A stretch of DNA of 64,000 nt, taken from the NCBI GenBank assembly GCA_039619475.1, contig CM077115.1:446141292-446205291 (forward strand), written 5' to 3'. The DNA is from Icerya purchasi (lineage: Eukaryota; Arthropoda; Insecta; Hemiptera; Monophlebidae). How positions within the stretch are numbered: position 1 is the first letter of the stretch; each line of letters starts with the position of its first letter. Under the pieces are notes generated by a model. It was given only the letters and a program-made list of their open reading frames with translations. It was not told where the DNA came from and searched no databases. Both the position numbers and the translations under genes were made by a program. Of this stretch, positions 1 through 64,000 are shown piece after piece.

Positions 1-1479
1 TAGCAAGGGAATCAAAAAAGATCGGTACTAGAACCCGTACAATTAGCAATCCGAAGGGGAATAAATATTTGTAGACGAAAAAATATAAAGGATACGTTAA
101 AGGAAAGGAAAGCTCTCATGTCTTGTTAGCCGTTATACCTAATTATAATATATTATACCTATTTGCCTAGTATACTATGCCTGTGTGTGTACAGCTGCGA
201 TGTACGAATAGGTAGTCACCAACGCTCAAAAGCTGAGTATGGCACTATAAAGATTTAAACTAAAAGCGTCCTTCATCGTGTATTATATAACACTTTGAAG
301 GGGCTCTCGTTATCCATATTTTCTTCAACTGGATCCGCGTTGAGTACCATGGCTACAATATCCTCATATGCCGTTTCTGCTGTTCATCCATTCTGTAAAG
401 TCATCCGTATTACTATTAGCCGTTTCACATTCTGGAATATATTTTTTTATTAGAGAAACAAGCTCTCTTCGTTGTCGTTTGAACTATCCATTATTTGTCA
501 ATTTCATCCCATTTATAATTGACTTTATGATTTATTAATATTTTCCACGATAGTGCTATGGAACTAATCTCTTCCCATCCCTTAGATAACCCCAAGTGAT
601 AACATCAAGCGTATCAACTGATTTTAAAGCAATCTGACACGGTGGTCCTCACATTACAATCACTATATGGGTCACAGTACATTCTGGCCACAGACAGCAT
701 CTTGATTTGCAGCGAATACAAACAAATATTCCAGATACTGTATATAGCTGTGGATTTTATAAAAGTGCTTTAAGTTTTTTTTTTTTTTTTTTGAAAATCG
801 ATTCGGATAATACGGAGCCGGATAAACGCGAGTCTACTGTACGAAAAATGGTTAGAAAACTTTGGTACACGCGCATTTCTTTATGTAGTCAATAAAAATT
901 CGTTTTAGACTTTTTTCCAGTAATCAAAGTTTATCTCGGCTCCAGGAGGTCGTAGGAGGACACTCTTCCCTTTTTTTAAAAAAAATTCGTAAAAAAAATA
1001 GCAGCTGTCGAATAATTGATATGCCGTTCTGATAGAATTTCAAATGGGAAAAATAATCAAGGTTTTTCAAGTCAAAAATTTTTTTTCATCATTTTTAAGC
1101 CGTTTTTTTTTTTTTGCATCTTTCCGATTATTTCATGATGCGCGCAATAACTGTAAACATTAGTACAACTTTTTAAGAAAATTTTGAGCTAAAAAAGACG
1201 TCTGTGTGCCCTAGAACCGGACTAAATTCAATTTTACAATAATGATTTTTTTTCTTCTTCGAAAAACTCGATTTTTGCAAAAACTATTTAATATTTTATA
1301 ATTTCGAAAAAAGGATATTATTCCACTCACCAAAAGCTATATATACTTTCACCGAGTTTCATTAAAAAATCAGTTTTTTTTTTTTGAAAAAATGAAAAAA
1401 AACCGGTATTTTAGCGGTTTTCTTGCAATAACTTTTGCGTTTGTCTATTTATCGACACCTTCTTCTTCTTCTTCTTCAT
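1..1479. other. AT-rich stretch, no gene recognised
   Basis: This stretch holds only short accidental open frames, several T homopolymers (for example near 776-792, 1100-1111 and 1375-1385) and no recognisable protein motif on either strand. It is probably old, decayed repeat sequence. Confidence 0.5.
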
Positions 1480-1760
1480 CCGCCGTTTCCGTCTCGAAGG
1501 TTGGCCATCCACAATTGGAATTTATATTTCTATCAATAGCTGTTCGGAGAAGTTCTAATGAGGAACAGTTGAACCAGAGTTGTTAAAATTATCCATCCAT
1601 GAAATTTGACGTCTACCTCTCGATCTCTTCCCGGCCACAATTTTACCCTCAAGTAGTATTTTTAGAATGGTATGCTTAGATCCTCTTAAGATATGTCCCA
1701 AGTATTGTAGTTTCCGTTTTTTGATGGTTCGTAGTAGTTCAAGTTATATCGACACCAGGT
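1480..1760 (-). pseudogene. Non-LTR retrotransposon RT, C-terminal relic
   Basis: Read on the minus strand across frameshifts, this segment gives KKRKLQYLGHILRG, then KRSRGRRQISWMDN, then FQLWMANLRDGNG followed by a stop. That order is the usual carboxy end of reverse transcriptase ORFs of RTE/CR1-like non-LTR retrotransposons (a YLGH-type motif, then a GRR/GRP-x-W segment, then a basic tail). A run of AAG triplets follows the stop on the minus strand (plus-strand TCT repeat at about 1459-1478), as expected for a simple 3' tail. The catalytic palm is absent, so only the last 90 or so codons survive. The clade is inferred from motif style and not certain. Confidence 0.65.
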
Positions 1761-4700
1761 TAGGTTTATTGCATTTGTATTAAAAAAAATACACAACTTT
1801 TTTTTCATACGAAGCTCTTAGTTGTTTTTGTTTTTTTAAGCAAAAAAAAAAACAAAACAGGTTTTGACCAACTTTGACCGTTTCCGACAAAAATAACCAA
1901 CAAAAACTAACTGTTTAAACATAGTTATTTTTAATTAACTTATTTTTATCTCGTTTTTCCGTAGGGTCGCTACCTTCTTATCATTATGGCAAAAAAAAAA
2001 CGATGTATTTTCTGTAATTTGCTTAGACTATTTAGCGCACCCCCTCTTAATTCCATTCATTAGATAGGGGTTTAATGATGATTTTGTAGATTTTTAATAA
2101 AAGTTAAAAATTACATTTTGTGATTTGAGGTTTTGTCGCCCCTATTATTTTCTGCGTAATGTGGGAACTTTTTTCTAAATATGTAATTATTACGCTCGTC
2201 TTTTTTGCAAGTTAATAATAATTGCATATTTATGATCAGTGCAGCATAAAAAAAAAATTATGAAATATTTAAATTTTGTTTTGTTTTTTTTTTTTTTTTT
2301 AGCTATTATTTATTAAGTAAGTCGGGGAAAAAATATGGAAAATCGGGAAAAATCAGGGAAATTTATTTTGAAACAAAAAAAAAAAACAACCACCCTGTTA
2401 CATTAATAATATTATTTTGGCTGGCGGATTGGATTGACCGTGTTGGAAGAAATGGTTTTTGAAGAATTTTTTCTACCGCTCTTTTTGCCTTATGTTCCGC
2501 GCAAGCAGGGGAAATTTATATCGGAATACAAAAAGTTGTGTATTCGTTTGAACGGAATTTGTAGTAAGTTTGTTTTGTAGTGTACTGGTACACTTGAAAG
2601 TTCAGTCGTATCGGCCGACGCACGGTGGAATTATATTACGGTAGTTAAGAGGTTGAAAGAACTTTAGATTATTCAATTATATTTTATAGCATTATTAAAT
2701 TACGATTTTAGGTTCACTTCTTGTACCGTTTATTGAAATTCAACGAGAAATTTTATTTATTTCACCGACTATTATTATAATTTGTAAAAGAAGTGGCCAA
2801 TATAAAAGCACGTCTCTATTATTAATCAATTGACGGAAATTTATTTCGTATTTTTTTCAAAATATAGCGTGTCATCTAATTACGTGTAAATTGTGTAATA
2901 GCACAATTTTTTTTATGTACCTGCAAATTTGTAAATAAAATATTACCGATGCTTTGATCTGTGTGCAGTATTCCACTATAAAGGACAACCCCACCGGTAT
3001 CTGCACATTTCCTGTTCAAAAATATACAGAAAACCAGTAGAAAATCCGCAATAAATATACATTTACCTTTCGAAAATTAATTTTTCAATTAAAATTAAAT
3101 AACTTTTAATTATAAATTTTAAAAAAAAAATAAATTTACTGCTTTTTTTTTTTTCAATTTCGATTGTGTTTGTGGTGACGATTAGTAACTAATTTTGCTA
3201 ATAGAAAATCCGTTTTCACCTGCTTTTAATTAAAAATTACGTAAACGCACAAGCTCCTCCGTGAGCACCTCTGAATACTTTTAATCTTGTTTTACCGCTT
3301 CAATCGCGACCCTCTTATTTATCTGATCTTTTTTCGTCGTTTTTCTTTAGTAAGGGTACATTCATTTACAACTTCTATTGCACTTTCCGAATTCTATTCC
3401 GTTGTTAGCTGGCTAAATCATGGTTGGTTGAAGTTGAAACCAATGTTATTAATTCATTTACGTCTTTCAGATTTTGTTTTGCGTGCAACGAATGCAAAAA
3501 AACAAAACTTTTTTTTCTTTTTTTTTTTCCTTTTTCTTTTTTTATTTAATTGAAAACATTTTTTTATCATAGCAGATTTTCTTACGATTTTTGTATCCGC
3601 GTAACGGCATTTAAAACACATCAGTTTATTTCGTCAAGTTCTATTGTTCACATTATATTTCGGGCTAAATTTGCAATTATGCTGAAAATTTATGAAATTT
3701 TGAATGAAATTCCATTATCAAAAAAATTTACCCCTCCACTCGTGATCAGAATTTACGGTCGCTTTCGTCTTAGAAGTAATCCGCTATATAGAGTGGACAG
3801 AGAGCGCTATTATTTAAACATTCAAAAAAAAAAAAAAAAATAGAAGAAAAGTCCGTTTAAAGATCGTAACGGTAGATTTTTATAGAGCCCCACACAATGG
3901 ATGCCCAATATAATCCCCATTATAATACTACGCCCTCAACGATGCCAACCACGATATTTTTCGTTTTTTTCGTTTTTTTTTTATTTTTTATTTTTATTTA
4001 AATGATAACTTTAAATTATTATTATTATTATGATTATTATTAAGTTTATTGTTCGGGTAAACGTTGACATTTTAAATTTTATATTACGGAATATCCTCTA
4101 GATTACCGGGATTCTGAAAAACACACGAACGATAATATAACAAATAAAATAAAATCAAATTCTGTACGTATCATCACTTTTGTTAGTCGCAATCCGTCGG
4201 AATCGCCGTTCCGCTCTAGCTTTCTTCCGACCGCTGTGATTTCCCGACAGCGATGGACTTATTAAAATGAGATGATTTAAAATTAATTTTCTGTTACGAT
4301 AGTTTCAATTAATTCGCGGTAGCAAAACAAACAATTAACCAATTAGCCGGACCAGATTAATTGATGCGAGCAGCAAATCCGGAACCTGCAGAAAGGTAAA
4401 CACCAACAACTGCCTAAGCATTTCTTCTTCGACAGCCAATCACAACCATTTTTCACTAATGAGAGGTGCATACTTCGCTTAGCATACCACCTGATGTGTG
4501 CTATAATTTACCTTTTAACAAGATTTCGTACACACACGCACATTTCCCTCGCCCCCCCCCCGTTTTCCGATATTTTAGAATCGATTTATTTTTTGTTCAT
4601 TTACTGTTCTGTTTTATTTTATTCCATTTGTGTTTTTATTGTTTTACACGTTCAAACACTGTAATGATTACAAGATATAAAAAAATAGAAACGGTGATGG

Positions 4701-4908
4701 AAAAACATGAGCAGGTAAAAAATTAAATGTCAAGGTAATTTTTAAAATGGCAAACAGACATTACATAGTTTTCCTATGCTCATCGTAAAATGCAGAACGA
4801 TAAAAAGTGTAAATATAGATTTCGAAGTTTTGCTTAGCATTTGGCACCGTATATATAACATAGAAGTTAGTGCTTCAGTATTTTTTTTTCCTTTTTTATT
4901 TTTACGAT
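1761..4908. other. No gene recognised; homopolymer-rich AT sequence
   Basis: About 3 kb without a credible coding region. It contains many A and T runs, a short stretch of repeated GGGAAAA-like words at about 2323-2365, TTATTA trinucleotide repeats near 4018-4042 and a C10 run near 4550. The open frames at 3287-3553, 3550-3843 and 4466-4726 are built on homopolymers and show no domain. Confidence 0.5.
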
Positions 4909-5805
4909 GTACGGAATCTTAATAAGATGGTTCTTCAGAAGCGACAAAAATATCTAATTAAAATATGCAATAGTTCACGAACGGGGTTCACCTTTTAATT
5001 AATTACGAAATCTGGAACATAAATTACAATTAAAATTTTCTTTAAAGCCGTATATCTATAACTTCAAGCTAAACGATTACCTATTAGGCGACAAAACGCC
5101 GTCAAAAATATATATGTAGTACAGAATTTAAAAAGGACCTCAAAAATCACTCTTAAAAAATTCATAACTCATCACCAGATCTTTGAAATTCAAAATATAT
5201 AAAGGACAAGTGCTCTTTCGTGAAATCAAAAAATTACGTTTAAAAATTATTTAAACGCACCCTCTTTTTGGCCGAAAAAAAAAGTAAGTTCACGTAAGAA
5301 TAGCCTGAGTAAAAACGTTGCAGAAACCAAAACGTATCTCAAACATACGCATAAAGGACCGCTTCTTCGTAGGAAAAATATAGCCAAGCTTACAGTTTTA
5401 TATTCAGATACTCGGATCGTCTAAAGTTTGAAAGTTTTGAAAAACATATTTTTTTTTCTTCCGAGCATGTGATGTGTCGTGTTAGAAAAATGATCGCTAT
5501 TTGTCGGCAATGAGAAGAACACGTCATTTCCTTAACGAAACTTTCGAAGGCGACGAAAAGTTCAAAAAGCGCGAAAAATGACGTGCCCCGTAGCGTCGCG
5601 AGTATATAGCCTTAAAAATTTTGAACAAGGTTAAAAAAATACACGCATCCCCCCGTGTATTTCTTTAGTTTGGAAACACCTCCAACTGTAAAATGAGCCC
5701 TTCAGGGCGCCGAAAGCTCGAAATTTTTGAAAATAATATTATTTTCCCAGGTATATAATATATCGCTGAAAAGATCGCTATTTGTCGGGAAGGAAACCGT
5801 TTTTT

Positions 5806-5807
5806 TT

Positions 5808-5854
<47 letters not shown>

Positions 5855-5875
5855 TTTTTTTTTTTTTTTTTTTTT
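5806..5875. repeat. (TTTA)n microsatellite plus poly-T
   Basis: About 12 TTTA units run into a T run of about 20. On the minus strand this reads poly-A followed by AAAT repeats and lies just beyond a retrotransposon 3' end, so it is best read as that element's A-rich tail, since expanded. Confidence 0.8.
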
Positions 5876-6130
5876 AGGTGCGCTAATCTTTAGCAACAGC
5901 ACAATCAAAAAAGGAATCTAAATAATAACTCAAAAGGAGCATAACAGATTTTAATCTGGTGCGAGATAGAATAAATGAAAGAAGCTAGAATAGGAACAAC
6001 TGACACAGGGAAGGAATGAATGAACATAAGAGTTATTGTATGGAGTAGGAAGACCAAGATCCAAAAACGGAGAATAGAAAAGAAAACGTTTTCTGAAGAA
6101 AGTGAGGAAAATGCGAAGAAAACACGATAT
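5876..6130 (-). pseudogene. I/Jockey-like non-LTR retrotransposon 3' end relic
   Basis: On the minus strand the frames give LDLGLPTPYNNSY, then FHSFPVSVVPILASFIYSIS and a basic end. This matches the tail of the relic at 10366-11275 (LHLKLPTPFCASY, then SFPSSDVVPIVAEFISSIS). A short 3' untranslated part ending in GCGCACCT and poly-A follows, like the GCGCGCCCAC plus poly-A at 22265-22292. Only about 80 codons remain and the frame is broken. It lies within a 280-bp monomer of element copy A, so it inserted after that element. Confidence 0.6.
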
Positions 6131-6284
6131 TGACATCGCACAGAAAAGAAAGGAATCCATTTTCTTAATGAAATTTTCAAAGATGGCGATAATCTTAAAA
6201 AAAAAAAAAAATCGCAAAAAATGATGTGCCTCTCTCTCTCTTTACAGCGAGAAAAATCAGATTAATTTTTTTGAATTTAGTATT

Positions 6285-6510
6285 AAAGTAAAGTAAGTCC
6301 CATACATCCTTGATAAGGTATCATGGATTCTGAAATTAAGCTTTTCATAATGTTCTTAAGGACCTAATGGATCTGATGAGAATACTGTGGGGCCAGTTCC
6401 TTTCTACTTTTGGATTATCCGCCTCTACTTTCCACCTGATAATTCTCTGGTACCCAATTATTTTAGGCTGGGTAAATCTGGGAACGATTCGGATCTGGAA
6501 CGAGACAAGC
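6285..6510 (-). mobile_element. tRNA-derived SINE, 5'-truncated
   Basis: The reverse complement matches the body of the plus-strand SINE that follows: shared GGCGGATAATCCAAAAGTAG, CAGTATTCTCATCAGATCC and the TGAAAAGCTTAA tail region. It begins just inside the position of promoter box B (GCTTGTCTCG), so it lacks the Pol III promoter head. It abuts the next copy head to head. Confidence 0.75.
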
Positions 6511-6800
6511 GCGGTAGTTTAGTGATTAAGGTGCTCGGCTACTAAATCAGAGGAAAGGTGTTCGAGACTTGTCTGGTTCCGGATCCAAGCTGCCCTCAAG
6601 ATTGTACCTAATCTGAAATAATTTGGTTCCAGAGAATTATCTGGTGGAAAGTAAAGGCGGATAATCCAAAAGTAGAAAGGAATTGGCCCCACAGTATTCT
6701 CATCAGATCCATTAAGCTTAGTACAATATGAAAAGCTTAAAATTTCACAATCCCCGACGCCCTGCTAAAAGGGTATGAGACTCGCTTTGCTTGTATAGTT
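6508..6800 (+). mobile_element. tRNA-derived SINE with A and B boxes
   Basis: The head reads GCGCGGTAGTTTAGTGATTA (box A-like, about 6515-6530) and GTTCGAGACT (box B, 6560-6569), the internal RNA polymerase III promoter of a tRNA-derived SINE. A unique body with GGCGGATAATCCAAAAGTAG follows. The 3' part contains CCCCGACGCCCTGCTAAAAG and ends in T-rich sequence. Related copies lie at 36165-36470 and, as a tail only, at 57086-57195. The tRNA species is not assignable by eye. Confidence 0.8.
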
Positions 6801-6985
6801 TTAGTTGTGCAATTATATATCAAGTTATTTCAATATTTTTCTGTCTTAGAGAAATACTGGGCAAAAAAATCAGGATTAACTATACTGATATATGTATCGT
6901 ATTATGTAAATATAAATATTACGGTCATTTCTAACTTAACATACGGAATCCTCAGCGCATGAAACATCATGCTTGACTGAGCACT

Positions 6986-7584
6986 TGTTTTTATATTTAT
7001 TTTAGCCGTGGCAGTATAGAAAAATCTGCGACATTGTTATTACATTACATTGTATTTTCCCGCAAATTCACCTTGTAGGAGCACCATTTCTCCAACCACT
7101 CTGAACTTACTTCTTCTACATACTAATTTTCTGCGCATTAATATACAGAATTTAAACTATTACATACAATTACTTGATACATTATCGTCCTTCAAAATTC
7201 CATCTTTTTTTTTTTTTTTTTTTTTTTTTTTTGCCCCGAACAAAACAGTTCATTTTTCCAGCAAACTACGCCACGACTAGATATTAAAAATTACTGATAA
7301 CAGAAAATTCAGGAAGAGAAATTTCATTCTACATTATGGCCGCAACTGCTAGCAGTGCCCACAATGCTCAATGAAACAAAAGAAACACAAACAAGATTTT
7401 TTCATTCTGGAAAAAGGAGCAAAAGAAAAAATAGAGATGAATATTTCTATCTCACATTATGACCACAATTGCCTGGCAGTGCTCACAATGCATTATGAGA
7501 AGAAGGAAGTAGTCACAGCCACACTGGACAAAGACTACAATGTAAGAAAAAAAGTAAGTAAAACAATGGAGGGGGAAAAAAAAG
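6986..7584. other. No gene recognised; T28 run and a repeated short motif
   Basis: Contains a 28-base T run (7205-7232) and two copies of a roughly 45-bp motif described separately. The open frames here are short and show no domain. Confidence 0.5.
7330..7500 (+). repeat. Paired 45-bp motif, pair 1
   Basis: Two related segments, at about 7334-7376 and 7457-7499, share the pattern ACATTATGRCCRCAAYTGC, then CAGTGCYCACAATGC, then ATGA. The same motif occurs as a pair at 12795-12940. They are direct repeats about 123 bp apart. Origin unknown; they could be subterminal repeats of an unrecognised element. Confidence 0.6.
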
Positions 7585-8250
7585 TCAAATAATAATCCTG
7601 TTTCTTTCAATAAACCTAAAAAGAATAAATAAAATTTTATCACTGGAACAGAGAAGATAAAAAATACGCAATGGAGGATAAACACCGCAGGACATGATGT
7701 CGCAATTAAATAACAAGTGGTTAGTGTCTTCGCTAAAATTTTGTCGACAATAGATATTACAACCCGTACAGTGCCTGGTGTTTGAAAAATTTAAACCCAA
7801 TCGGCAATGGCCGGAGCGGAGTCTACACACAACGGTCACAAACCTGCGGGTCAAACTAACTGGGACACTAATGAATGCGATAAAACCAAGTTGTGGACGG
7901 CAGAGATGGTTGGACTATACGAAAATATTTACCGGGCCCTTGTTTACTAAATATAAGACTTACCCAATGCGCAATCCGCATGACTATCTCTTTTGGCTTT
8001 ATCTAGAAGTTGGAAGGATGGGATAAACGGAAACTTAATACCTGTTCTAACACCTTCTTTTGCGATTAAATCAACTTGGTCGCCAAGTAGTACCCCGCAG
8101 TGACCTGGAATCCAACGGAATATAATGAATCCTCCGAGTTCGGAAATATTAAAATACTCTTTTCCTTAATTCTATAAATGAATGAATGGTAGTTATACTC
8201 GAAAATTACTTCTCTGAAGCGACAAGAGAGAACTAAGGCTGTCCGAAAAT
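7585..8250 (-). pseudogene. Non-LTR retrotransposon RNase H and C-terminal relic
   Basis: On the minus strand, about 8150 to 8040 reads WIPGHCGVLLGDQVDLIAKE, the closing segment of an RNase H domain (W-x-PGHxGxxGNxxxDxxAK, here with GDQ in place of GNE). Downstream, 7854-7585 gives RLRSGHCRLG, then HCTGCNIYC and EDTNHLLFNCD, the zinc-knuckle-like C-terminal region that follows RNase H in I/Jockey-type elements. Stops and frameshifts interrupt it. It has the same architecture as the relics at 10366, 21500, 23955 and 40640 but is diverged from them. Confidence 0.7.
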
Positions 8251-8621
8251 ACTACAAACTCCCCCTTGGACTGCAACACGTTTTTCACAAACTTCCCGTT
8301 AAAGTTTGGTTGCGGTCCCGTGTTTCTTCTTAGTCGTAGTAAGGAAGCAAGCTTGTTTTCAGACCTTTTTTATTTCTACGTTCCTGATCCGACTGTTTAC
8401 TATTCTATCACCTTCAGTGTTGATGTCTTTCACCGTCTTGTGGTTTTTTCAAAATAACTTTTTCTCGGATCTTGCAATCGTTTACATGTAATTGCGCTCG
8501 CACAGTAATTATTTTTTTAAAATTATTTATCGAATTTAATTTATCCTGAGGGGAAATATTTCCTCTCAGTAATTTAAAAAGTATTTGTTTAATAACTTCG
8601 TTTTTATTTCGCAGTATCCAC

Positions 8622-8733
8622 TTTATTATTATTATTATTATTATGATTATTATTATGATTATTATTATGATTATTATTATGATTATTATTATGATTATTA
8701 TTATGATTATTGTTATGATTATTATTATTATGA
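8622..8733. repeat. (TTATTATTATGA)n minisatellite
   Basis: A run of TTA/TAT triplets with a G every 12 bases, giving roughly eight 12-bp units. All frames through it are low-complexity and should not be called genes. Confidence 0.9.
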
Positions 8734-10365
8734 TTCTCTTCCATCAAACAAGCGCGAAAAACGCTGCTAATGTACTTTTTATTTGGATATCGCGGTATAA
8801 GGTCGAAGTTAAGGTTCATATTACTGGAGAGATCGCAATCGCTAGTCTAAATTCAGTCGTAAAATTACGATCAAATTTTTTTCGATACAAAACACGCGCA
8901 TTGCTTAAAATTTTACTTATATCCATCTTTTCGCCCCCCCCATGTCTTAAATTATATGATATTTTTTCATCATGAGATTACAATGAGTTTCTCATTCCAC
9001 ACAGAGAGACTCGTAGAAAAGTCGGCATTAACATACAACACGAAATTATGTAATACCGGATGACGACAAACTTTTTTAAGGAAACTATTTTAAAATTTCA
9101 ACGAAAAAATTGATCGTTTTAGATGAAGATACTAATTAGCATTGAACTTGAAATAAGTGGTAATTTTAATCAACGGCTTACGATTTACGATTAAGTTCGT
9201 CTCGGGAATCAGTTTATTAAAATAGAAACATATGGGAGGTAAGAAAGATACAATTAATCGAGAACAGTTAAATCCGAAGAGTTATCAAGAGTTTCAAATG
9301 GATGTGATCGAATTGGTTCCCGGGTTAAATCAGTCTTCAATTTAAAACGGTCGAATTGGTTCCCATTGTTACGAGAATGATTGATGAATCAGTGGGTTTA
9401 TGCACTTTATTAAAATTTGATCAAAAAGAAATATATTTTTGATAGTAGTGGTGAATTTCGCATAAGAAAATGTTAATTTACCCCTGATTGCGTTTTTTTT
9501 TTGTTTTTTTTTTTTTTTTTTTGAACATACAGACATGAAATATTAATCGTGAACAAGTGCACACAGGAGTGTGTTGAGCTCTGTGAACAACATTCATTCA
9601 TTGTTAAAGTATTATAGAAGTGCTAAATGTAGTTTACAATTATTTATTTTCCATTTACAATTCAGATTTTTTTTAAACAAATAAAAATAATACGACACAA
9701 ATTGAAGACAGCTTTAGCATAGATATATCGTTTGTAAAGTAACGAGAGAAAAGTGTGTTTTAAATATATCCATAATTAAAAGTAATACAAGCTTTTTGGA
9801 AACGTAGAAGCATTTCTGTTTGTTTAGCTGCACGCAGATTTCTCTTCGTAACCTATCCAAATCATGCCGATTCAGTGATTCACCGGTTGGAAACAATTTT
9901 GCTACAAATAATTTTCGATGGTTTTTCGCTAAGAAGTTTATCCATATTTTCCCCTTTTTAGTGAATTATTCAGTTTTTGTGACGCGTTAAAGTATCTCTA
10001 GTCCATAATTTTGATACTGGAGAAACTTCTTCAATGATAATATTTTGTTCATGTAGTTTTACGAAAGCTTAGCATCCTCGTTTGATACAAATCTGTCTTA
10101 CCTATCGGCTAATTTTTTTCGGTAACAACCGACATTATAATCGTGCATCACATACAGTTTTCTCTCCCTTTCTCGCTAAACATAAATTCCATTATAAATC
10201 GGAGTAAATGAGTTTTATTTTGATAACTAACACCGAACACACACAAACAGTACAACACCCTACATCATCAAAAGACCGAATACTGATTAAGAATTTTTTT
10301 TATTTTGTTTGGGAACGCCAACCAAGGGTACAATGATTCATTATCAAAGAATTACGAAAACAGGA
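8734..10365. other. No gene recognised; two CGAATTGGTTCCC motifs
   Basis: No coding region seen. CGAATTGGTTCCC occurs at 9309-9321 and 9352-9364; its reverse complement is the core of the 31-bp tandem repeat at 11338-11450. T runs lie around 9490-9522. Confidence 0.5.
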
Positions 10366-11275
10366 TTAAATTTTGATATATAAAGAAATAGAGGAAATGA
10401 ACTCCGCTACGATTGGAACAACATCTGATGAAGGAAAGGAAAGTATGTAGGAAGCACAAAAAGGAGTAGGTAGTTTTAGGTGGAGAAGCTTAGTGTAGAG
10501 GAGGGAACGCTGCTGTACAAGAAGAGAGCATTCAAAAAGGATATGATTTGCATCACAAACACAGTCATGATCCGAGTGATGAAAATTACAGAGTATGGGG
10601 AAGAAACAATAGAAAAACGAAAGAGAGTTGGAATAAGACAATTATGGTTGAGACGAAGACGTATTATGGAGGAAATAACGGAACGACTGAAACCAGGGAA
10701 ATCAGCAAACGAGGAACGTGATGAAGAAAGAGGTTGCAAGAGTTTGTAAAAGGAATGAGGATTGGAAAAGGAGGTAATGTAAATATCCGATATCATGATT
10801 TCAGGTGTGCTTGTTTGGATGGAAATATTATTGGCAGGAAATTTATTGACAAATTTGCCCCGTTATAGGAAGCAGAGCGAGCACAAACGAGTCAACTAGG
10901 TTGTTGCCTGCGATGCCGCTATGACTGGGAATGGAAAGAAGATCGATTTGAATGGAACGAACTAATAAGAGATTTGCAATTAAGGAACGAATGGAAAGGA
11001 TAATGTAGTCGCATGAAGAGGATGGAAAACGAGAGGATATAGCCTGCAAGACGGTCATCGAATCAGAACAAATAAGGTATTTATTATTAGAGGAGGAAAG
11101 TTCAGAATAAAATCGGAAAACAATCTCACCCGGATACAAATGAGAAACAGTCGTTCTATTATGGCACACTCATAATGGTCCTATGTGAAGAGAATAAGAC
11201 CGGTATAGTAATAACATAAAGACTTGGTCAGTTTCATCTCTGGTAAAAAAAGGACCATCCTTAAAAAGAGCAGAC
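10366..11275 (-). pseudogene. I/Jockey-like retrotransposon RNase H + C-terminus relic
   Basis: Minus strand, 5' to 3': a remnant of the RNase H start (FKDGPFFTRDE, about 11270), then FYSELSSSNNKYLICSDS followed by MTVLQAISSRFPSSS, where the aspartate of the SDS-x-x-VLQAI motif is the RNase H active-site type. Next comes IDLLSIPSHSGIAGNNLVDS, with the last catalytic aspartate region intact. The tail reads HDCVCDANHILFECSLL (zinc-knuckle-like) and SDVVPIVAEFISSIS before the stop. The order RNase H then CCHC-like tail is that of I-clade non-LTR elements. The reverse transcriptase and endonuclease are missing and several frameshifts are present. Confidence 0.75.
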
Positions 11276-11337
11276 TTGACACGTCAACAGAACGGGGAAT
11301 TCGACCAGCTAGCTAACTTGAAAATCAAGTTTATCTA

Positions 11338-11450
11338 CGGGAACCAATTCGACCAGCAAAATCTTACCCGGGAACCAATTCGACCAGCAAAATCTTACCC
11401 GGGAACCAATTCGACCAGCAAAATCTTACCCGGGAACCAATTCGACATCT
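11338..11450. repeat. 31-bp tandem repeat, about 3.6 copies
   Basis: The unit begins GGGAACCAATTCGACCAGCA and ends AAATCTTACCC, 31 bases, repeated almost without change and ending in a partial fourth copy. A degenerate first unit precedes it (GGGGAATTCGACCAGC near 11293). Confidence 0.9.
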
Positions 11451-13270
11451 CCCGTTTCAAATGACGAACAGCTCCCTACTACGTGTCCAGGCCTGGAGTG
11501 CATCATTATAATTTAAGCCATCGACGAAAACAGTGTAATTAAAGCTTATTTCACATACACATAAGCGAACGCATCAACGTTTAGCAATTAATGACACATC
11601 GTTCGTAGAAAAAACAAAAATTGTTAGTTGATGATGAAAACGTTTTTCTAAAAGTAAAATAAACGATTAAAATTATTATCAGTGTGTGAAAGGTTTGGTA
11701 AGATTTTCGGACCGTTATTGATTTCAGTGTTCTTCAAGAAGAGATTGTTTTAATTCTTCCGGACATCTCTCGGCCTCTCTGATTGTTCGTTCGTGTCTCT
11801 ATTTATATTTCCTCATTATGCAATGCGATTTATTCTTGGTGCCTCCGTGAAACAGTTAACTTCCTAAATAGGACGGTCTCTCTGGCTAAGCGACGACGAC
11901 ATTCCGTGTTGCACGTATAACGACTACGAATATACGAATTGAATGGAGATAAAACGATAGTGTACACACATATATGACACATTACGTGCATGCGCAGAGG
12001 TACAAAGCTGTCGAAGTATGAAGTGTTCCGATAAAAATGTCGGACAGCGTATTAAATTCTGTGTGTAAAACTTCCAACACACACACAAACACACACACAC
12101 ATACGAACTTTCGCATACGTGATGAGAGGAAATCAAGTTTATCCGGTGCGGCTGGTCGAGAATGAAGCAAACAATAAGTTGTGCGTGAAATAAAAGACAA
12201 AGTGGCCTGTTTAAAAACAAGCACGTGCATCATCATACTCTAGCATCTTGTTGTAGTCCTATTGTTGTGTTAGTTTGATGTAAGAGCGTATGAAAAAACT
12301 TATACCAGTCATATTGTAAATTGAGAATTCCGAGAACAGTGACGTTGTTTAGCCATTTCTTTGCGTGCACTTGTTTTTTAATATGTACAAAAACACCATG
12401 ACCGTCAGAGCTGGAATATGGGTCTTGGTCCCTCTAAATCTGGATTGATTTTTTTTCTATTTTATACCAAACTCGTTTATTTTTTAAAATTTAAATTTTA
12501 CCACTTTAAAAGTCGGCTATATTTAGAGAGCTTTTTCTTTCGCTATTGACCGATTTTTAGGATGAAAAGAAAAAGTCTAATTTGGGCACCGACTAAACAA
12601 TGGGCTTTTTTTTTTGCCTGAACAATATTATACAGTTCATTTGGCCAGCAGGCTAACTTTCAAATCAGACTGAATGCACGAAAACAAAACAAAGTAAAAA
12701 AATTAAGAAAACATTTTTTTGTGTTTTTGTCCAACTGTTTAAACACTACTTATATACTACTAGATAGTAAGTATAAAGGAGGAAACTTCATCCTGCAATA
12801 TGGCCACAACTGCAGAACAGTGCCCACAATGCTGAGATAAAATTTAAGGAAACAGAAAGAAAAAGACAGTACAAATTTGCATTGATCACGTCGCGCAATA
12901 TGGCCGCAACTGTAGAGCGGCGCCCGCAATGTTCGATGAAACAAACTCGATAATCAATAATAACGCCGTGTGAAAGGGAATAATTACTCTACTCGGAGTA
13001 GACAAATAAAATAAAAAAAAAAAAAATGTTCATTAATCCGGACATTGATTGGATTTTTTAAATTACCATTCCATTTCATTTGATAAATGAAAAAAAGGAT
13101 AAACAACGTATGATCACCAGAAACATAAACCACAGGACATCAGCTGTTCAAAAAGGAAGACTCTATCGGTAGATAGGTCCTCAAAACTGAATAATGGTCT
13201 TGACGACAATAATTATTGTTACGACTGTAACAGAGTCAAAATCGAACACGAAAATGTCAAGAATTCGCTT
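11451..13270. other. No gene recognised; (CA)n and a motif pair
   Basis: Contains a CA-rich microsatellite near 12080-12102. Open frames at 11924-12236 run through that microsatellite and have no domain. No host exon could be recognised. Confidence 0.5.
12795..12940 (+). repeat. Paired 45-bp motif, pair 2
   Basis: Two segments at about 12797-12833 and 12896-12933 share CAATATGGCCRCAACTGY and a following GYGCCCRCAATG. They match the pair at 7330-7500 in sequence and in being two direct copies roughly 100 bp apart. Confidence 0.6.
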
Positions 13271-13864
13271 ACAAGGAAAGCACTCGAACCCGAACTCACC
13301 GATTTTGATGAAATTGATATATGTTGTAGAACACAAAAAAATAAAAGACCCGTGTTTTTTTATATCTGCTAATAAACATATTAAGGGGGTGAAAACTACC
13401 CCTAAAGTTTGCCAAAAAAAAAAAAAATCGTTTTTTCTAAATATCTCGACTAATACTTAATATTTTTTGGTACAACAAAATGGAAATTACTCCTTTCGGA
13501 AAATCAAGTAATTCATGATGATTTGAACAATAAGGGATGCATCCCCTATTTTATATGGGTTGAAACCCCATATTTAATTTATTATTTTGATGATAAAAAA
13601 ACAGTAAAAAATCTAAAAAAAATGTTTAACTAATAAAATGATAAAATGAAGTTGACCTATTTCGGTATTTTCGTTAATTTCACCCCTAAAATGGTAAACT
13701 ACCCCTAATACAGAAAAACCAAAAATAGGAATTTCAAGCGATCAGATTTTGAATTCAATTCGGACACAGAGTTTTCGACGTCGCTGATTACGAATCTGAT
13801 GTGATTTTTTTTTTTTTTTTTTATTATATATATTTAATAAAGTTACAAAATAGAAAATGAATAC
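13271..13864 (+). repeat. Left long terminal inverted repeat
   Basis: 594 bp. Starts ACAAGGAAAGCACTCGAACC and ends in TAGAAAATGAATAC. Pairs with 14589-15180. It carries the T run at about 13804-13822 that appears as an A run in the other arm. Confidence 0.9.
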
Positions 13865-13879
13865 TTGGAGGCATTCAAA

Positions 13880-14545
13880 TCTGGAAAATTAACATCTAGT
13901 AAGTAACTTTACAAGAATTTTCATATTATTCTGCGAATTACATTAGTTAAAGAAGTACATTTTTTCTCTGCAAATCACTTTAAAATTTGGTTGGAGAAAA
14001 TATTTTTACCACATGTAGGTCATACCTCCTTACTATTACTTGACTCTTGGAGTGGTCATTGTCAAAAAGTTGTAGAAAAAACAATGTCAGACAATAAAAT
14101 TGTTAACTTGAAGAAAATTCCTACTGGAACGACGGGAAAAATTCAACTATTTGATGTTTTTGGATAAGTTATGTTCGAAAATTTTCTGATGACGTAATTT
14201 TAATGAATTATGATTTAAATTTACATATTAGAAATAATATAATAAAACTTCAATCACTGGTTCACAACCAGTTGTGTCTTCACCAAGATATGAAGATCCT
14301 TTTAAATATTCCTGGTACAAAAGTGGTTATGTAAATGAAAGGCCGGATAAATTTGAAAATCCTGTAGATTTTAGTTTCGGAGATTCTTGTAATACGCATT
14401 GCGAAGTAGAAGGATGCACAAATGTCGCTATTGTACGTTGCGGTTGGTGCAAAAAATCATTTGTTTTAAACACTTTTATGAAGATTACCATTACTGTCGA
14501 AATTTCATTGAATAATATGATGTATACTTGCAATGAGCTAAAATA
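13880..14545 (+). pseudogene. Broken DDE transposase, C-terminal part
   Basis: Plus-strand frames give LLLLDSWSGHCQKVVEK, then KKIPTGTTGKIQLFDVFG, which resembles the active-site DSW/DxW-G-H segment and the following P-x-GTTxxIQPLD motif of a DDE transposase. The frame from 14274 continues with PRYEDPFKYSWYKSGYVNER and a zinc-finger-like C-x4-C-x7-RCGWCKKS cluster (about 14400-14460). Stops near 14166 and frameshifts near 14460 break it. The N-terminal DNA-binding region and first catalytic aspartate are missing, so the copy is dead. Relatives with this tail are, from memory, NOF/MULE-type transposases; another DDE family remains possible. Confidence 0.6.
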
Positions 14546-14588
14546 AAAATAATTTCTATACTGCTTTATATTTAAATTATAAATGTTC

Positions 14589-15180
14589 GTATTCATTTTC
14601 TATTTTGTAACTTTATTAAATATATATAATAAAAAAAAAAAAAAAAATTCACATCAGATTCGTAATCAGCGACGTCGAAAACTCTGTGTCCGAATTGAAT
14701 TCAAAATCTGATCGCTTGAAATTCCTATTTTTGGTTTTTCTGTATTAGGGGTAGTTTACCATTTTAGGGGTGAAATTAACGAAAATACCGAAATAGGTCA
14801 ACTTCATTTTATCATTTTATTAGTTAAACATTTTTTTTTTAGATTTTTTACTGTTTTTATATCATCAAAATAATAAATTAAATATGGGGTTTCAACCCAT
14901 ATAAAATAGGGGATGCATCCCTTATTGTTCAAATCATCATGAATTACTCGATTTTCCGAAAGGAGTAATCTCCATTTTGTTGTACCAAAAAATATTAAGT
15001 ATTAGTCGAGATATTTAGAAAAAACGATTTTTTTTTTGGCAAACTTTGGGGGTAGTTTTCACCCCCTTAATATGTTTATTAGCAGATATAAAAAAACACT
15101 GGTCTTTTATTTTTTTGTGTTCTACAACATATATCAATTTCATCAAAATCGGTGAGTTCGGGTTCGAGTGCTTTCCTTGT
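14589..15180 (-). repeat. Right long terminal inverted repeat
   Basis: 592 bp, the inverted partner of 13271-13864. Confidence 0.9.
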
Positions 15181-15364
15181 TAGAACGAAGATTTAAAAAG
15201 AATCGTAATATCAATGAGTGTAATTTTAGAAGATTTTTTAATGTATTCATTTGATATTTTTTTTTTTAAATTTTCTATTGATTTTTGTAAATTGTGTATT
15301 TGTTTTTTATTGTTAATTGAATAGTTGATTTTCGTTAAATATTTGATTACTTTAATGGTTGATG

Positions 15365-15435
15365 ATTAGTTCAATAATTGATTAGTTCAATAATTGATTA
15401 GTTCAATACTTAATTAGTTCAATACTTAATTAGTT
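15365..15435. repeat. 16-bp tandem repeat, about 4.4 copies
   Basis: The unit is ATTAGTTCAATAATTG, with the last two full copies changed to end in ACTTA. It is a local minisatellite just outside the inverted-arm transposon. Confidence 0.9.
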
Positions 15436-16079
15436 GAGCGTCACATTAGCTCGATGGAGATCCTCAGTAAATTCTAGGATGTGAGCAACGTCAAGATGTA
15501 TACCTCCAAGCCACTTCTCGTTTGTTTTTTTATTCATCTAGCATCCACACTTTGCCCTAAATCGGATAAAAGCGTGTTGCGATATTTCCTTGGTACATTT
15601 TAAGTAATTTTGTGCTGTTAATGCGGGCGAATTTAGGCTAAGCGCGCACGGACTGTTATAAATCTGCAACATGTTTTATATTTTACGTGGCGCGGTTTCC
15701 GTCAATCCAGAGTGAAATACGCATAAACTTAGCGAATAGCGCGCATAAACGGTTGAATCAGTGCTGCTGATGATCTTTCTGTTCTTTCTGTCAATCATCA
15801 TGCTATTCTGCATACCTTTTTGTGCGTGTTGGTATTTGTGTTTTCGTTCATAAAAGTTTTTTATTTATCATTATGTTAAAATAATTTTTTTTTTTAAATT
15901 TTAATTTACATATAAAAATTTAATGTGGTCAGTGGTGGAAACCATCCAATTAAGCTATCAATTGCTCCACTTTAAATTGTACAATCATTAATCTTATCTT
16001 AAAATATTATAATATTAATATAAATTAATATTGGATTTCCTGTATTCCAATTCCTCCTTTTTGGGGGCCAATTTATTGA
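15436..16079. other. No gene recognised
   Basis: Somewhat less AT-rich near 15440-15720, with CG-containing words, but no domain or terminal repeat could be recognised. Confidence 0.4.
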
Positions 16080-17215
16080 AAATATTCATTTTTTCCCATA
16101 CTAATTAACCACAGTTTTCCGCTATCTCTATATTTAGAATGTTGCATCCATTCAGGATATGTTGTCCTGCTCATTGCATCTGATGCAAAATAATCCGTTT
16201 CCGCTATATTAAATCTTTTGAGACAGATTTTGAAATTTCCATGTCCCCTGGTTTGAATTGTACGTTGTAAATATTCGGAGTTATAGTACGTGTTATTAAA
16301 TCTCTCTCTTTAGTTGTTGGAAAAGAGAACTTTTCGCTTTTCCATTATGACACTTATCTACACCGTTTCGAACTTTTCCATATTATATTGTTTAAATTTT
16401 TTGAATTTTCTAGTTGTTAAAATTTTATTCTCTACTGCATATATTTTATTTGTATATGTGATATTTTCGAAAGTTTGTTGTCTACTTTTAATTGATTTTT
16501 GATTGCAAAAATATTGCAATATGTTTTTTTCTATTTCTAAGTAATTCCCGCTATATATCTAATGCATTTGTATAATTTATTGTTTTGTAAGCTTTGATTA
16601 GTTATGATATTCTGTGTATACACTCGCTAAAATTTTTTGAAATTTATTGAACTCTAGCACATATCCTTGTGTAAATAATACTACCATACAATAGATGTTT
16701 GATGATAACATTGTTTTATATAATATTATTCCTTTTTTTTTTTTTTTTGTATTTCATCTGATTGTTATTGTTAAACAGTTTTGTGAATATATTAATAAAT
16801 TTCGTAATTTTATATCATTTATCTACTTGCAGTGATTGTAAAATTTAAGGTTTTTATCTATCAGAACGCCCAGGTATTTTAATTGGTCCTTTACTGTGAT
16901 CTGCGGTCCGTATTTATTTCAAAGTTCGTGTTAATTTTTCTCTAGTTGAATGTCATCGAATTAATTTAGCTCATATTTAAATTAGCATATTTCTAGTAAC
17001 TCTCTTTTATATTCTTATACACTATTGCTATTTTGTTTTCTAACTTTTCTATATTTCTATCTGCTACTATGATTGCTAAATCGTCTGCAAACGTTATAAT
17101 TTTAACATCGTTCTGTAATTTTAACTGATATATATTTGTGCAAACAGTATATTATTCCATAAATATGGACTTAAAACCGCTCCTTGTAATATCCTATATC
17201 TACGTGTACCTTTTT
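16080..17215 (-). pseudogene. R1-like non-LTR retrotransposon RT relic
   Basis: Read on the minus strand from about 17215: RYRILQGAVLSPYLWNNILF (RT motif B: QG-x-VLSP-LWN), then QNDVKIITFADDLAIIVADR, the YADD-type catalytic box with FADD, then ITVKDQLKYLGVLIDKNL, the motif after the palm (YLGV-x-x-D). Near 16240-16130 frames give GHGNFKICLKRFNIAE and DYFASDA, resembling the C-terminal GHG/zinc-knuckle region. The order is that of R1-clade elements. Numerous stops make it inactive, the 5' half is absent, and base composition is as AT-rich as the surroundings, so it is old. Confidence 0.75.
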
Positions 17216-18439
17216 TTTTTGTAATTGTTTATATTGATTATATTGATTTCAGCATATTTTTGACCACATTAAAATGATATTTAAATATATACGTCTTTTA
17301 ACTTTTGTAGTATTATAACACTGAAAAATAAATTGCCGAATTTGAGAAAAGACCATAATAAATCTGTAACAGAATGCATTTTAAAATATGGTTATTCTTC
17401 TTTCCTAAGGGTACAGCTAATCTTTTTTTTAATGACGCGACGTCTCTCATATTTGTATTTTGGTACTCAATATAAGGAATCTAATCAGGCTTAACAATTC
17501 CTCAAATGTTTCCTTCTTCATGCTAAAAATAGTTACTGAACTTCTTCCGATTAACACTGAAACTGTCCTTTTAATGGATCTTCGACTTATCAATGGATGC
17601 TCCTACATTTTTTTTTCTCTAATTTTTCCGGAGACGGATTAATAATTCAAACGGCACTCTACTTTCTTATCGAACTTAATTAATTTCTCTGTTTGAAACT
17701 AAAGACATGTTGCAGGAAATCGGTTAGAAAATCGCTCGTGTGCAGCTAGCTTTAACTGTGCTTGCATTGCGCGGTATGTTTTAACTACTACAATTTGATG
17801 TTTATAGTTTCGCTTCCTACGATTCTTAAGTTAGCTCTAGATCTAATAGCCTACCGAAAAGGTGGCAAACAAAAAAAAAGGGAGTCGTTGGTGATTAAAA
17901 ACCAAAAACAAAAAACCATTTGATGACAATGGAACAGGAAACGAAAAAAGGGAAGTCCTTGAGATCATTAGCACATGGTAGTTTGTCAAGCTTGGTGTGT
18001 AATACAGTAATTGAAAAACAAGATGTTTTCTCGGCGCGATTAATGATTGTGACAGAATTAAGCCATGTTCAAAGATTATGGGCGGCTTACTGATAAGAAC
18101 CGCGTGTCTTTTAATCAGTCAAGTTGGAACTACTCTATAAAGGCACCGAGTCCATTAGTATTGCTAGTAAATAATCAGTGATAACAAAATGGATTTAAAT
18201 ATAATAAATCGATTTATTTTTTTGCCGTAACTTTGTGATAAAAACTATTTGATATTCTTAAAAATGATTTAAACGAGAATAGTTTTTTTTTTTTTAAATG
18301 TAGCGGTGTAATCGTGATGATTTCAATTTATATTTAAAAGTTTTATTCGTAAATTTTATATTGATTAATAGGAAAAAAAATCAGATCTATTAGTAATAGC
18401 AATAGTACCCCTACGCACCCAACATTAAAAGTCAACGAA
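17216..18439. other. No gene recognised
   Basis: Possibly the further decayed 5' part of the R1-like relic, but no motif could be followed. The open frame at 17460-17642 has no recognisable domain. Confidence 0.4.
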
Positions 18440-19035
18440 GTTCACATGACCGAGACTATCCGTGGCATCTAATATTCCTTTTTTGGCCCAGTCTATCCTG
18501 CAAAACATCATTAATAGATTGCAGCAATGGTTCGGAAACAATGGACTAGATTTCTCCTCTCAGAAGTCTTAATATGTTGTATTCCATAGGAGGTCGCCTC
18601 GTACAGAATCCACCATCACTACAACTGAACAGTAACACAATTCCTTACAAAACAACAGAAACTTTCCTCAGCATCTTGATGAACGCGAAACTGACGTGTA
18701 AACCCTTTATATTTCATTTAAAAGCTAAATCCCTTCAATCTTTAAGGGTGATCAAGTTCCTGTCAAATCCCAAATTTAACGTCCAACCAAAGTTTCTTCT
18801 AAATATTTACAAAGCAGTAACCATTGGACATCGTAGTATTCCGACATCGACTTCGGTATAGGCAAAAAAATAAATTCTACGAAGAACTTACTAAAATTAT
18901 TAAAAACATAATACACTGGATAGACGGACATACTAATGGCCCTATTGAGAGTAAATTTTCGTTCTACGCTGAAGAAGAAATTCTTATAACATTTGAAAGA
19001 CGAATTTTTTCTTTCGAAATGATTTATGGATAAAA
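18440..19035 (+). pseudogene. Non-LTR retrotransposon RT thumb relic
   Basis: Plus-strand frames give NRLQQWFGNNGLDFSSQKS, then HRRSPR, then PSLQLNSNTIPYKTTETFLS, then LTCKPFIFHLKAKSLQSLRV and FLLNIYKAV, then NIIHWIDGHTNGPIESKF. This is the segment following the YADD box in I/Jockey elements: an L-x-x-W-x-x-x-NGL-x-(F/L)-x-x-x-KT motif, a strand with K-x-LG-like spacing, and the thumb up to the linker before RNase H. Two or more frameshifts (near 18570 and 18860) separate the pieces. No 3' end or tail is recognisable. Confidence 0.65.
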
Positions 19036-19239
19036 AAAGAAGAAGACATATCGACTATTTTACGATAACAGGAAGTAAATTCAAATGAGTATGAACTACA
19101 CAGAACAGAGAAAATGTGTATAAGGAAAGTAGTCTTTCTATAACAACCTGTTTAGTGGAAATAACTTTGTTTAAAACAACAATGTATTTCCTAAATGGCA
19201 AAATAAACAAACGATAACTAAAAGTGTACTTTTATCGCA

Positions 19240-19425
19240 GAAGATACGTTTTAGCAGGCAAAGCGCATCTTCAGCAGCGAAAGAAAAACACTGAACATAT
19301 GTCCCGAACAAAATTATACAAAATTTTAAAACCGTAAAATTTTTACAATTTTTTTCGCGACATATGTTCGATCTTTTTCTTTCCCTGCTGAAAATGCACT
19401 TTGCCTGAAAATGTTTTTCCGAGAA
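19240..19425. repeat. Foldback (inverted) repeat, arms about 65 bp
   Basis: Left arm about 19240-19303 and right arm about 19359-19425 share, inverted, CAGGCAAAG, TCAGCAG, GAAAGAAAAA and GAACATATGTC. The spacer is about 55 bp. The open frame on the minus strand across it is a by-product. It is likely a small foldback MITE. Confidence 0.7.
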
Positions 19426-19944
19426 ATCCCCGACATATTCCACAGTCGCTTAAATCATAGTCACATCATTGTTATTTGGCAGAAACGTATCTTATATCGG
19501 CTTTTGGAAATTAAATACCTAACGAGCAATTGTATGAAGTCTAAATGGAATATTTCGGATAGATCGAATATTAAATATTGAAATTTAATAGTACATCGCA
19601 CACGGAGTAATATTGTCAAGCACTGATTATTCTCAACTTTTAGAGATTATTGCGTAAACGTTAAGAATTTTTTTAGAATCTAGAATGCAAGTACTGGGTT
19701 GAAGAACATTTTGTTTTAGTTGCCTCCCAAAACTTCCGTTTATTCGGCTGTAACCTTCGTTCCTCAAATTCGGACCACCGTTATTATGCGTAGTCGGGAT
19801 AGGCATGGTAAACGAAAAACGCAGGGAAATATTTTTATATAACATATATGTATATATCTATTGTTCTTGCTCACTTAAATGGGTTAATAGAGAGTTAGAA
19901 AACAACTGAACAGATTATTTATTTAATAATTTATGCATATAGCT

Positions 19945-19947
<3 letters not shown>

Positions 19948-20002
<55 letters not shown>
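19948..20002. repeat. (TA)n microsatellite
   Basis: An uninterrupted AT dinucleotide run of about 55 bp, bordering the MITE cluster. Confidence 0.95.
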
Positions 20003-20003
<1 letters not shown>

Positions 20004-20004
<1 letters not shown>

Positions 20005-20750
20005 CTTACAACGTAATTCTTAGGCTATCCCCATTAGAAAACATGTCCCAATTTTATGTAACGTTTGTTATATTTTAACGCTTCAAAATTTTCCACGTCT
20101 ATCGTTTTTGAACCAGAAGGCGTTTCACGTATAAATGTGGTAAATTCTTCGCTATTGCACAGATATGTATATATATATATATATTAATTACAACGTCATT
20201 CTTAGGACGGCCCCAATTAGATTTTGTAACCAAAAAAATGTCCTAATTTTATGTAACAAAAAAGAAAGAGGTGTACGTTCGTCGCGTATGTTTTTTTTTA
20301 TATATTTGTTCGCGTATAACTTATATTTATATGGACCGATTTAGAATTACGTTGTAAATTTTGATAATTTTATACAAGGTACAGACGAGAAAAAGATAGA
20401 AATGTGAGCAAGAGGGGTCAAGGAGCTGTACCCCTTGACCCCTCTTGCTTTCATTTATGTCTCTTTCTCTTCTATACTTTGTATAAAATTATCAAAATTT
20501 ACAACGTAATTCTTACTGGCATCAACACAAAAAGAAAAACAAAACATAATCACAAAAATCCTATCCTAACATTTAACTTTCATTATGTAAAATTAAGATA
20601 TTGTTTCATTACATTTTTCGTTACATATTTCGTTGCATAAAATTGTGAAATTTTTTAAATAATGGTAACAAAAATCCTATAAAATATAAAAAACGTTACA
20701 TAAAATTGGGACATTTTTTCGAATGGGGGTAGCCTAAGAATTACGTCGTA
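20004..20750. mobile_element. Cluster of MITEs sharing TTACAACGTAATTCTTA
   Basis: The 17-bp word TTACAACGTAATTCTTA or its reverse occurs at about 20006, 20190 (CGTCATT variant), 20341, 20499 and 20733. Copies at 20006 and 20190 are followed by GGCTATCCCC / GGACGGCCCC and then GTCCYAATTTTATGTAAC. The same block appears inverted at 20697-20750. It looks like nested or tandem insertions of one foldback MITE family with TA-rich target sites. Confidence 0.65.
20342..20515. repeat. Near-perfect hairpin MITE, arms about 85 bp
   Basis: The left arm begins at TTAGAATTACGTTGTAAATT and the right arm ends AATTTACAACGTAATTCTTA. The centre reads GGTCAAGG, then about 9 bases, then CCTTGACC at about 20416-20440. 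Arms carry only a few mismatches, so the copy is young. RNA from it would form a long hairpin. Confidence 0.85.
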
Positions 20751-20755
20751 ATTAA

Positions 20756-20760
<5 letters not shown>

Positions 20761-20791
<31 letters not shown>

Positions 20792-20800
20792 TGTATGTAT
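20761..20800. repeat. (GTAT)n microsatellite
   Basis: About nine GTAT units. Frames through it are low-complexity. Confidence 0.95.
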
Positions 20801-21499
20801 ATATTTGCAAACACTCCACGCAAACAGAGTTCTGTAAAAATACAATTATGTTCAAATTCATAATTCATTAATTATACGAATATACATAAATAACGAATAA
20901 ATATGACTAGCAAAATACCCAAATGACATATTTCCCTGGCTCTTTATCCTCCATGATACCACAATGGGCTCTTAAACATTTTTCAATGCGGTTCCCCGGA
21001 ACGTTCGATTATCTCTTTGGTATTGTTCCAAATGCAATAATAAACTGAGTTTTTTTCCATTTTGTCATTTCCTAACATAAAAAGAAATTGGTCAGACGAA
21101 GAGGGTACTATTGATAGTTCCTGGGTATCTAGGGAACCTAGTTAACCTATAAAAAATGAAAATACGAATTTGGTGAACTGAGCAGGTTTTACCGGATGGG
21201 ACTATTGAATCCTTGCAGATTGGGTATTCTTGAGGTTCTTTCTTTTTGAGATAATTAGAATATTAGGCACTTTAGCACAGCAGCAGCGCAATTAACTGCA
21301 TTTCCTCGTTGAGTACCGCAGAATTCGCCTAGGTCGTAATAATTTGTAGTCCAAACTTACAGTTAATGGCTAATTAAATTATTTCGTTTTTCTTATCTGC
21401 AGTTTATTCGTTTTTTATTTAAATGTGTTTATTAATGTTTAGCGTTGTTGGTATACACCTTCACTTTTTCTTTAAAATCAGGCTATCTGTTTTATTTCC
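20801..21499. other. No gene recognised
   Basis: No domain or repeat boundary seen. It may include eroded upstream parts of the retrotransposon relic that follows. Confidence 0.4.
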
Positions 21500-22292
21500 T
21501 CTTGAAGTGATCTTTCCCAATTCATCAGTATTTCGAACTCTAAAGGCGTCCTTCAAGCCCTATCCTCTCCTCCTTCACATTCCTCTTTCTCTCAATTTAT
21601 TCTCTTACCTCCACTCTGCAGTCGTCCTGCTCCATTCTTATTGATTTTTTTATAGGTCCCCAGTCATTCCGGAATTGATGGAAATGACGCAGTCGATTCT
21701 TTGGCCCGTTCTACTGGTCGCCTTGATTCATTCCTCAACAATTTCCCTTCTTCAGATATCCTTTCCTTATCCACTTCCAATCACGCAAAACATTGCACGG
21801 GATATTTATCCCTCCCTCTTTTCTAATCGTCATTCGCACTACCGTTTGATTCAGCCGATTCCCCTGTATTGGTTCCATTCTATTCCTTTCGGTCGTCGCT
21901 CTTCTATTGTCTCCCTAATTCGTCTCCGGATCAATCATTCTCTACTCCTCTCCTCTCGCTTTTGATTTACTTTGTCGCCTTCTTCTTATTGTTCTCGTCA
22001 CGATTGCGATTCTCCTGGTATATATATGTGATGCTGATCACATTTTCTTCGAGTGCCCTGCTCTTTGTAATGAACGTTCCCTTTTATACAGTCAGCTTTT
22101 GTCATTAAGTCTCCCTACTCTCCCTATAACTCTTCCTTTAATCTCTCCTTTCCTTCATCTTCTGTGGTGTCTGTACTGCTGTCCTTTGTTGCGTCCACCT
22201 CGGACCGCCTAGTTGTTTAGTACTTTAGTTTAGTTTTTCCTGTTGTTGAGTCAATGCCACTGGCGCGCCCACAAAAAAAAAAAAAAAAAAAA
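21500..22292 (+). pseudogene. I-like retrotransposon RNase H, C-terminus and poly-A tail
   Basis: Plus-strand frames give a decayed RNase H ending in VPSHSGIDGNDAVDSLARST at about 21656-21718, including the final aspartate of the SHSGIxGNxxxD motif. After this come IRLRINHS and DADHIFFECPALCNERS, the zinc-knuckle-like C-terminal tail shared with 10366-11275. The coding part is pyrimidine-rich on its sense strand, as in the other copies. The 3' untranslated region ends GCCACTGGCGCGCCCAC followed by A20 (22273-22292), the true retrotransposition tail. Frameshifts split the frame at least three times. This is the best-preserved 3' end of the family in the window. Confidence 0.8.
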
Positions 22293-22669
22293 TGTTATTT
22301 TTGTTTATGTTGTTTTTTGTTTTTTATTTTGTCCGGGAAGTGTAATTTGTCTATTTTTATACTTTTTATTATTTTACCATTTCACATAGAAAAAAAATTC
22401 CCGCCGGAAATACTTCATTAATAACTTAGATAATTTTTAAAATGTTTTGCGTGACTCTTGACTCATCATATAACTAATGTTTTTTGAGTAAATACCACGT
22501 TATAATATTTTTTTTGTTATTGATTCGAATGATGGTGATCTATTAGTAATAATCCTTTGTTCTTCCCATCTGCTATCGCATCAGAATCTAATTTCCTAGC
22601 ATATAATACATTGAAGCAGGCGGGTCAAAGCTAAATGCTGACCCCCCAAAAAAAAACAAAAAAATACAA
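22293..22669. other. No gene recognised
   Basis: AT-rich spacer between a retrotransposon tail and element copy B. Confidence 0.4.
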
Positions 22670-23350
22670 GTTTAGTCAAACATGATGCTCCATGCGCTGA
22701 GGATTCCGTATGTTATCGTAAAGAGATAACTATAATTCACATTTACATAATACTAAATTCAAAACAAAGGTATCTCATTTTTCGCGTTTTATCGAACTTT
22801 TCGTCAACTTCGAAAGTTTCGTTAAGGATTATTAAATACGGTTTTGCGATCCTTCAACGATGTATCACATGCCCGGGAAAAAAATATTTTTTTCAAAACT
22901 TTCGAGCTTTCAGCGTTCCCCGGGTGAGACCTAAATATAGAGTTATAAGCTCGGCTATAGTTATCCTATAAAGCGGTACTTATGCGTATATTTGGAATGC
23001 GTTCTAGTTTCCTCAACTTTTTTACTCGGGCCGTTACTTACATGAGCACCCTTTTTTTTTTTTTTGCTGTTTTTTTGAGCCCATTAGGGGGTGGGGGTTG
23101 AATAATTTTTTAACCGTAATTTTTCGATTTCATGAAAGGGCTTCTGCGTTTCAATATTTTGAATTTCACTTTTAAATGATTATATCTAATGATGTGTTAT
23201 GAATTCTTCAAGGTTGATTTTTGAGGTCCTTTTTAAATACTGTACTATATAGTTTTGACAGTTTTTTGGAGTTTTTTGTTGTCCAGCTTCTTAATCGGTT
23301 AGCTTTACGTTGTAGATATGGTTTTAAAGAGAATATTAACTATAATTTAT
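22670..23350 (+). mobile_element. Satellite-bearing element family, copy B (short)
   Basis: The left end AGTCAAACATGATGCTCCATG, broken here at GCGCTGAGGATTCCGTATG (22694-22712), is followed by roughly one 280-bp monomer (22780-23060: GAAAGTTTCGTTAAGGA, CATGCCCGGGAAAAAAATAT, TTTCGAGCTTTCAGCG). The right-end module follows (23090-23350: TTTTTGAGGTC, TTTTTTGGAGTTTTTT, ATTTATGAACC). It stops before the terminal AGGATTCCGTAC seen in copy C, so it is 3'-truncated. The minimal one-monomer form suggests the array in copy C arose by internal expansion. Confidence 0.65.
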
Positions 23351-23954
23351 GAACCAATTTCGCCTATATCCTGTACCGCTGGACGGATCATGCTAAAATT
23401 TTCAGGGTGTATTCGTGTTGTTATCGAACCGAAGGTTTTAGGGTATGGCTGAGTTTCCTGCCCCCTCCTTCACGAAATAAGAGGTGTTTTAAGCAGTTTA
23501 GATGCGACCAACGGTACAGAAAGGCAAAAAAAAACATTTTTATAAAATTTTAAATAAATCGATTACTATGGTACATAATAAACTCTAGATTACATTTTAT
23601 TAATTGCTGGCATGAGTTACTTCACTTTTCTTTTTGCATTACTGAAAACTTCAGACTTCCGTGACATGATCTAAACATACGAGTACAAGTCGCGCTCCTA
23701 GTCTAGCTAGTTGCTGGAGAGTTAAAAAAAGGGTCGTCGTGTTTTCTATTATTTTTTGCAGAGAAATAAAAAATCTGCAACGGAATTTTTAACATTTGCT
23801 GACGTTAATGTTATACTCAAATTTGAAATTCTTACTCAACTATTGCAGTTTGCTGTTGTGGTAAATTCATTTTAATTTTTAATTTTTTTGGGTTTGTCAA
23901 AAAAAAGACATTGGTCCAAGAAAAGGGAAAAGGATGAGAAGCGGAATCAAATGT
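23351..23954. other. No gene recognised
   Basis: Contains a slightly GC-richer segment near 23365-23480 but no motif I can name. Confidence 0.4.
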
Positions 23955-24832
23955 TTATACGATCAGATATGAAGGATAGGAAAGACTCAAGTGCTGCAAT
24001 GATTGAGGGTGATTGCAAGAAGAGAACAAAAGATGCGCAATACGGAGTTGGAAGACCAATTGACAGAAGGGAAGAGTAAAAGGAAGAACGTTCGGAAGCG
24101 GTATACAGGTGCACTCAAACAAAATGTGATTAATGTCACCTATATATAAAGTTGTGAGAGAAAAGATGAAAGAGACTAGAGAGAAGCGAAATAAGGAAGC
24201 AGGAAGCAAACTGTGCCCAAAGCGGTAGATGACAGATAGCAGAGAGAAAGTTGAACGCCGCATGGAGGGAAAATTGAAAAACCATGGATAAGACGGTAGA
24301 TTAGGCTGGCTAAAGAGGTAGAAAGAATCCGGATTTCAGAATGAGGAGGAATACGAGTTTAACTATAGTTTGGAATGAACTGAAGTGGAGAGGAAATTAA
24401 TATTGTGGGATGAAAAAACGCTGAGAAATTCACCGGATGAACGAGCTAGTAGTGTACCGGCTGAGTCGCGTTACCTTCGATTTCAGAGTGCTCAGAGATC
24501 AACAGTAGGTTAATTTGGATGGGGTGAGAAAGGAAAATGTTACGGATAAGAGAGTGTATGTGAAGGATTACGTAATCAACAGAGGAAGAAGGAAAAGAAG
24601 AGAAGATGGCTTGAAGGACACTGTGGGAATTTGAAATAATAAGGACTTTATGCGAAACTAGGGAAGAAGTAACAAAAAGGACGGCACGCAAGATAGCAGT
24701 AGACTCGGCATAGAAAACTGAACAGAAGGATGGAAGTTTGAAGGTTTCAGAATAATTTAAGGAAGGACAAAAGAAGGAGCCTACTCCATTGGGTCCTTTG
24801 GAACCGTCAGTGTAGGGAAAAGAAAACCAAAG
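23955..24832 (-). pseudogene. I-like retrotransposon RNase H and C-terminus relic (target of the Penelope insertion)
   Basis: On the minus strand from about 24830: YTDGSKGPNGVGS, the first RNase H aspartate motif (TDGS), then VFYAESTAILRAV with the glutamate helix, then ISNSHSVLQAIFSSFPSSS and a decayed SEHSEIEGNATQ (equivalent of SHSGIxGN). The tail includes GDINHILFECTCI (zinc-knuckle-like) at about 24110-24140. The 13-bp duplication at 24833-24845 and the continuation at 29301-29395 show that the Penelope pair interrupted this relic just upstream of the TDGS motif. Frameshifts and stops make it non-functional. Confidence 0.75.
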
Positions 24833-24845
24833 GTACTTAAAAACT
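24833..24845 (+). repeat. 13-bp target-site duplication, left copy
   Basis: GTACTTAAAAACT, identical to 29288-29300. It brackets the Penelope palindrome and is interpreted as the duplication made on insertion. Confidence 0.85.
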
Positions 24846-24940
24846 AAATGTAGGTGAATACATCCTGTTTGTTAAAATGGTATAATAAAATAAACTTTAA
24901 TAACAAACAATATAGATCAATAAATTAGATAAATACCTAT

Positions 24941-24977
24941 TTAGAAACGTTTTCGGGCATAACCCATCATCAGCTAA
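24941..24977 (-). ncRNA. Hammerhead ribozyme-like motif (left arm)
   Basis: Mirror copy of 29177-29213; see that entry for the pairing. On the minus strand it lies downstream of the GIY-YIG stop, in the element's 3' part. Confidence 0.65.
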
Positions 24978-25140
24978 CACTAACTTAAAGGAAACTTAAA
25001 ACATACTGAAGTGAATATAGGGAATACATGTGTATATATAGTAGATGTAAAGAAGAATAAACATGGCAGGTATAAAAATCTATAGGTTGAAAATGCTAAT
25101 AATTAATATAAAAAATAAAATAAAACAAGAAGACAAAAAG

Positions 25141-26202
25141 TTAAATTTTTATATTAAACAGTGGATTATTATTATTAGGTGTTTGGTCATTTAAAATATT
25201 ATTTTTATATTTATTTATATAATAATTTTCTGCAATGTTCATATTATTACCTTTGTGATAAGTGGCCAGGATGGTTACAGTATTTTCTATTGAATTAGGT
25301 TTATGTTTATTTTTAATTAAATGTTCTGCATAGGTTGATTTTTCTATTTCATTATTATTAAATGCTTTTATATGTTCTTTATATCTGCAATTGATTTTTC
25401 GCCCTGTTTGACCAATGTATGATTTCTCACAATCAGTACAAATTATTTTATATATACCGCTATTTTCGTAAATATTATTATTTTTTAAATTTAAGGTGTT
25501 TATTTTATATTTTAAATTATTTTTAGTTTTGAATGCTACATTTAAACCTTGTTTTTTGAATAAATTGGTTAATTTGTATATGTTATTGTTTATAAATGTG
25601 AATGTTATCCATCCTTTATTGTTAGTAGCATTATTGACTCTTAATTTTTGTATATATTTTGATTTTGATTTTATTTTGTGAATTAGTTTATCTATTATTT
25701 GTTCGTCATAACCATTATTTCTTGCCAAAGTCTTTAATATATTAATTTCTATTTGTTTTTTATTTATATTCATGGGTGTAGTTAATAATCTATTTATTGC
25801 AGTCATGAAGTAAGCATATTTATGTTGGTTTGGGTGATTTGATGTTTTATGAATTATATTATCAGTGGTGGTTTGTTTTCTATAAATATTATATGTTAAC
25901 TTATCATTTGATTTTATTATTGTTATATCTAAGAAATTTATTTTGTTATTTTCTTCTTTTTCCATAGTATAATGAATATTTTTGTGAATTTTATTTAAAT
26001 CATTTAGAATGTCATTTTCAGTATTACTACTATTTTCATCAAAAATTAGTAGTGTATCATCTACATATCTAATATAAGATTTAATATTGTATTTTTGTAT
26101 TATATTTTCCATGTATATTTCTTCTAAATTTTGTAGAAAGATTTCACTTAAAATACCTGACAAAGGTGAGCCCATAGCTAATCCATTATTTTGTATATAC
26201 AT
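25141..26202 (-). pseudogene. Penelope RT (motif B on) + GIY-YIG endonuclease, left copy
   Basis: 353 codons, identical in protein to 27952-29013. It carries RT motif B (GLAMGSPLS, residues 7-15), the catalytic YVDD (46-49) and a C-terminal GIY-YIG nuclease with GIY (249-251), YIGQTGR (262-268), R273, EH (277-278) and the distal EN (325-326). The upstream RT motifs lie in another frame (26288-27088) because of a one-base shift in an A7 run. The start shown is only the first ATG in this frame; the frame is open further upstream, so it is not a genuine start. Confidence 0.9.
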
Positions 26203-26287
26203 GGAGTTATTAAAATTAAAGTAATTTTGCTCTGTAACAGTTTTAATTATTTGGATTAATTGATTACAAAAAATATTATTCTTTAAC

Positions 26288-27088
26288 TTATTTACAGATT
26301 TTTTTAATTATATCTATGGTTTCATTTATAGGTATATTTGTATAAAGGTTTGTTATATCATAAGAAATTAATTTAGTTTTGTTATTAATTTTTATATTTT
26401 TTAATTTATCAAAAACATCCAATCTGTTTCTAATAGTATATTTATTATTAATTGATATATTAGTTTTTAATATTTTAGTTATTAATTTTGAGATTTTATA
26501 AGAAGGTGCACTAGTATAATTTATTAGTGGTCTTATAGGAGCATTATTTTTATGTATTTTTATTAAAGGGTTAAGAGTTGGTGCTTTTGGGTTCATATTT
26601 ATTAAATATTTAGCTTCATTATTATTTATTATTATATCAGATTCTTTTATTATTTTCCTTATTTTTATTTGATATTTATTAGTGGGGTCTGTTTTTATTA
26701 ATTGTATATTATTTTCTTTTAAAAAATTTTCAGTTTTTTGGATGATTTCATTTTTATTGATGATTACTAAACTGTTTCCCTTATCTGCTTTTACAATGAC
26801 TGCATTGTTTTGTTTTAATTTACTATTGATATTTTTAATTGTGTTTTGTATTTTTAAATGTTCTATATTTGTTTCATTTTTCTTTAAGATATTTCTGATG
26901 GCATGAGTTGCCTCAGCTCTAATAATTGTTTGATCTTCAATTGGTAATTTTTGGATAGCAGATTCAGTTTCTATAATTAAATTTTCATATTGTTTTTTGT
27001 TATATATGTTTAAATTATATTTATAGCCCAAATTTACAGTATTAATTTCATCATTTGTTAATTGTATGTTGGTTAAGTTAACCAACAT
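26288..27088 (-). pseudogene. Penelope RT N-terminal half, left copy
   Basis: 266 codons, matching 27066-27866 except residue 4 (Asn here, Lys there), which is coded across the palindrome centre. It contains KADKGNSLVI (residues 100-109), RPLIN (186-190) and motif A SYDITNLYTNIP (242-253). The ATG lies across the centre, so the native amino end is missing and translation from here would be an accident of the junction. Confidence 0.9.
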
Positions 27089-27866
27089 ACAATTAACAAA
27101 TGATGAAATTAATACTGTAAATTTGGGCTATAAATATAATTTAAACATATATAACAAAAAACAATATGAAAATTTAATTATAGAAACTGAATCTGCTATC
27201 CAAAAATTACCAATTGAAGATCAAACAATTATTAGAGCTGAGGCAACTCATGCCATCAGAAATATCTTAAAGAAAAATGAAACAAATATAGAACATTTAA
27301 AAATACAAAACACAATTAAAAATATCAATAGTAAATTAAAACAAAACAATGCAGTCATTGTAAAAGCAGATAAGGGAAACAGTTTAGTAATCATCAATAA
27401 AAATGAAATCATCCAAAAAACTGAAAATTTTTTAAAAGAAAATAATATACAATTAATAAAAACAGACCCCACTAATAAATATCAAATAAAAATAAGGAAA
27501 ATAATAAAAGAATCTGATATAATAATAAATAATAATGAAGCTAAATATTTAATAAATATGAACCCAAAAGCACCAACTCTTAACCCTTTAATAAAAATAC
27601 ATAAAAATAATGCTCCTATAAGACCACTAATAAATTATACTAGTGCACCTTCTTATAAAATCTCAAAATTAATAACTAAAATATTAAAAACTAATATATC
27701 AATTAATAATAAATATACTATTAGAAACAGATTGGATGTTTTTGATAAATTAAAAAATATAAAAATTAATAACAAAACTAAATTAATTTCTTATGATATA
27801 ACAAACCTTTATACAAATATACCTATAAATGAAACCATAGATATAATTAAAAAAATCTGTAAATAA
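27066..27866 (+). pseudogene. Penelope RT N-terminal half, right copy
   Basis: Penelope-type reverse transcriptase, N-terminal part: KADKGN (residues 100-105), the PLIN-Y-x-SAP segment (187-195) and motif A SYDITNLYTNIP with the first catalytic aspartate (D244). The frame ends at a stop at 27864-27866, ten codons after motif A, where an A7 run (27849-27855) puts the rest of the RT into the +1 frame. Penelope elements normally have one continuous ORF of roughly 800 residues. Here the visible part sums to about 650, so some 150 or more N-terminal residues are absent, cut at the palindrome centre. Codons are very A-rich (many Lys/Asn/Ile). Confidence 0.9.
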
Positions 27867-27951
27867 GTTAAAGAATAATATTTTTTGTAATCAATTAATC
27901 CAAATAATTAAAACTGTTACAGAGCAAAATTACTTTAATTTTAATAACTCC

Positions 27952-29013
27952 ATGTATATACAAAATAATGGATTAGCTATGGGCTCACCTTTGTCAGGTA
28001 TTTTAAGTGAAATCTTTCTACAAAATTTAGAAGAAATATACATGGAAAATATAATACAAAAATACAATATTAAATCTTATATTAGATATGTAGATGATAC
28101 ACTACTAATTTTTGATGAAAATAGTAGTAATACTGAAAATGACATTCTAAATGATTTAAATAAAATTCACAAAAATATTCATTATACTATGGAAAAAGAA
28201 GAAAATAACAAAATAAATTTCTTAGATATAACAATAATAAAATCAAATGATAAGTTAACATATAATATTTATAGAAAACAAACCACCACTGATAATATAA
28301 TTCATAAAACATCAAATCACCCAAACCAACATAAATATGCTTACTTCATGACTGCAATAAATAGATTATTAACTACACCCATGAATATAAATAAAAAACA
28401 AATAGAAATTAATATATTAAAGACTTTGGCAAGAAATAATGGTTATGACGAACAAATAATAGATAAACTAATTCACAAAATAAAATCAAAATCAAAATAT
28501 ATACAAAAATTAAGAGTCAATAATGCTACTAACAATAAAGGATGGATAACATTCACATTTATAAACAATAACATATACAAATTAACCAATTTATTCAAAA
28601 AACAAGGTTTAAATGTAGCATTCAAAACTAAAAATAATTTAAAATATAAAATAAACACCTTAAATTTAAAAAATAATAATATTTACGAAAATAGCGGTAT
28701 ATATAAAATAATTTGTACTGATTGTGAGAAATCATACATTGGTCAAACAGGGCGAAAAATCAATTGCAGATATAAAGAACATATAAAAGCATTTAATAAT
28801 AATGAAATAGAAAAATCAACCTATGCAGAACATTTAATTAAAAATAAACATAAACCTAATTCAATAGAAAATACTGTAACCATCCTGGCCACTTATCACA
28901 AAGGTAATAATATGAACATTGCAGAAAATTATTATATAAATAAATATAAAAATAATATTTTAAATGACCAAACACCTAATAATAATAATCCACTGTTTAA
29001 TATAAAAATTTAA
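27952..29013 (+). pseudogene. Penelope RT (motif B on) + GIY-YIG endonuclease, right copy
   Basis: 353 codons from the first in-frame ATG; the frame is open from about 27853. RT motif B GLAMGSPLS (residues 7-15), motif C YVDD (46-49; the two catalytic aspartates) and INFLDITI (88-95) are intact. After a linker of about 150 residues comes a C-x-x-C (CTDC, 255-258) inside the GIY-YIG domain: SGIYKI, SYIGQTGR, NCRYKEH, STYAEH and a late EN pair. All expected nuclease residues are present. This half would be functional if joined to its N-terminus. It acts in nuclear target-primed insertion. Inactive here because of truncation and frameshift. Confidence 0.92.
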
Positions 29014-29176
29014 CTTTTTGTCTTCTTGTTTTATTTTATTTTTTATATTAATTATTAGCATTTTCAACCTATAGATTTTTATACCTGCCATGTTTATTCT
29101 TCTTTACATCTACTATATATACACATGTATTCCCTATATTCACTTCAGTATGTTTTAAGTTTCCTTTAAGTTAGTG

Positions 29177-29213
29177 TTAGCTGATGATGGGTTATGCCCG
29201 AAAACGTTTCTAA
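29177..29213 (+). ncRNA. Hammerhead ribozyme-like motif (right arm)
   Basis: The core CTGATGA (29181-29187) is followed by a short hairpin GGGTTATGCCC (29189-29199), then GAAA (29200-29203), then the self-complementary AACGTT (29203-29208), then U and CUAA. TTAG (29177-29180) can pair with CTAA (29210-29213) as stem I. A tiny palindromic stem III is what is known for minimal, dimer-acting hammerheads of Penelope elements. Predicted cleavage is after U29209. Pairings were worked out by eye; activity is untested. Confidence 0.7.
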
Positions 29214-29287
29214 ATAGGTATTTATCTAATTTATTGATCTATATTGTTTGTTATTAAAGTTTATTTTATTATATTATATTATATTAT

Positions 29288-29300
29288 GTACTTAAAAACT
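29288..29300 (+). repeat. 13-bp target-site duplication, right copy
   Basis: GTACTTAAAAACT, identical to 24833-24845. Confidence 0.85.
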
Positions 29301-29395
29301 CTGATTTGACAACATGATGTAGGAAAGGTTTGTTAGGGCAAGTTAAGAATAGGCGTAATTAATAGAATGTAGGTGTTTGGAAAAATTGAAAAAAA
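29301..29395 (-). pseudogene. Continuation of the interrupted I-like relic
   Basis: On the minus strand this short stretch reads toward the TDGS start of RNase H on the other side of the Penelope insertion. It is too short for motifs; the assignment rests on the target duplication. Confidence 0.4.
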
Positions 29396-31409
29396 AAAAA
29401 AACTGTTTTAATAACAAATTCCTATTTTATAGAGATATGTATTTTATGATGTTCGTGTTTAATAGTTTGTATTTTTAATTGTCCGATCAGTAATTAAGGA
29501 TTTTTTTAGTATATGCCCTTATTTGAAATAAGCTAGAAGCTACTACATGTCTCTTATTACGTGCGCTGTACATGTATAGGTCGCATTTGTCGTATTTATT
29601 TACTGTTACCAAGTTTCGCTAATTATTTCACCTGTACAAATATTATATTACCTTATTCATCATTTTATTCGTTTATTGCATTATTCTCGTATCTGTTCTA
29701 ATCATAAGTGAGAGATATATATCTACCAGAAGAACGTCGCTAAGTATTCACTCCGTATAATAATCTGCCGTGAAATTTTATAATTATCTCACAGGTTTTA
29801 TTCTATTAAGTGTGTGCTAATACTGAACGCGTAAAATGCTGCCAATCATTAAAATCCTTCACCGCGATAGATATATTTTCTAATGAAGTATTGTTTCGTT
29901 CTTCTTCCCGCTGTTTAAACTGTTGACAGTTTCTTTCTATGATATGATATAACGGTTAGTTACGATTAATTTTTCAAATCCGCTTGTTAATTGGTTCGTC
30001 TGACTCTGCCACCAACTGCTATCAACTGCTGCTTCAAAATACCGATAATAATAAGTCTCATTAAATTTCGGTTTATAAATTATTACGAATCCTTATTCTA
30101 TAATTTTTGTGTATTCACGATAAACATTCTGTTTTTTTTTTTCAGAATTTATTCCCCACTCGTTATTGCAAGAGGAGTGTACACTTCTTTGAGAAGTTTT
30201 TTTTTTTTTTTTTTTTTACGATTTCACCGGATTTTAAAAGTTATTTTAAAGTTCCATCAGTCGCCCTCCCAATAATTAAATGGAAATTAAACTTTGTATT
30301 AAAAAATAAACAGTAATTTACAACTGTGCTTTCTTTCCACTTTTTCGATAGAATTGCATAAAGTAAATGCCAAATTAAGAATAGAAAAAGTAATTAATCA
30401 AAATATATTCGAAATTCATATATTAAACACACACATGTGCGCGCGCATATATGAAGTAAAATGGAACAAGTGCGTCTTGTAAAGTAACGAGGAACGTAAC
30501 TAGAAACTAGTTCCAGCTGTGAAATAGTTCGTTCCATTGTAAACGGAAACGTATTTACATTACTTCGTTACTCCTGTCACCATCCTGTAACAGAAATGAG
30601 AAGAACCGTTGGAACTAAAAGAACTGATTCAATTATTGTCTTGGAACCCCGAATGAACGAAAGAAAAACGATTAACTACACAATAATATCAGACGATGAT
30701 CAGGGGGACTTGAAGTATAGATGACACATTGTACAGTTTGTATGTATTTCTCACACTGCTTGCTCTGTTTTTGGTTACAACTCACTAGAGCTCATTACAC
30801 GATCAGATGATGAATATAACAACACTACTTTGCTGTAACTGACTGGGAACGAAGTTCTTCAGTTACAAATTTAGTTACAATAACTAAATAACGTATAATG
30901 TGTTTCTATCCATACTGGCCAAACTGTCTTTATGTGTGTGTGTGTACGTTATTATCAGCTGGAAACAACAGTATTTATGTAATCCAGTTAAATCTCTATA
31001 TATTTTAATGAGCGGAGCACATTACGTTTCCTGTACCACATGGTGCGCAGTGATGATGACTGCACATATTATATTATGACGATGACTGGCGCCGCGGCGA
31101 TTATCAACTCCGGGAATTCTACACTATCATCAAAAATTTTAACAGTGGTTTTTATCAAAGAGCAGTACTGATTTGTTTACTTTTTTTAAGGCAGTAATGA
31201 ATTTCAGATCTACTTCAGTTTCAATTTGTCACATTTCGCTGTTTTTCAAGATATTATTAAGATGAAATTGTCATCTACTGGCTCCAAGTTGTTTCAGCTT
31301 TTAAACAAATTATTTTATTAACCTCTGTTTTTTTTGTTTTTTTTTATAATTACGTTTTATAATATATTTAAATTTATTTCTATTTTGATTACATACTCTT
31401 TTTTTGGAA
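29396..31409. other. No gene recognised; scattered GTAAC/GGAAC words
   Basis: AT-rich. Between 30480 and 30650 the words GGAACGTAAC, TAGTTCC and GTTCC recur, as at 31410-31470, possibly subterminal repeats of one MITE. A T run lies at 30199-30217. The frames at 29991-30316 are homopolymer-driven. Confidence 0.4.
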
Positions 31410-31504
31410 CAGTTTGTAACTTGTAACTAAGTTCCTGTTACGTTCCTGCTCATTAGGAACTCATAACGTGACATTCCAAAATATTTGGAACTTAACCCAT
31501 CACT
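31410..31504. mobile_element. Possible hAT-like MITE terminus
   Basis: The segment ends GGAACTTAACCCATCACTA. Reversed, it starts TAGTGATGGGTTAAGTTCC, in the style of hAT-type ends, with AAGTTCC/GGAAC subterminal repeats behind it. No matching left end was found near 30480, so this is weak. Confidence 0.35.
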
Positions 31505-31593
31505 AATACTTAGCATATATTGTAGCAACTACTATGTATTATTGCAGAAGCTAGTGTATCACACGTATAGCGGTATTATGGTAGTATTACCCC

Positions 31594-33536
31594 GCGCACA
31601 CACGAGCCTTTCGGGAACACACTTGTGCAAGTACAAAAATACTCAAAACGCATCGAAAAGTACTTAAGAAGACTCGATTATCGTTTGTAGTATTCATCAC
31701 TTTAAATTTCAATTTTATTGAAAAATTAATAATTATTTTACTTTTCTTAATAAAAAATACACAATATTTTTTTTTAATAATAATAAATCATTTTTTTGTT
31801 GTTTATTTACATGTTATGCACTATACTTTTTAATTTTTAGTTTATTTCAAATCAAAGTACATGTAATTTTTTCTTCCAGATTTTTAATTTAAGTAAATAA
31901 AGGAAGTTTTTAACAATTTTATTAAGATATTTTTCCGTTAAAATGCAGGAAATTTATTAAACTGAACTTTAGAAATAAAGTAACAAAACAATTTCGTTTA
32001 ATAACATTGTAAAACATAGTAAATAAAATTTCGTAACTGTATGTAACATTGTATATATCTTTGATTATAGCAACATTAAAGAAATATGAAATAAAGTTCA
32101 TTTACCTAAACTAGATGTAAATAAGAAGTCTACGAACTAAAAAAAGTTTATTGTTTTACAGCAATAAAAGTGGTTTTCGCTATTACTGTCTGTAATTATT
32201 AACATTCAGATTATATTTGTTTTATTAGTTTTTTGGAATACACTGAATATATACTACTATTAAAGTATTTCACATAACACAAAAGTTTCCAACAGTGTGC
32301 AAAAGAAATCTATTTTTTCTCCGACTGCATATTATTACCTATTCAAACTGTTAATTCAATTATTGAACTATAAATTAAAATATTATTTCACAAATTGTCC
32401 CATCTCTTTTGAACATTATAAATGACTCGACGTTATACAGAAATTTTCTCTTATTGAAGACTTTATTTTAGTCATTAAATTAAGGATCAGATCATTATAG
32501 TGTATTTCACATTTTACTAATGGCATGCAATTAGAACAATTAAAACATTATTTTAAATGACAATTTTGCGAAGCTTTTTCTTATTTTTCAAGTAAATACG
32601 TTCTCGAAATAATATGTACTAATACTGAAATTATAATTTAATTAGCCATCAAAAGAATATATCATTTTATTTGTTATAGTTTAAATTTACTGAAGTTCTG
32701 TTAAACCAAGCTTTGATTTGTTGCCTCATTGAACTTAATTCAAGGTACACTTTAGTTGTTGTAAAAACTCTGCAAGTGCGATTTGGCTGATACTGTGAGC
32801 TACTTCACGTTACAACTTGTTCTTAACAATTCAGAACCGAAACTTATTAAGGCCTCCTTAAAAATTTACGTTATACATTCATAGTTATACTATTATTTTC
32901 AGCGAGCATTACCTGTCTATATAAGTTTTAGTAAATAAAAGCTGAATAAAAAATAATTATTTAAAGCAAAATAAACCGCGGCATTTAGTACCACTATTTA
33001 CAATTAACTTAAAACATAAAACCATATTTTTCAGAATTTATGTTTATCTGTCTGTTTGTCTATTGTACATTATGTTTTGAACCAAAGAGCACTAAATCAA
33101 AAATCAAAAAATAAACTATACTTGAACAAAAATTACCAAATAGAAATCACGAAATATAAATATGAATACAAAAATAAACAATAATAGAAGATAATATAGC
33201 TAATGAATAAATAAAAATAGTAAAATGTGCGCAGCTGAACAATAATAATCATCAAAATACAACAAAAACGTTAAGTAATTGAAAAATTAAATGTGAAATC
33301 GAAGCGGCGAAAGCCTGCATAAATTAATTCAGTTTTTTCCCTTTTTTTGGCTCCCATAGCATAACGCATCGGGGGGTAATTCAGTTATTCGATGTATGAA
33401 CAAAATATCTAGGAAAAATTATTTCGATTCAATTCCAATTCCGATTCTTCTTAAATAGTTTGCTACGTATCGTTATCACTCTAATGAGTATTATTGTACT
33501 TGCACAAGTGTGTTCCCGAAAGGCGCGTGCGCACAC
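31594..33536. mobile_element. 1.94-kb element with imperfect terminal inverted repeats, non-coding
   Basis: The left end (31594-31660) and right end (33465-33536) are inverted copies: both contain GCCTTTCGGGAACACACTTG then TGCAAGTACAAWAATACTC, flanked outside by GCGCACACACGAG / GTGTGCGCACGCG and inside by more diverged matches. The interior is very AT-rich with no domain and no ORF above 60 codons. It is a non-autonomous DNA transposon of unassigned family; no clear target duplication is visible. Confidence 0.7.
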
Positions 33537-34799
33537 ACCTCAAACGCCTTTTCTCAAGAACTACTTTTCGCGCCAGTACAGGTCCCTTTTCTCGGCCAAC
33601 GTCTTCACACATACTCGTATGTATACACTTATATTGTATGTATAAAATGAGCTTCAACAGTTGACAAGACGTCGACGGAGCTATACTAAATTCAATGATA
33701 CTACGGGAATGGGGGAGCGGTTATTGAGTTTTTTTATTTATTTACTTTTATTGTTGTTCTAGATCATTTTTCCTTTAATCGTGGATTATTAATTTAACAG
33801 ATTTTTAAGCTTTATAAAATCTGAAGAAATCACATATGCAGTCTGTTAAGTAGAAATCCTTTTTAGTGATAGATGTTTGTTAAATAATGAACATGAACAG
33901 TCAAAGGCGCATGGAAAATCAGACACACCACCGTTTATTATAAAACTGACTGGTAAATGTAAATGTTTTTTTTTTTTTTTTTTTTTTTTTTAATAATATT
34001 CTAAGAAGAGAATCCCCATTTATTAAATGACAAAAACTGAATAATTTATAAATTTTAAATGTAAATACAATTTTATTTTGGCTAAGCTGAATCAAACGAG
34101 GTATCTGCGAATTAGACGAACCTTAACACGATATCAGATTATAATCTATACAATATCTGTGTGCCAGCGTAGACGATTGAAACTAATTTCAAAAATAACG
34201 ATCTCTATATTTGTAAGTAAAATATTCAGACTCGTTTGCCAGAAGTGCTTACAACTGGACTCGTTTGAATACCAACACGAAAATTAATGCATATTATACA
34301 ACTGAGTATTTTTTTTTATTTTCATTAAACAAGAGTATTGCAACATTTATGTAAATAGAAAATATATCCTTTTATGTTTTTTTTTTTATATAATTTAATG
34401 TTTGCTGTTCGTAATTATTCTTTTTTTTTTTTTTTTTTGAAATTTGATAGATATACAGTATTAGCTCAGTTTTATATGCGACTAGTACGTCTGTATTGAA
34501 AAACCTCATCATCGTGTTCTTCAGGTCTGAGATATTTTAGATAAATAATTAAAGGAAAAACAAAAGCAGATTTCCGATACAACCTCCGGCAGTTTAAAAA
34601 TCCGCGATGGTCGAATGTAATTAAACCAAAAACACATTCTATTCAGTTCGATAGCGCTAAAATGGTAATTAAACTAAATAAATTCGAGAAAAATCGATAC
34701 ATATATTATAATAAAAAATAAAAAACATTCAGAGTTGGCTCTCGATGACGAATTTTCAAGAACTATTTAAACTACACCTTTTACAGAAGTTTCGGGCGT
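33537..34799. other. No gene recognised; T26 run
   Basis: Contains a T run at 33966-33991 and others near 34380-34440. No motif seen. Confidence 0.45.
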
Positions 34800-35060
34800 T
34801 ATGCCCATGTCATATCGTAAAACTTCTTCTTCTTCTTCGGTCGTGTTGCTCGATTCTGAGCGTGGTGAATCATCCATGTTACACTGACCAAATGCAATCA
34901 TGCCATTTGTCGCGGTCTTGCCGTTGCTCGCGAGCATTCTTCCAGCCTTTTTCCTGTTGTTATTTCCGCCATTTGATCTATATATCTATTCGGCGGTCGG
35001 CCACGGCTTCTCCTTTCGGTGACTTCCCCCGGCATAACAATTTTTTCGCGTAACATAAAA
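34800..35060 (-). pseudogene. Non-LTR retrotransposon RT C-terminal relic
   Basis: The minus strand near 35050-34970 gives VMPGEVTERRSRGRPPNRYI, then ITTGKRLEECSRATARPRQM, then HHAQNRATRPKKK. This is the same C-terminal layout as the relic at 1480-1760: a GRPP/GRR-x-x segment followed by an arginine-rich tail and an (AAG)n 3' tail (plus-strand TTC repeats at 34823-34839). The palm and the YLGH motif are lost. Base composition is less AT-rich than the surroundings, suggesting a later arrival. Confidence 0.6.
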
Positions 35061-35817
35061 CTAGCCAGTGGTTTTTATGATTTTTAGTTCTTTAAATATA
35101 TATATATATATATATATATATTTATTTCTTTTTATAGCCAATTTTATTGTATTGCATTAACACGCCGTCGATTAAAATGCGTTGGTAGAATTGAGAAATT
35201 GAATAACTTCCAAATAAAGGACAATAAGAATAAAAAAATAAAATTTTATTCGAGCGATAGTTAGTCTAGTCAAAAACCAATCCGAAAAAGCTTGATTAGG
35301 ATTATGAGAATTATTTAAACTCCGGATTTTTTCAGTTCCTTTGCACTATTGCATTTCATCAATAGTATTGTGATAATACAATGTTGCTTAGTAATTAAGA
35401 TGCGGTTGTTACTGAAAGAAAACACGAACGATATGAGTAATAATAATAATTGAAAAGAAAAGTTTTTTTTTTTTTTTTTGGGGCGTCGAAAATTCAACCC
35501 ATCGACAATGTAAAAAAAAAGTTAGAAACCCTAGAGTTGTTATTTTGAATTAGTTGATTGCATTTTTTAATGACCGTTACCATTTAATTCATTACAAAAA
35601 AAAAAACATCTTAATTTTGCAACTTCTGTACGGGAATCATACCTTAGCGCTTCAGATTATCGTGACGAAGGTAGGTAAAATTTTTGCAGTTTTATTTTTG
35701 GAGAAACTAATAAAAAGATTAACGTAGAGTGCACAAACATCCATACACCATTTCGCGTTTTGCATGGGATTCTTATCTCTACTCTTGCTACATAAACAGG
35801 TGATGTACGATCAAGAA
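35061..35817. other. No gene recognised; (TA)n at about 35097-35121
   Basis: Short dinucleotide microsatellite and T run (35463-35479); nothing else recognised. Confidence 0.45.
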
Positions 35818-35893
35818 TGATTTGGCCAGCGTGTGGCGTAGTTGATCAGACAGTTCGAGTAGGACCTGATTCGAATCCTACTGTCGCACTTTT
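35818..35893 (+). mobile_element. tRNA-like SINE head or tRNA relic
   Basis: GTGTGGCGTAGTTGATCAGA resembles a tRNA 5' half with box A, and GATTCGAATCCTAC resembles box B and the T arm. GTAGGA can pair with TCCTAC but leaves an 11-base loop instead of 7, so a working tRNA is unlikely. A T run follows at 35891-35896. Best read as a SINE head or decayed tRNA. Confidence 0.4.
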
Positions 35894-36164
35894 AAAAAAT
35901 GTGGTTCAATGTCCATCGTTGTCGCCTCCTCTCCAACCTCAAAAGAAAAATACGGTCAGAAAGACCATACCTTATTTGACGACAAAAAAAATCCTATTAA
36001 GAATACAACTTCAGTATTAAAGAGAGAAAAATATGTTTCAGTTTTTTTATACATAGAATTGTCTACCGCGTGCTCTACAAAAAAGAAAAAAAGAAAAATA
36101 ATAATCATCGCTATGAGCTGGAATTATTAATTTCAGTTTCGGTAATTTTTTCAAATACTATAGT

Positions 36165-36470
36165 GAATGGTAGCGCAGTAGTCTGGTGGTTAATTGGCTA
36201 CCAAATCAGAGGTGTCATAGGTTATCGAGACTTGTCTCGTTCCAGATCAGAATCGCTCCTAAGTTTATACCTAATCTGAAATTGAATTGAATACCAGAGA
36301 AATGTGGGAAAGTAAAGGCGGATCCCAAGTAGAAAGGAACTGGCTCCAGTATTCTCCTTAGATCCATTAGGCTTAATACCATTATGAAAAGCTTAACTTC
36401 GCAATCCCCGACGCCTTGCTAAGGGTTCGAGACTTATTTTATTTTTACTTTACTATACTGAATAAAATGA
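36165..36470 (+). mobile_element. tRNA-derived SINE, same family as 6508-6800
   Basis: Box A-like TAGTCTGGTGGTTAATTGGC, degenerate box B GGTTATCGAGACT, then the family body (AAAGTAAAGGCGGAT, GTAGAAAGGAACTGGC, TATTCTCCTTAGATCCATTA) and the tail CAATCCCCGACGCCTTGCTA. It is full-length in outline but diverged about 15-20 percent by eye from the 6.5-kb copy. Confidence 0.75.
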
Positions 36471-38439
36471 CCAATAACGCAACAACATTGCTAAAGAGTT
36501 GAATTTTTTTTTTTTTTTCTTGAATGCAAAGTGACTTGGAAGAATTTGGCAATTATTTTTCAGTTTCTCAGCTCATGAAATTTGCTTAAAAATCGAAACT
36601 AATAGATATACACGTATACGCGTATATTGGGACGAATTGGTTGTTTGGCGTTAGGTAAATTAAAGATTAAGAACTAAAGATTAAAAGCATAACGGGAGGA
36701 AGGTATGAATAGACCAAAGCGGAATTTTCTTATACTTTCGTAAAACAGAACTTATATTATGTGATTATCTAAATAACAGAAAAATTTGAGCTTAACATAA
36801 CGAAATACTGAATTTGTTAAGGTATATCAACAGAGCTTTTTCGACTTGGTTGAATATTATGTTTTTTTCCCTTATTAGTTATTTGGGTTCGATAGCTAAA
36901 TTAACCGTGCGTAATGAATAACTTAAAAAAATATTACATATTTTACATTAAAGTAAAACAGAAATATTGGACAAAAAAATTTAAAAATCAACTACAGAAA
37001 CGATAAATGAAATTAAAAAATGTTCACCGTCGTAAAAAATTAACTAGTATTAAAAAAAAACAAAAAAAACAAAATGAACTTGCTAATCTGTTTTTTCGCT
37101 TCGTACCAAGAAAGATATAAATTGAGCGCGTTCGTTCGATTAAATTGTTTAGAGATATCGAAATGAAGAATATATTAACGGAGTAATTAAACAAAGAATT
37201 GTACGATGAAATATTTAATGATTCCAAATTTACTTTAACACTGGAAATATATACATATATATTTATTTATACGCGTATAATATAAAGTTGATCCTTCGGG
37301 CCTTGAGGCCATTCACCCCAGTTGATGATAGTCTTCTTTCGGGTTCGTTTGACTATGATGTCAGTTTTGCAATTTTTTTTTTTTCGTGGTAATTAAAAAA
37401 ATTTTCAGAACCCATAAATTTAATTTACGATTTGCGTAGGAATTTCGACTACTCTGTAATGCAACTTTCGCTATGTGCAAAAACGCTATATGATTTCTAA
37501 ATGATGCAAGAATTTACCAGAATTTCTTATTACCCGTAGTACAAGCGTAGCCAGTAATGCGTAAATATATATGTGTGTGTGCGTGTGTATGTATGCATAT
37601 ATATATATATATATATGTATTTTAAAAAGTACAAACGTCGTGTATAGATTTAAGGATTCGCGCCAATTTAATTGTCTTTTCAATACTTTTAGCTCTTTTT
37701 TCCTACTCACTTCTCTATCATCATCATTGATAGGGCGGCAAAGTTAGTTGTGATTTTGCCTTTTTTCGTCTTGCCCTACTTTACTCCCAGACAGTTCTTT
37801 AAACTACTCCTGTTTTGCTTCATTTTTTATGTCGAATTATTTTCTTGTTTCCTCCGCTCTAGTGTCCTTTTCCATCAAGTCCTCACAGTGTCGTTACAGA
37901 CAGCAGAAATGTACTCTGCCAGTCTCCTTTTTCTTTCCTCTCTTCAAGTTATGCATTACTTTTCAATTTCTTATTTACAACCGTTTCTTCCTGCCCACAA
38001 TCAAGACCGACCTGTGAATTTCCATATGATATAAGAATTTAAGTAAAAATCTTAATCATCAGCTCGTTTTACAATATTAAATTCCTAGACTCCCGCTTTC
38101 AGTCCACAATATTGTCTCCCTTAGCTGTTCGCTTCGTTCTATGACTTAATTCCTAGTCCTGTTCATTGTCCAATTCTGACACCTCTTTTTCAACCATTTC
38201 TTTCTTCTCGCTAATAAAATCACTTTCATTTTGACTGTAACCTCCGACGATTTTCTCGTTTTTCATCTGCATGTTTTTTGTTTTTTTGTTGTTTTTTTTA
38301 GTCCTGATTACATTTTTCTATTTTTTTCTCTCTTTTTTCTTTTATATATATATATATATATAAAAATTTGCAAATATAAATCTAGGCGCCGAGTGTAAAA
38401 CCAGCTGGGCTATTAACCTAGACTCACTGTAAATTACAG
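36471..38439. other. No clear gene; possible decayed retrotransposon at 37750-38250
   Basis: Mostly AT-rich with AT/GT microsatellites at 37567-37617 and 38342-38362. From about 37750 to 38250 the plus strand is strongly pyrimidine-rich, as is the sense strand of the I-like relics here, and a frame gives SLQTAEMYSASLLFLSSLQ, vaguely like the RNase H glutamate helix. The evidence is weak. Confidence 0.3.
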
Positions 38440-38885
38440 AAGGAGTCTAGGTGATTCGACAACAGACGGCGGGGTGACAAGAAGTACGGGAAGTATTTTC
38501 AACAGATGCTCTACGGTTGCCTAGGCCATGAACCCGCAAAGAGGACAGGTAGACGGAGGGCTTCAAAGACGCAGTTGTGTGACCGTGCAGTGTGTCCTAG
38601 GCGCAGTCTCGACAGGATCGAGAAATCCCTACGTGAGATGGGGTACGACTGCCACCATGGGTCGTTGTTCGACTTTATGGACCTGAGCCAGGTCGTTTGC
38701 TCTAACCATAGTTTGCTCCACTCTTCAGAAAAGTGCATCAGAACGACTGATGGTCCTAGCGGAGGCAGTTCAGCGTTGAACGGCATCGGGCTAGATAGAG
38801 TTGCCTTAACAGCCAAGTCAACCCGCTCATTGTCAGGACCCTCAACATGGCCACGGACCCATAAGAATGTGACGTATACCTGTTT
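38440..38885 (-). pseudogene. Non-LTR retrotransposon RNase H tail, distinct lineage
   Basis: On the minus strand from about 38880: VTFLWVRGHVEGPDNERVDL then AVKATLSS, an RNase H end with the W-V-x-GH-x-x-x-x-NE-x-x-D-x-A motif (last catalytic aspartate present). Next comes WSKLWLEQT, then RRDFSILSRLRLGHTARSHN, the R-x-x-x-x-x-x-RLR-x-GHT segment that follows RNase H in I/R1-like elements, then FEALRLPVLFAGSWP. The frame is open for about 101 codons (38816-38511). GC content is visibly higher than in neighbours, so this copy is younger or of another lineage. Confidence 0.75.
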
Positions 38886-40639
38886 CTCCTTTGAAACTTA
38901 GAATTTCCGTGTTTCTTTAATTGTTTCATTTCCTTCTCCTTCTGTCTGTTCCGATTACTTGTTTCTTTTTTCTGTATGTTTAAACATTTCGGAATATTTT
39001 TTTCTCCTCCTTTCTAATTCTACCGCTAAGGTCTTCGTTGGCAAACCAATGATTGGATGCTTATTTTGAGTCTAAATTGATTGTTCACCGGTAAAATCTC
39101 TCTCTTTCTCGCTCTCTTCAGTGTATTGCTCGCGTGACACTACCTATTTGTACATTTTAGCTGTACAGGTAACGTTCATGCGAATTGTTATATGCAACGC
39201 GAGTGAGTGTACACGCAATACTGAAGTTCCATTTATTCATAAAACATGTGTTCGCGTCTGGAAGGTGTTCTAGATGCTTCAAGATAATCGAAATGTTCTG
39301 TAAATTCGGAGGGTGTTTTTTTTTTCATTTTTTTTTTTTTTTTTTTGTTATCCATAAAATAGCATCCCTCGTATTTAACTGTGGAAGGGGGGTATTACAG
39401 CACGCGGATATGCAGTTCTTAAAGATAATTGACTATTCTGTAGGGTACTATTGAATAGTAGGACGGATGCAATTGCTCTTTTGAGGAAGAGAGCCGGTGC
39501 TTGGTAGCCATATTGAGTATGAAGAAGTAGAAACGCGATGTTTGGAAACAGAACGGGTAGTAATAATTTAAATCCTTGAAAAATTAAGGATGTGACGAAG
39601 GGAATGAGAGCTCCGAAATGTTTACAAAAAATGTTTTTTCCGGGTTTTTAAATCAATTTCAAATTTTTAAAAGAAAAGTCCAGTGGGACCCCCCCCCCCC
39701 GGGGTGTGCTTTTTGAGAAAGTACAAATGGTTTGTCGCAAAATACATCCGAAAGACGTGCTTCCCGCTCTATCTCTCTTTATTATTTTCTTAATATTTTT
39801 GCACTGTTTATTCATATTTCCATTAGCAGAAGTTCAGTTGTATTGTAACCTCTTCTTACTTTAAATGCGCATTTGCGCGCCTGGTTTGATTTCAATTTTG
39901 TGCTAAAAGGTGAAAAATAAACGTAAAATACGGCCAGCACGGCTATGACTAGAACCGTTCTAGCGGAAGAACTCGATTTCCTTCACTTTATCGTTTTCTG
40001 CGAGCGTAAAAATTCTTTTCCTGTGTAACATGAAAAAGTTTTACACGTTTTTTATGCAAATTGTCATATAACAGATACAGTAGAATGCGGTGTATGCTGA
40101 AAAAATTTTGATTACTATAATAACTGTGCTGGAACAAAAATAATACAACAACGCATTTTATATTGTTTTTTAATGGAGTTCTGTATGTGTGTGTGTGTGT
40201 GTGTTTTTTACTTTCTATACCATCATGCGTACTACTGCACGATCGCTGAAGATTTACAGAGAATTGCCGGAAATTTGGACAACGAACTGTGCTGCGCCTG
40301 TATTTGTAAGTTGTCGGAATGCCGTTAAAATTTAATTAGGTAAATGCGCGTTTTTTTGAAGAGACCGACTTGATTTGTGTCATCGTTTTCGGGAAGCCCG
40401 TTTTTCTCTTCCTAAAACTTCTAACTACTACGGGGTCATCCATTAAAATTACGCGAGCTGCTTTTCTTTCAATTTGGACCCCCCGCCCTTCGGTGGGATT
40501 TACGCTACAGTTGTTACAAGACCAAATTTATTTTCATAAAGCAGATAAATAATATAACGATAAGGTGTACTATAACGGATTTATTTAAATTCGGTAAAAT
40601 TAAAAGTAAAAACATTCAAAATGTCCTAATTTTATCTGT
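38886..40639. other. No gene recognised
   Basis: Contains a C12 run (39689-39700), a T run at about 39328-39346 and a (TG)n run at 40186-40204. No motif recognised on either strand. Confidence 0.45.
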
Positions 40640-41459
40640 TGTTTCACTGACAGCTCAAAATCTGATCATCGTGTAGGATGTGCTTTTTCAGTCCCGAACT
40701 CCATAGTGAAATTTCGTCTTCCCAAACACGGTTCTATATTTACTGCTAAACTCTTCGCCATCCTAAAATGCCTCGAATTTTTAACTTCTTCTGATCCTCA
40801 CTCCAGATATCTCGCAAATTCACACTCATTCAGTAGTTTCCTAGCATTACAGAATCCACATTCTTCCCATCTTATCGTACAACGCATTTTCCTTCTACTC
40901 AACTCAGACTTGTGCTAATGTCCTGATCAATTTCATATGGATAGTCATATAGAGGAATCTCTCTGGTAATGAAATCATCGATCAAGCAGCCAGGAGGAAC
41001 GCTTCCTACCTTCCTGAAATTATCTCTCTGTCTACTTCTTTCGATATCAGATATGAATTACCTGATTTCCCATTGCTGGCAACAGTGTCATCTCAACCAT
41101 CTAATAAACTCTTTAACGATTAAACCTAATGCCTTGGACCCTGCTTCCAGTCTATTCCGATCATCCAAAAAGAAGAACATCATTCTTACCCGACACTGAG
41201 AATCTCCCATACGGCCCTCACTCATTCTCACTTAATCCAACGTCTTAATCCTCCTACTTGTCCCTTCTGTCAAAACCACCTTCTCAACATATTGTACATC
41301 TTATTATCGTATCCTTCACTTCAAACTCAAAGATCCTCTCCTAATTTACTCACCTTGACAACCTTTTCATCTTTTTGAAAAACTTTAAACTTCTACACCT
41401 AATATAATACCTCTCGTAGTCTCCGGTTGCATATGGCCCGATAAGTAGCCAAAAGCGCC

Positions 41460-41460
<1 letters not shown>
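40640..41460 (+). pseudogene. I-like retrotransposon RNase H and C-terminus relic
   Basis: Plus strand: FTDSSKSDHRVGCAFSVPNS (TDGS-type first aspartate), then RLPKHGSIFTAKLFAILKCL (the S-x-FTAEL-x-AI helix with Glu replaced by Lys), then YLANSHSFSSFLALQNPHSS (equivalent of the SDS-x-x-VL motif with Asp lost). Further on, CPFCQNHLLNILYILLSYPS recalls the zinc-knuckle-like tail. Catalytic residues are mutated, so it is dead. The 3' region ends GCCAAAAGCGCCG and is followed by T30 (41461-41490), odd because this orientation should carry poly-A. Confidence 0.7.

Positions 41461-41490
<30 letters not shown>
41461..41490. repeat. T30 homopolymer
   Basis: Thirty consecutive T bases directly after a plus-sense retrotransposon 3' end; see the findings. 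Confidence 0.95.
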
Positions 41491-41491
<1 letters not shown>

Positions 41492-41619
41492 TGATAATAA
41501 ATAAAAAGTAAAAACAGATATATGCCTACAGTGGGTCTAAATCTAATATGGGGGGATATATGATTTTATATCGCGAAATTATGATACATTTTCAAAGTGG
41601 CCCGCAAGATCATTTGGGT

Positions 41620-42050
41620 TGGCCATCCCCAAGACCGTGTCCACGGGGGGAAGGTTAACTCCCCTCTCCATGAGAACTAAAATAGTTATTATAAATAACC
41701 AAAAATCTGAAAAAAATCAAAAATTTAAAATAAATATTGATGATTTTTCAGGGTGTCCTTAACTTTAATAGAAAAGAAAAAAAATAGGCTCCATGTTTTA
41801 AGGTACTTCATTAATATCTTAAGGAAAAATTTTTTATTACCAGTATAATCAATAACATATGTAATTTTTAATAAAATGTTTATATACGGGGTAATTCATT
41901 TGTGTAAATTATTAACATATAATTCAAAATGATGAAAATTATTAATAGCATGAATATTAGTGAAAAATGTATTGTTATTTATAAAATAAATATGCGAAAA
42001 AAATCCCCCCTATTCTCCCTTAAAAATTTAGATACGTGCCTGGGCACCCC
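41620..42050 (+). repeat. Dispersed repeat, copy 1
   Basis: Shares with 61760-62030, in the same orientation, CATGAGAACTRAAATAGTTA, ATTGATGATTTTTYAG, CATTAATATCTTAAGGAAAA and ATAATCAATAACATATGTAA over more than 200 bp. Family unknown; no coding content. Confidence 0.75.
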
Positions 42051-42970
42051 TGATGTAAACTGTCGTGTACAGAATGTGCTTCTTCTAGCGTAGGCGTAGT
42101 CGAATTTTCGAAAATGGCTATTGAAATTCGAGGTATTTTCGAAAGACTGCGTGCCTATTAGGAGCCAAAAGTAGTAGCTGAGAATTTAGTGAAGTTTAGT
42201 GCGAGGCTAATACAAAAGCCTTTGCTGATTGACTTGGAACTCTGTGACGTTTTAAGTAGGAAGTCGCGTATCGGCGGTAGTAGTATCAGGTGCATTTAGG
42301 GTGGTCAGGCCAAAAATAATTGTATATTGTGAAGCTGCAAGTAGAAGAAGAAAATAAACTTACTACGATAGCGCGTGATAATACCTTTAAATAATCTGTG
42401 TTTTTTTACTTTTATAGGCGCATTAAATTTGTTGGACCGGCGATATTAGCAATTAATTAGGTATGTTTTATAACATTTTTTTATTTTCCCACACACGCAC
42501 ACGCACACACACAGCCTTATGTAATCGTATTAAAAATATTTTAAGTTGAATCATTTCTATAATAACGTTCTAAACTGTCGAGGACCACCTTGCTGCAGAT
42601 GTCGTTTTCCGTGTTTTTCGGTATACACTAGCATCTCAGAAGTAATTACGGAAGAAATATACCCCCCCCCCCTCCATCTGGGAGCAGAACCCGAATTGCT
42701 GTAAGTATGAAATATGTGGAAATGAAGAGAGAAAGATAGTCCAGAGATGCTAGAATGCGACATACGATTGTTGAACATTGCGAAAATATGACTCTGATGT
42801 TACCGTCATTTTATTACAGCGAAATCTTAATTTATAAATACGCTTGAAGAAATATGCCGCTAGTTAAAATCTGTCGATTGAGGCGAAAAGCGATTATGAA
42901 TACGGTAATTTAGAAAAATTATTTAATATGATCAGACGTATTCACTTTTGAAAATAGATTTCTTAAGTTC

Positions 42971-43005
<35 letters not shown>

Positions 43006-43559
43006 TCAAAAAAATTAACGAAAATTTTGATAATTGCGCGCGCTTTGACTGGAATAGAATAGTTCATTACGAATTTTTACCGACTGGTCGTACAGTCATA
43101 CTACTTATATAAGTTTTGCGCAATTTGCGTGAGGCAATCAACGACCCAAACACTTCGGAGAAACACAACTCTCGTGGGCATTTCGCATCAACATGTCCGC
43201 TTATCTTCGCTTATTCAACACAGTTCGTGATAACGTAACATCGCCGTAATTCCGTAAACACCCTATTCTCCAGACATGGCAGACCTTTTTTCCTGCTTCT
43301 CAAACTCAAGAATACACACTCAAAAGGGACATTGTTTTTCAACAATAGATACGAGATGATAAAGGCGAAATCGCAGAGCGAGATGTACCTAAAAAGGCGT
43401 TCTAATAGTGTTTTCCAAAAATTGGAAAGTACTGTGTGGCATTAGTGCTTAATATGAAAGGGGAACTATTTCGAAGGGACTATGGAATAAATATTTAAGA
43501 TTAGGTACTTTTTGGAAGAAAAAAATTTTAAATTCTCATTATACGTCTTATATATTTAT
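42051..43559. other. No gene recognised; (TG)n at about 42972-43004
   Basis: Also a CA-rich run near 42490-42513 and a C11 run at 42662-42672. Nothing coding recognised. Confidence 0.45.
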
Positions 43560-43563
43560 TTAA

Positions 43564-44768
43564 TCCGCCAGTACTCGCTAGGCATAGCAGGACGCCAGTA
43601 CTCGCTAGGCATAGCAGGACGCCAGTACTCGCTAGGCATAGCAGGACGCCAGTACTCGCGCGTGAGATTTTCTCTCACATGGGATTTCTGTGTAAACTCT
43701 ACCCAGTTTTTGAACAGTCTGGTTGTGAAAATAATTGTGTCTGTTCACTCATCATTCTCTTCTTTTAATTTTTCATTATACTTTTCCGCTCCAACTTCCA
43801 AAAATTAAGGCTCTGAGGACCATTTTTGGTTAATTTTTTCAATTGGTACCTCCTTTAGGTATACTTACAAACGCAATAGTCTATGTTTGGATCTGTCGTA
43901 TGAGAATAATAAATACGGCCGAGTCGTGAAATATTCCTCAATTCTTCAAAAATAAATTGACTTAAAAAACGACAAAACTAAAATAATATTTATTTACATA
44001 TATTATTATAAATTTTATTATCTCCCGTTCACATTAATACTTTGAAGCGCTTGAAAGACTATCTAATATCTTGAGAAATTCGCTACTCTATTCTTCGACA
44101 ATCGAAGATATACATATATATCATAGTCACGTCGTTTGGTTTTTATCGTGTAGAACTATGCACACTGTAACAATCTGACTTTTATTCAGCTTTTTCTTCG
44201 AAGAATCTTTATTGAAATATGTCAATCCGCATACAATATTAATTTTTTAACTTTAAAATAATCAACTTATTACACTTCTGATTTTGATTTTATCGTGTTA
44301 ACTTAACAAAATCATAAAAATCATAATAAATTGCAATCGATTTCTGAAGTTACATAGAAAACGATGTACATGCCTGTATTCTGAAAAACATCGAAAAATC
44401 GAACTCTTACACCCATTTTTCACCCACGGTCACCCTCATGTACTCGCACTGCTGTCGGACCCATATCAATCGATTCAGCACTCAAATGATACCCCACATG
44501 ACCATGAAAAAGTTTCACAAACGCCGAAAAAATTGAAATTAGAGCATTCGCGTGTAAGTGTTTTTCTCATAACTCAGCACTAACGAAAACAAATACCTCC
44601 TTCCGAAGCCTAGACGTGAATGACTTTGACTATAGGGTGTCCTTTGGCTAGCTGTGCCCTTCCCTTCCAGCTATACCAGGCCACAACTTTCCCGCCTTCG
44701 TGTACCCTAAGTAACACCGTTTCATCCAGACATGTCAGAGAAAATCTCACGCAGCGAGTACTGGCAGG
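43564..44768. mobile_element. piggyBac-type MITE (1,205 bp) with TTAA duplications
   Basis: TTAA lies at 43560-43563 and at 44769-44772. Reading inward, the left end is TCCGCCAGTACTCGC and the right end CCTGCCAGTACTCGC; after the left tandem block both continue with GCGTGAGATTTTCTCT and ACATG. TTAA target duplications with C-rich starts are the hallmark of piggyBac elements. No transposase is recognisable inside, so it is non-autonomous. The tail of the left inverted repeat has been multiplied (next entry). Confidence 0.8.
43567..43660. repeat. 27-bp tandem repeat inside the left terminal inverted repeat
   Basis: The unit GCCAGTACTCGCTAGGCATA plus GCAGGAC (27 bp) occurs three times, followed by a fourth GCCAGTACTCGC. 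It starts at the element's own tip; the right end has a single copy of GCCAGTACTCGC. Confidence 0.9.
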
Positions 44769-44772
44769 TTAA

Positions 44773-45479
44773 CGTTGAAAATGATTTATTTCATCTCGTT
44801 CGAAAGCTTTTCATTAAAGTCGTATGACTGCTCGATTTCAAGAGTTATGAAACTATCCGAAAGACAAAACTACTCTTCAAATTGATGTATGTTTCATTTT
44901 TAATCATTATAGAAATGCGATGCGCTCCTGTTTCTACATTATTCATTTGCGGTGGTAAACATGTTTCCAATGGCGGCCGCTACTACCAGTGACTTACTAT
45001 ACAAGAGCGTTGCTCTTGTGCCGTGACTGCCTCTATTCATACATTTTTGCTGCACACATGACATGCGCAACGACCTGCGGGTGTAGTTTGTAAATGACAT
45101 CGTCGAAGAAGAAGAGTTGAACAGCATAAGAAGCGGTTACATCACCTTGTTTAATTGCGATTTGACTTCTTAATTCGAAATTAGACAATAGGCGCCTTAG
45201 GTGCAACGAAATACAAGATTCTTGTGCATAAAAATGTAAGGAATTTTTAACCATTGGCCTAATTCCTCCATTCATCAATAAAATACGTTCTGCGAGTTAA
45301 TGGATATTTTTCACTTTAATATAGTTACTTATTTAAAATCTGGTTAAGATTGTAACATTTAAATAAATGAACTAAATAAACAAAAAAAAAAAAAGTAGAT
45401 AACAACTAATATTATCTTTCAAGGCAGTAATGCAGTTAACGATTACTTGTCTTTAATGCTGTTCCATTAAAAATATATA
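44773..45479. other. No gene recognised
   Basis: Open frames at 44939-45278 (minus) show no known domain and no codon signal I can defend. Confidence 0.4.
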
Positions 45480-46925
45480 TCTATACTAATATTATAAAGA
45501 GGAAAGATTTGATTGTTTGTTTGTTTGCATTGAATAGGTTCCAAAACTACTGGACCGATTTGAAAAATTCTTTCACCGTTGGCAAGCTACACTATCTGCG
45601 GGTGACATTGGCTATATTATATTTTCAAAAAAATTAGCGATCCTTACTAAAACTCCAATAATGTAACTCAAGGTGTAAAAAAATGACCTAAACAATTCCT
45701 TACATCGCGTGCGCTGCAAAAACTTTTTTATAAAACATTAAAATATCAATGTTAAGTACCATCGGGAAATGTAAATTCGGATTAAGATCACCTTAGCATC
45801 GTTTACAAGCTCATCGCCAATGGAAATAGTGTGTTAACGTAAGGAATGAAAATTTTCGAGCGTTACCGTTATCTCTTTTGTAAAGGGTACAAAATGCCCA
45901 GAAGATTAAGATCTCAACTTTCTAGAAATAGTTCCCAGGCGAGGAATCAAAAATACGTCGTAATGGAGAATCTTCATCAGATACTGAAAATCGTCTTGCA
46001 AGTCAGAGAGAATACGCGTCGCAATCGCTGCCAGAGAGTCGAGTATCGAGCGGTCGCAGCGGCTTGCTGAACAAAATTTGAGAACTCTTATTGGGGGTTA
46101 TACTGATCTTTGTTATTAAGGCGAATAATGACTTCATTCATTTTAATGTAATTAAAGTACTTTTCATTTTGATTTGAAAATTTACTAAGTGAAATAATTT
46201 AAAGTGCGAAGGAACAGGCTGCGAAACGCAAGTGGGAATAAAGGAAAACTAAATAATTTCTCTTAGGATAGAATGAAATTAGATGTTGTAACGAAATAAT
46301 ACAAAATTATATTTGTATTTTATCATAACAAGTTTCCTTGAATTTCCTTTCTTTTGAGATCGCAGAGTTTTATGAATAATAAACATTACAGTATTAACTA
46401 AGCGATATCTCCATTATTTTTGTGCGTTCACGTCATCTCTAACTAACGATGATCAGTTTATCATATTTAATTTAGGGTTGTAGCATACCACCACAATTAC
46501 ACCAAAAAAATAAAAAAATTACTGGCCGCCATCTGTTATTATCATCTGTTATTATATAACACTCATTCGAATTCTAGTTGTGTAGGCCCTCATTTTACGA
46601 TTTCATTAAATTTGTGGAAAAAATTTTAAGTTTCATGAGAATTGAACGGCGCAAGATAACGAGAAATTGCACTTATTTTTTGGATATTGATTTGGGCAAC
46701 GGTAGAAAATTAGAGTGTCGAAAAAACGTTTCCTTAACCCGATAATAGCAGACAAGGCAACGTTCAGGCAAGACAACGTCTGCCGAGAAGAAAATATTTT
46801 GACATATAATCATTCACTGATACTCTTACACAGTCATGAACTGAATTCCGCATGGGTGTAATTTAACAAATAAAGTAATTTTTTAGAATCATAATTCACG
46901 CGAGCAACGCCGCGGACACAGCTAG
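45480..46925 (+). mobile_element. Helitron, non-autonomous (1,446 bp)
   Basis: The 5' end is TCTATACTAATATTATAAAG directly after an A (45479). The 3' end is CTAG (46922-46925) directly before a T. A short hairpin CGCG-AGCAACGC-CGCG (46899-46914) lies just upstream of the end, in CACGCGAGCAACGCCGCGGA. A 5' TC, 3' hairpin plus CTRR, and insertion between A and T without target duplication define Helitrons. The 5' part (GAAACTACTGGACCGATTTG-like words near 45543) is of a type common in insect Helitrons. Only the first codons of the Rep/helicase ORF remain. Confidence 0.8.
45894..46080 (+). pseudogene. Amino-terminal remnant of a Helitron helicase ORF
   Basis: From ATG 45894 the frame reads MPRRLRSQLSRN, then shifts and continues as SSSDTENRLASQREYASQSL and PESRVSSGRSGLLNKI before a stop. 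Arg/Ser/Glu-rich repeated ends of this style precede the Rep/helicase domains in insect Helitron proteins (recalled, not searched). No HUH or helicase motif remains between here and the Helitron 3' end. Confidence 0.5.
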
Positions 46926-48221
46926 TTACATATATATTTTGCTCCAAAACTTCTTGAGATTTTCTAATTTCTGCCTTTTTTATTATTATTATGATCTCTA
47001 AAAACATTCTCACCATAGAAATTCATAATTGTACATTTAAAATTTACATGGTGGATATAATTAGGAAAACAATTTACAGTAGAGGCCATGTTTAGAAAAT
47101 GAATTTTAAAACTTAAATTTAATCATAAAAACTTAACGTTTCAGATACCTTTGTCTCTTCAGAAACAAGCCCGATGATAGTAAGTGTGAGCTTTCCGAAA
47201 CTTTCAGTTTTTAAGATTAAATTTTTAAACACGTTGTCTACCGGTAAATCGTTTTCCTCAGGTAAATCTCTTATAAAATGTATAATCAAAGAATTTCTGG
47301 ATCGTACATTTTTCCACAAACTTAAATTTTTTTTTTAAATTAACCCAACCTCAACTTTCGTTTAAAAAATAAACGCACTAAGCTTTAAATGGCACTGAGC
47401 AAGTTAATTTTTGATGTATTTAACGAGTAGTATTATCTACAGCGGTGTGACAGTCCACGCTTTCCTATGTAAAATTCTAAAAAGTTTTTCTTGTATTTAA
47501 TAAATATACATATATACATATATATGTGTGTGTGTGTTTGTCAGGACTGCATTTGTAGCGCGATAAATCAAACATTTATAATCAGTTCCAGTGTAGTTTT
47601 GCGTGTACACACTCACGTTGCATATCACTACTGCCATGAGCGCTGCCAATTCTTTAAAGCTAGAATGTACACAAATAGGTGATCACGACGCGCTGGGAAT
47701 CGATACGATTGAAGAGAGAGAGAGAGATAGGTGTCACGAATGTGTCGCTATGTGCGTGTGTAAGAATTCATAATCGATTCGGGCTGTTTCGGTTTGATGT
47801 TAAACCGTTTATAAAGTAGTTATACACATTTTGTTCAATGTAATAAAAGGAGAATTAAAGCCTTGATTAAAAAGCGAAATATTACTGAAACAATGGAAGA
47901 ATACATGATGTTGCTGAGAAGATGGACTCATGAGATTATGCAAATTTTTTAAATCTTGTACTTGATATTAATTTTTTTTTTGAATATCATGTAGCTTACA
48001 ACATCCTGCTACTAGGGCAACCTTAGCTGCTTTATGTTTTCCTCCTCAATGACTGACCCCATATTTGAATACGGACGAAAAAAATCTTTGAATTTCTCTT
48101 TTGTCGCTGGTTAACGATTATTGTTTTCGGAAATGAGTGCGTCATAGTAAGTGGTGTTTTAGAATTTTCAAAATTATCATTGCTTTCGTATTTTCGCATG
48201 TTTAATTCTGCAGTGTATTTA
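46926..48221. other. No gene recognised; one unassigned ORF at 47119-47319 (minus)
   Basis: The 66-codon minus frame contains IHFIRDLPEENDLPVDNVF and LTIIGLVSEETKVSETLSFY. It is not low-complexity and stands out, but I cannot assign it. TG/TA microsatellites lie near 47509-47540 and 47715-47730. Confidence 0.35.
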
Positions 48222-48289
48222 AAAACAAGTTCAGTCAAGCATGAGGTTTCATGCGCTGAGGATTCCGTATGAAAGTTAACAATAACTAT

Positions 48290-49590
48290 AATTATTTAGT
48301 ATGTAAGAAAATTTGTTTGAATAAATTTCTATTTTTATTTTACTATTTTAATTTAATATCTTAATAAATTTCAAAGATCTTTTCTAATAATAATTTAAAA
48401 CAGTAAAGCAAAATACTAATTTGAATCGAAGACTTAGATTAATTTGAAGTGCAATGTAACGGTTATGAAGAAAAATTAATTAAATCCTTTTTTTATTTAT
48501 TTTTTTAAATTATTGGTTTAGATTTAATAATACTAATATTAAGGTTTTATGATTTTTTTAAATGTGTAATTTTGTTAATTCCTACACCTATCTTTCTTGA
48601 ATAGCCGACCGTCAAAGATATTTAATAAATATATAAACGAAAACACGCAAAAAATATTAATTAGAAATAATATTGATGCTACGTATCACTCTGCTGCGGC
48701 TGCTAGAATGTTGGTGTTCCCTGCTGGCAGGTTGGTGTACGTTGGTGATTGCATCCTGGATTCTCGGCGAATGGGAGGGAGAGACACGGTAATCGAAATT
48801 ATAGTTTACGAATTTTGTAAATGTCACTAATTGGAAAACCGAATTTCGAGGCAATTTGGTTACTTTGTTATTAAACTTTTTTCGGTTGCAAGACGAACTG
48901 GTTACTTTACCAAAAAAGGTCGATATAGTTCCGCGATGTGAAAAAGACTGTCGTTCTACTGTGATGATTTTTTAACAATTCGGTATTTTCTTTCGACTCT
49001 CTCCATATGTTAGACCATTATTAAATATTTTTTTTTTATTTATTTACTAACATAGGTCGTTAAATTGTTTAACAAATCGAAATACTATTCGCATCTGTTT
49101 TTCATCAGGCGGACGTACCACCTAAACAATGATGCGGTGAGTCCGTTCCTTTCATTACAGTTCATAACAACACTAACACACCTCGTAATGAAAATAACCA
49201 AACCAAAACCTGCGATCCTATTTCGTTTCTTATCCCTCGTACTAACACTACTAACGAAAATTATTTCAATCCGAACCAAATTCTAAAAACCGCTGCAATC
49301 TCGTATTCCGATAAAGCCAAAAGAAAAATAACACCGATTAACAAACCTGTTTATTTCGTGCATTCAAAAAACCCACTTAAAACAAAACCAACATTTAAAA
49401 CTAAAAAACTATAAAGTTCTCGAATCAAATCCGGTGCTTGCTAGTTGTGCGCGTGGTGGAATAATATTATCCGTTCGTGCGGATATTAACTTTCAACAGA
49501 TAATGTTACCATCCGACATTCAACCAGTAACAGTCGAAATTCGTAAGCCAGTTCCACGGGAGTCTCTAAACATAATTCCGAACCGTATTT
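48290..49590. other. No gene recognised within element copy C
   Basis: AT-rich with a T run near 49028-49036. The frames at 48597-48854 and 49065-49286 are short and without domain. Confidence 0.4.
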
Positions 49591-49599
49591 AGAAACTTT

Positions 49600-52500
49600 T
49601 AAAGTTGCCAAAAACTTCAAACAGTTCATCCCCTCTAGCGCCGCGAGTATTACGGCTAAAAATTTTGAACAGGGTTAAACATATGCGCTTCGACATATAT
49701 TTCTCAAGTTTGGAACATCAAGGTTTGAAAGTTTCGTTAAGGAAATAACTTATGGTTTCGTTCTCGACAAATAACGATCTTTCCATCGATCATGACCGGA
49801 AAAAAAATATTATTTTTGAAACTTTCGAGCTTTCGGCGCTTAAGGTTCTGAATTTTAAGATGGAAACCTAGATGTTCCAAAGTAAATAAATAAACAGGGA
49901 CTCACATTTTTTTAACCTTGTTCAAAATCTTGAACCAATACATAAATTACAAGCGGGGCTACACGTCATTTTTCAGAATTTTATGAACTTTTAGTAAATT
50001 TCAAACAGTTTTGTTAAGAAAACGAAATACGGGTCCGTTCCCGAAAAATAGCGCTCTTTCCAATAATAATACACTTGAAAAAATTTTTTTTTTTACAAAA
50101 TTTCGAGCTTTCAGAGCCCCAAGTCACTAATTTTAAAATTGGAAACTTAGATGTTCCAAACCAGAGAAATATACATGGATGCCCATATTTACTACTTTCC
50201 TCAAAATTTTTAGCTATAATACTCGCGTCACAAATCAATTCTCTCGATTTTTTGAACTTTTCAGCAAACTTTGAAAGTTCAATTAAGAAAATGAAATACG
50301 GTTTCTTTCCCGACAGATAGCGATCCTTCAAACGGTATATAACATGCGTCAGAAAAATAAAAAATTTTCTTTAAAATTTCGAACTTTCGGCGCCTTAAGG
50401 GTCTAATTTTAAAACTGAAAATCCAAATGTTATAAACTCGAGAAATATAAGGGGATCAGCACGTTTTTAGCCGCGTTCAAAATTTTCAGCTGTAATATTC
50501 GTGGAGCTAGTGGAGAGACACATAATTATTTTTTTTTTTTCAACTTTTCAGAACTTTGAAAATTTCTTTAAAAAAATGAAATACGGTTTCGTTCCCGACG
50601 AATAGCGATATTTCTAATGATATATCACAAACCTAAACAAAAAAAATTTTTTTTCAAAATTTTGAATTTTCGGTGCCCCACAGGTCTCAGTCTAAAGTTG
50701 GGGTCCGATTGTCTTAAATCAGAGAAATATACGTAGAGTCGCGTTTTTTCTACCATGTTCCAAATTTATAGCTGTAATACTCGCGTCGCAAGAAGGGGGC
50801 CGCTAATTGGAGCTGACGCTTTTTTGAACTTTACGTCAACTTTGAAAGTTTGGTTAAGAAAATGAAATTCGGTTTCGTTCCCGACTACTAGAGATCTTTC
50901 TAATGATATATCACAAGCCCAAGAAAAAAAATATTTTTTTCCAAAATCTCGAGCTTTCGGTGCCCCGAGGGTCCAATTTTGACGCTGGAAACTCGGATGT
51001 TCCAAACTAGAGAAATATACGTGGAAGCGCATATTTTTAACCGTGTTCAAAATTTTTATCGGTAATATTCGCGGCGCTAGGGGGGGGGGCACGTCATTTT
51101 TCGCGCTTTTTTGAACTTTACGGCAACTTTGAATTTTTTGGTAAAGAAAATGATATATAGTTTTGTTCTTGATAAATAGCGATCTTTCAAACGATATATT
51201 ACATTACCGGGAAAAAAAATATTTTTTTACAAAATTTTGAGCTTTCGAAGCCCCAGAGTTTTATTTTTAAAGCTTGAGACCCGGACGCACCAAATTACAG
51301 AAATATACGTGGAAGTACATATTTTTAACCATGTTTTAAATTTTTAGCTATAATACTCGCAGCGCTAGGGGACGCGCAATTTTTTGAGCTTTTTTGAGCT
51401 TTATCTCATCTTTGAAAGTTTGGTTAAGAAAATGAAATTCGGTTTCGTTTCCGACTACTAGAGATCTTTCTAATGATATATCACAAGCCCAAGAAAAAAA
51501 ATATTTTTTTCCAAAATCTCGAGCTTTCGGTGCCCCGAGGGTCCAATTTCGAAGCTGGAAACTCGGATGTTCCAAACTAGAGAAATATACGTGGAAGCGC
51601 ATATTTTTAACAGTGTTCAAAATTTTTATCGGTAATATTCGCGGCGCTAGGGGGGGGGGACACGTCATTTTTCGCGATTTTTTGAACTTTACGGCAACTT
51701 TGAATTTTTTGGTAAAGAAAATGATATAAGGTTTTGTTCCTGATAAATAGCGATCTTTCAAACGATATATTACATTACCGGGAAAAAAAATATTTTTTTA
51801 CAAAATTTTGAGCTTTCGACACCCCGGAGTTTTATTTTTAAAGCTTGAGACCCGGACGCACCAAATTACAGAAATATACGTGGAAGTACATATTTTTAAC
51901 CATGTTTTAAATTTTTAGCTATAATACTCGCAGCGCTAGGGGACGCGCAATTTTTTGAGCTTTTTTGAGCTTTATCTCATCTTTGAAAGTTTGGTTAAGA
52001 AAATGAAATTCGGTTTCGTTTCCGACTACTAGAGATCTTTCTAATGATATATCACAAGCCCAAGAAAAAAAATATTTTTTTCCAAAATCTCGAGCTTTCG
52101 GTGCCCCGAGGGTCCAATTTTGAAGCTGGAAACTCGGATGTTCCAAACTAGAGAAATATACGTGGAAGCGCATATTTTTAACCGTGTTCAAAATTTTTAT
52201 CGGTAATATTCGCGGCGCTAGGGGGGGGGGACACGTCATTTTTCGCGCTTTTTTGAACTTTACGGCAACTTTGAATTTTTTGGTAAAGAAAATGATATAA
52301 GGTTTTGTTCCTGATAAATAGCGATCTTTCAAACGATATATTACATTACCGGGAAAAAAAATATTTTTTTACAAAATTTTGAGCTTTCGACACCCCGGAG
52401 TTTTATTTTTAAAGCTTGAGACCCGGACGCACCAAATTACAGAAATATACGTGGAAGTACATATTTTTAACCATGTTTTAAATTTTTAGCTATAATACTC

Positions 52501-55500
52501 GCAGCGCTAGGGGACGCGCAATTTTTTGAGCTTTTTTGAGCTTTATCTCATCTTTGAAAGTTTGGTTAAGAAAATGAAATTCGGTTTCGTTCCCGACTAC
52601 TAGAGATCTTTCTAATGGTATATCACAAGCCCAAGAAAAAAAATATTTTTTTCCAAAATCTCGAGCTTTCGGTGCCCCGAGGGTCCAATTTCGAAGCTGG
52701 AAACTCGGATGTTCCAAACTAGAGAAATATACGTGGAAGCGCATATTTTTAACAGTGTTCAAAATTTTTATCGGTAATATTCGCGGCGCTAGGGGGGGGG
52801 GACACGTCATTTTTCGCGATTTTTTGAACTTTACGGCAACTTTGAATTTTTTGGTAAAGAAAATGATATAAAGTTTTGTTCCTGATAAATAGCGATCTTT
52901 CAAACGATATATTACATTACCGGGAAAAAAAATATTTTTTTACAAAATTTTGAGCTTTCGACACCCCGGAGTTTTATTTTTAAAGCTTGAGACCCGGACG
53001 CACCAAATTACAGAAATATACGTGGAAGTACATATTTTTAACCATGTTTTAAATTTTTAGCTATAATACTCGCAGCGCTAGGGGACGCGCAATTTTTTGA
53101 GCTTTTTTGAGCTTTATCTCATCTTTGAAAGTTTGGTTAAGAAAATGAAATTCGGTTTCGTTTCCGACTACTAGAGATCTTTCTAATGATATATCACAAG
53201 CCCAAGAAAAAAAATATTTTTTTCCAAAATCTCGAGCTTTCGGTGCCCCGAGGGTCCAATTTCGAAGCTGGAAACTCGGATGTTCCAAACTAGAGAAATA
53301 TACGTGGAAGCGCATATTTTTAACAGTGTTCAAAATTTTTATCGGTAATATTCGCGGCGCTAGGGGGGGGGGACACGTCATTTTTCGCGATTTTTTGAAC
53401 TTTACGGCAACTTTGAATTTTTTGGTAAAGAAAATGATATAAAGTTTTGTTCCTGATAAATAGCGATCTTTCAAACGATATATTACATTACCGGGAAAAA
53501 AAATATTTTTTTACAAAATTTTGAGCTTTCGACACCCCGGAGTTTTATTTTTAAAGCTTGAGACCCGGACGCACCAAATTACAGAAATATACGTGGAAGT
53601 ACATATTTTTAACCATGTTTTAAATTTTTAGCTATAATACTCGCAGCGCTAGGGGACGCGCAATTTTTTGAGCTTTTTTGAGCTTTATCTCATCTTTGAA
53701 AGTTTGGTTAAGAAAATGAAATTCGGTTTCGTTTCCGACTACTAGAGATCTTTCTAATGATATATCACAAGCCCAAGAAAAAAAATATTTTTTTCCAAAA
53801 TCTCGAGCTTTCGGTGCCCCGAGGGTCCAATTTTGAAGCTGGAAACTCGGATGTTCCAAACTAGAGAAATATACGTGGAAGCGCATATTTTTAACCGTGT
53901 TCAAAATTTTTATCGGTAATATTCGCGGCGCTAGGGGGGGGGGACACGTCATTTTTCGCGCTTTTTTGAACTTTACGGCAACTTTGAATTTTTTGGTAAA
54001 GAAAATGATATAAGGTTTTGTTCCTGATAAATAGCGATCTTTCAAACGATATATTACATTACCGGGAAAAAAAATATTTTTTTACAAAATTTTGAGCTTT
54101 CGACACCCCGGAGTTTTATTTTTAAAGCTTGAGACCCGGACGCACCAAATTACAGAAATATACGTGGAAGTACATATTTTTAACCATGTTTTAAATTTTT
54201 AGCTATAATACTCGCAGCGCTAGGGGACGCGCAATTTTTTGAGCTTTTTTGAGCTTTATCTCATCTTTGAAAGTTTGGTTAAGAAAATGAAATTCGGTTT
54301 CGTTCCCGACTACTAGAGATCTTTCTAATGGTATATCACAAGCCCAAGAAAAAAAATATTTTTTTCCAAAATCTCGAGCTTTCGGTGCCCCGAGGGTCCA
54401 ATTTCGAAGCTGGAAACTCGGATGTTCCAAACTAGAGAAATATACGTGGAAGCGCATATTTTTAACAGTGTTCAAAATTTTTATCGGTAATATTCGCGGC
54501 GCTAGGGGGGGGGGACACGTCATTTTTCGCGATTTTTTGAACTTTACGGCAACTTTGAATTTTTTGGTAAAGAAAATGATATAAAGTTTTGTTCCTGATA
54601 AATAGCGATCTTTCAAACGATATATTACATTACCGGGAAAAAAAATATTTTTTTACAAAATTTTGAGCTTTCGACACCCCGGAGTTTTATTTTTAAAGCT
54701 TGAGACCCGGACGCACCAAATTACAGAAATATACGTGGAAGTACATATTTTTAACCATGTTTTAAATTTTTAGCTATAATACTCGCAGCGCTAGGGGACG
54801 CGCAATTTTTTGAGCTTTTTTGAGCTTTATCTCATCTTTGAAAGTTTGGTTAAGAAAATGAAATTCGGTTTCGTTCCCGACTACTAGAGATCTTTCTAAT
54901 GGTATATCACAAGCCCAAGAAAAAAAATATTTTTTTCCAAAATCTCGAGCTTTCGGTGCCCCGAGGGTCCAATTTTGAAGCTGGAAACTCGGATGTTCCA
55001 AACTAGAGAAATATACGTGGAAGCGCATATTTTTAACCGTGTTCAAAATTTTTATCGGTAATATTCGCGGCGCTAGGGGGGGGGACACGTCATTTTTCGC
55101 GCTTTTTTGAACTTTACGGCAACTTTGAATTTTTTGGTAAAGAAAATGATATAAGGTTTTGTTCCTGATAAATAGCGATCTTTCAAACGATATATTACAT
55201 TACCGGGAAAAAAAATATTTTTTTACAAAATTTTGAGCTTTCGACACCCCGGAGTTTTATTTTTAAAGCTTGAGACCCGGACGCTCCAAATTACAGAAAT
55301 ATACGTGGAAGTACATATTTTTAACCATGTTTTAAATTTTTAGCTATAATACTCGCAGCGCTAGGGGACGCGCAATTTTTTGAGCTTTTTTGAGCTTTAT
55401 CTCATCTTTGAAAGTTTGGTTAAGAAAATGAAATTCGGTTTCGTTTCCGACTACTAGAGATCTTTCTAATGATATATCACAAGCCCAAGAAAAAAAATAT

Positions 55501-56570
55501 TTTTTTCCAAAATCTCGAGCTTTCGGTGCCCCGAGGGTCCAATTTTGAAGCTGGAAACTCGGATGTTCCAAACTAGAGAAATATACGTGGAAGCGCATAT
55601 TTTTAACCGTGTTCAAAATTTTTATCGGTAATATTCGCGGCGCTACGGGGGGGGGACACGTCATTTTTCGCGCTTTTTTGAACTTTACGGCAACTTTGAA
55701 TTTTTTGGTAAAGAAAATGATATAAGGTTTTGTTCCTGATAAATAGCGATCTTTCAAACGATATATTACATTACCGGGAAAAAAAATATTTTTTTACAAA
55801 ATTTTGAGCTTTCGACACCCCGGAGTTTTATTTTTAAAGCTTGAGACCCGGACGCACCAAATTACAGAAATATACGTGGAAGTACATATTTTTAACCATG
55901 TTTTAAATTTTTAGCTATAATACTCGCAGCTCTAGGGGACGCGCAATTTTTTGAGCTTTTTTGAGCTTTATCTCAACTTTGAAAGTTTGGTTAAGAAAAT
56001 GAAATTCGGTTTCGTTCCCGACTACTAGAGATCTTTCTAATGGTATATCACAAGCCCAAGAAAAAAAATATTTTTTTCCAAAATCTCGAGCTTTCGGTGC
56101 CCCGAGGGTCCAATTTTGAAGCTGGAAACTCGGATGTTCCAAACTAGAGAAATATACGTGGAAGCGCATATTTTTAACAGTGTTCAAAATTTTTATCGGT
56201 AATATTCGCGGCGCTAGGGGGGGGGGACACGTCATTTTTCGCGCTTTTTTGAACTTTACGGCAACTTTGAAAGTTTCGTTAAGGAAATGAAATTCGGTTT
56301 CGTTCCCGACAAATAGCGATCTTTCCATCGATATATCGCATGCCTATAAAAAAAAATATTTTTTTACAAAATTTTGAGCTTTCGTCGCCCCGAGGGTCCA
56401 GTTTTAAAGTTGGAAATCCGGATGTTCCAAACTAGAGAAATATACGGGTATGTGCGTATTTTTAGCCCCATTCAAAATTTTTAACTACAATACTCGCGGC
56501 GCTAAGGGGGGGGGACACGTCATTTTTTGCTGTTTTTTGAACTTTTGGGCAACTTTGCATAACTTTTGTA
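49600..56570 (+). repeat. Satellite array of about 280-bp monomers
   Basis: Monomer boundaries, taken at AATAYTCGC or its variant, fall near 49936, 50218, 50494, 50776, 51064, 51352, 51634, 51923 and so on to 56489, spacing 276-289 bp. Each monomer contains, in order, an ACGTCATTTTT-like segment, GAAAGTTTSGTTAAGRAAAT, a GTTCCCGAC or similar word, GATCTTTC, AAAAAAATATTTTTTT, GAGCTTTCG, GTTCCAAAC and GAAATATACGTGGA. Edge monomers (49936-51350, 56200-56570) are more diverged than central ones. The partial unit at 49600-49712 is inverted. Confidence 0.95.
51352..56488 (+). repeat. 571-bp higher-order repeat, nine units
   Basis: Two monomer types alternate: an AATACTCGCAGCGCTAGG type (282 bp) and an AATATTCGCGGCGCTAGG type (289 bp, with a G9-like run). 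Together they form a 571-bp unit starting at 51352, 51923, 52494, 53065, 53636, 54207, 54778, 55348 and 55919. Units differ at only a handful of sites; the second half of the last unit is diverged. This is the same logic as higher-order satellites: dimerisation followed by local homogenisation. Minus-strand open frames of 137 codons in most units are a periodic by-product and not called as genes. Confidence 0.95.
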
Positions 56571-56897
56571 ACGTAATTTTTTGATTTTATGAAAGTACTC
56601 CTGCATTGTAGTTTATATTTTGAATTTCAGCGTTATAAGTTTATCTAGTGACGAGTTATGATTTTTTAAGTGATTTTTGAGGTCGTTTTATGTACCATAT
56701 TATATATTCTTGACGGTTTTTTGGGTTTTTTGCCGCCCAGGGTAATCGGTCATCTTCAAGTTATAGATCGTTTTAAAGATAATTTTAATTGTAATTTATG
56801 TTCCAAATTTGAAGTTTATAAGTCAAGCCGTTCGTGAATTATTGATTTTTATTTGATATTTTTGTCATTTGTGTACCATCTTATAAGGATTCCGTAC
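56570..56897 (+). repeat. Right-end module of the satellite-bearing family
   Basis: Contains TTTTTGAGGTCGTTTTATG, TTGACGGTTTTTTGGGTTTT, AGTTATAGATCGTTTTAAAG and TTCGTGAATTATTG, ending AAGGATTCCGTAC. It matches, inverted, 4909-5200 (copy A) and, direct, 23090-23350 (copy B). It has no coding content. Confidence 0.8.
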
Positions 56898-56918
56898 ATT
56901 ATATGTATACGGAATCCT
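56886..56918. repeat. Terminal hairpin AGGATTCCGTA / TACGGAATCCT
   Basis: Eleven-base inverted repeats separated by 11 bases, right at the end of copy C. The outer half may be the tip of a neighbouring, inverted copy or a functional terminal hairpin. Confidence 0.7.
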
Positions 56919-57085
56919 AAAAATTGCCTCGGTCTGTACGAATACTTTGAATGAATATCTTAAATTGAAACAATATTGTACACAAATGTAATATAATGTA
57001 TAGTGTGTTACATTGTTATACGTTTGATATATGCTTCTAAAGGGAATATAATAATATAGAGGAATATTTTTGAGTTTTGTTGTTT

Positions 57086-57195
57086 TAGTGAAGTAAGTCC
57101 CCCATACTCTTGATAAGGTTTCATTGAAGTTCAGGTTCGCAATGTTGTACTGAGCCTAATGGCACTAATGAGAGGCCTTGGGGTAGCTGCTTTCT
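57086..57195 (-). mobile_element. SINE tail fragment
   Basis: The reverse complement carries ATTAGGCTCAGTACAACATT and ACCTTATCAAGAGTATGGG then GGACTTACTTCAC, matching the 3' part of the minus SINE at 6285-6400. The 5' head is missing. Confidence 0.65.
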
Positions 57196-58480
57196 CTTGG
57201 AAAGTGTTGTTCTAGAAAAATTAAAAGACAAAAATTACATAAATAGCGAAAATGTTCTTGAATTACAATAAAAAATTATTGTATATATTTATACGAATAT
57301 CTAATTTCTTTATTATTGCGGATAGTTTTTTTTTTCCTTTTTTTTTTTTTGAATCCGGGTGCATTTTGGGATAAATGTGTGCCATAAATTGTCCCAATTT
57401 TAATCTAATCAATGTCGCGGCGAAGTAAAAATATGGACGCAATAATAAATTAGTAAACGAAAATATAAGCTATTAAAAAGACACCGTCGTACACAAGATC
57501 ATCGGTACAAAATTGGACGAATCATCATCCGATAAAAAAAACAATCGAATAAATTTATCGAAATCGGTGTCCGTGTCAGTGTGACACACACACGCACGCG
57601 CACACGTACTACACACTACTATATTTGTATGTCTTTCCAAAAATCGCTGAATAATACAGTCGTACAAAAGCGAGACTAATTACTCAGACGAATACGGTTC
57701 CACTGTGACCAAGGTCTTCTCTCTGTAGCACTGCTCCATCTCGAGCGTCATGACCACCTCTATGCCTACATTGTTGTAGTACACATATCTGATATATTCT
57801 GTATGCAGTACGAATGCATATGCGATGTTACATCTTAGAGGCTGATAATGTAAATGTTTGATTTTTAATCGTTCTTGTACACATGTTCAAAGTGCGCCTA
57901 TATATTTATACATCGGCATCTATGCGCAAATGCAATGGTATGCACGTTATATGACCTTACACGTGACTAATAACCAATTATTATTTCGTTTCCAATAATT
58001 TTTTCTTGTTTGCACCAGTTTTCGAATAGCTCGAGACATTCTAGTACCCGATCATTCCACTTACTGGCTACCCCGTACCGATCGAAACTGGTTACCGGGG
58101 TCTGCTCTAGTTATATTTCTATTATATACCTGTTACAATATCGTTTTAGCTTGAAGTGTAGAACCACTTCGCAACGTAACTAAGAACAACTCTGTAACAC
58201 TTTTCGAGGATGATAGCAATTATATTTCGATTAATCCGTTTTTGTACAAATTATGCTTTTATTACAATTTTCTTTGGGAATATTCCTTTTAAATTCCAGT
58301 ATTTTTATTTGTAAAAATTATTAAAATTTTAATTTGTTTTTTCCAAATTAATCTTTCCTAACATCTAATTAGCCATGCAAACGAACACAGTACATGTAAG
58401 CATAACGTTCCCAGTTGCACTTGCCCGTATTGCTTTCTGAAACAAGAACCATTTTTGTGTTTCAATTTACGTTCAGACGA
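57196..58480. other. No gene recognised
   Basis: AT-rich with a T run near 57327-57350 and a CA/CG dinucleotide stretch near 57582-57606. The small minus frame at 57473-57667 has no domain. Confidence 0.45.
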
Positions 58481-58527
58481 AACTTTTCGAACAGACAACC
58501 GAGAATTTTTCACCAGATACAACAACG

Positions 58528-58620
58528 GTAAGTTTTAATCATTACAATACACACACATCGCCACACACCATCCGACTGTAAACTTTTAAGTTAACTTAAT
58601 CCTTCCATCACTCATTACAG
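58528..58620 (+). other. Possible 93-bp intron before the viral-like ORF
   Basis: ACG|GTAAGT at 58525-58533 is a strong splice donor, and the pyrimidine-containing CATCACTCATTACAG ending at 58620 is a good acceptor, six bases before the ATG at 58627. The length is normal for an insect intron. It is inferred only from signals; no transcript is available. Confidence 0.4.
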
Positions 58621-58626
58621 TTATTC

Positions 58627-59780
58627 ATGGAGCAATGGATGACAACAGTTCCCAACAATGTTCCTCATCCGAACATTTACGTCAACAACAAACCGATGAA
58701 GATATATCCGCGCCGGTACACGATAATACTTCAAACACCCCATCAGGGATACCAAATTCCATCGCAAACACTGATAGCGCTACGACTTCTGATATCAACA
58801 CACCACAACACAAACCTTTACAACGAACCGCTCAAGAATTTCCGCTCGACTTATCAACTACTACAACAAACCAACTCAATACCTACTAGCACTAATTGTG
58901 ACAAACATCAGCAGTCGACAAATGCGACAGATACTAATACGAGAAACGCTAGATTACTTACTACCAGGAGGGACAACACCGATTCGAACCATCATCGAAA
59001 CGATAGAGGGAACAACTACTACCGCGACGAATACATAACACCAACGACGGAAGAAGTCATATATTCACGATATTAAGCAATCACACCGAATTGGAAAATC
59101 TCAAAGATTACAATCTTCAGTTACACTCGATAACCAATTCAATTCAACACTGGATTCCAATAATAACACACAACGTCAACCCAGCATGGCAAATAAAAAC
59201 GTCGCTAGAAAACTTTTTCCATCCGAAGAAGAACCAGAACAACCCGGCAACATCAGCATTACTTCCAACGAATCCATCTCAACAGCACCGGGAACAACCA
59301 TGTGGTACGCATTCGTCCTCCATAAACAAGGATACGCTGAAAACTGGAAACAACGATCACACCGATGGTCCCAAACTCCAACTTTTGCGGAATTCGACCA
59401 TGGTGACCACATTCACGTGCTGTACGGCGGACAACAGAATCACCAAAACATCTCCAGAACCAGAAAACGAATAGTCGAATACCACGCGTGTACAACTGCA
59501 GGAAACGCAGAGGCAACTGCTAAAAAACATCAAAATTAAATTTATTCGAAACTTCTTACTCTATTGCCTCCGCTACGGTAAACCCACATACAGAACGTTT
59601 GGAACTAAGCTTAATACTCAATGGAAAGAAATAATAGAAATTATCGAGGAAATCACTAAAAATGTATCTACATACCCCATCCTAGACACGTGTCTACACA
59701 ATACACGGAAAGTAAAAAACGGGAAAACAACATCGACAAATTCGAAAACACGGCAAAAAGGCACAAAATGTGCGAATTGA
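58627..59780 (+). pseudogene. Densovirus/parvovirus-like NS1 N-terminal region (viral fossil)
   Basis: The clearest part is the frame at 59186-59539: a Trp-rich segment ending WSQTPTFAEFDHGDHIHVLY, where HIH is the metal-binding HUH motif of a rolling-circle replication initiator, followed by a basic RTRKRI stretch. After the stop at 59537-59539 the similarity-type sequence (RNFLLYCLRYGK) continues one frame over, to about 59780. Upstream frames (58627-59076, 58635-58889) are Thr/Asn/Ser-rich and resemble a disordered N-terminus. HUH plus this layout fits parvoviral NS1. The SF3 helicase half is absent. At least one frameshift (in the A run near 59522-59527) breaks it. The A+C-rich plus strand differs from the surroundings, as expected for captured viral DNA. 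A Rep from another single-stranded DNA virus is the alternative. Confidence 0.55.
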
Positions 59781-59783
59781 TAG

Positions 59784-59841
59784 AATAAACTGTTACAGAT
59801 AACAACATAACATTATAAGCTTTTTTATTGTTTTTAATAAA
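59784..59841 (+). terminator. Two AATAAA polyadenylation-type signals after the viral-like ORF
   Basis: AATAAA at 59784-59789 and 59836-59841 follow the last open segment. In AT-rich DNA such words are common, so this is weak on its own. Confidence 0.35.
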
Positions 59842-60310
59842 ACGAAATTTTTCTTATATGTACTTCTGTTATTATTGTGCACTGTGTGTGTTTAATATGC
59901 GGGGGCCTGAAGTAGAGGAAGTTTTTACAATATTGTGATTTTCATGGTAACTGAAAAAGTTTTTCAAACGGAAGAGGAAAGTTACGTGTTTCTACGAGTA
60001 GCACTGAACTAGGGGCATGGGTAACTCCAGACACACAGTTATATCCTCTGAAATATATCCGCGTTCGGACATAAATCCTTAACTCCGAAAGACGTTACAG
60101 AACAAATGTCATTCCGGGCACAGGGTGATTTAATATATCTCGACTCCAGAATAACGCCGCGCGCATGCGCATTGTATTCAAGGGCGTTCTTCGGAGTGCT
60201 ACACGGAGTTGGAGTTGGCTAGATATGAAATAGAAATTACTCGATCGGAGTTGCAGTTGAGAATCGGATATGTACATATATCCGCAGTCGGAAAGGACAC
60301 ATACGAGGTA
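59842..60310. other. No gene recognised
   Basis: GC content is higher near 60045-60300, with CCGCGCGCATGCGC and two ATATATCCGC words (about 60053 and 60277); nothing coding is recognised. Confidence 0.4.
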
Positions 60311-60401
60311 AGATCAAAAAGTAACGGTAATTTCGTAATTTCTTCAAAAAGTACTTACCTTCAATGTTTGTTCCGTCCCCTTTTCAAAGTACCCTTTGAT
60401 A

Positions 60402-60665
60402 TTATGCACTTATACTGTCGTAGTTTCCAGTTTGCGAAACCCTGTTGGAATGCTTTTTTAGGTATGGTATTGAGCTCGCTCTGCGATTTTTTATCCCATC
60501 TATTGTCGAAAAACTGTCTTCTTGAGTTGGGGAAATCGGAAAAAAGTCGCTGAGTGCCATGTCTGGAGAATAGGCTGGTTGCGGCACTAGAGCGATGTCA
60601 TGTGCTACCATGATGAACTTTTGCATAAGAAAATAAGTGTGCGCCGGTGCGTTGTCATGATGCAA
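60402..60665 (-). pseudogene. mariner transposase, C-terminal part
   Basis: The minus frame begins MHHDNAPAHTYFLMQKFIM and continues PQPAYSPDMALSDFFPIS. HxDNAPAHT carries the third catalytic aspartate of the mariner DD34D triad, and YSPDMAPSDFFLF is the family's next conserved block (here with L for P and ISP for LF-P). The frame ends 25-30 codons early relative to the expected C-terminus. It is separated by a frameshift from the upstream half. Confidence 0.85.
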
Positions 60666-60789
60666 AATCCACGCAAAGTTCGGATTCTTTTTCCGGACTG
60701 CCTTACACGAATTGCGTAAAACTTGCTGATAGTTCTCCCCTTCTAGACTGTACGACCGCTGGGTAGAAAATCGCGTAATGAACTATTTT

Positions 60790-61320
60790 ATTCATTTCCA
60801 GTCGAAGAAAATGGTTAGAAGGACCTTCACATTTGACACCGAACTTGACGTGTGCTTTTTTTGGTCTTGGCTCTTCAGAAAATTTCCATTGAGACGACTG
60901 AGCCTTTGTTTCGATGTCGCAGCCGTATGTTGATCGTCAGCGACGTCATTAAGCAATTGTTCAGCGATGACGTTACCCGATAATACTGTTTTTGTTGAAA
61001 ATTCATTATCTTCGGAACAAATTTTGCCGCTTCTATGATCAAAACATTCGTAAAAATTGCTTCGCACGAGCCATATGAAATTCCTATCTCTTCAACAACC
61101 TTCTTAATAGTAATTCTTCTATTAGCAAGCGCAGTCTGTTTAATTTTTTCCACGTTTTCGTCACTGATGAATGTGTTAGGTAGCGTCATCTTCTGCGTCT
61201 TCTTGACCTTCCTGAAGGCGTTGGGTACCATTCGTAAACCACGTGTTTGTGACATAGTATCGTTGCCAAAGGCCTTCTTTAATATTCTGAATGCTTCGCT
61301 GCAATTAATTCCGTTTTAAC
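60790..61320 (-). pseudogene. mariner transposase, N-terminal and central part
   Basis: Minus strand: CSEAFRILKKAFGNDTMSQT (first helix-turn-helix region), a frameshift near 61230, then FISDENVEKIKQTALANRRI and TIKKVVEEIGISYGSCEAIF (the second helix-turn-helix, with RRIT and EE-x-x-IS spacing typical of mariner). Near 60810, VKVLLTIFFDWK holds the second catalytic aspartate. The region of the first aspartate (W-x-x-x-D-E) is degraded. Multiple frameshifts make it inactive. Confidence 0.8.
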
Positions 61321-61354
61321 AAAAAATTTTCTGATCCCCAATATATTTTGCCAC

Positions 61355-61380
61355 AAAAAAAAAAAAAAAAAAAAAAAAAA
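61355..61380. repeat. A26 homopolymer
   Basis: Homopolymer inside the mariner 5' untranslated part. Confidence 0.95.
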
Positions 61381-61759
61381 TCGCCAAACACACTAAAACA
61401 CCTGTTTGCTTTTTCGCTTGCTAAGCATAAACTAAGCATCGCAGCTGCCTGATATTTTTTGACACGTAAGTTGCTGACAGTGCAGAGCTAATACACAAAA
61501 TAAGACTCAACTCAATGATGCAGCGCGCGCAATTACAAAATTCTCCTTACTTTTTTGTACCCAAAAAAACTGCTCTAACGGAGAGTTGGTTTTTGCGCAT
61601 CTCTACACTGAATAACTAAATACCCCGGATTTATTCAATAGCATTGTAAAGAAATATCTGAGCTAAACAATTCTAAAGAATACAGGACGACGCAGGACAT
61701 TATGTAGGTTTTTTTTTTTTTTTTATTAAAATAGTAACTTTTGATACAAATTTCGTAGA

Positions 61760-62030
61760 GTGCCCAGCAAGGCCGTATCGGCTAGGGTGAGCTGTGGGTT
61801 AAACCCCCCATGAGAACTGAAATAGTTATTATAAATACACAGAAATCTGAAAAAAATCGATAATTTATAATAAATATTGATGATTTTTTAGCGTGTTCTG
61901 ATACATTAAAAAAGAAAAAAGGTGAAAAAATATTCTCCATATTTTTTAAGTACTTTTCATTAATATCTTAAGGAAAATTTTTTTGTTACGATTATAATCA
62001 ATAACATATGTAATTTTTATAGCCTTTTAT
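61760..62030 (+). repeat. Dispersed repeat, copy 2
   Basis: Direct copy of the repeat at 41620-42050 (CATGAGAACTGAAATAGTTA, CATTAATATCTTAAGGAAAA, ATAATCAATAACATATGTAA). It abuts element copy D. Confidence 0.75.
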
Positions 62031-62071
62031 TTAACTCGGTTTGTCATTCTATCTGTCTGGGGTAAACTTTG

Positions 62072-62985
62072 CGAACGATTTTTCACCTACTTCCCGATGA
62101 ATTAACAAAAAGTGTCCTTTTGCAGAAATGCTTATTATAGATGGCAATGCAATATTACGCAACATCCGGGTTTCCAATTTCAAAATTGGACCCTCGGGGC
62201 GCGCCGAACTGAGGGGAATTTTGGAAACGATTTTTCACCTACTTCCTAAAAAATTGAAAAAGTGTCCTTTTGCAGAAATGCTTGTTAGATAGAGATGATA
62301 ATACAATATTATGCAACATCTGGGTTTCCAGCTTTAAAATTAGACCCTCGGGGCGCTGAAAGCTCGAAATTTTGGAAAAAAAAAAATTTCCTTTTTTTGC
62401 TCATGTGTAATAAGATGTCGTTGGAAAGATCGTTATTTGTCGAGAACAAAACCATATTTTATTTCTTCGATGAAACTTTCGAAGTTTACGAACAGTTCAA
62501 AAAAAACGCAAGACCCAATACTAGTATGTAGTTACCCCCTCTTTGCGATGCGAGTATTATAACTCAAAATTTCGAACAAGGTTGAAAATAGGCACATGCA
62601 CGTACATTCCTTTGGTTTGGAACATCTAGATTTCCAGCTTTAAAATTAGCCCTCCTTCGGGAAAACTCGAACTTTTGCGAAAAAATTTTGGTTTTTTTCT
62701 GAGCATATCATATACTATTGGAAAGAGCGCTATTTGTCGGGGGCAGCGCACTCGTATTTCATTTTCTTAACGAAACATTCAAAGTTTATTAAAAGTTTTA
62801 AAAAAAAGCACAAAAAACGACACGCGCATCTTTATGTATTTCTTTACTTTGGAACATTTGGGTTTTCAACTTTAAAATCGGACCCCTCGAAAGTTTCAAA
62901 AAATTATGTTTTTTTTTTCAGTCATGTGGTTAATCAAATTAGTCAAACATTGTGTTTCATGTGTTGAGGATTCCGTATGTATTGT
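62072..62985 (-). mobile_element. Satellite-bearing element family, copy D (rearranged)
   Basis: Monomers run on the minus strand (plus-strand CTCGGGGCGCTGAAAGCTCG, GGAAAGATCGTTATTTGTCG, ATTTCCAGCTTTAAAATTAG). At the right lies TTTCATGTGTTGAGGATTCC then GTATG (62957-62979) in plus orientation, so end and monomers are opposed, unlike copies A-C. The left part has a 151-bp tandem duplication (CGATTTTTCACCTACTTCC at 62077 and 62228). This suggests an inversion or a different structural class. Confidence 0.55.
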
Positions 62986-63179
62986 ATGAAAAATAAAAGA
63001 CGCAATATAATTGAAAGAATGCGATCCATTATTTCATAATAAAATGTAACAGAAATTTCTGTAAATGTCCTATAATCAAGATATTGAATAAAATAGAGCA
63101 AAATATAATTCTAAATGTATTGTTTTTTATTAAAATACATAGTAAAAAGTCCAGACTAAAAAATAAAAAATAAAAAAAA

Positions 63180-63415
63180 TAACATATATATGTTATAAAT
63201 ACAAATGAACTGTCTCTATTGAACGGTTACTAATGTTATATTTTATTACTACACGAACATCATATTATTCACAAATTCACAAATATAACATTGTTTATAT
63301 ACTAATTAATTATGTTAAACGAATTAAATCATTGAATAAAATAAATAAATAAAATAATTACAAAAATATAACATTAGTAATTTGTATTTATAACATATAT
63401 ATATATATATATATA
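63180..63415. repeat. Foldback MITE, about 235 bp
   Basis: The left arm (63181-63245) and right arm (63365-63413) share, inverted, ATATATGTTATAAATACAAAT and TACTAATGTTATATTTT. The left arm has about 25 extra bases between these blocks. A (TA)n run (63398-63415) overlaps the right tip. Confidence 0.7.
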
Positions 63416-64000
63416 TTTACGGTTTACGGAAGAAAGAAAAACGTATAATAAAAAAAAAATAACCTTTTATTTATGCACTAAGAAGAAACATAAATTAATT
63501 TAATTTTTTTTTTTTTTTGAAAAATATGTATTTATTATTTTTTACCTGCGAAATTTTCGTCAAGCTAAAACGCTTGTCGACGAATTATCCTATTGAACAT
63601 ATTACCATCTTAAATTAGCTTATACATATACATAATCGTGTAATATTTACTTAATCTATTTTATTTATCAATAATTAATAATCTATTTCTATCTTTAATA
63701 TTCAAAGTTTTTTTTAGTTTTTTTTTCCTAGCTTTTTTTGTTGCGCTTTGTGTCTTTTTATTTTATGTTTATTATTTTTTTTATATTTTCTTCTTCCTGA
63801 AGCCATTCCTTTATTTTCCTTTTTCTTTCCCCTATTTATTATTATTCCTTTGGGTATTTTATTCAACATCCGAGTTGTTATAATATATTTATCTGTTTGC
63901 TAATCTATGTTCTTGCTAACGGCAATTGGAACGAAAGTTTTTCCAGTATGTCACTACCAGATACGCACCTTAAGTATTAAAATCTGAAACTACAAAATAC
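63416..64000. other. No gene recognised
   Basis: AT-rich sequence with T runs (63508-63519 and 63706-63727); nothing recognised up to the window end. Confidence 0.45.

Follow-up and report, generated by a model that had tools for sequence, protein, structure and literature searches.

How a long and perfect palindrome came to lie within one short target duplication is the question raised by a locus of Icerya purchasi (Hemiptera; Monophlebidae). The window, that is, the whole 64,000-nt stretch analyzed here (GCA_039619475.1, contig CM077115.1, positions 446,141,292 to 446,205,291 of the forward strand), had been described in an initial annotation as carrying two apparently identical mirrored arms between direct repeats, attributed to one insertion of a head-to-head dimer of a Penelope-like element (PLE).

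The palindrome and its target site

As summarized in Table 1, mirror symmetry around position 27077 was found to hold without mismatch over 2,196 positions per side, as had been annotated, whereas the repeat finder gave arms of 2,204 nt because chance matches extend past the true symmetry. The palindrome, as read from the assembly sequence, was confirmed to be real. Its centre is indeed a single base, as reported earlier; this base, a G, belongs to the copy made by the left arm, the donor reading AACTTAACCAAC. Compared with each other, the arms displayed no difference in 2,178 bp, versus at least seven against each of four other arms covering the same stretch.

The direct repeat GTACTTAAAAACT occurred on the + strand of the window only at the two edges of the insert and was absent from its - strand. 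Since this 13-mer is present at 200 places genome-wide, the word by itself is weak evidence; the evidence for a target duplication is its position at both edges together with the empty site. The joined flanks matched at least 38 other places across the junction (among the best 40 of 1,718 candidates, which were those scored), and L111, the paralogous empty site that was read, contains the 13-mer once. The target around the insert was duplicated over 13 bp with nothing lost. These observations upheld the single integration proposed in the initial annotation and supplied the empty site for which it had recommended a search. That one element inserted first and another, oppositely oriented, later entered it or landed next to it is scarcely credible: a nested opposite-orientation Penelope insert is described in PMC3846280, yet here a single duplication lies at the outer ends, the paralogous site is uninterrupted, the junction joins two internal points of the element, and both arms carry identical variants.

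At either edge, the insert has an element 3′ end pointing outward; one of these starts at the tailed site (donor ~2716), its counterpart at the untailed site (donor 2680). The one-sided 35-bp extension noticed earlier is present and has a fuller meaning, being the recurrent tail between two reverse transcriptase (RT) start sites, a PLE feature described in PMC3846280 and PMC11167929. The opposite side bears a 14-bp TTATA-type repeat that had gone unmentioned. Fold-back reads can produce palindromes, and this one is known here from assembled sequence. A false palindromic join is nevertheless exceedingly improbable, in keeping with the earlier judgement, since the symmetry ends at a different point on each side, inside one target duplication and with a different end type at either side, and 66 inserts with this anatomy were read on the two large sequences C1 and C2. 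The assembly is moreover a HiFi/hifiasm product with a mean depth of 31, according to PMC11183206.

Table 1. Features of the insert, in window coordinates
Feature	Position	Strand	Remark
Left target-site duplication GTACTTAAAAACT	24833..24845	.	Exact copy at 29288-29300; single copy in empty site L111
35-bp PLE tail, left arm	24846..24880	-	Marks downstream RT start site, donor-unit ~2716; contains donor ORF start codon and first codons (MYSPTF)
Left (tailed) arm, 5′-truncated copy	24881..27077	-	Donor-unit 2680 to ~483
Hammerhead-ribozyme-like core CTGATGA..CGAAA, left arm	24951..24973	-	Motif search
Promoter-like stretch, left arm	25005..25040	-	Mirror image of 29114-29149
C-terminal RT (YVDD) and GIY-YIG endonuclease, left arm	25141..26202	-	
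RT ORF, N-terminal part, left arm	26288..27088	-	Frameshifted relative to 800-aa ORF of tandem units
RT ORF, N-terminal part, right arm	27066..27866	+	
Palindrome centre G	27077..27077	.	Copied by left arm; donor AACTTAACC
Right (untailed) arm, 5′-truncated copy	27078..29273	+	Donor-unit ~486 to 2680
C-terminal RT and GIY-YIG endonuclease, right arm	27952..29013	+	
TATATATA box and initiator-like words (TTCACT, TTCAGT) of pLTR, right arm	29114..29149	+	Donor-unit 2521-2556
Hammerhead-ribozyme-like core, right arm	29181..29203	+	Motif search
TTATATTATATTAT	29274..29287	+	Repeats of last template bases at untailed start site (slippage)
Right target-site duplication GTACTTAAAAACT	29288..29300	.	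Copy of 24833-24845

Identity of the element

Each arm is a 5′-truncated PLE with RT and GIY-YIG regions. The coding sequence was found in both arms, facing outward as annotated and with an identical frameshift in each, and the N-terminal RT ORF of each arm has its first codons in the opposite arm. The frameshift word occurs at four genome places: in both window arms and in two further copies whose sets of variants differ; being recurrent, it is no marker of the source copy. A telomerase-related RT was indicated by the match of telomerase RT chains to the 800-aa ORF of the tandem unit (phmmer, E 4.4e-4), the YVDD region falling in invariant columns of an alignment with six relatives. Against RVT_1, the C-terminal ORF of the window scored E 1.1e-6 (28.9 bits, cut-off 29.6), and the 800-aa ORF had no Pfam match at E 0.001. 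In the same ORF and alignment, the GIY-YIG residues G696, Y698, C702, C705, Y709, I710, G711, R720, H741, and H747 were invariant; they include a CC..HH pattern, which marks GIY-YIG-bearing PLEs. PF01541 was matched by the relative P0013 (E 0.0015, 19.3 bits, under its cut-off of 22.6) and by none of the window proteins. Tandem 2,680-bp units producing pseudo-LTRs (pLTRs) were found at C1:3.25 Mb and C1:593.5 Mb, and the outer ends of two-ended inserts fell at 2680-2687 or 2711-2722 of the unit, as expected of PLEs, in which a tail of 30-40 bp separates two start sites.

The TATATATA/initiator-like stretch of the pLTR may act as a promoter. GIY-YIG-bearing PLEs are expected to have a minimal type I hammerhead ribozyme where pLTR and ORF meet. 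Matches to the hammerhead-like core numbered two in the window versus 0.08 expected; no Rfam hammerhead match was obtained at E up to 1 or at the gathering score, and the fold was no better than shuffles (z -0.33). Rfam matches to MIR7807 and mir-3003 over the centre were rejected, as they lay below the gathering score and any long perfect hairpin yields such matches.

Outer ends across the family

A word search returned ~3,000 3′ ends, exact or near-exact, belonging to a single young family (the genome search scored 40 candidates and listed 100 places, exact ones first, and copy counts are lower bounds), so that its insertion products amount to a readable experiment. Set A consisted of BLAST-list copies with both outer ends in hand, picked by BLAST rank and including the window; other copies on that list had one outer end beyond the fetched stretch. 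Set B was the first 100 3′-end places listed, chosen with the tail disregarded, which formed 52 clusters and covered C1 up to 50.9 Mb only. Set C, fetched afterwards as a check, was the next 20 tailed ends, of which 10 were resolved. The 66 inserts for which both outer ends were read were all head-to-head, and every one had one tailed and one untailed end (11/11 in set A, 45/45 clusters with two resolved ends in set B, and 10/10 in set C). By the exact tail-word list, 35 '-+' clusters comprised 18 tailed on the left, 17 on the right, and none on both or neither side, and no '+-' cluster was present among the 52. The initial annotation had advised a search for further palindromic copies while calling a palindrome in a clean duplication unusual; such copies were indeed found, and the latter view was overturned, as 39 of the 52 clusters in set B had both ends head-to-head and six more were so resolved on reading. 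Head-to-head insertion is the usual mode of this family in the I. purchasi genome.

The target duplications had a median of 13 bp (range 9-19; 36 of 42 tabulated were 12-14 bp), lengths being approximate because each was set by the longest word common to the regions around the two ends. Two or more extra bases were present at 12 of 42 untailed ends versus one of 42 tailed ends; since these slippage repeats sit at untailed ends, the untailed end is a priming site. Arms within an insert share variants (26 differences in 11,729 bp over 13 inserts).

Among the observations counted against the explanation that we favor below, two concern the arms. The arm pairs of L096, L097, L101, and S31168 are about as unlike (5, 3, 2, and 8 differences) as each is to the nearest other copy (5, 3, 2, and 7). 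In addition, a minority of copies have a single arm only, or a second arm that is not visible: L087 and L124 with a duplication, L088 with a duplication and ~11 nt between, and L017, L027, L030, L112, L127, and others with no clear duplication, the second arm of L017, L027, and L030 (set A list) not being found.

Inner ends and the insertion mechanism

Near-equal arms were found in nine of 23 inserts versus 2.7 expected from shuffled pairs. Equal arms are what stands out in the window insert, which is the symmetric case over-represented in the family. From this test, L095 (complex), L099 (junction as in L098), and three multi-unit clusters of set B were omitted, as were C1:3.25 (multi-unit) and C2:47 (left outer end not read) of a list of 15 junctions. 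The inner ends were transcribed manually from BLAST and may be off by a few bases; the tailed inner end of L100 (~1374) was placed by eye, BLAST having given 1360. In small inserts, more than half of the arms end at ~2546-2574 of the unit, at a TATA/initiator-like site that is likely the RNA 5′ end. A minor group of arms ends at 2613-2626 (L056, L057, L058, L087, L089, L091, and L093). Ribozyme-cut RNA was rejected as the main template, the commoner end lying upstream of the predicted cleavage near 2617.

Self-priming, in which the second arm is copied from one cDNA (or an antisense RNA) after the end of that molecule has folded back, has been put forward for Penelope palindromes of Adineta vaga in PMC3846280. 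The excess of near-equal arms and the spacers of ~10-20 nt at many junctions, which resemble hairpin loops, would suit it, and the window alone would fit because its tailed arm holds the centre. However, a copied arm should match the outer end of its template, yet the ends differ in 66/66 inserts. The untailed arm is longer in 28 of 40 inserts (where the gap is at least 10 nt, in 23 versus five with the tailed arm longer), and a copy of an untailed arm cannot contain the tail. Furthermore, initiation slippage was found at untailed ends, and spacers of 0-1 nt (window, L054, and L055) are too short for an intramolecular hairpin. Fold-back self-priming as the general mode is contradicted, and we regard it as very unlikely.

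Movement of a ready-made head-to-head dimer, RNA or DNA, as a unit finds an argument in L098 and L099, which lie 39 kb apart and agree in their junction, with 98.7% identity over 1,957 bp, while their target duplications differ. Among the junctions read, no further pair had the same two inner ends, and the arm end at ~1042-1046 recurs in L095, L098, L099, and L133 and may therefore be a stop hot spot; we consider such a dimer very unlikely.

The palindrome is most probably the product of a single PLE insertion in which the two target strands prime one cDNA apiece, starting at different sites, and the cDNAs become joined at their ends. The enzyme of the element would break the target, leaving 3′ overhangs, and the 3′ end of each strand would prime copying of the element RNA, one per start site. 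Both antisense cDNAs would stop at one shared 5′ point (donor ~483-487). Their 3′ ends, identical there and imperfectly self-complementary through AAGTT, could pair around a G.G mismatch and be filled in, which would produce a palindrome centred on a single G. The common stop in small inserts would be the promoter-like site, probably the RNA 5′ end. Two independent cDNAs would not be expected to give arms that are equal at internal points, and some coupling must be added; the simplest cause, and the least certain step, may be that both cDNAs copied the same broken RNA. The initial annotation, whose interpretation was partly supported, had suggested template switching or twin priming. Priming from both target strands accords with the anatomy, as an RT start site lies at each outer end within a single duplication, whereas both cDNAs start at 3′ sites and cover the same RNA instead of one being primed internally, and template switching is not needed.

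There is perhaps an even chance that PLE insertion is an obligatory two-cDNA reaction, in which a protein dimer holds one RNA with a pair of start sites ~36 nt apart; each site would serve a single time, one for each target strand. If so, every complete insert would have one tailed and one untailed end with the same RNA copied twice, inverted repeats and palindromes would be the direct pathway product, and one-armed inserts would be failures.

Published work already covers head-to-head PLE inserts, tails, and the extension of both strands in vitro; in the literature searched, no report of the strict one-tail rule or the equal-arm excess was found. How PLEs insert is largely unknown (PMC11167929), and inserts with ends at two different fixed points are a clue to it. 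The one-tail rule connects the in vitro result with genomic inserts, argues against self-priming as the palindrome source, and makes a prediction for all other PLE families that is sharp and can be checked by counting.

According to PMC3846280, the Penelope elements (EN+) of A. vaga, e.g. Pen2a_Av, share with the present family an inverted pLTR at the head that covers the first codons, a tail (31 bp there) optional on one inverted pLTR, TATATATA with a TCACT initiator-like site, a short target duplication (9 bp there), and palindromes at inverted junctions, head-to-head being the commonest inverted arrangement. The I. purchasi family differs in its abundance of 3′ ends, in having exactly one tail in every two-ended insert read (66), in equal arms of up to 2.2 kb, and in the evidence against self-priming. 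Poseidon of Anolis carolinensis (PAc) likewise has tandem units, a hammerhead core at the pLTR-ORF joint (a hammerhead-like motif in the present family), a tail between two RT start sites, and AT-rich targets, and its protein cuts and extends both target strands in vitro (PMC11167929). There, however, the start site showed no apparent difference between top and bottom strands, whereas the two ends of each insert read differ here; the strict one-per-end rule is thus left without explanation by the in vitro data. In LINE-1 5′ inversions by twin priming (PMC12016303), both target strands similarly prime cDNA on the element RNA, with an inverted result and similar duplication lengths. In LINE-1, however, synthesis of the second cDNA starts from a site inside the RNA, the RNA positions where the two parts end lie no more than 20 bp apart in 46% (132/287), and inversions make up 18-22% of inserts, whereas here both cDNAs begin at 3′ start sites, the same RNA is covered twice to give inverted duplications, and such inserts are the majority.

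Target site and centre of the window insert

The initial annotation had described the insert as a Penelope-like (PLE) palindromic dimer within a single target duplication. Around position 27077 the sequence mirrors itself exactly for 2,196 bp to either side, and the other annotated features were each found in place: the 13-bp duplication, the two arms coding outward and a 35-bp extension on one side. The flanks had been regarded as an interrupted older repeat, and this was borne out by a genome search with the joined flanks, which matched at least 38 other places across the junction (40 of 1,718 candidates scored) at 82-89% identity, mostly over query 1 to 409; the window target is therefore a copy of an older repeat. 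The target 13-mer occurs at 200 places in the genome. The empty site with a single 13-mer, which the annotation had suggested searching for, was found: one empty-site copy that was read (locus L111) carries CCAAAGGTACTTAAAAACTCTGATTTGAC, with the 13-mer present once, and this supports the duplication. The published Icerya purchasi assembly is described as HiFi-based with a mean depth of 31, two chromosomes, a size of 1,103.38 Mb and a scaffold N50 of 601.66 Mb (PMC11183206); the C1 sequence comprises 601,656,059 of the 1,103,370,081 bases of the genome.

At the position of the palindrome centre, the donor units have AACTTAACCAAC. The copy in the left arm includes the C (G in the cDNA) and may reach two bases beyond it; the right arm matches the donor from TTAACC. 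Two cDNA ends reading AAGTT could form AA/TT pairs on either side of a G.G mismatch, and if two identical cDNA ends annealed in this way, the product would be an exact palindrome around a single central base.

The element ORF aligned with its relatives over the RT (YVDD) and GIY-YIG endonuclease, and also matched telomerase RT chains. The window ORF, read across its frameshift, gave 661 protein matches at E <= 0.001 among 7,996 scored, the best at 45% identity and the named ones including insects (Schistocerca, Rhagoletis, Phthorimaea and Euphydryas). The genome also contains tandem units of 2,680 bp with an open 800-aa frame, and roughly the first 155 codons of this frame are missing from the window arms. 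The frameshift is common to both window arms and absent from the reference tandem unit; thus, it was probably present in the RNA that was copied.

Coordinates of features in the window, along the 2,680-bp unit and in the genome
Feature	Position	Remarks
Window	G000:C1:446141292-446205291	
PLE insert	window 24833-29300	
Imperfect palindromes (three)	window 6325-6753, 19255-19407, 20343-20513	80-87%, matching own reverse complement
Inverted pair, ~599 bp	window 13268-13864, 14589-15183	97.8% identity
Tandem array, period ~571 bp	window 49716-56560	diverged copies near 5.4, 22.8, 62.3 kb of window
Recurrent arm end	unit 1042-1046	same few bases in four copies (L095, L098, L099, L133)
TATATATA	unit 2521-2528	near clustered inner ends
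Clustered inner ends, untailed arms	unit 2546-2567	18 arms
Clustered inner ends, tailed arms	unit 2550-2574	17 arms
Initiator-like words (two)	A at unit 2549, 2554	near clustered inner ends
Minor arm-end group	unit 2613-2626	near predicted hammerhead cleavage point (~2617); L056, L057, L058, L087, L089, L091, L093
Untailed outer ends	unit 2680-2687	two-ended inserts
Tailed outer ends	unit 2711-2722	two-ended inserts
L098, L099	C1:50.70 Mb, C1:50.74 Mb	39 kb apart; share one internal junction (tailed arm 1043, untailed 2408); target duplications differ
Head-to-head array, 18 kb	G000:C1:3247907-3265883	four 3' ends per side; L018-L022, L137, L138
Direct tandem array	G000:C1:593504101-593546503	at least 13 units listed, period ~2,680 bp

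One tailed and one untailed outer end

With unit position 1 set at the first base of the tail, tailed outer ends run ~36 bp further than untailed ones, into the first codons. All 66 two-ended inserts resolved in three samples carried one end of each kind. Set A consisted of 11 BLAST-listed inserts for which both outer ends were covered, and gave 11/11, with duplications of 12-16 bp throughout. Set B was drawn with a 28-base word at the element end, blind to the tail, which occurs at 3,067 places at <=1 mismatch (control, 0); the first 100 listed places, all exact, formed 52 clusters, labelled by strand order of the end words as 35 '-+', 2 '-++', 1 '--+', 1 '----++++', 10 single '-' and 3 single '+', with no '+-' arrangement among the 52. 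All 35 '-+' clusters were read and followed the rule (35/35), the exact tail word lying on the left in 18 and on the right in 17, as did the four multi-end clusters (duplications of 13 (L107), 13, 14 and 15 bp); of these, the 50.19-Mb cluster was read in its outer parts. L139, a third end in the 8.62-Mb cluster, is untailed and separate, with no partner assigned to it. Six singles turned out to be pairs in which one arm is short or mutated (6/6); in the other seven (L081, L082, L087, L088, L090, L091, L093) there was one arm or no partner could be assigned. With 8 internal array joints set aside, the set B list comprises 92 outer ends, of which 43 are tailed by the exact word. As a later check, the 20 tailed ends that follow on C1 were taken as set C and gave 10/10 among those resolved (L129 read by eye); for the remaining ten, either the partner end lay outside the sequence in view or a single arm was seen. 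The 18-kb array is enclosed by a single 15-bp duplication and likewise has an untailed end on one side and a tailed end on the other; it would represent either several units inserted at once or an insert that later grew from within.

Since single-arm copies exist, the rule is one of two-armed inserts. A single arm ends directly at the duplication in L087 (untailed) and L124 (tailed), and ~11 nt from it in L088 (tailed), and in all three the two ends share an 11-14-bp repeat; L017, L027, L030, L091, L093, L112 and L127 have one arm without a clear duplication.

Across 42 tabulated inserts, the target duplications (84% A+T) had a median of 13 bp (range 9-19; 12-14 in 36). Two or more extra bases were present at 12/42 untailed and 1/42 tailed ends. 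Those at untailed ends are T and A, in TTATA-like runs repeating the last template bases, as initiation slippage would give, and we therefore read the untailed end as the start of copying rather than its stop.

Inner ends and the origin of two arms

Among 32 tabulated inserts, the inner ends of 18 untailed and 17 tailed arms cluster near TATATATA and two initiator-like words; Adineta pLTRs are likewise described as having a TATA box with TCACT (PMC3846280). We read this cluster as the predicted RNA 5' end, reached by run-off, and the span was 234-253 bp in 14/35 '-+' clusters, as the run-off reading predicts. Separately, the recurrent arm end at unit 1042-1046 may be a point where the RNA tends to break or the RT to stop, and the minor group near the predicted hammerhead cleavage point may mark ribozyme-cut templates.

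Inner ends lay <=30 nt apart in 26 of 40 set B inserts versus 11.05 with shuffled partners. Corresponding values were 9/23 versus 2.70 (8e-5) with inserts having both ends at the promoter-like site left out, 4/13 versus 1.16 (0.011) for deep inserts only, and 8/26 versus 1.35 (1e-5) for deep set B inserts plus 13 of 15 first-list junctions, window included. Given this excess, arm equality seems to be a tendency in its own right. Taken with the variants shared between arms, it fits two cDNAs made from a single broken RNA, although two RNAs of the same locus, broken at the same point, would leave the same picture.

Alternatively, the second arm might be a self-primed, fold-back copy of the first, from cDNA or antisense RNA. 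The window insert alone would not decide against this, its tailed arm holding the centre. A fold-back copy is, however, restricted to its template's own sequence, so a longer untailed arm cannot template a tailed one; the untailed arm was longer in 28/40 inserts (>=10 nt in 23), yet the tail sits on the other arm. The tailed arm was longer in 11/40 (>=10 nt in 5), and the arms were equal in one. Whether cDNA or antisense RNA is taken as the template, these arm lengths argue against self-priming as a general mode.

Comparison with described Penelope-like elements

In the open-access literature searched, neither a strict rule of one tail per insert nor an over-representation of equal arms was found to be stated. 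Published work already covers the head-to-head arrangement, the tails and the extension of both strands, and the window insert and its relatives provide unusually clear mechanistic evidence for this known PLE arrangement.
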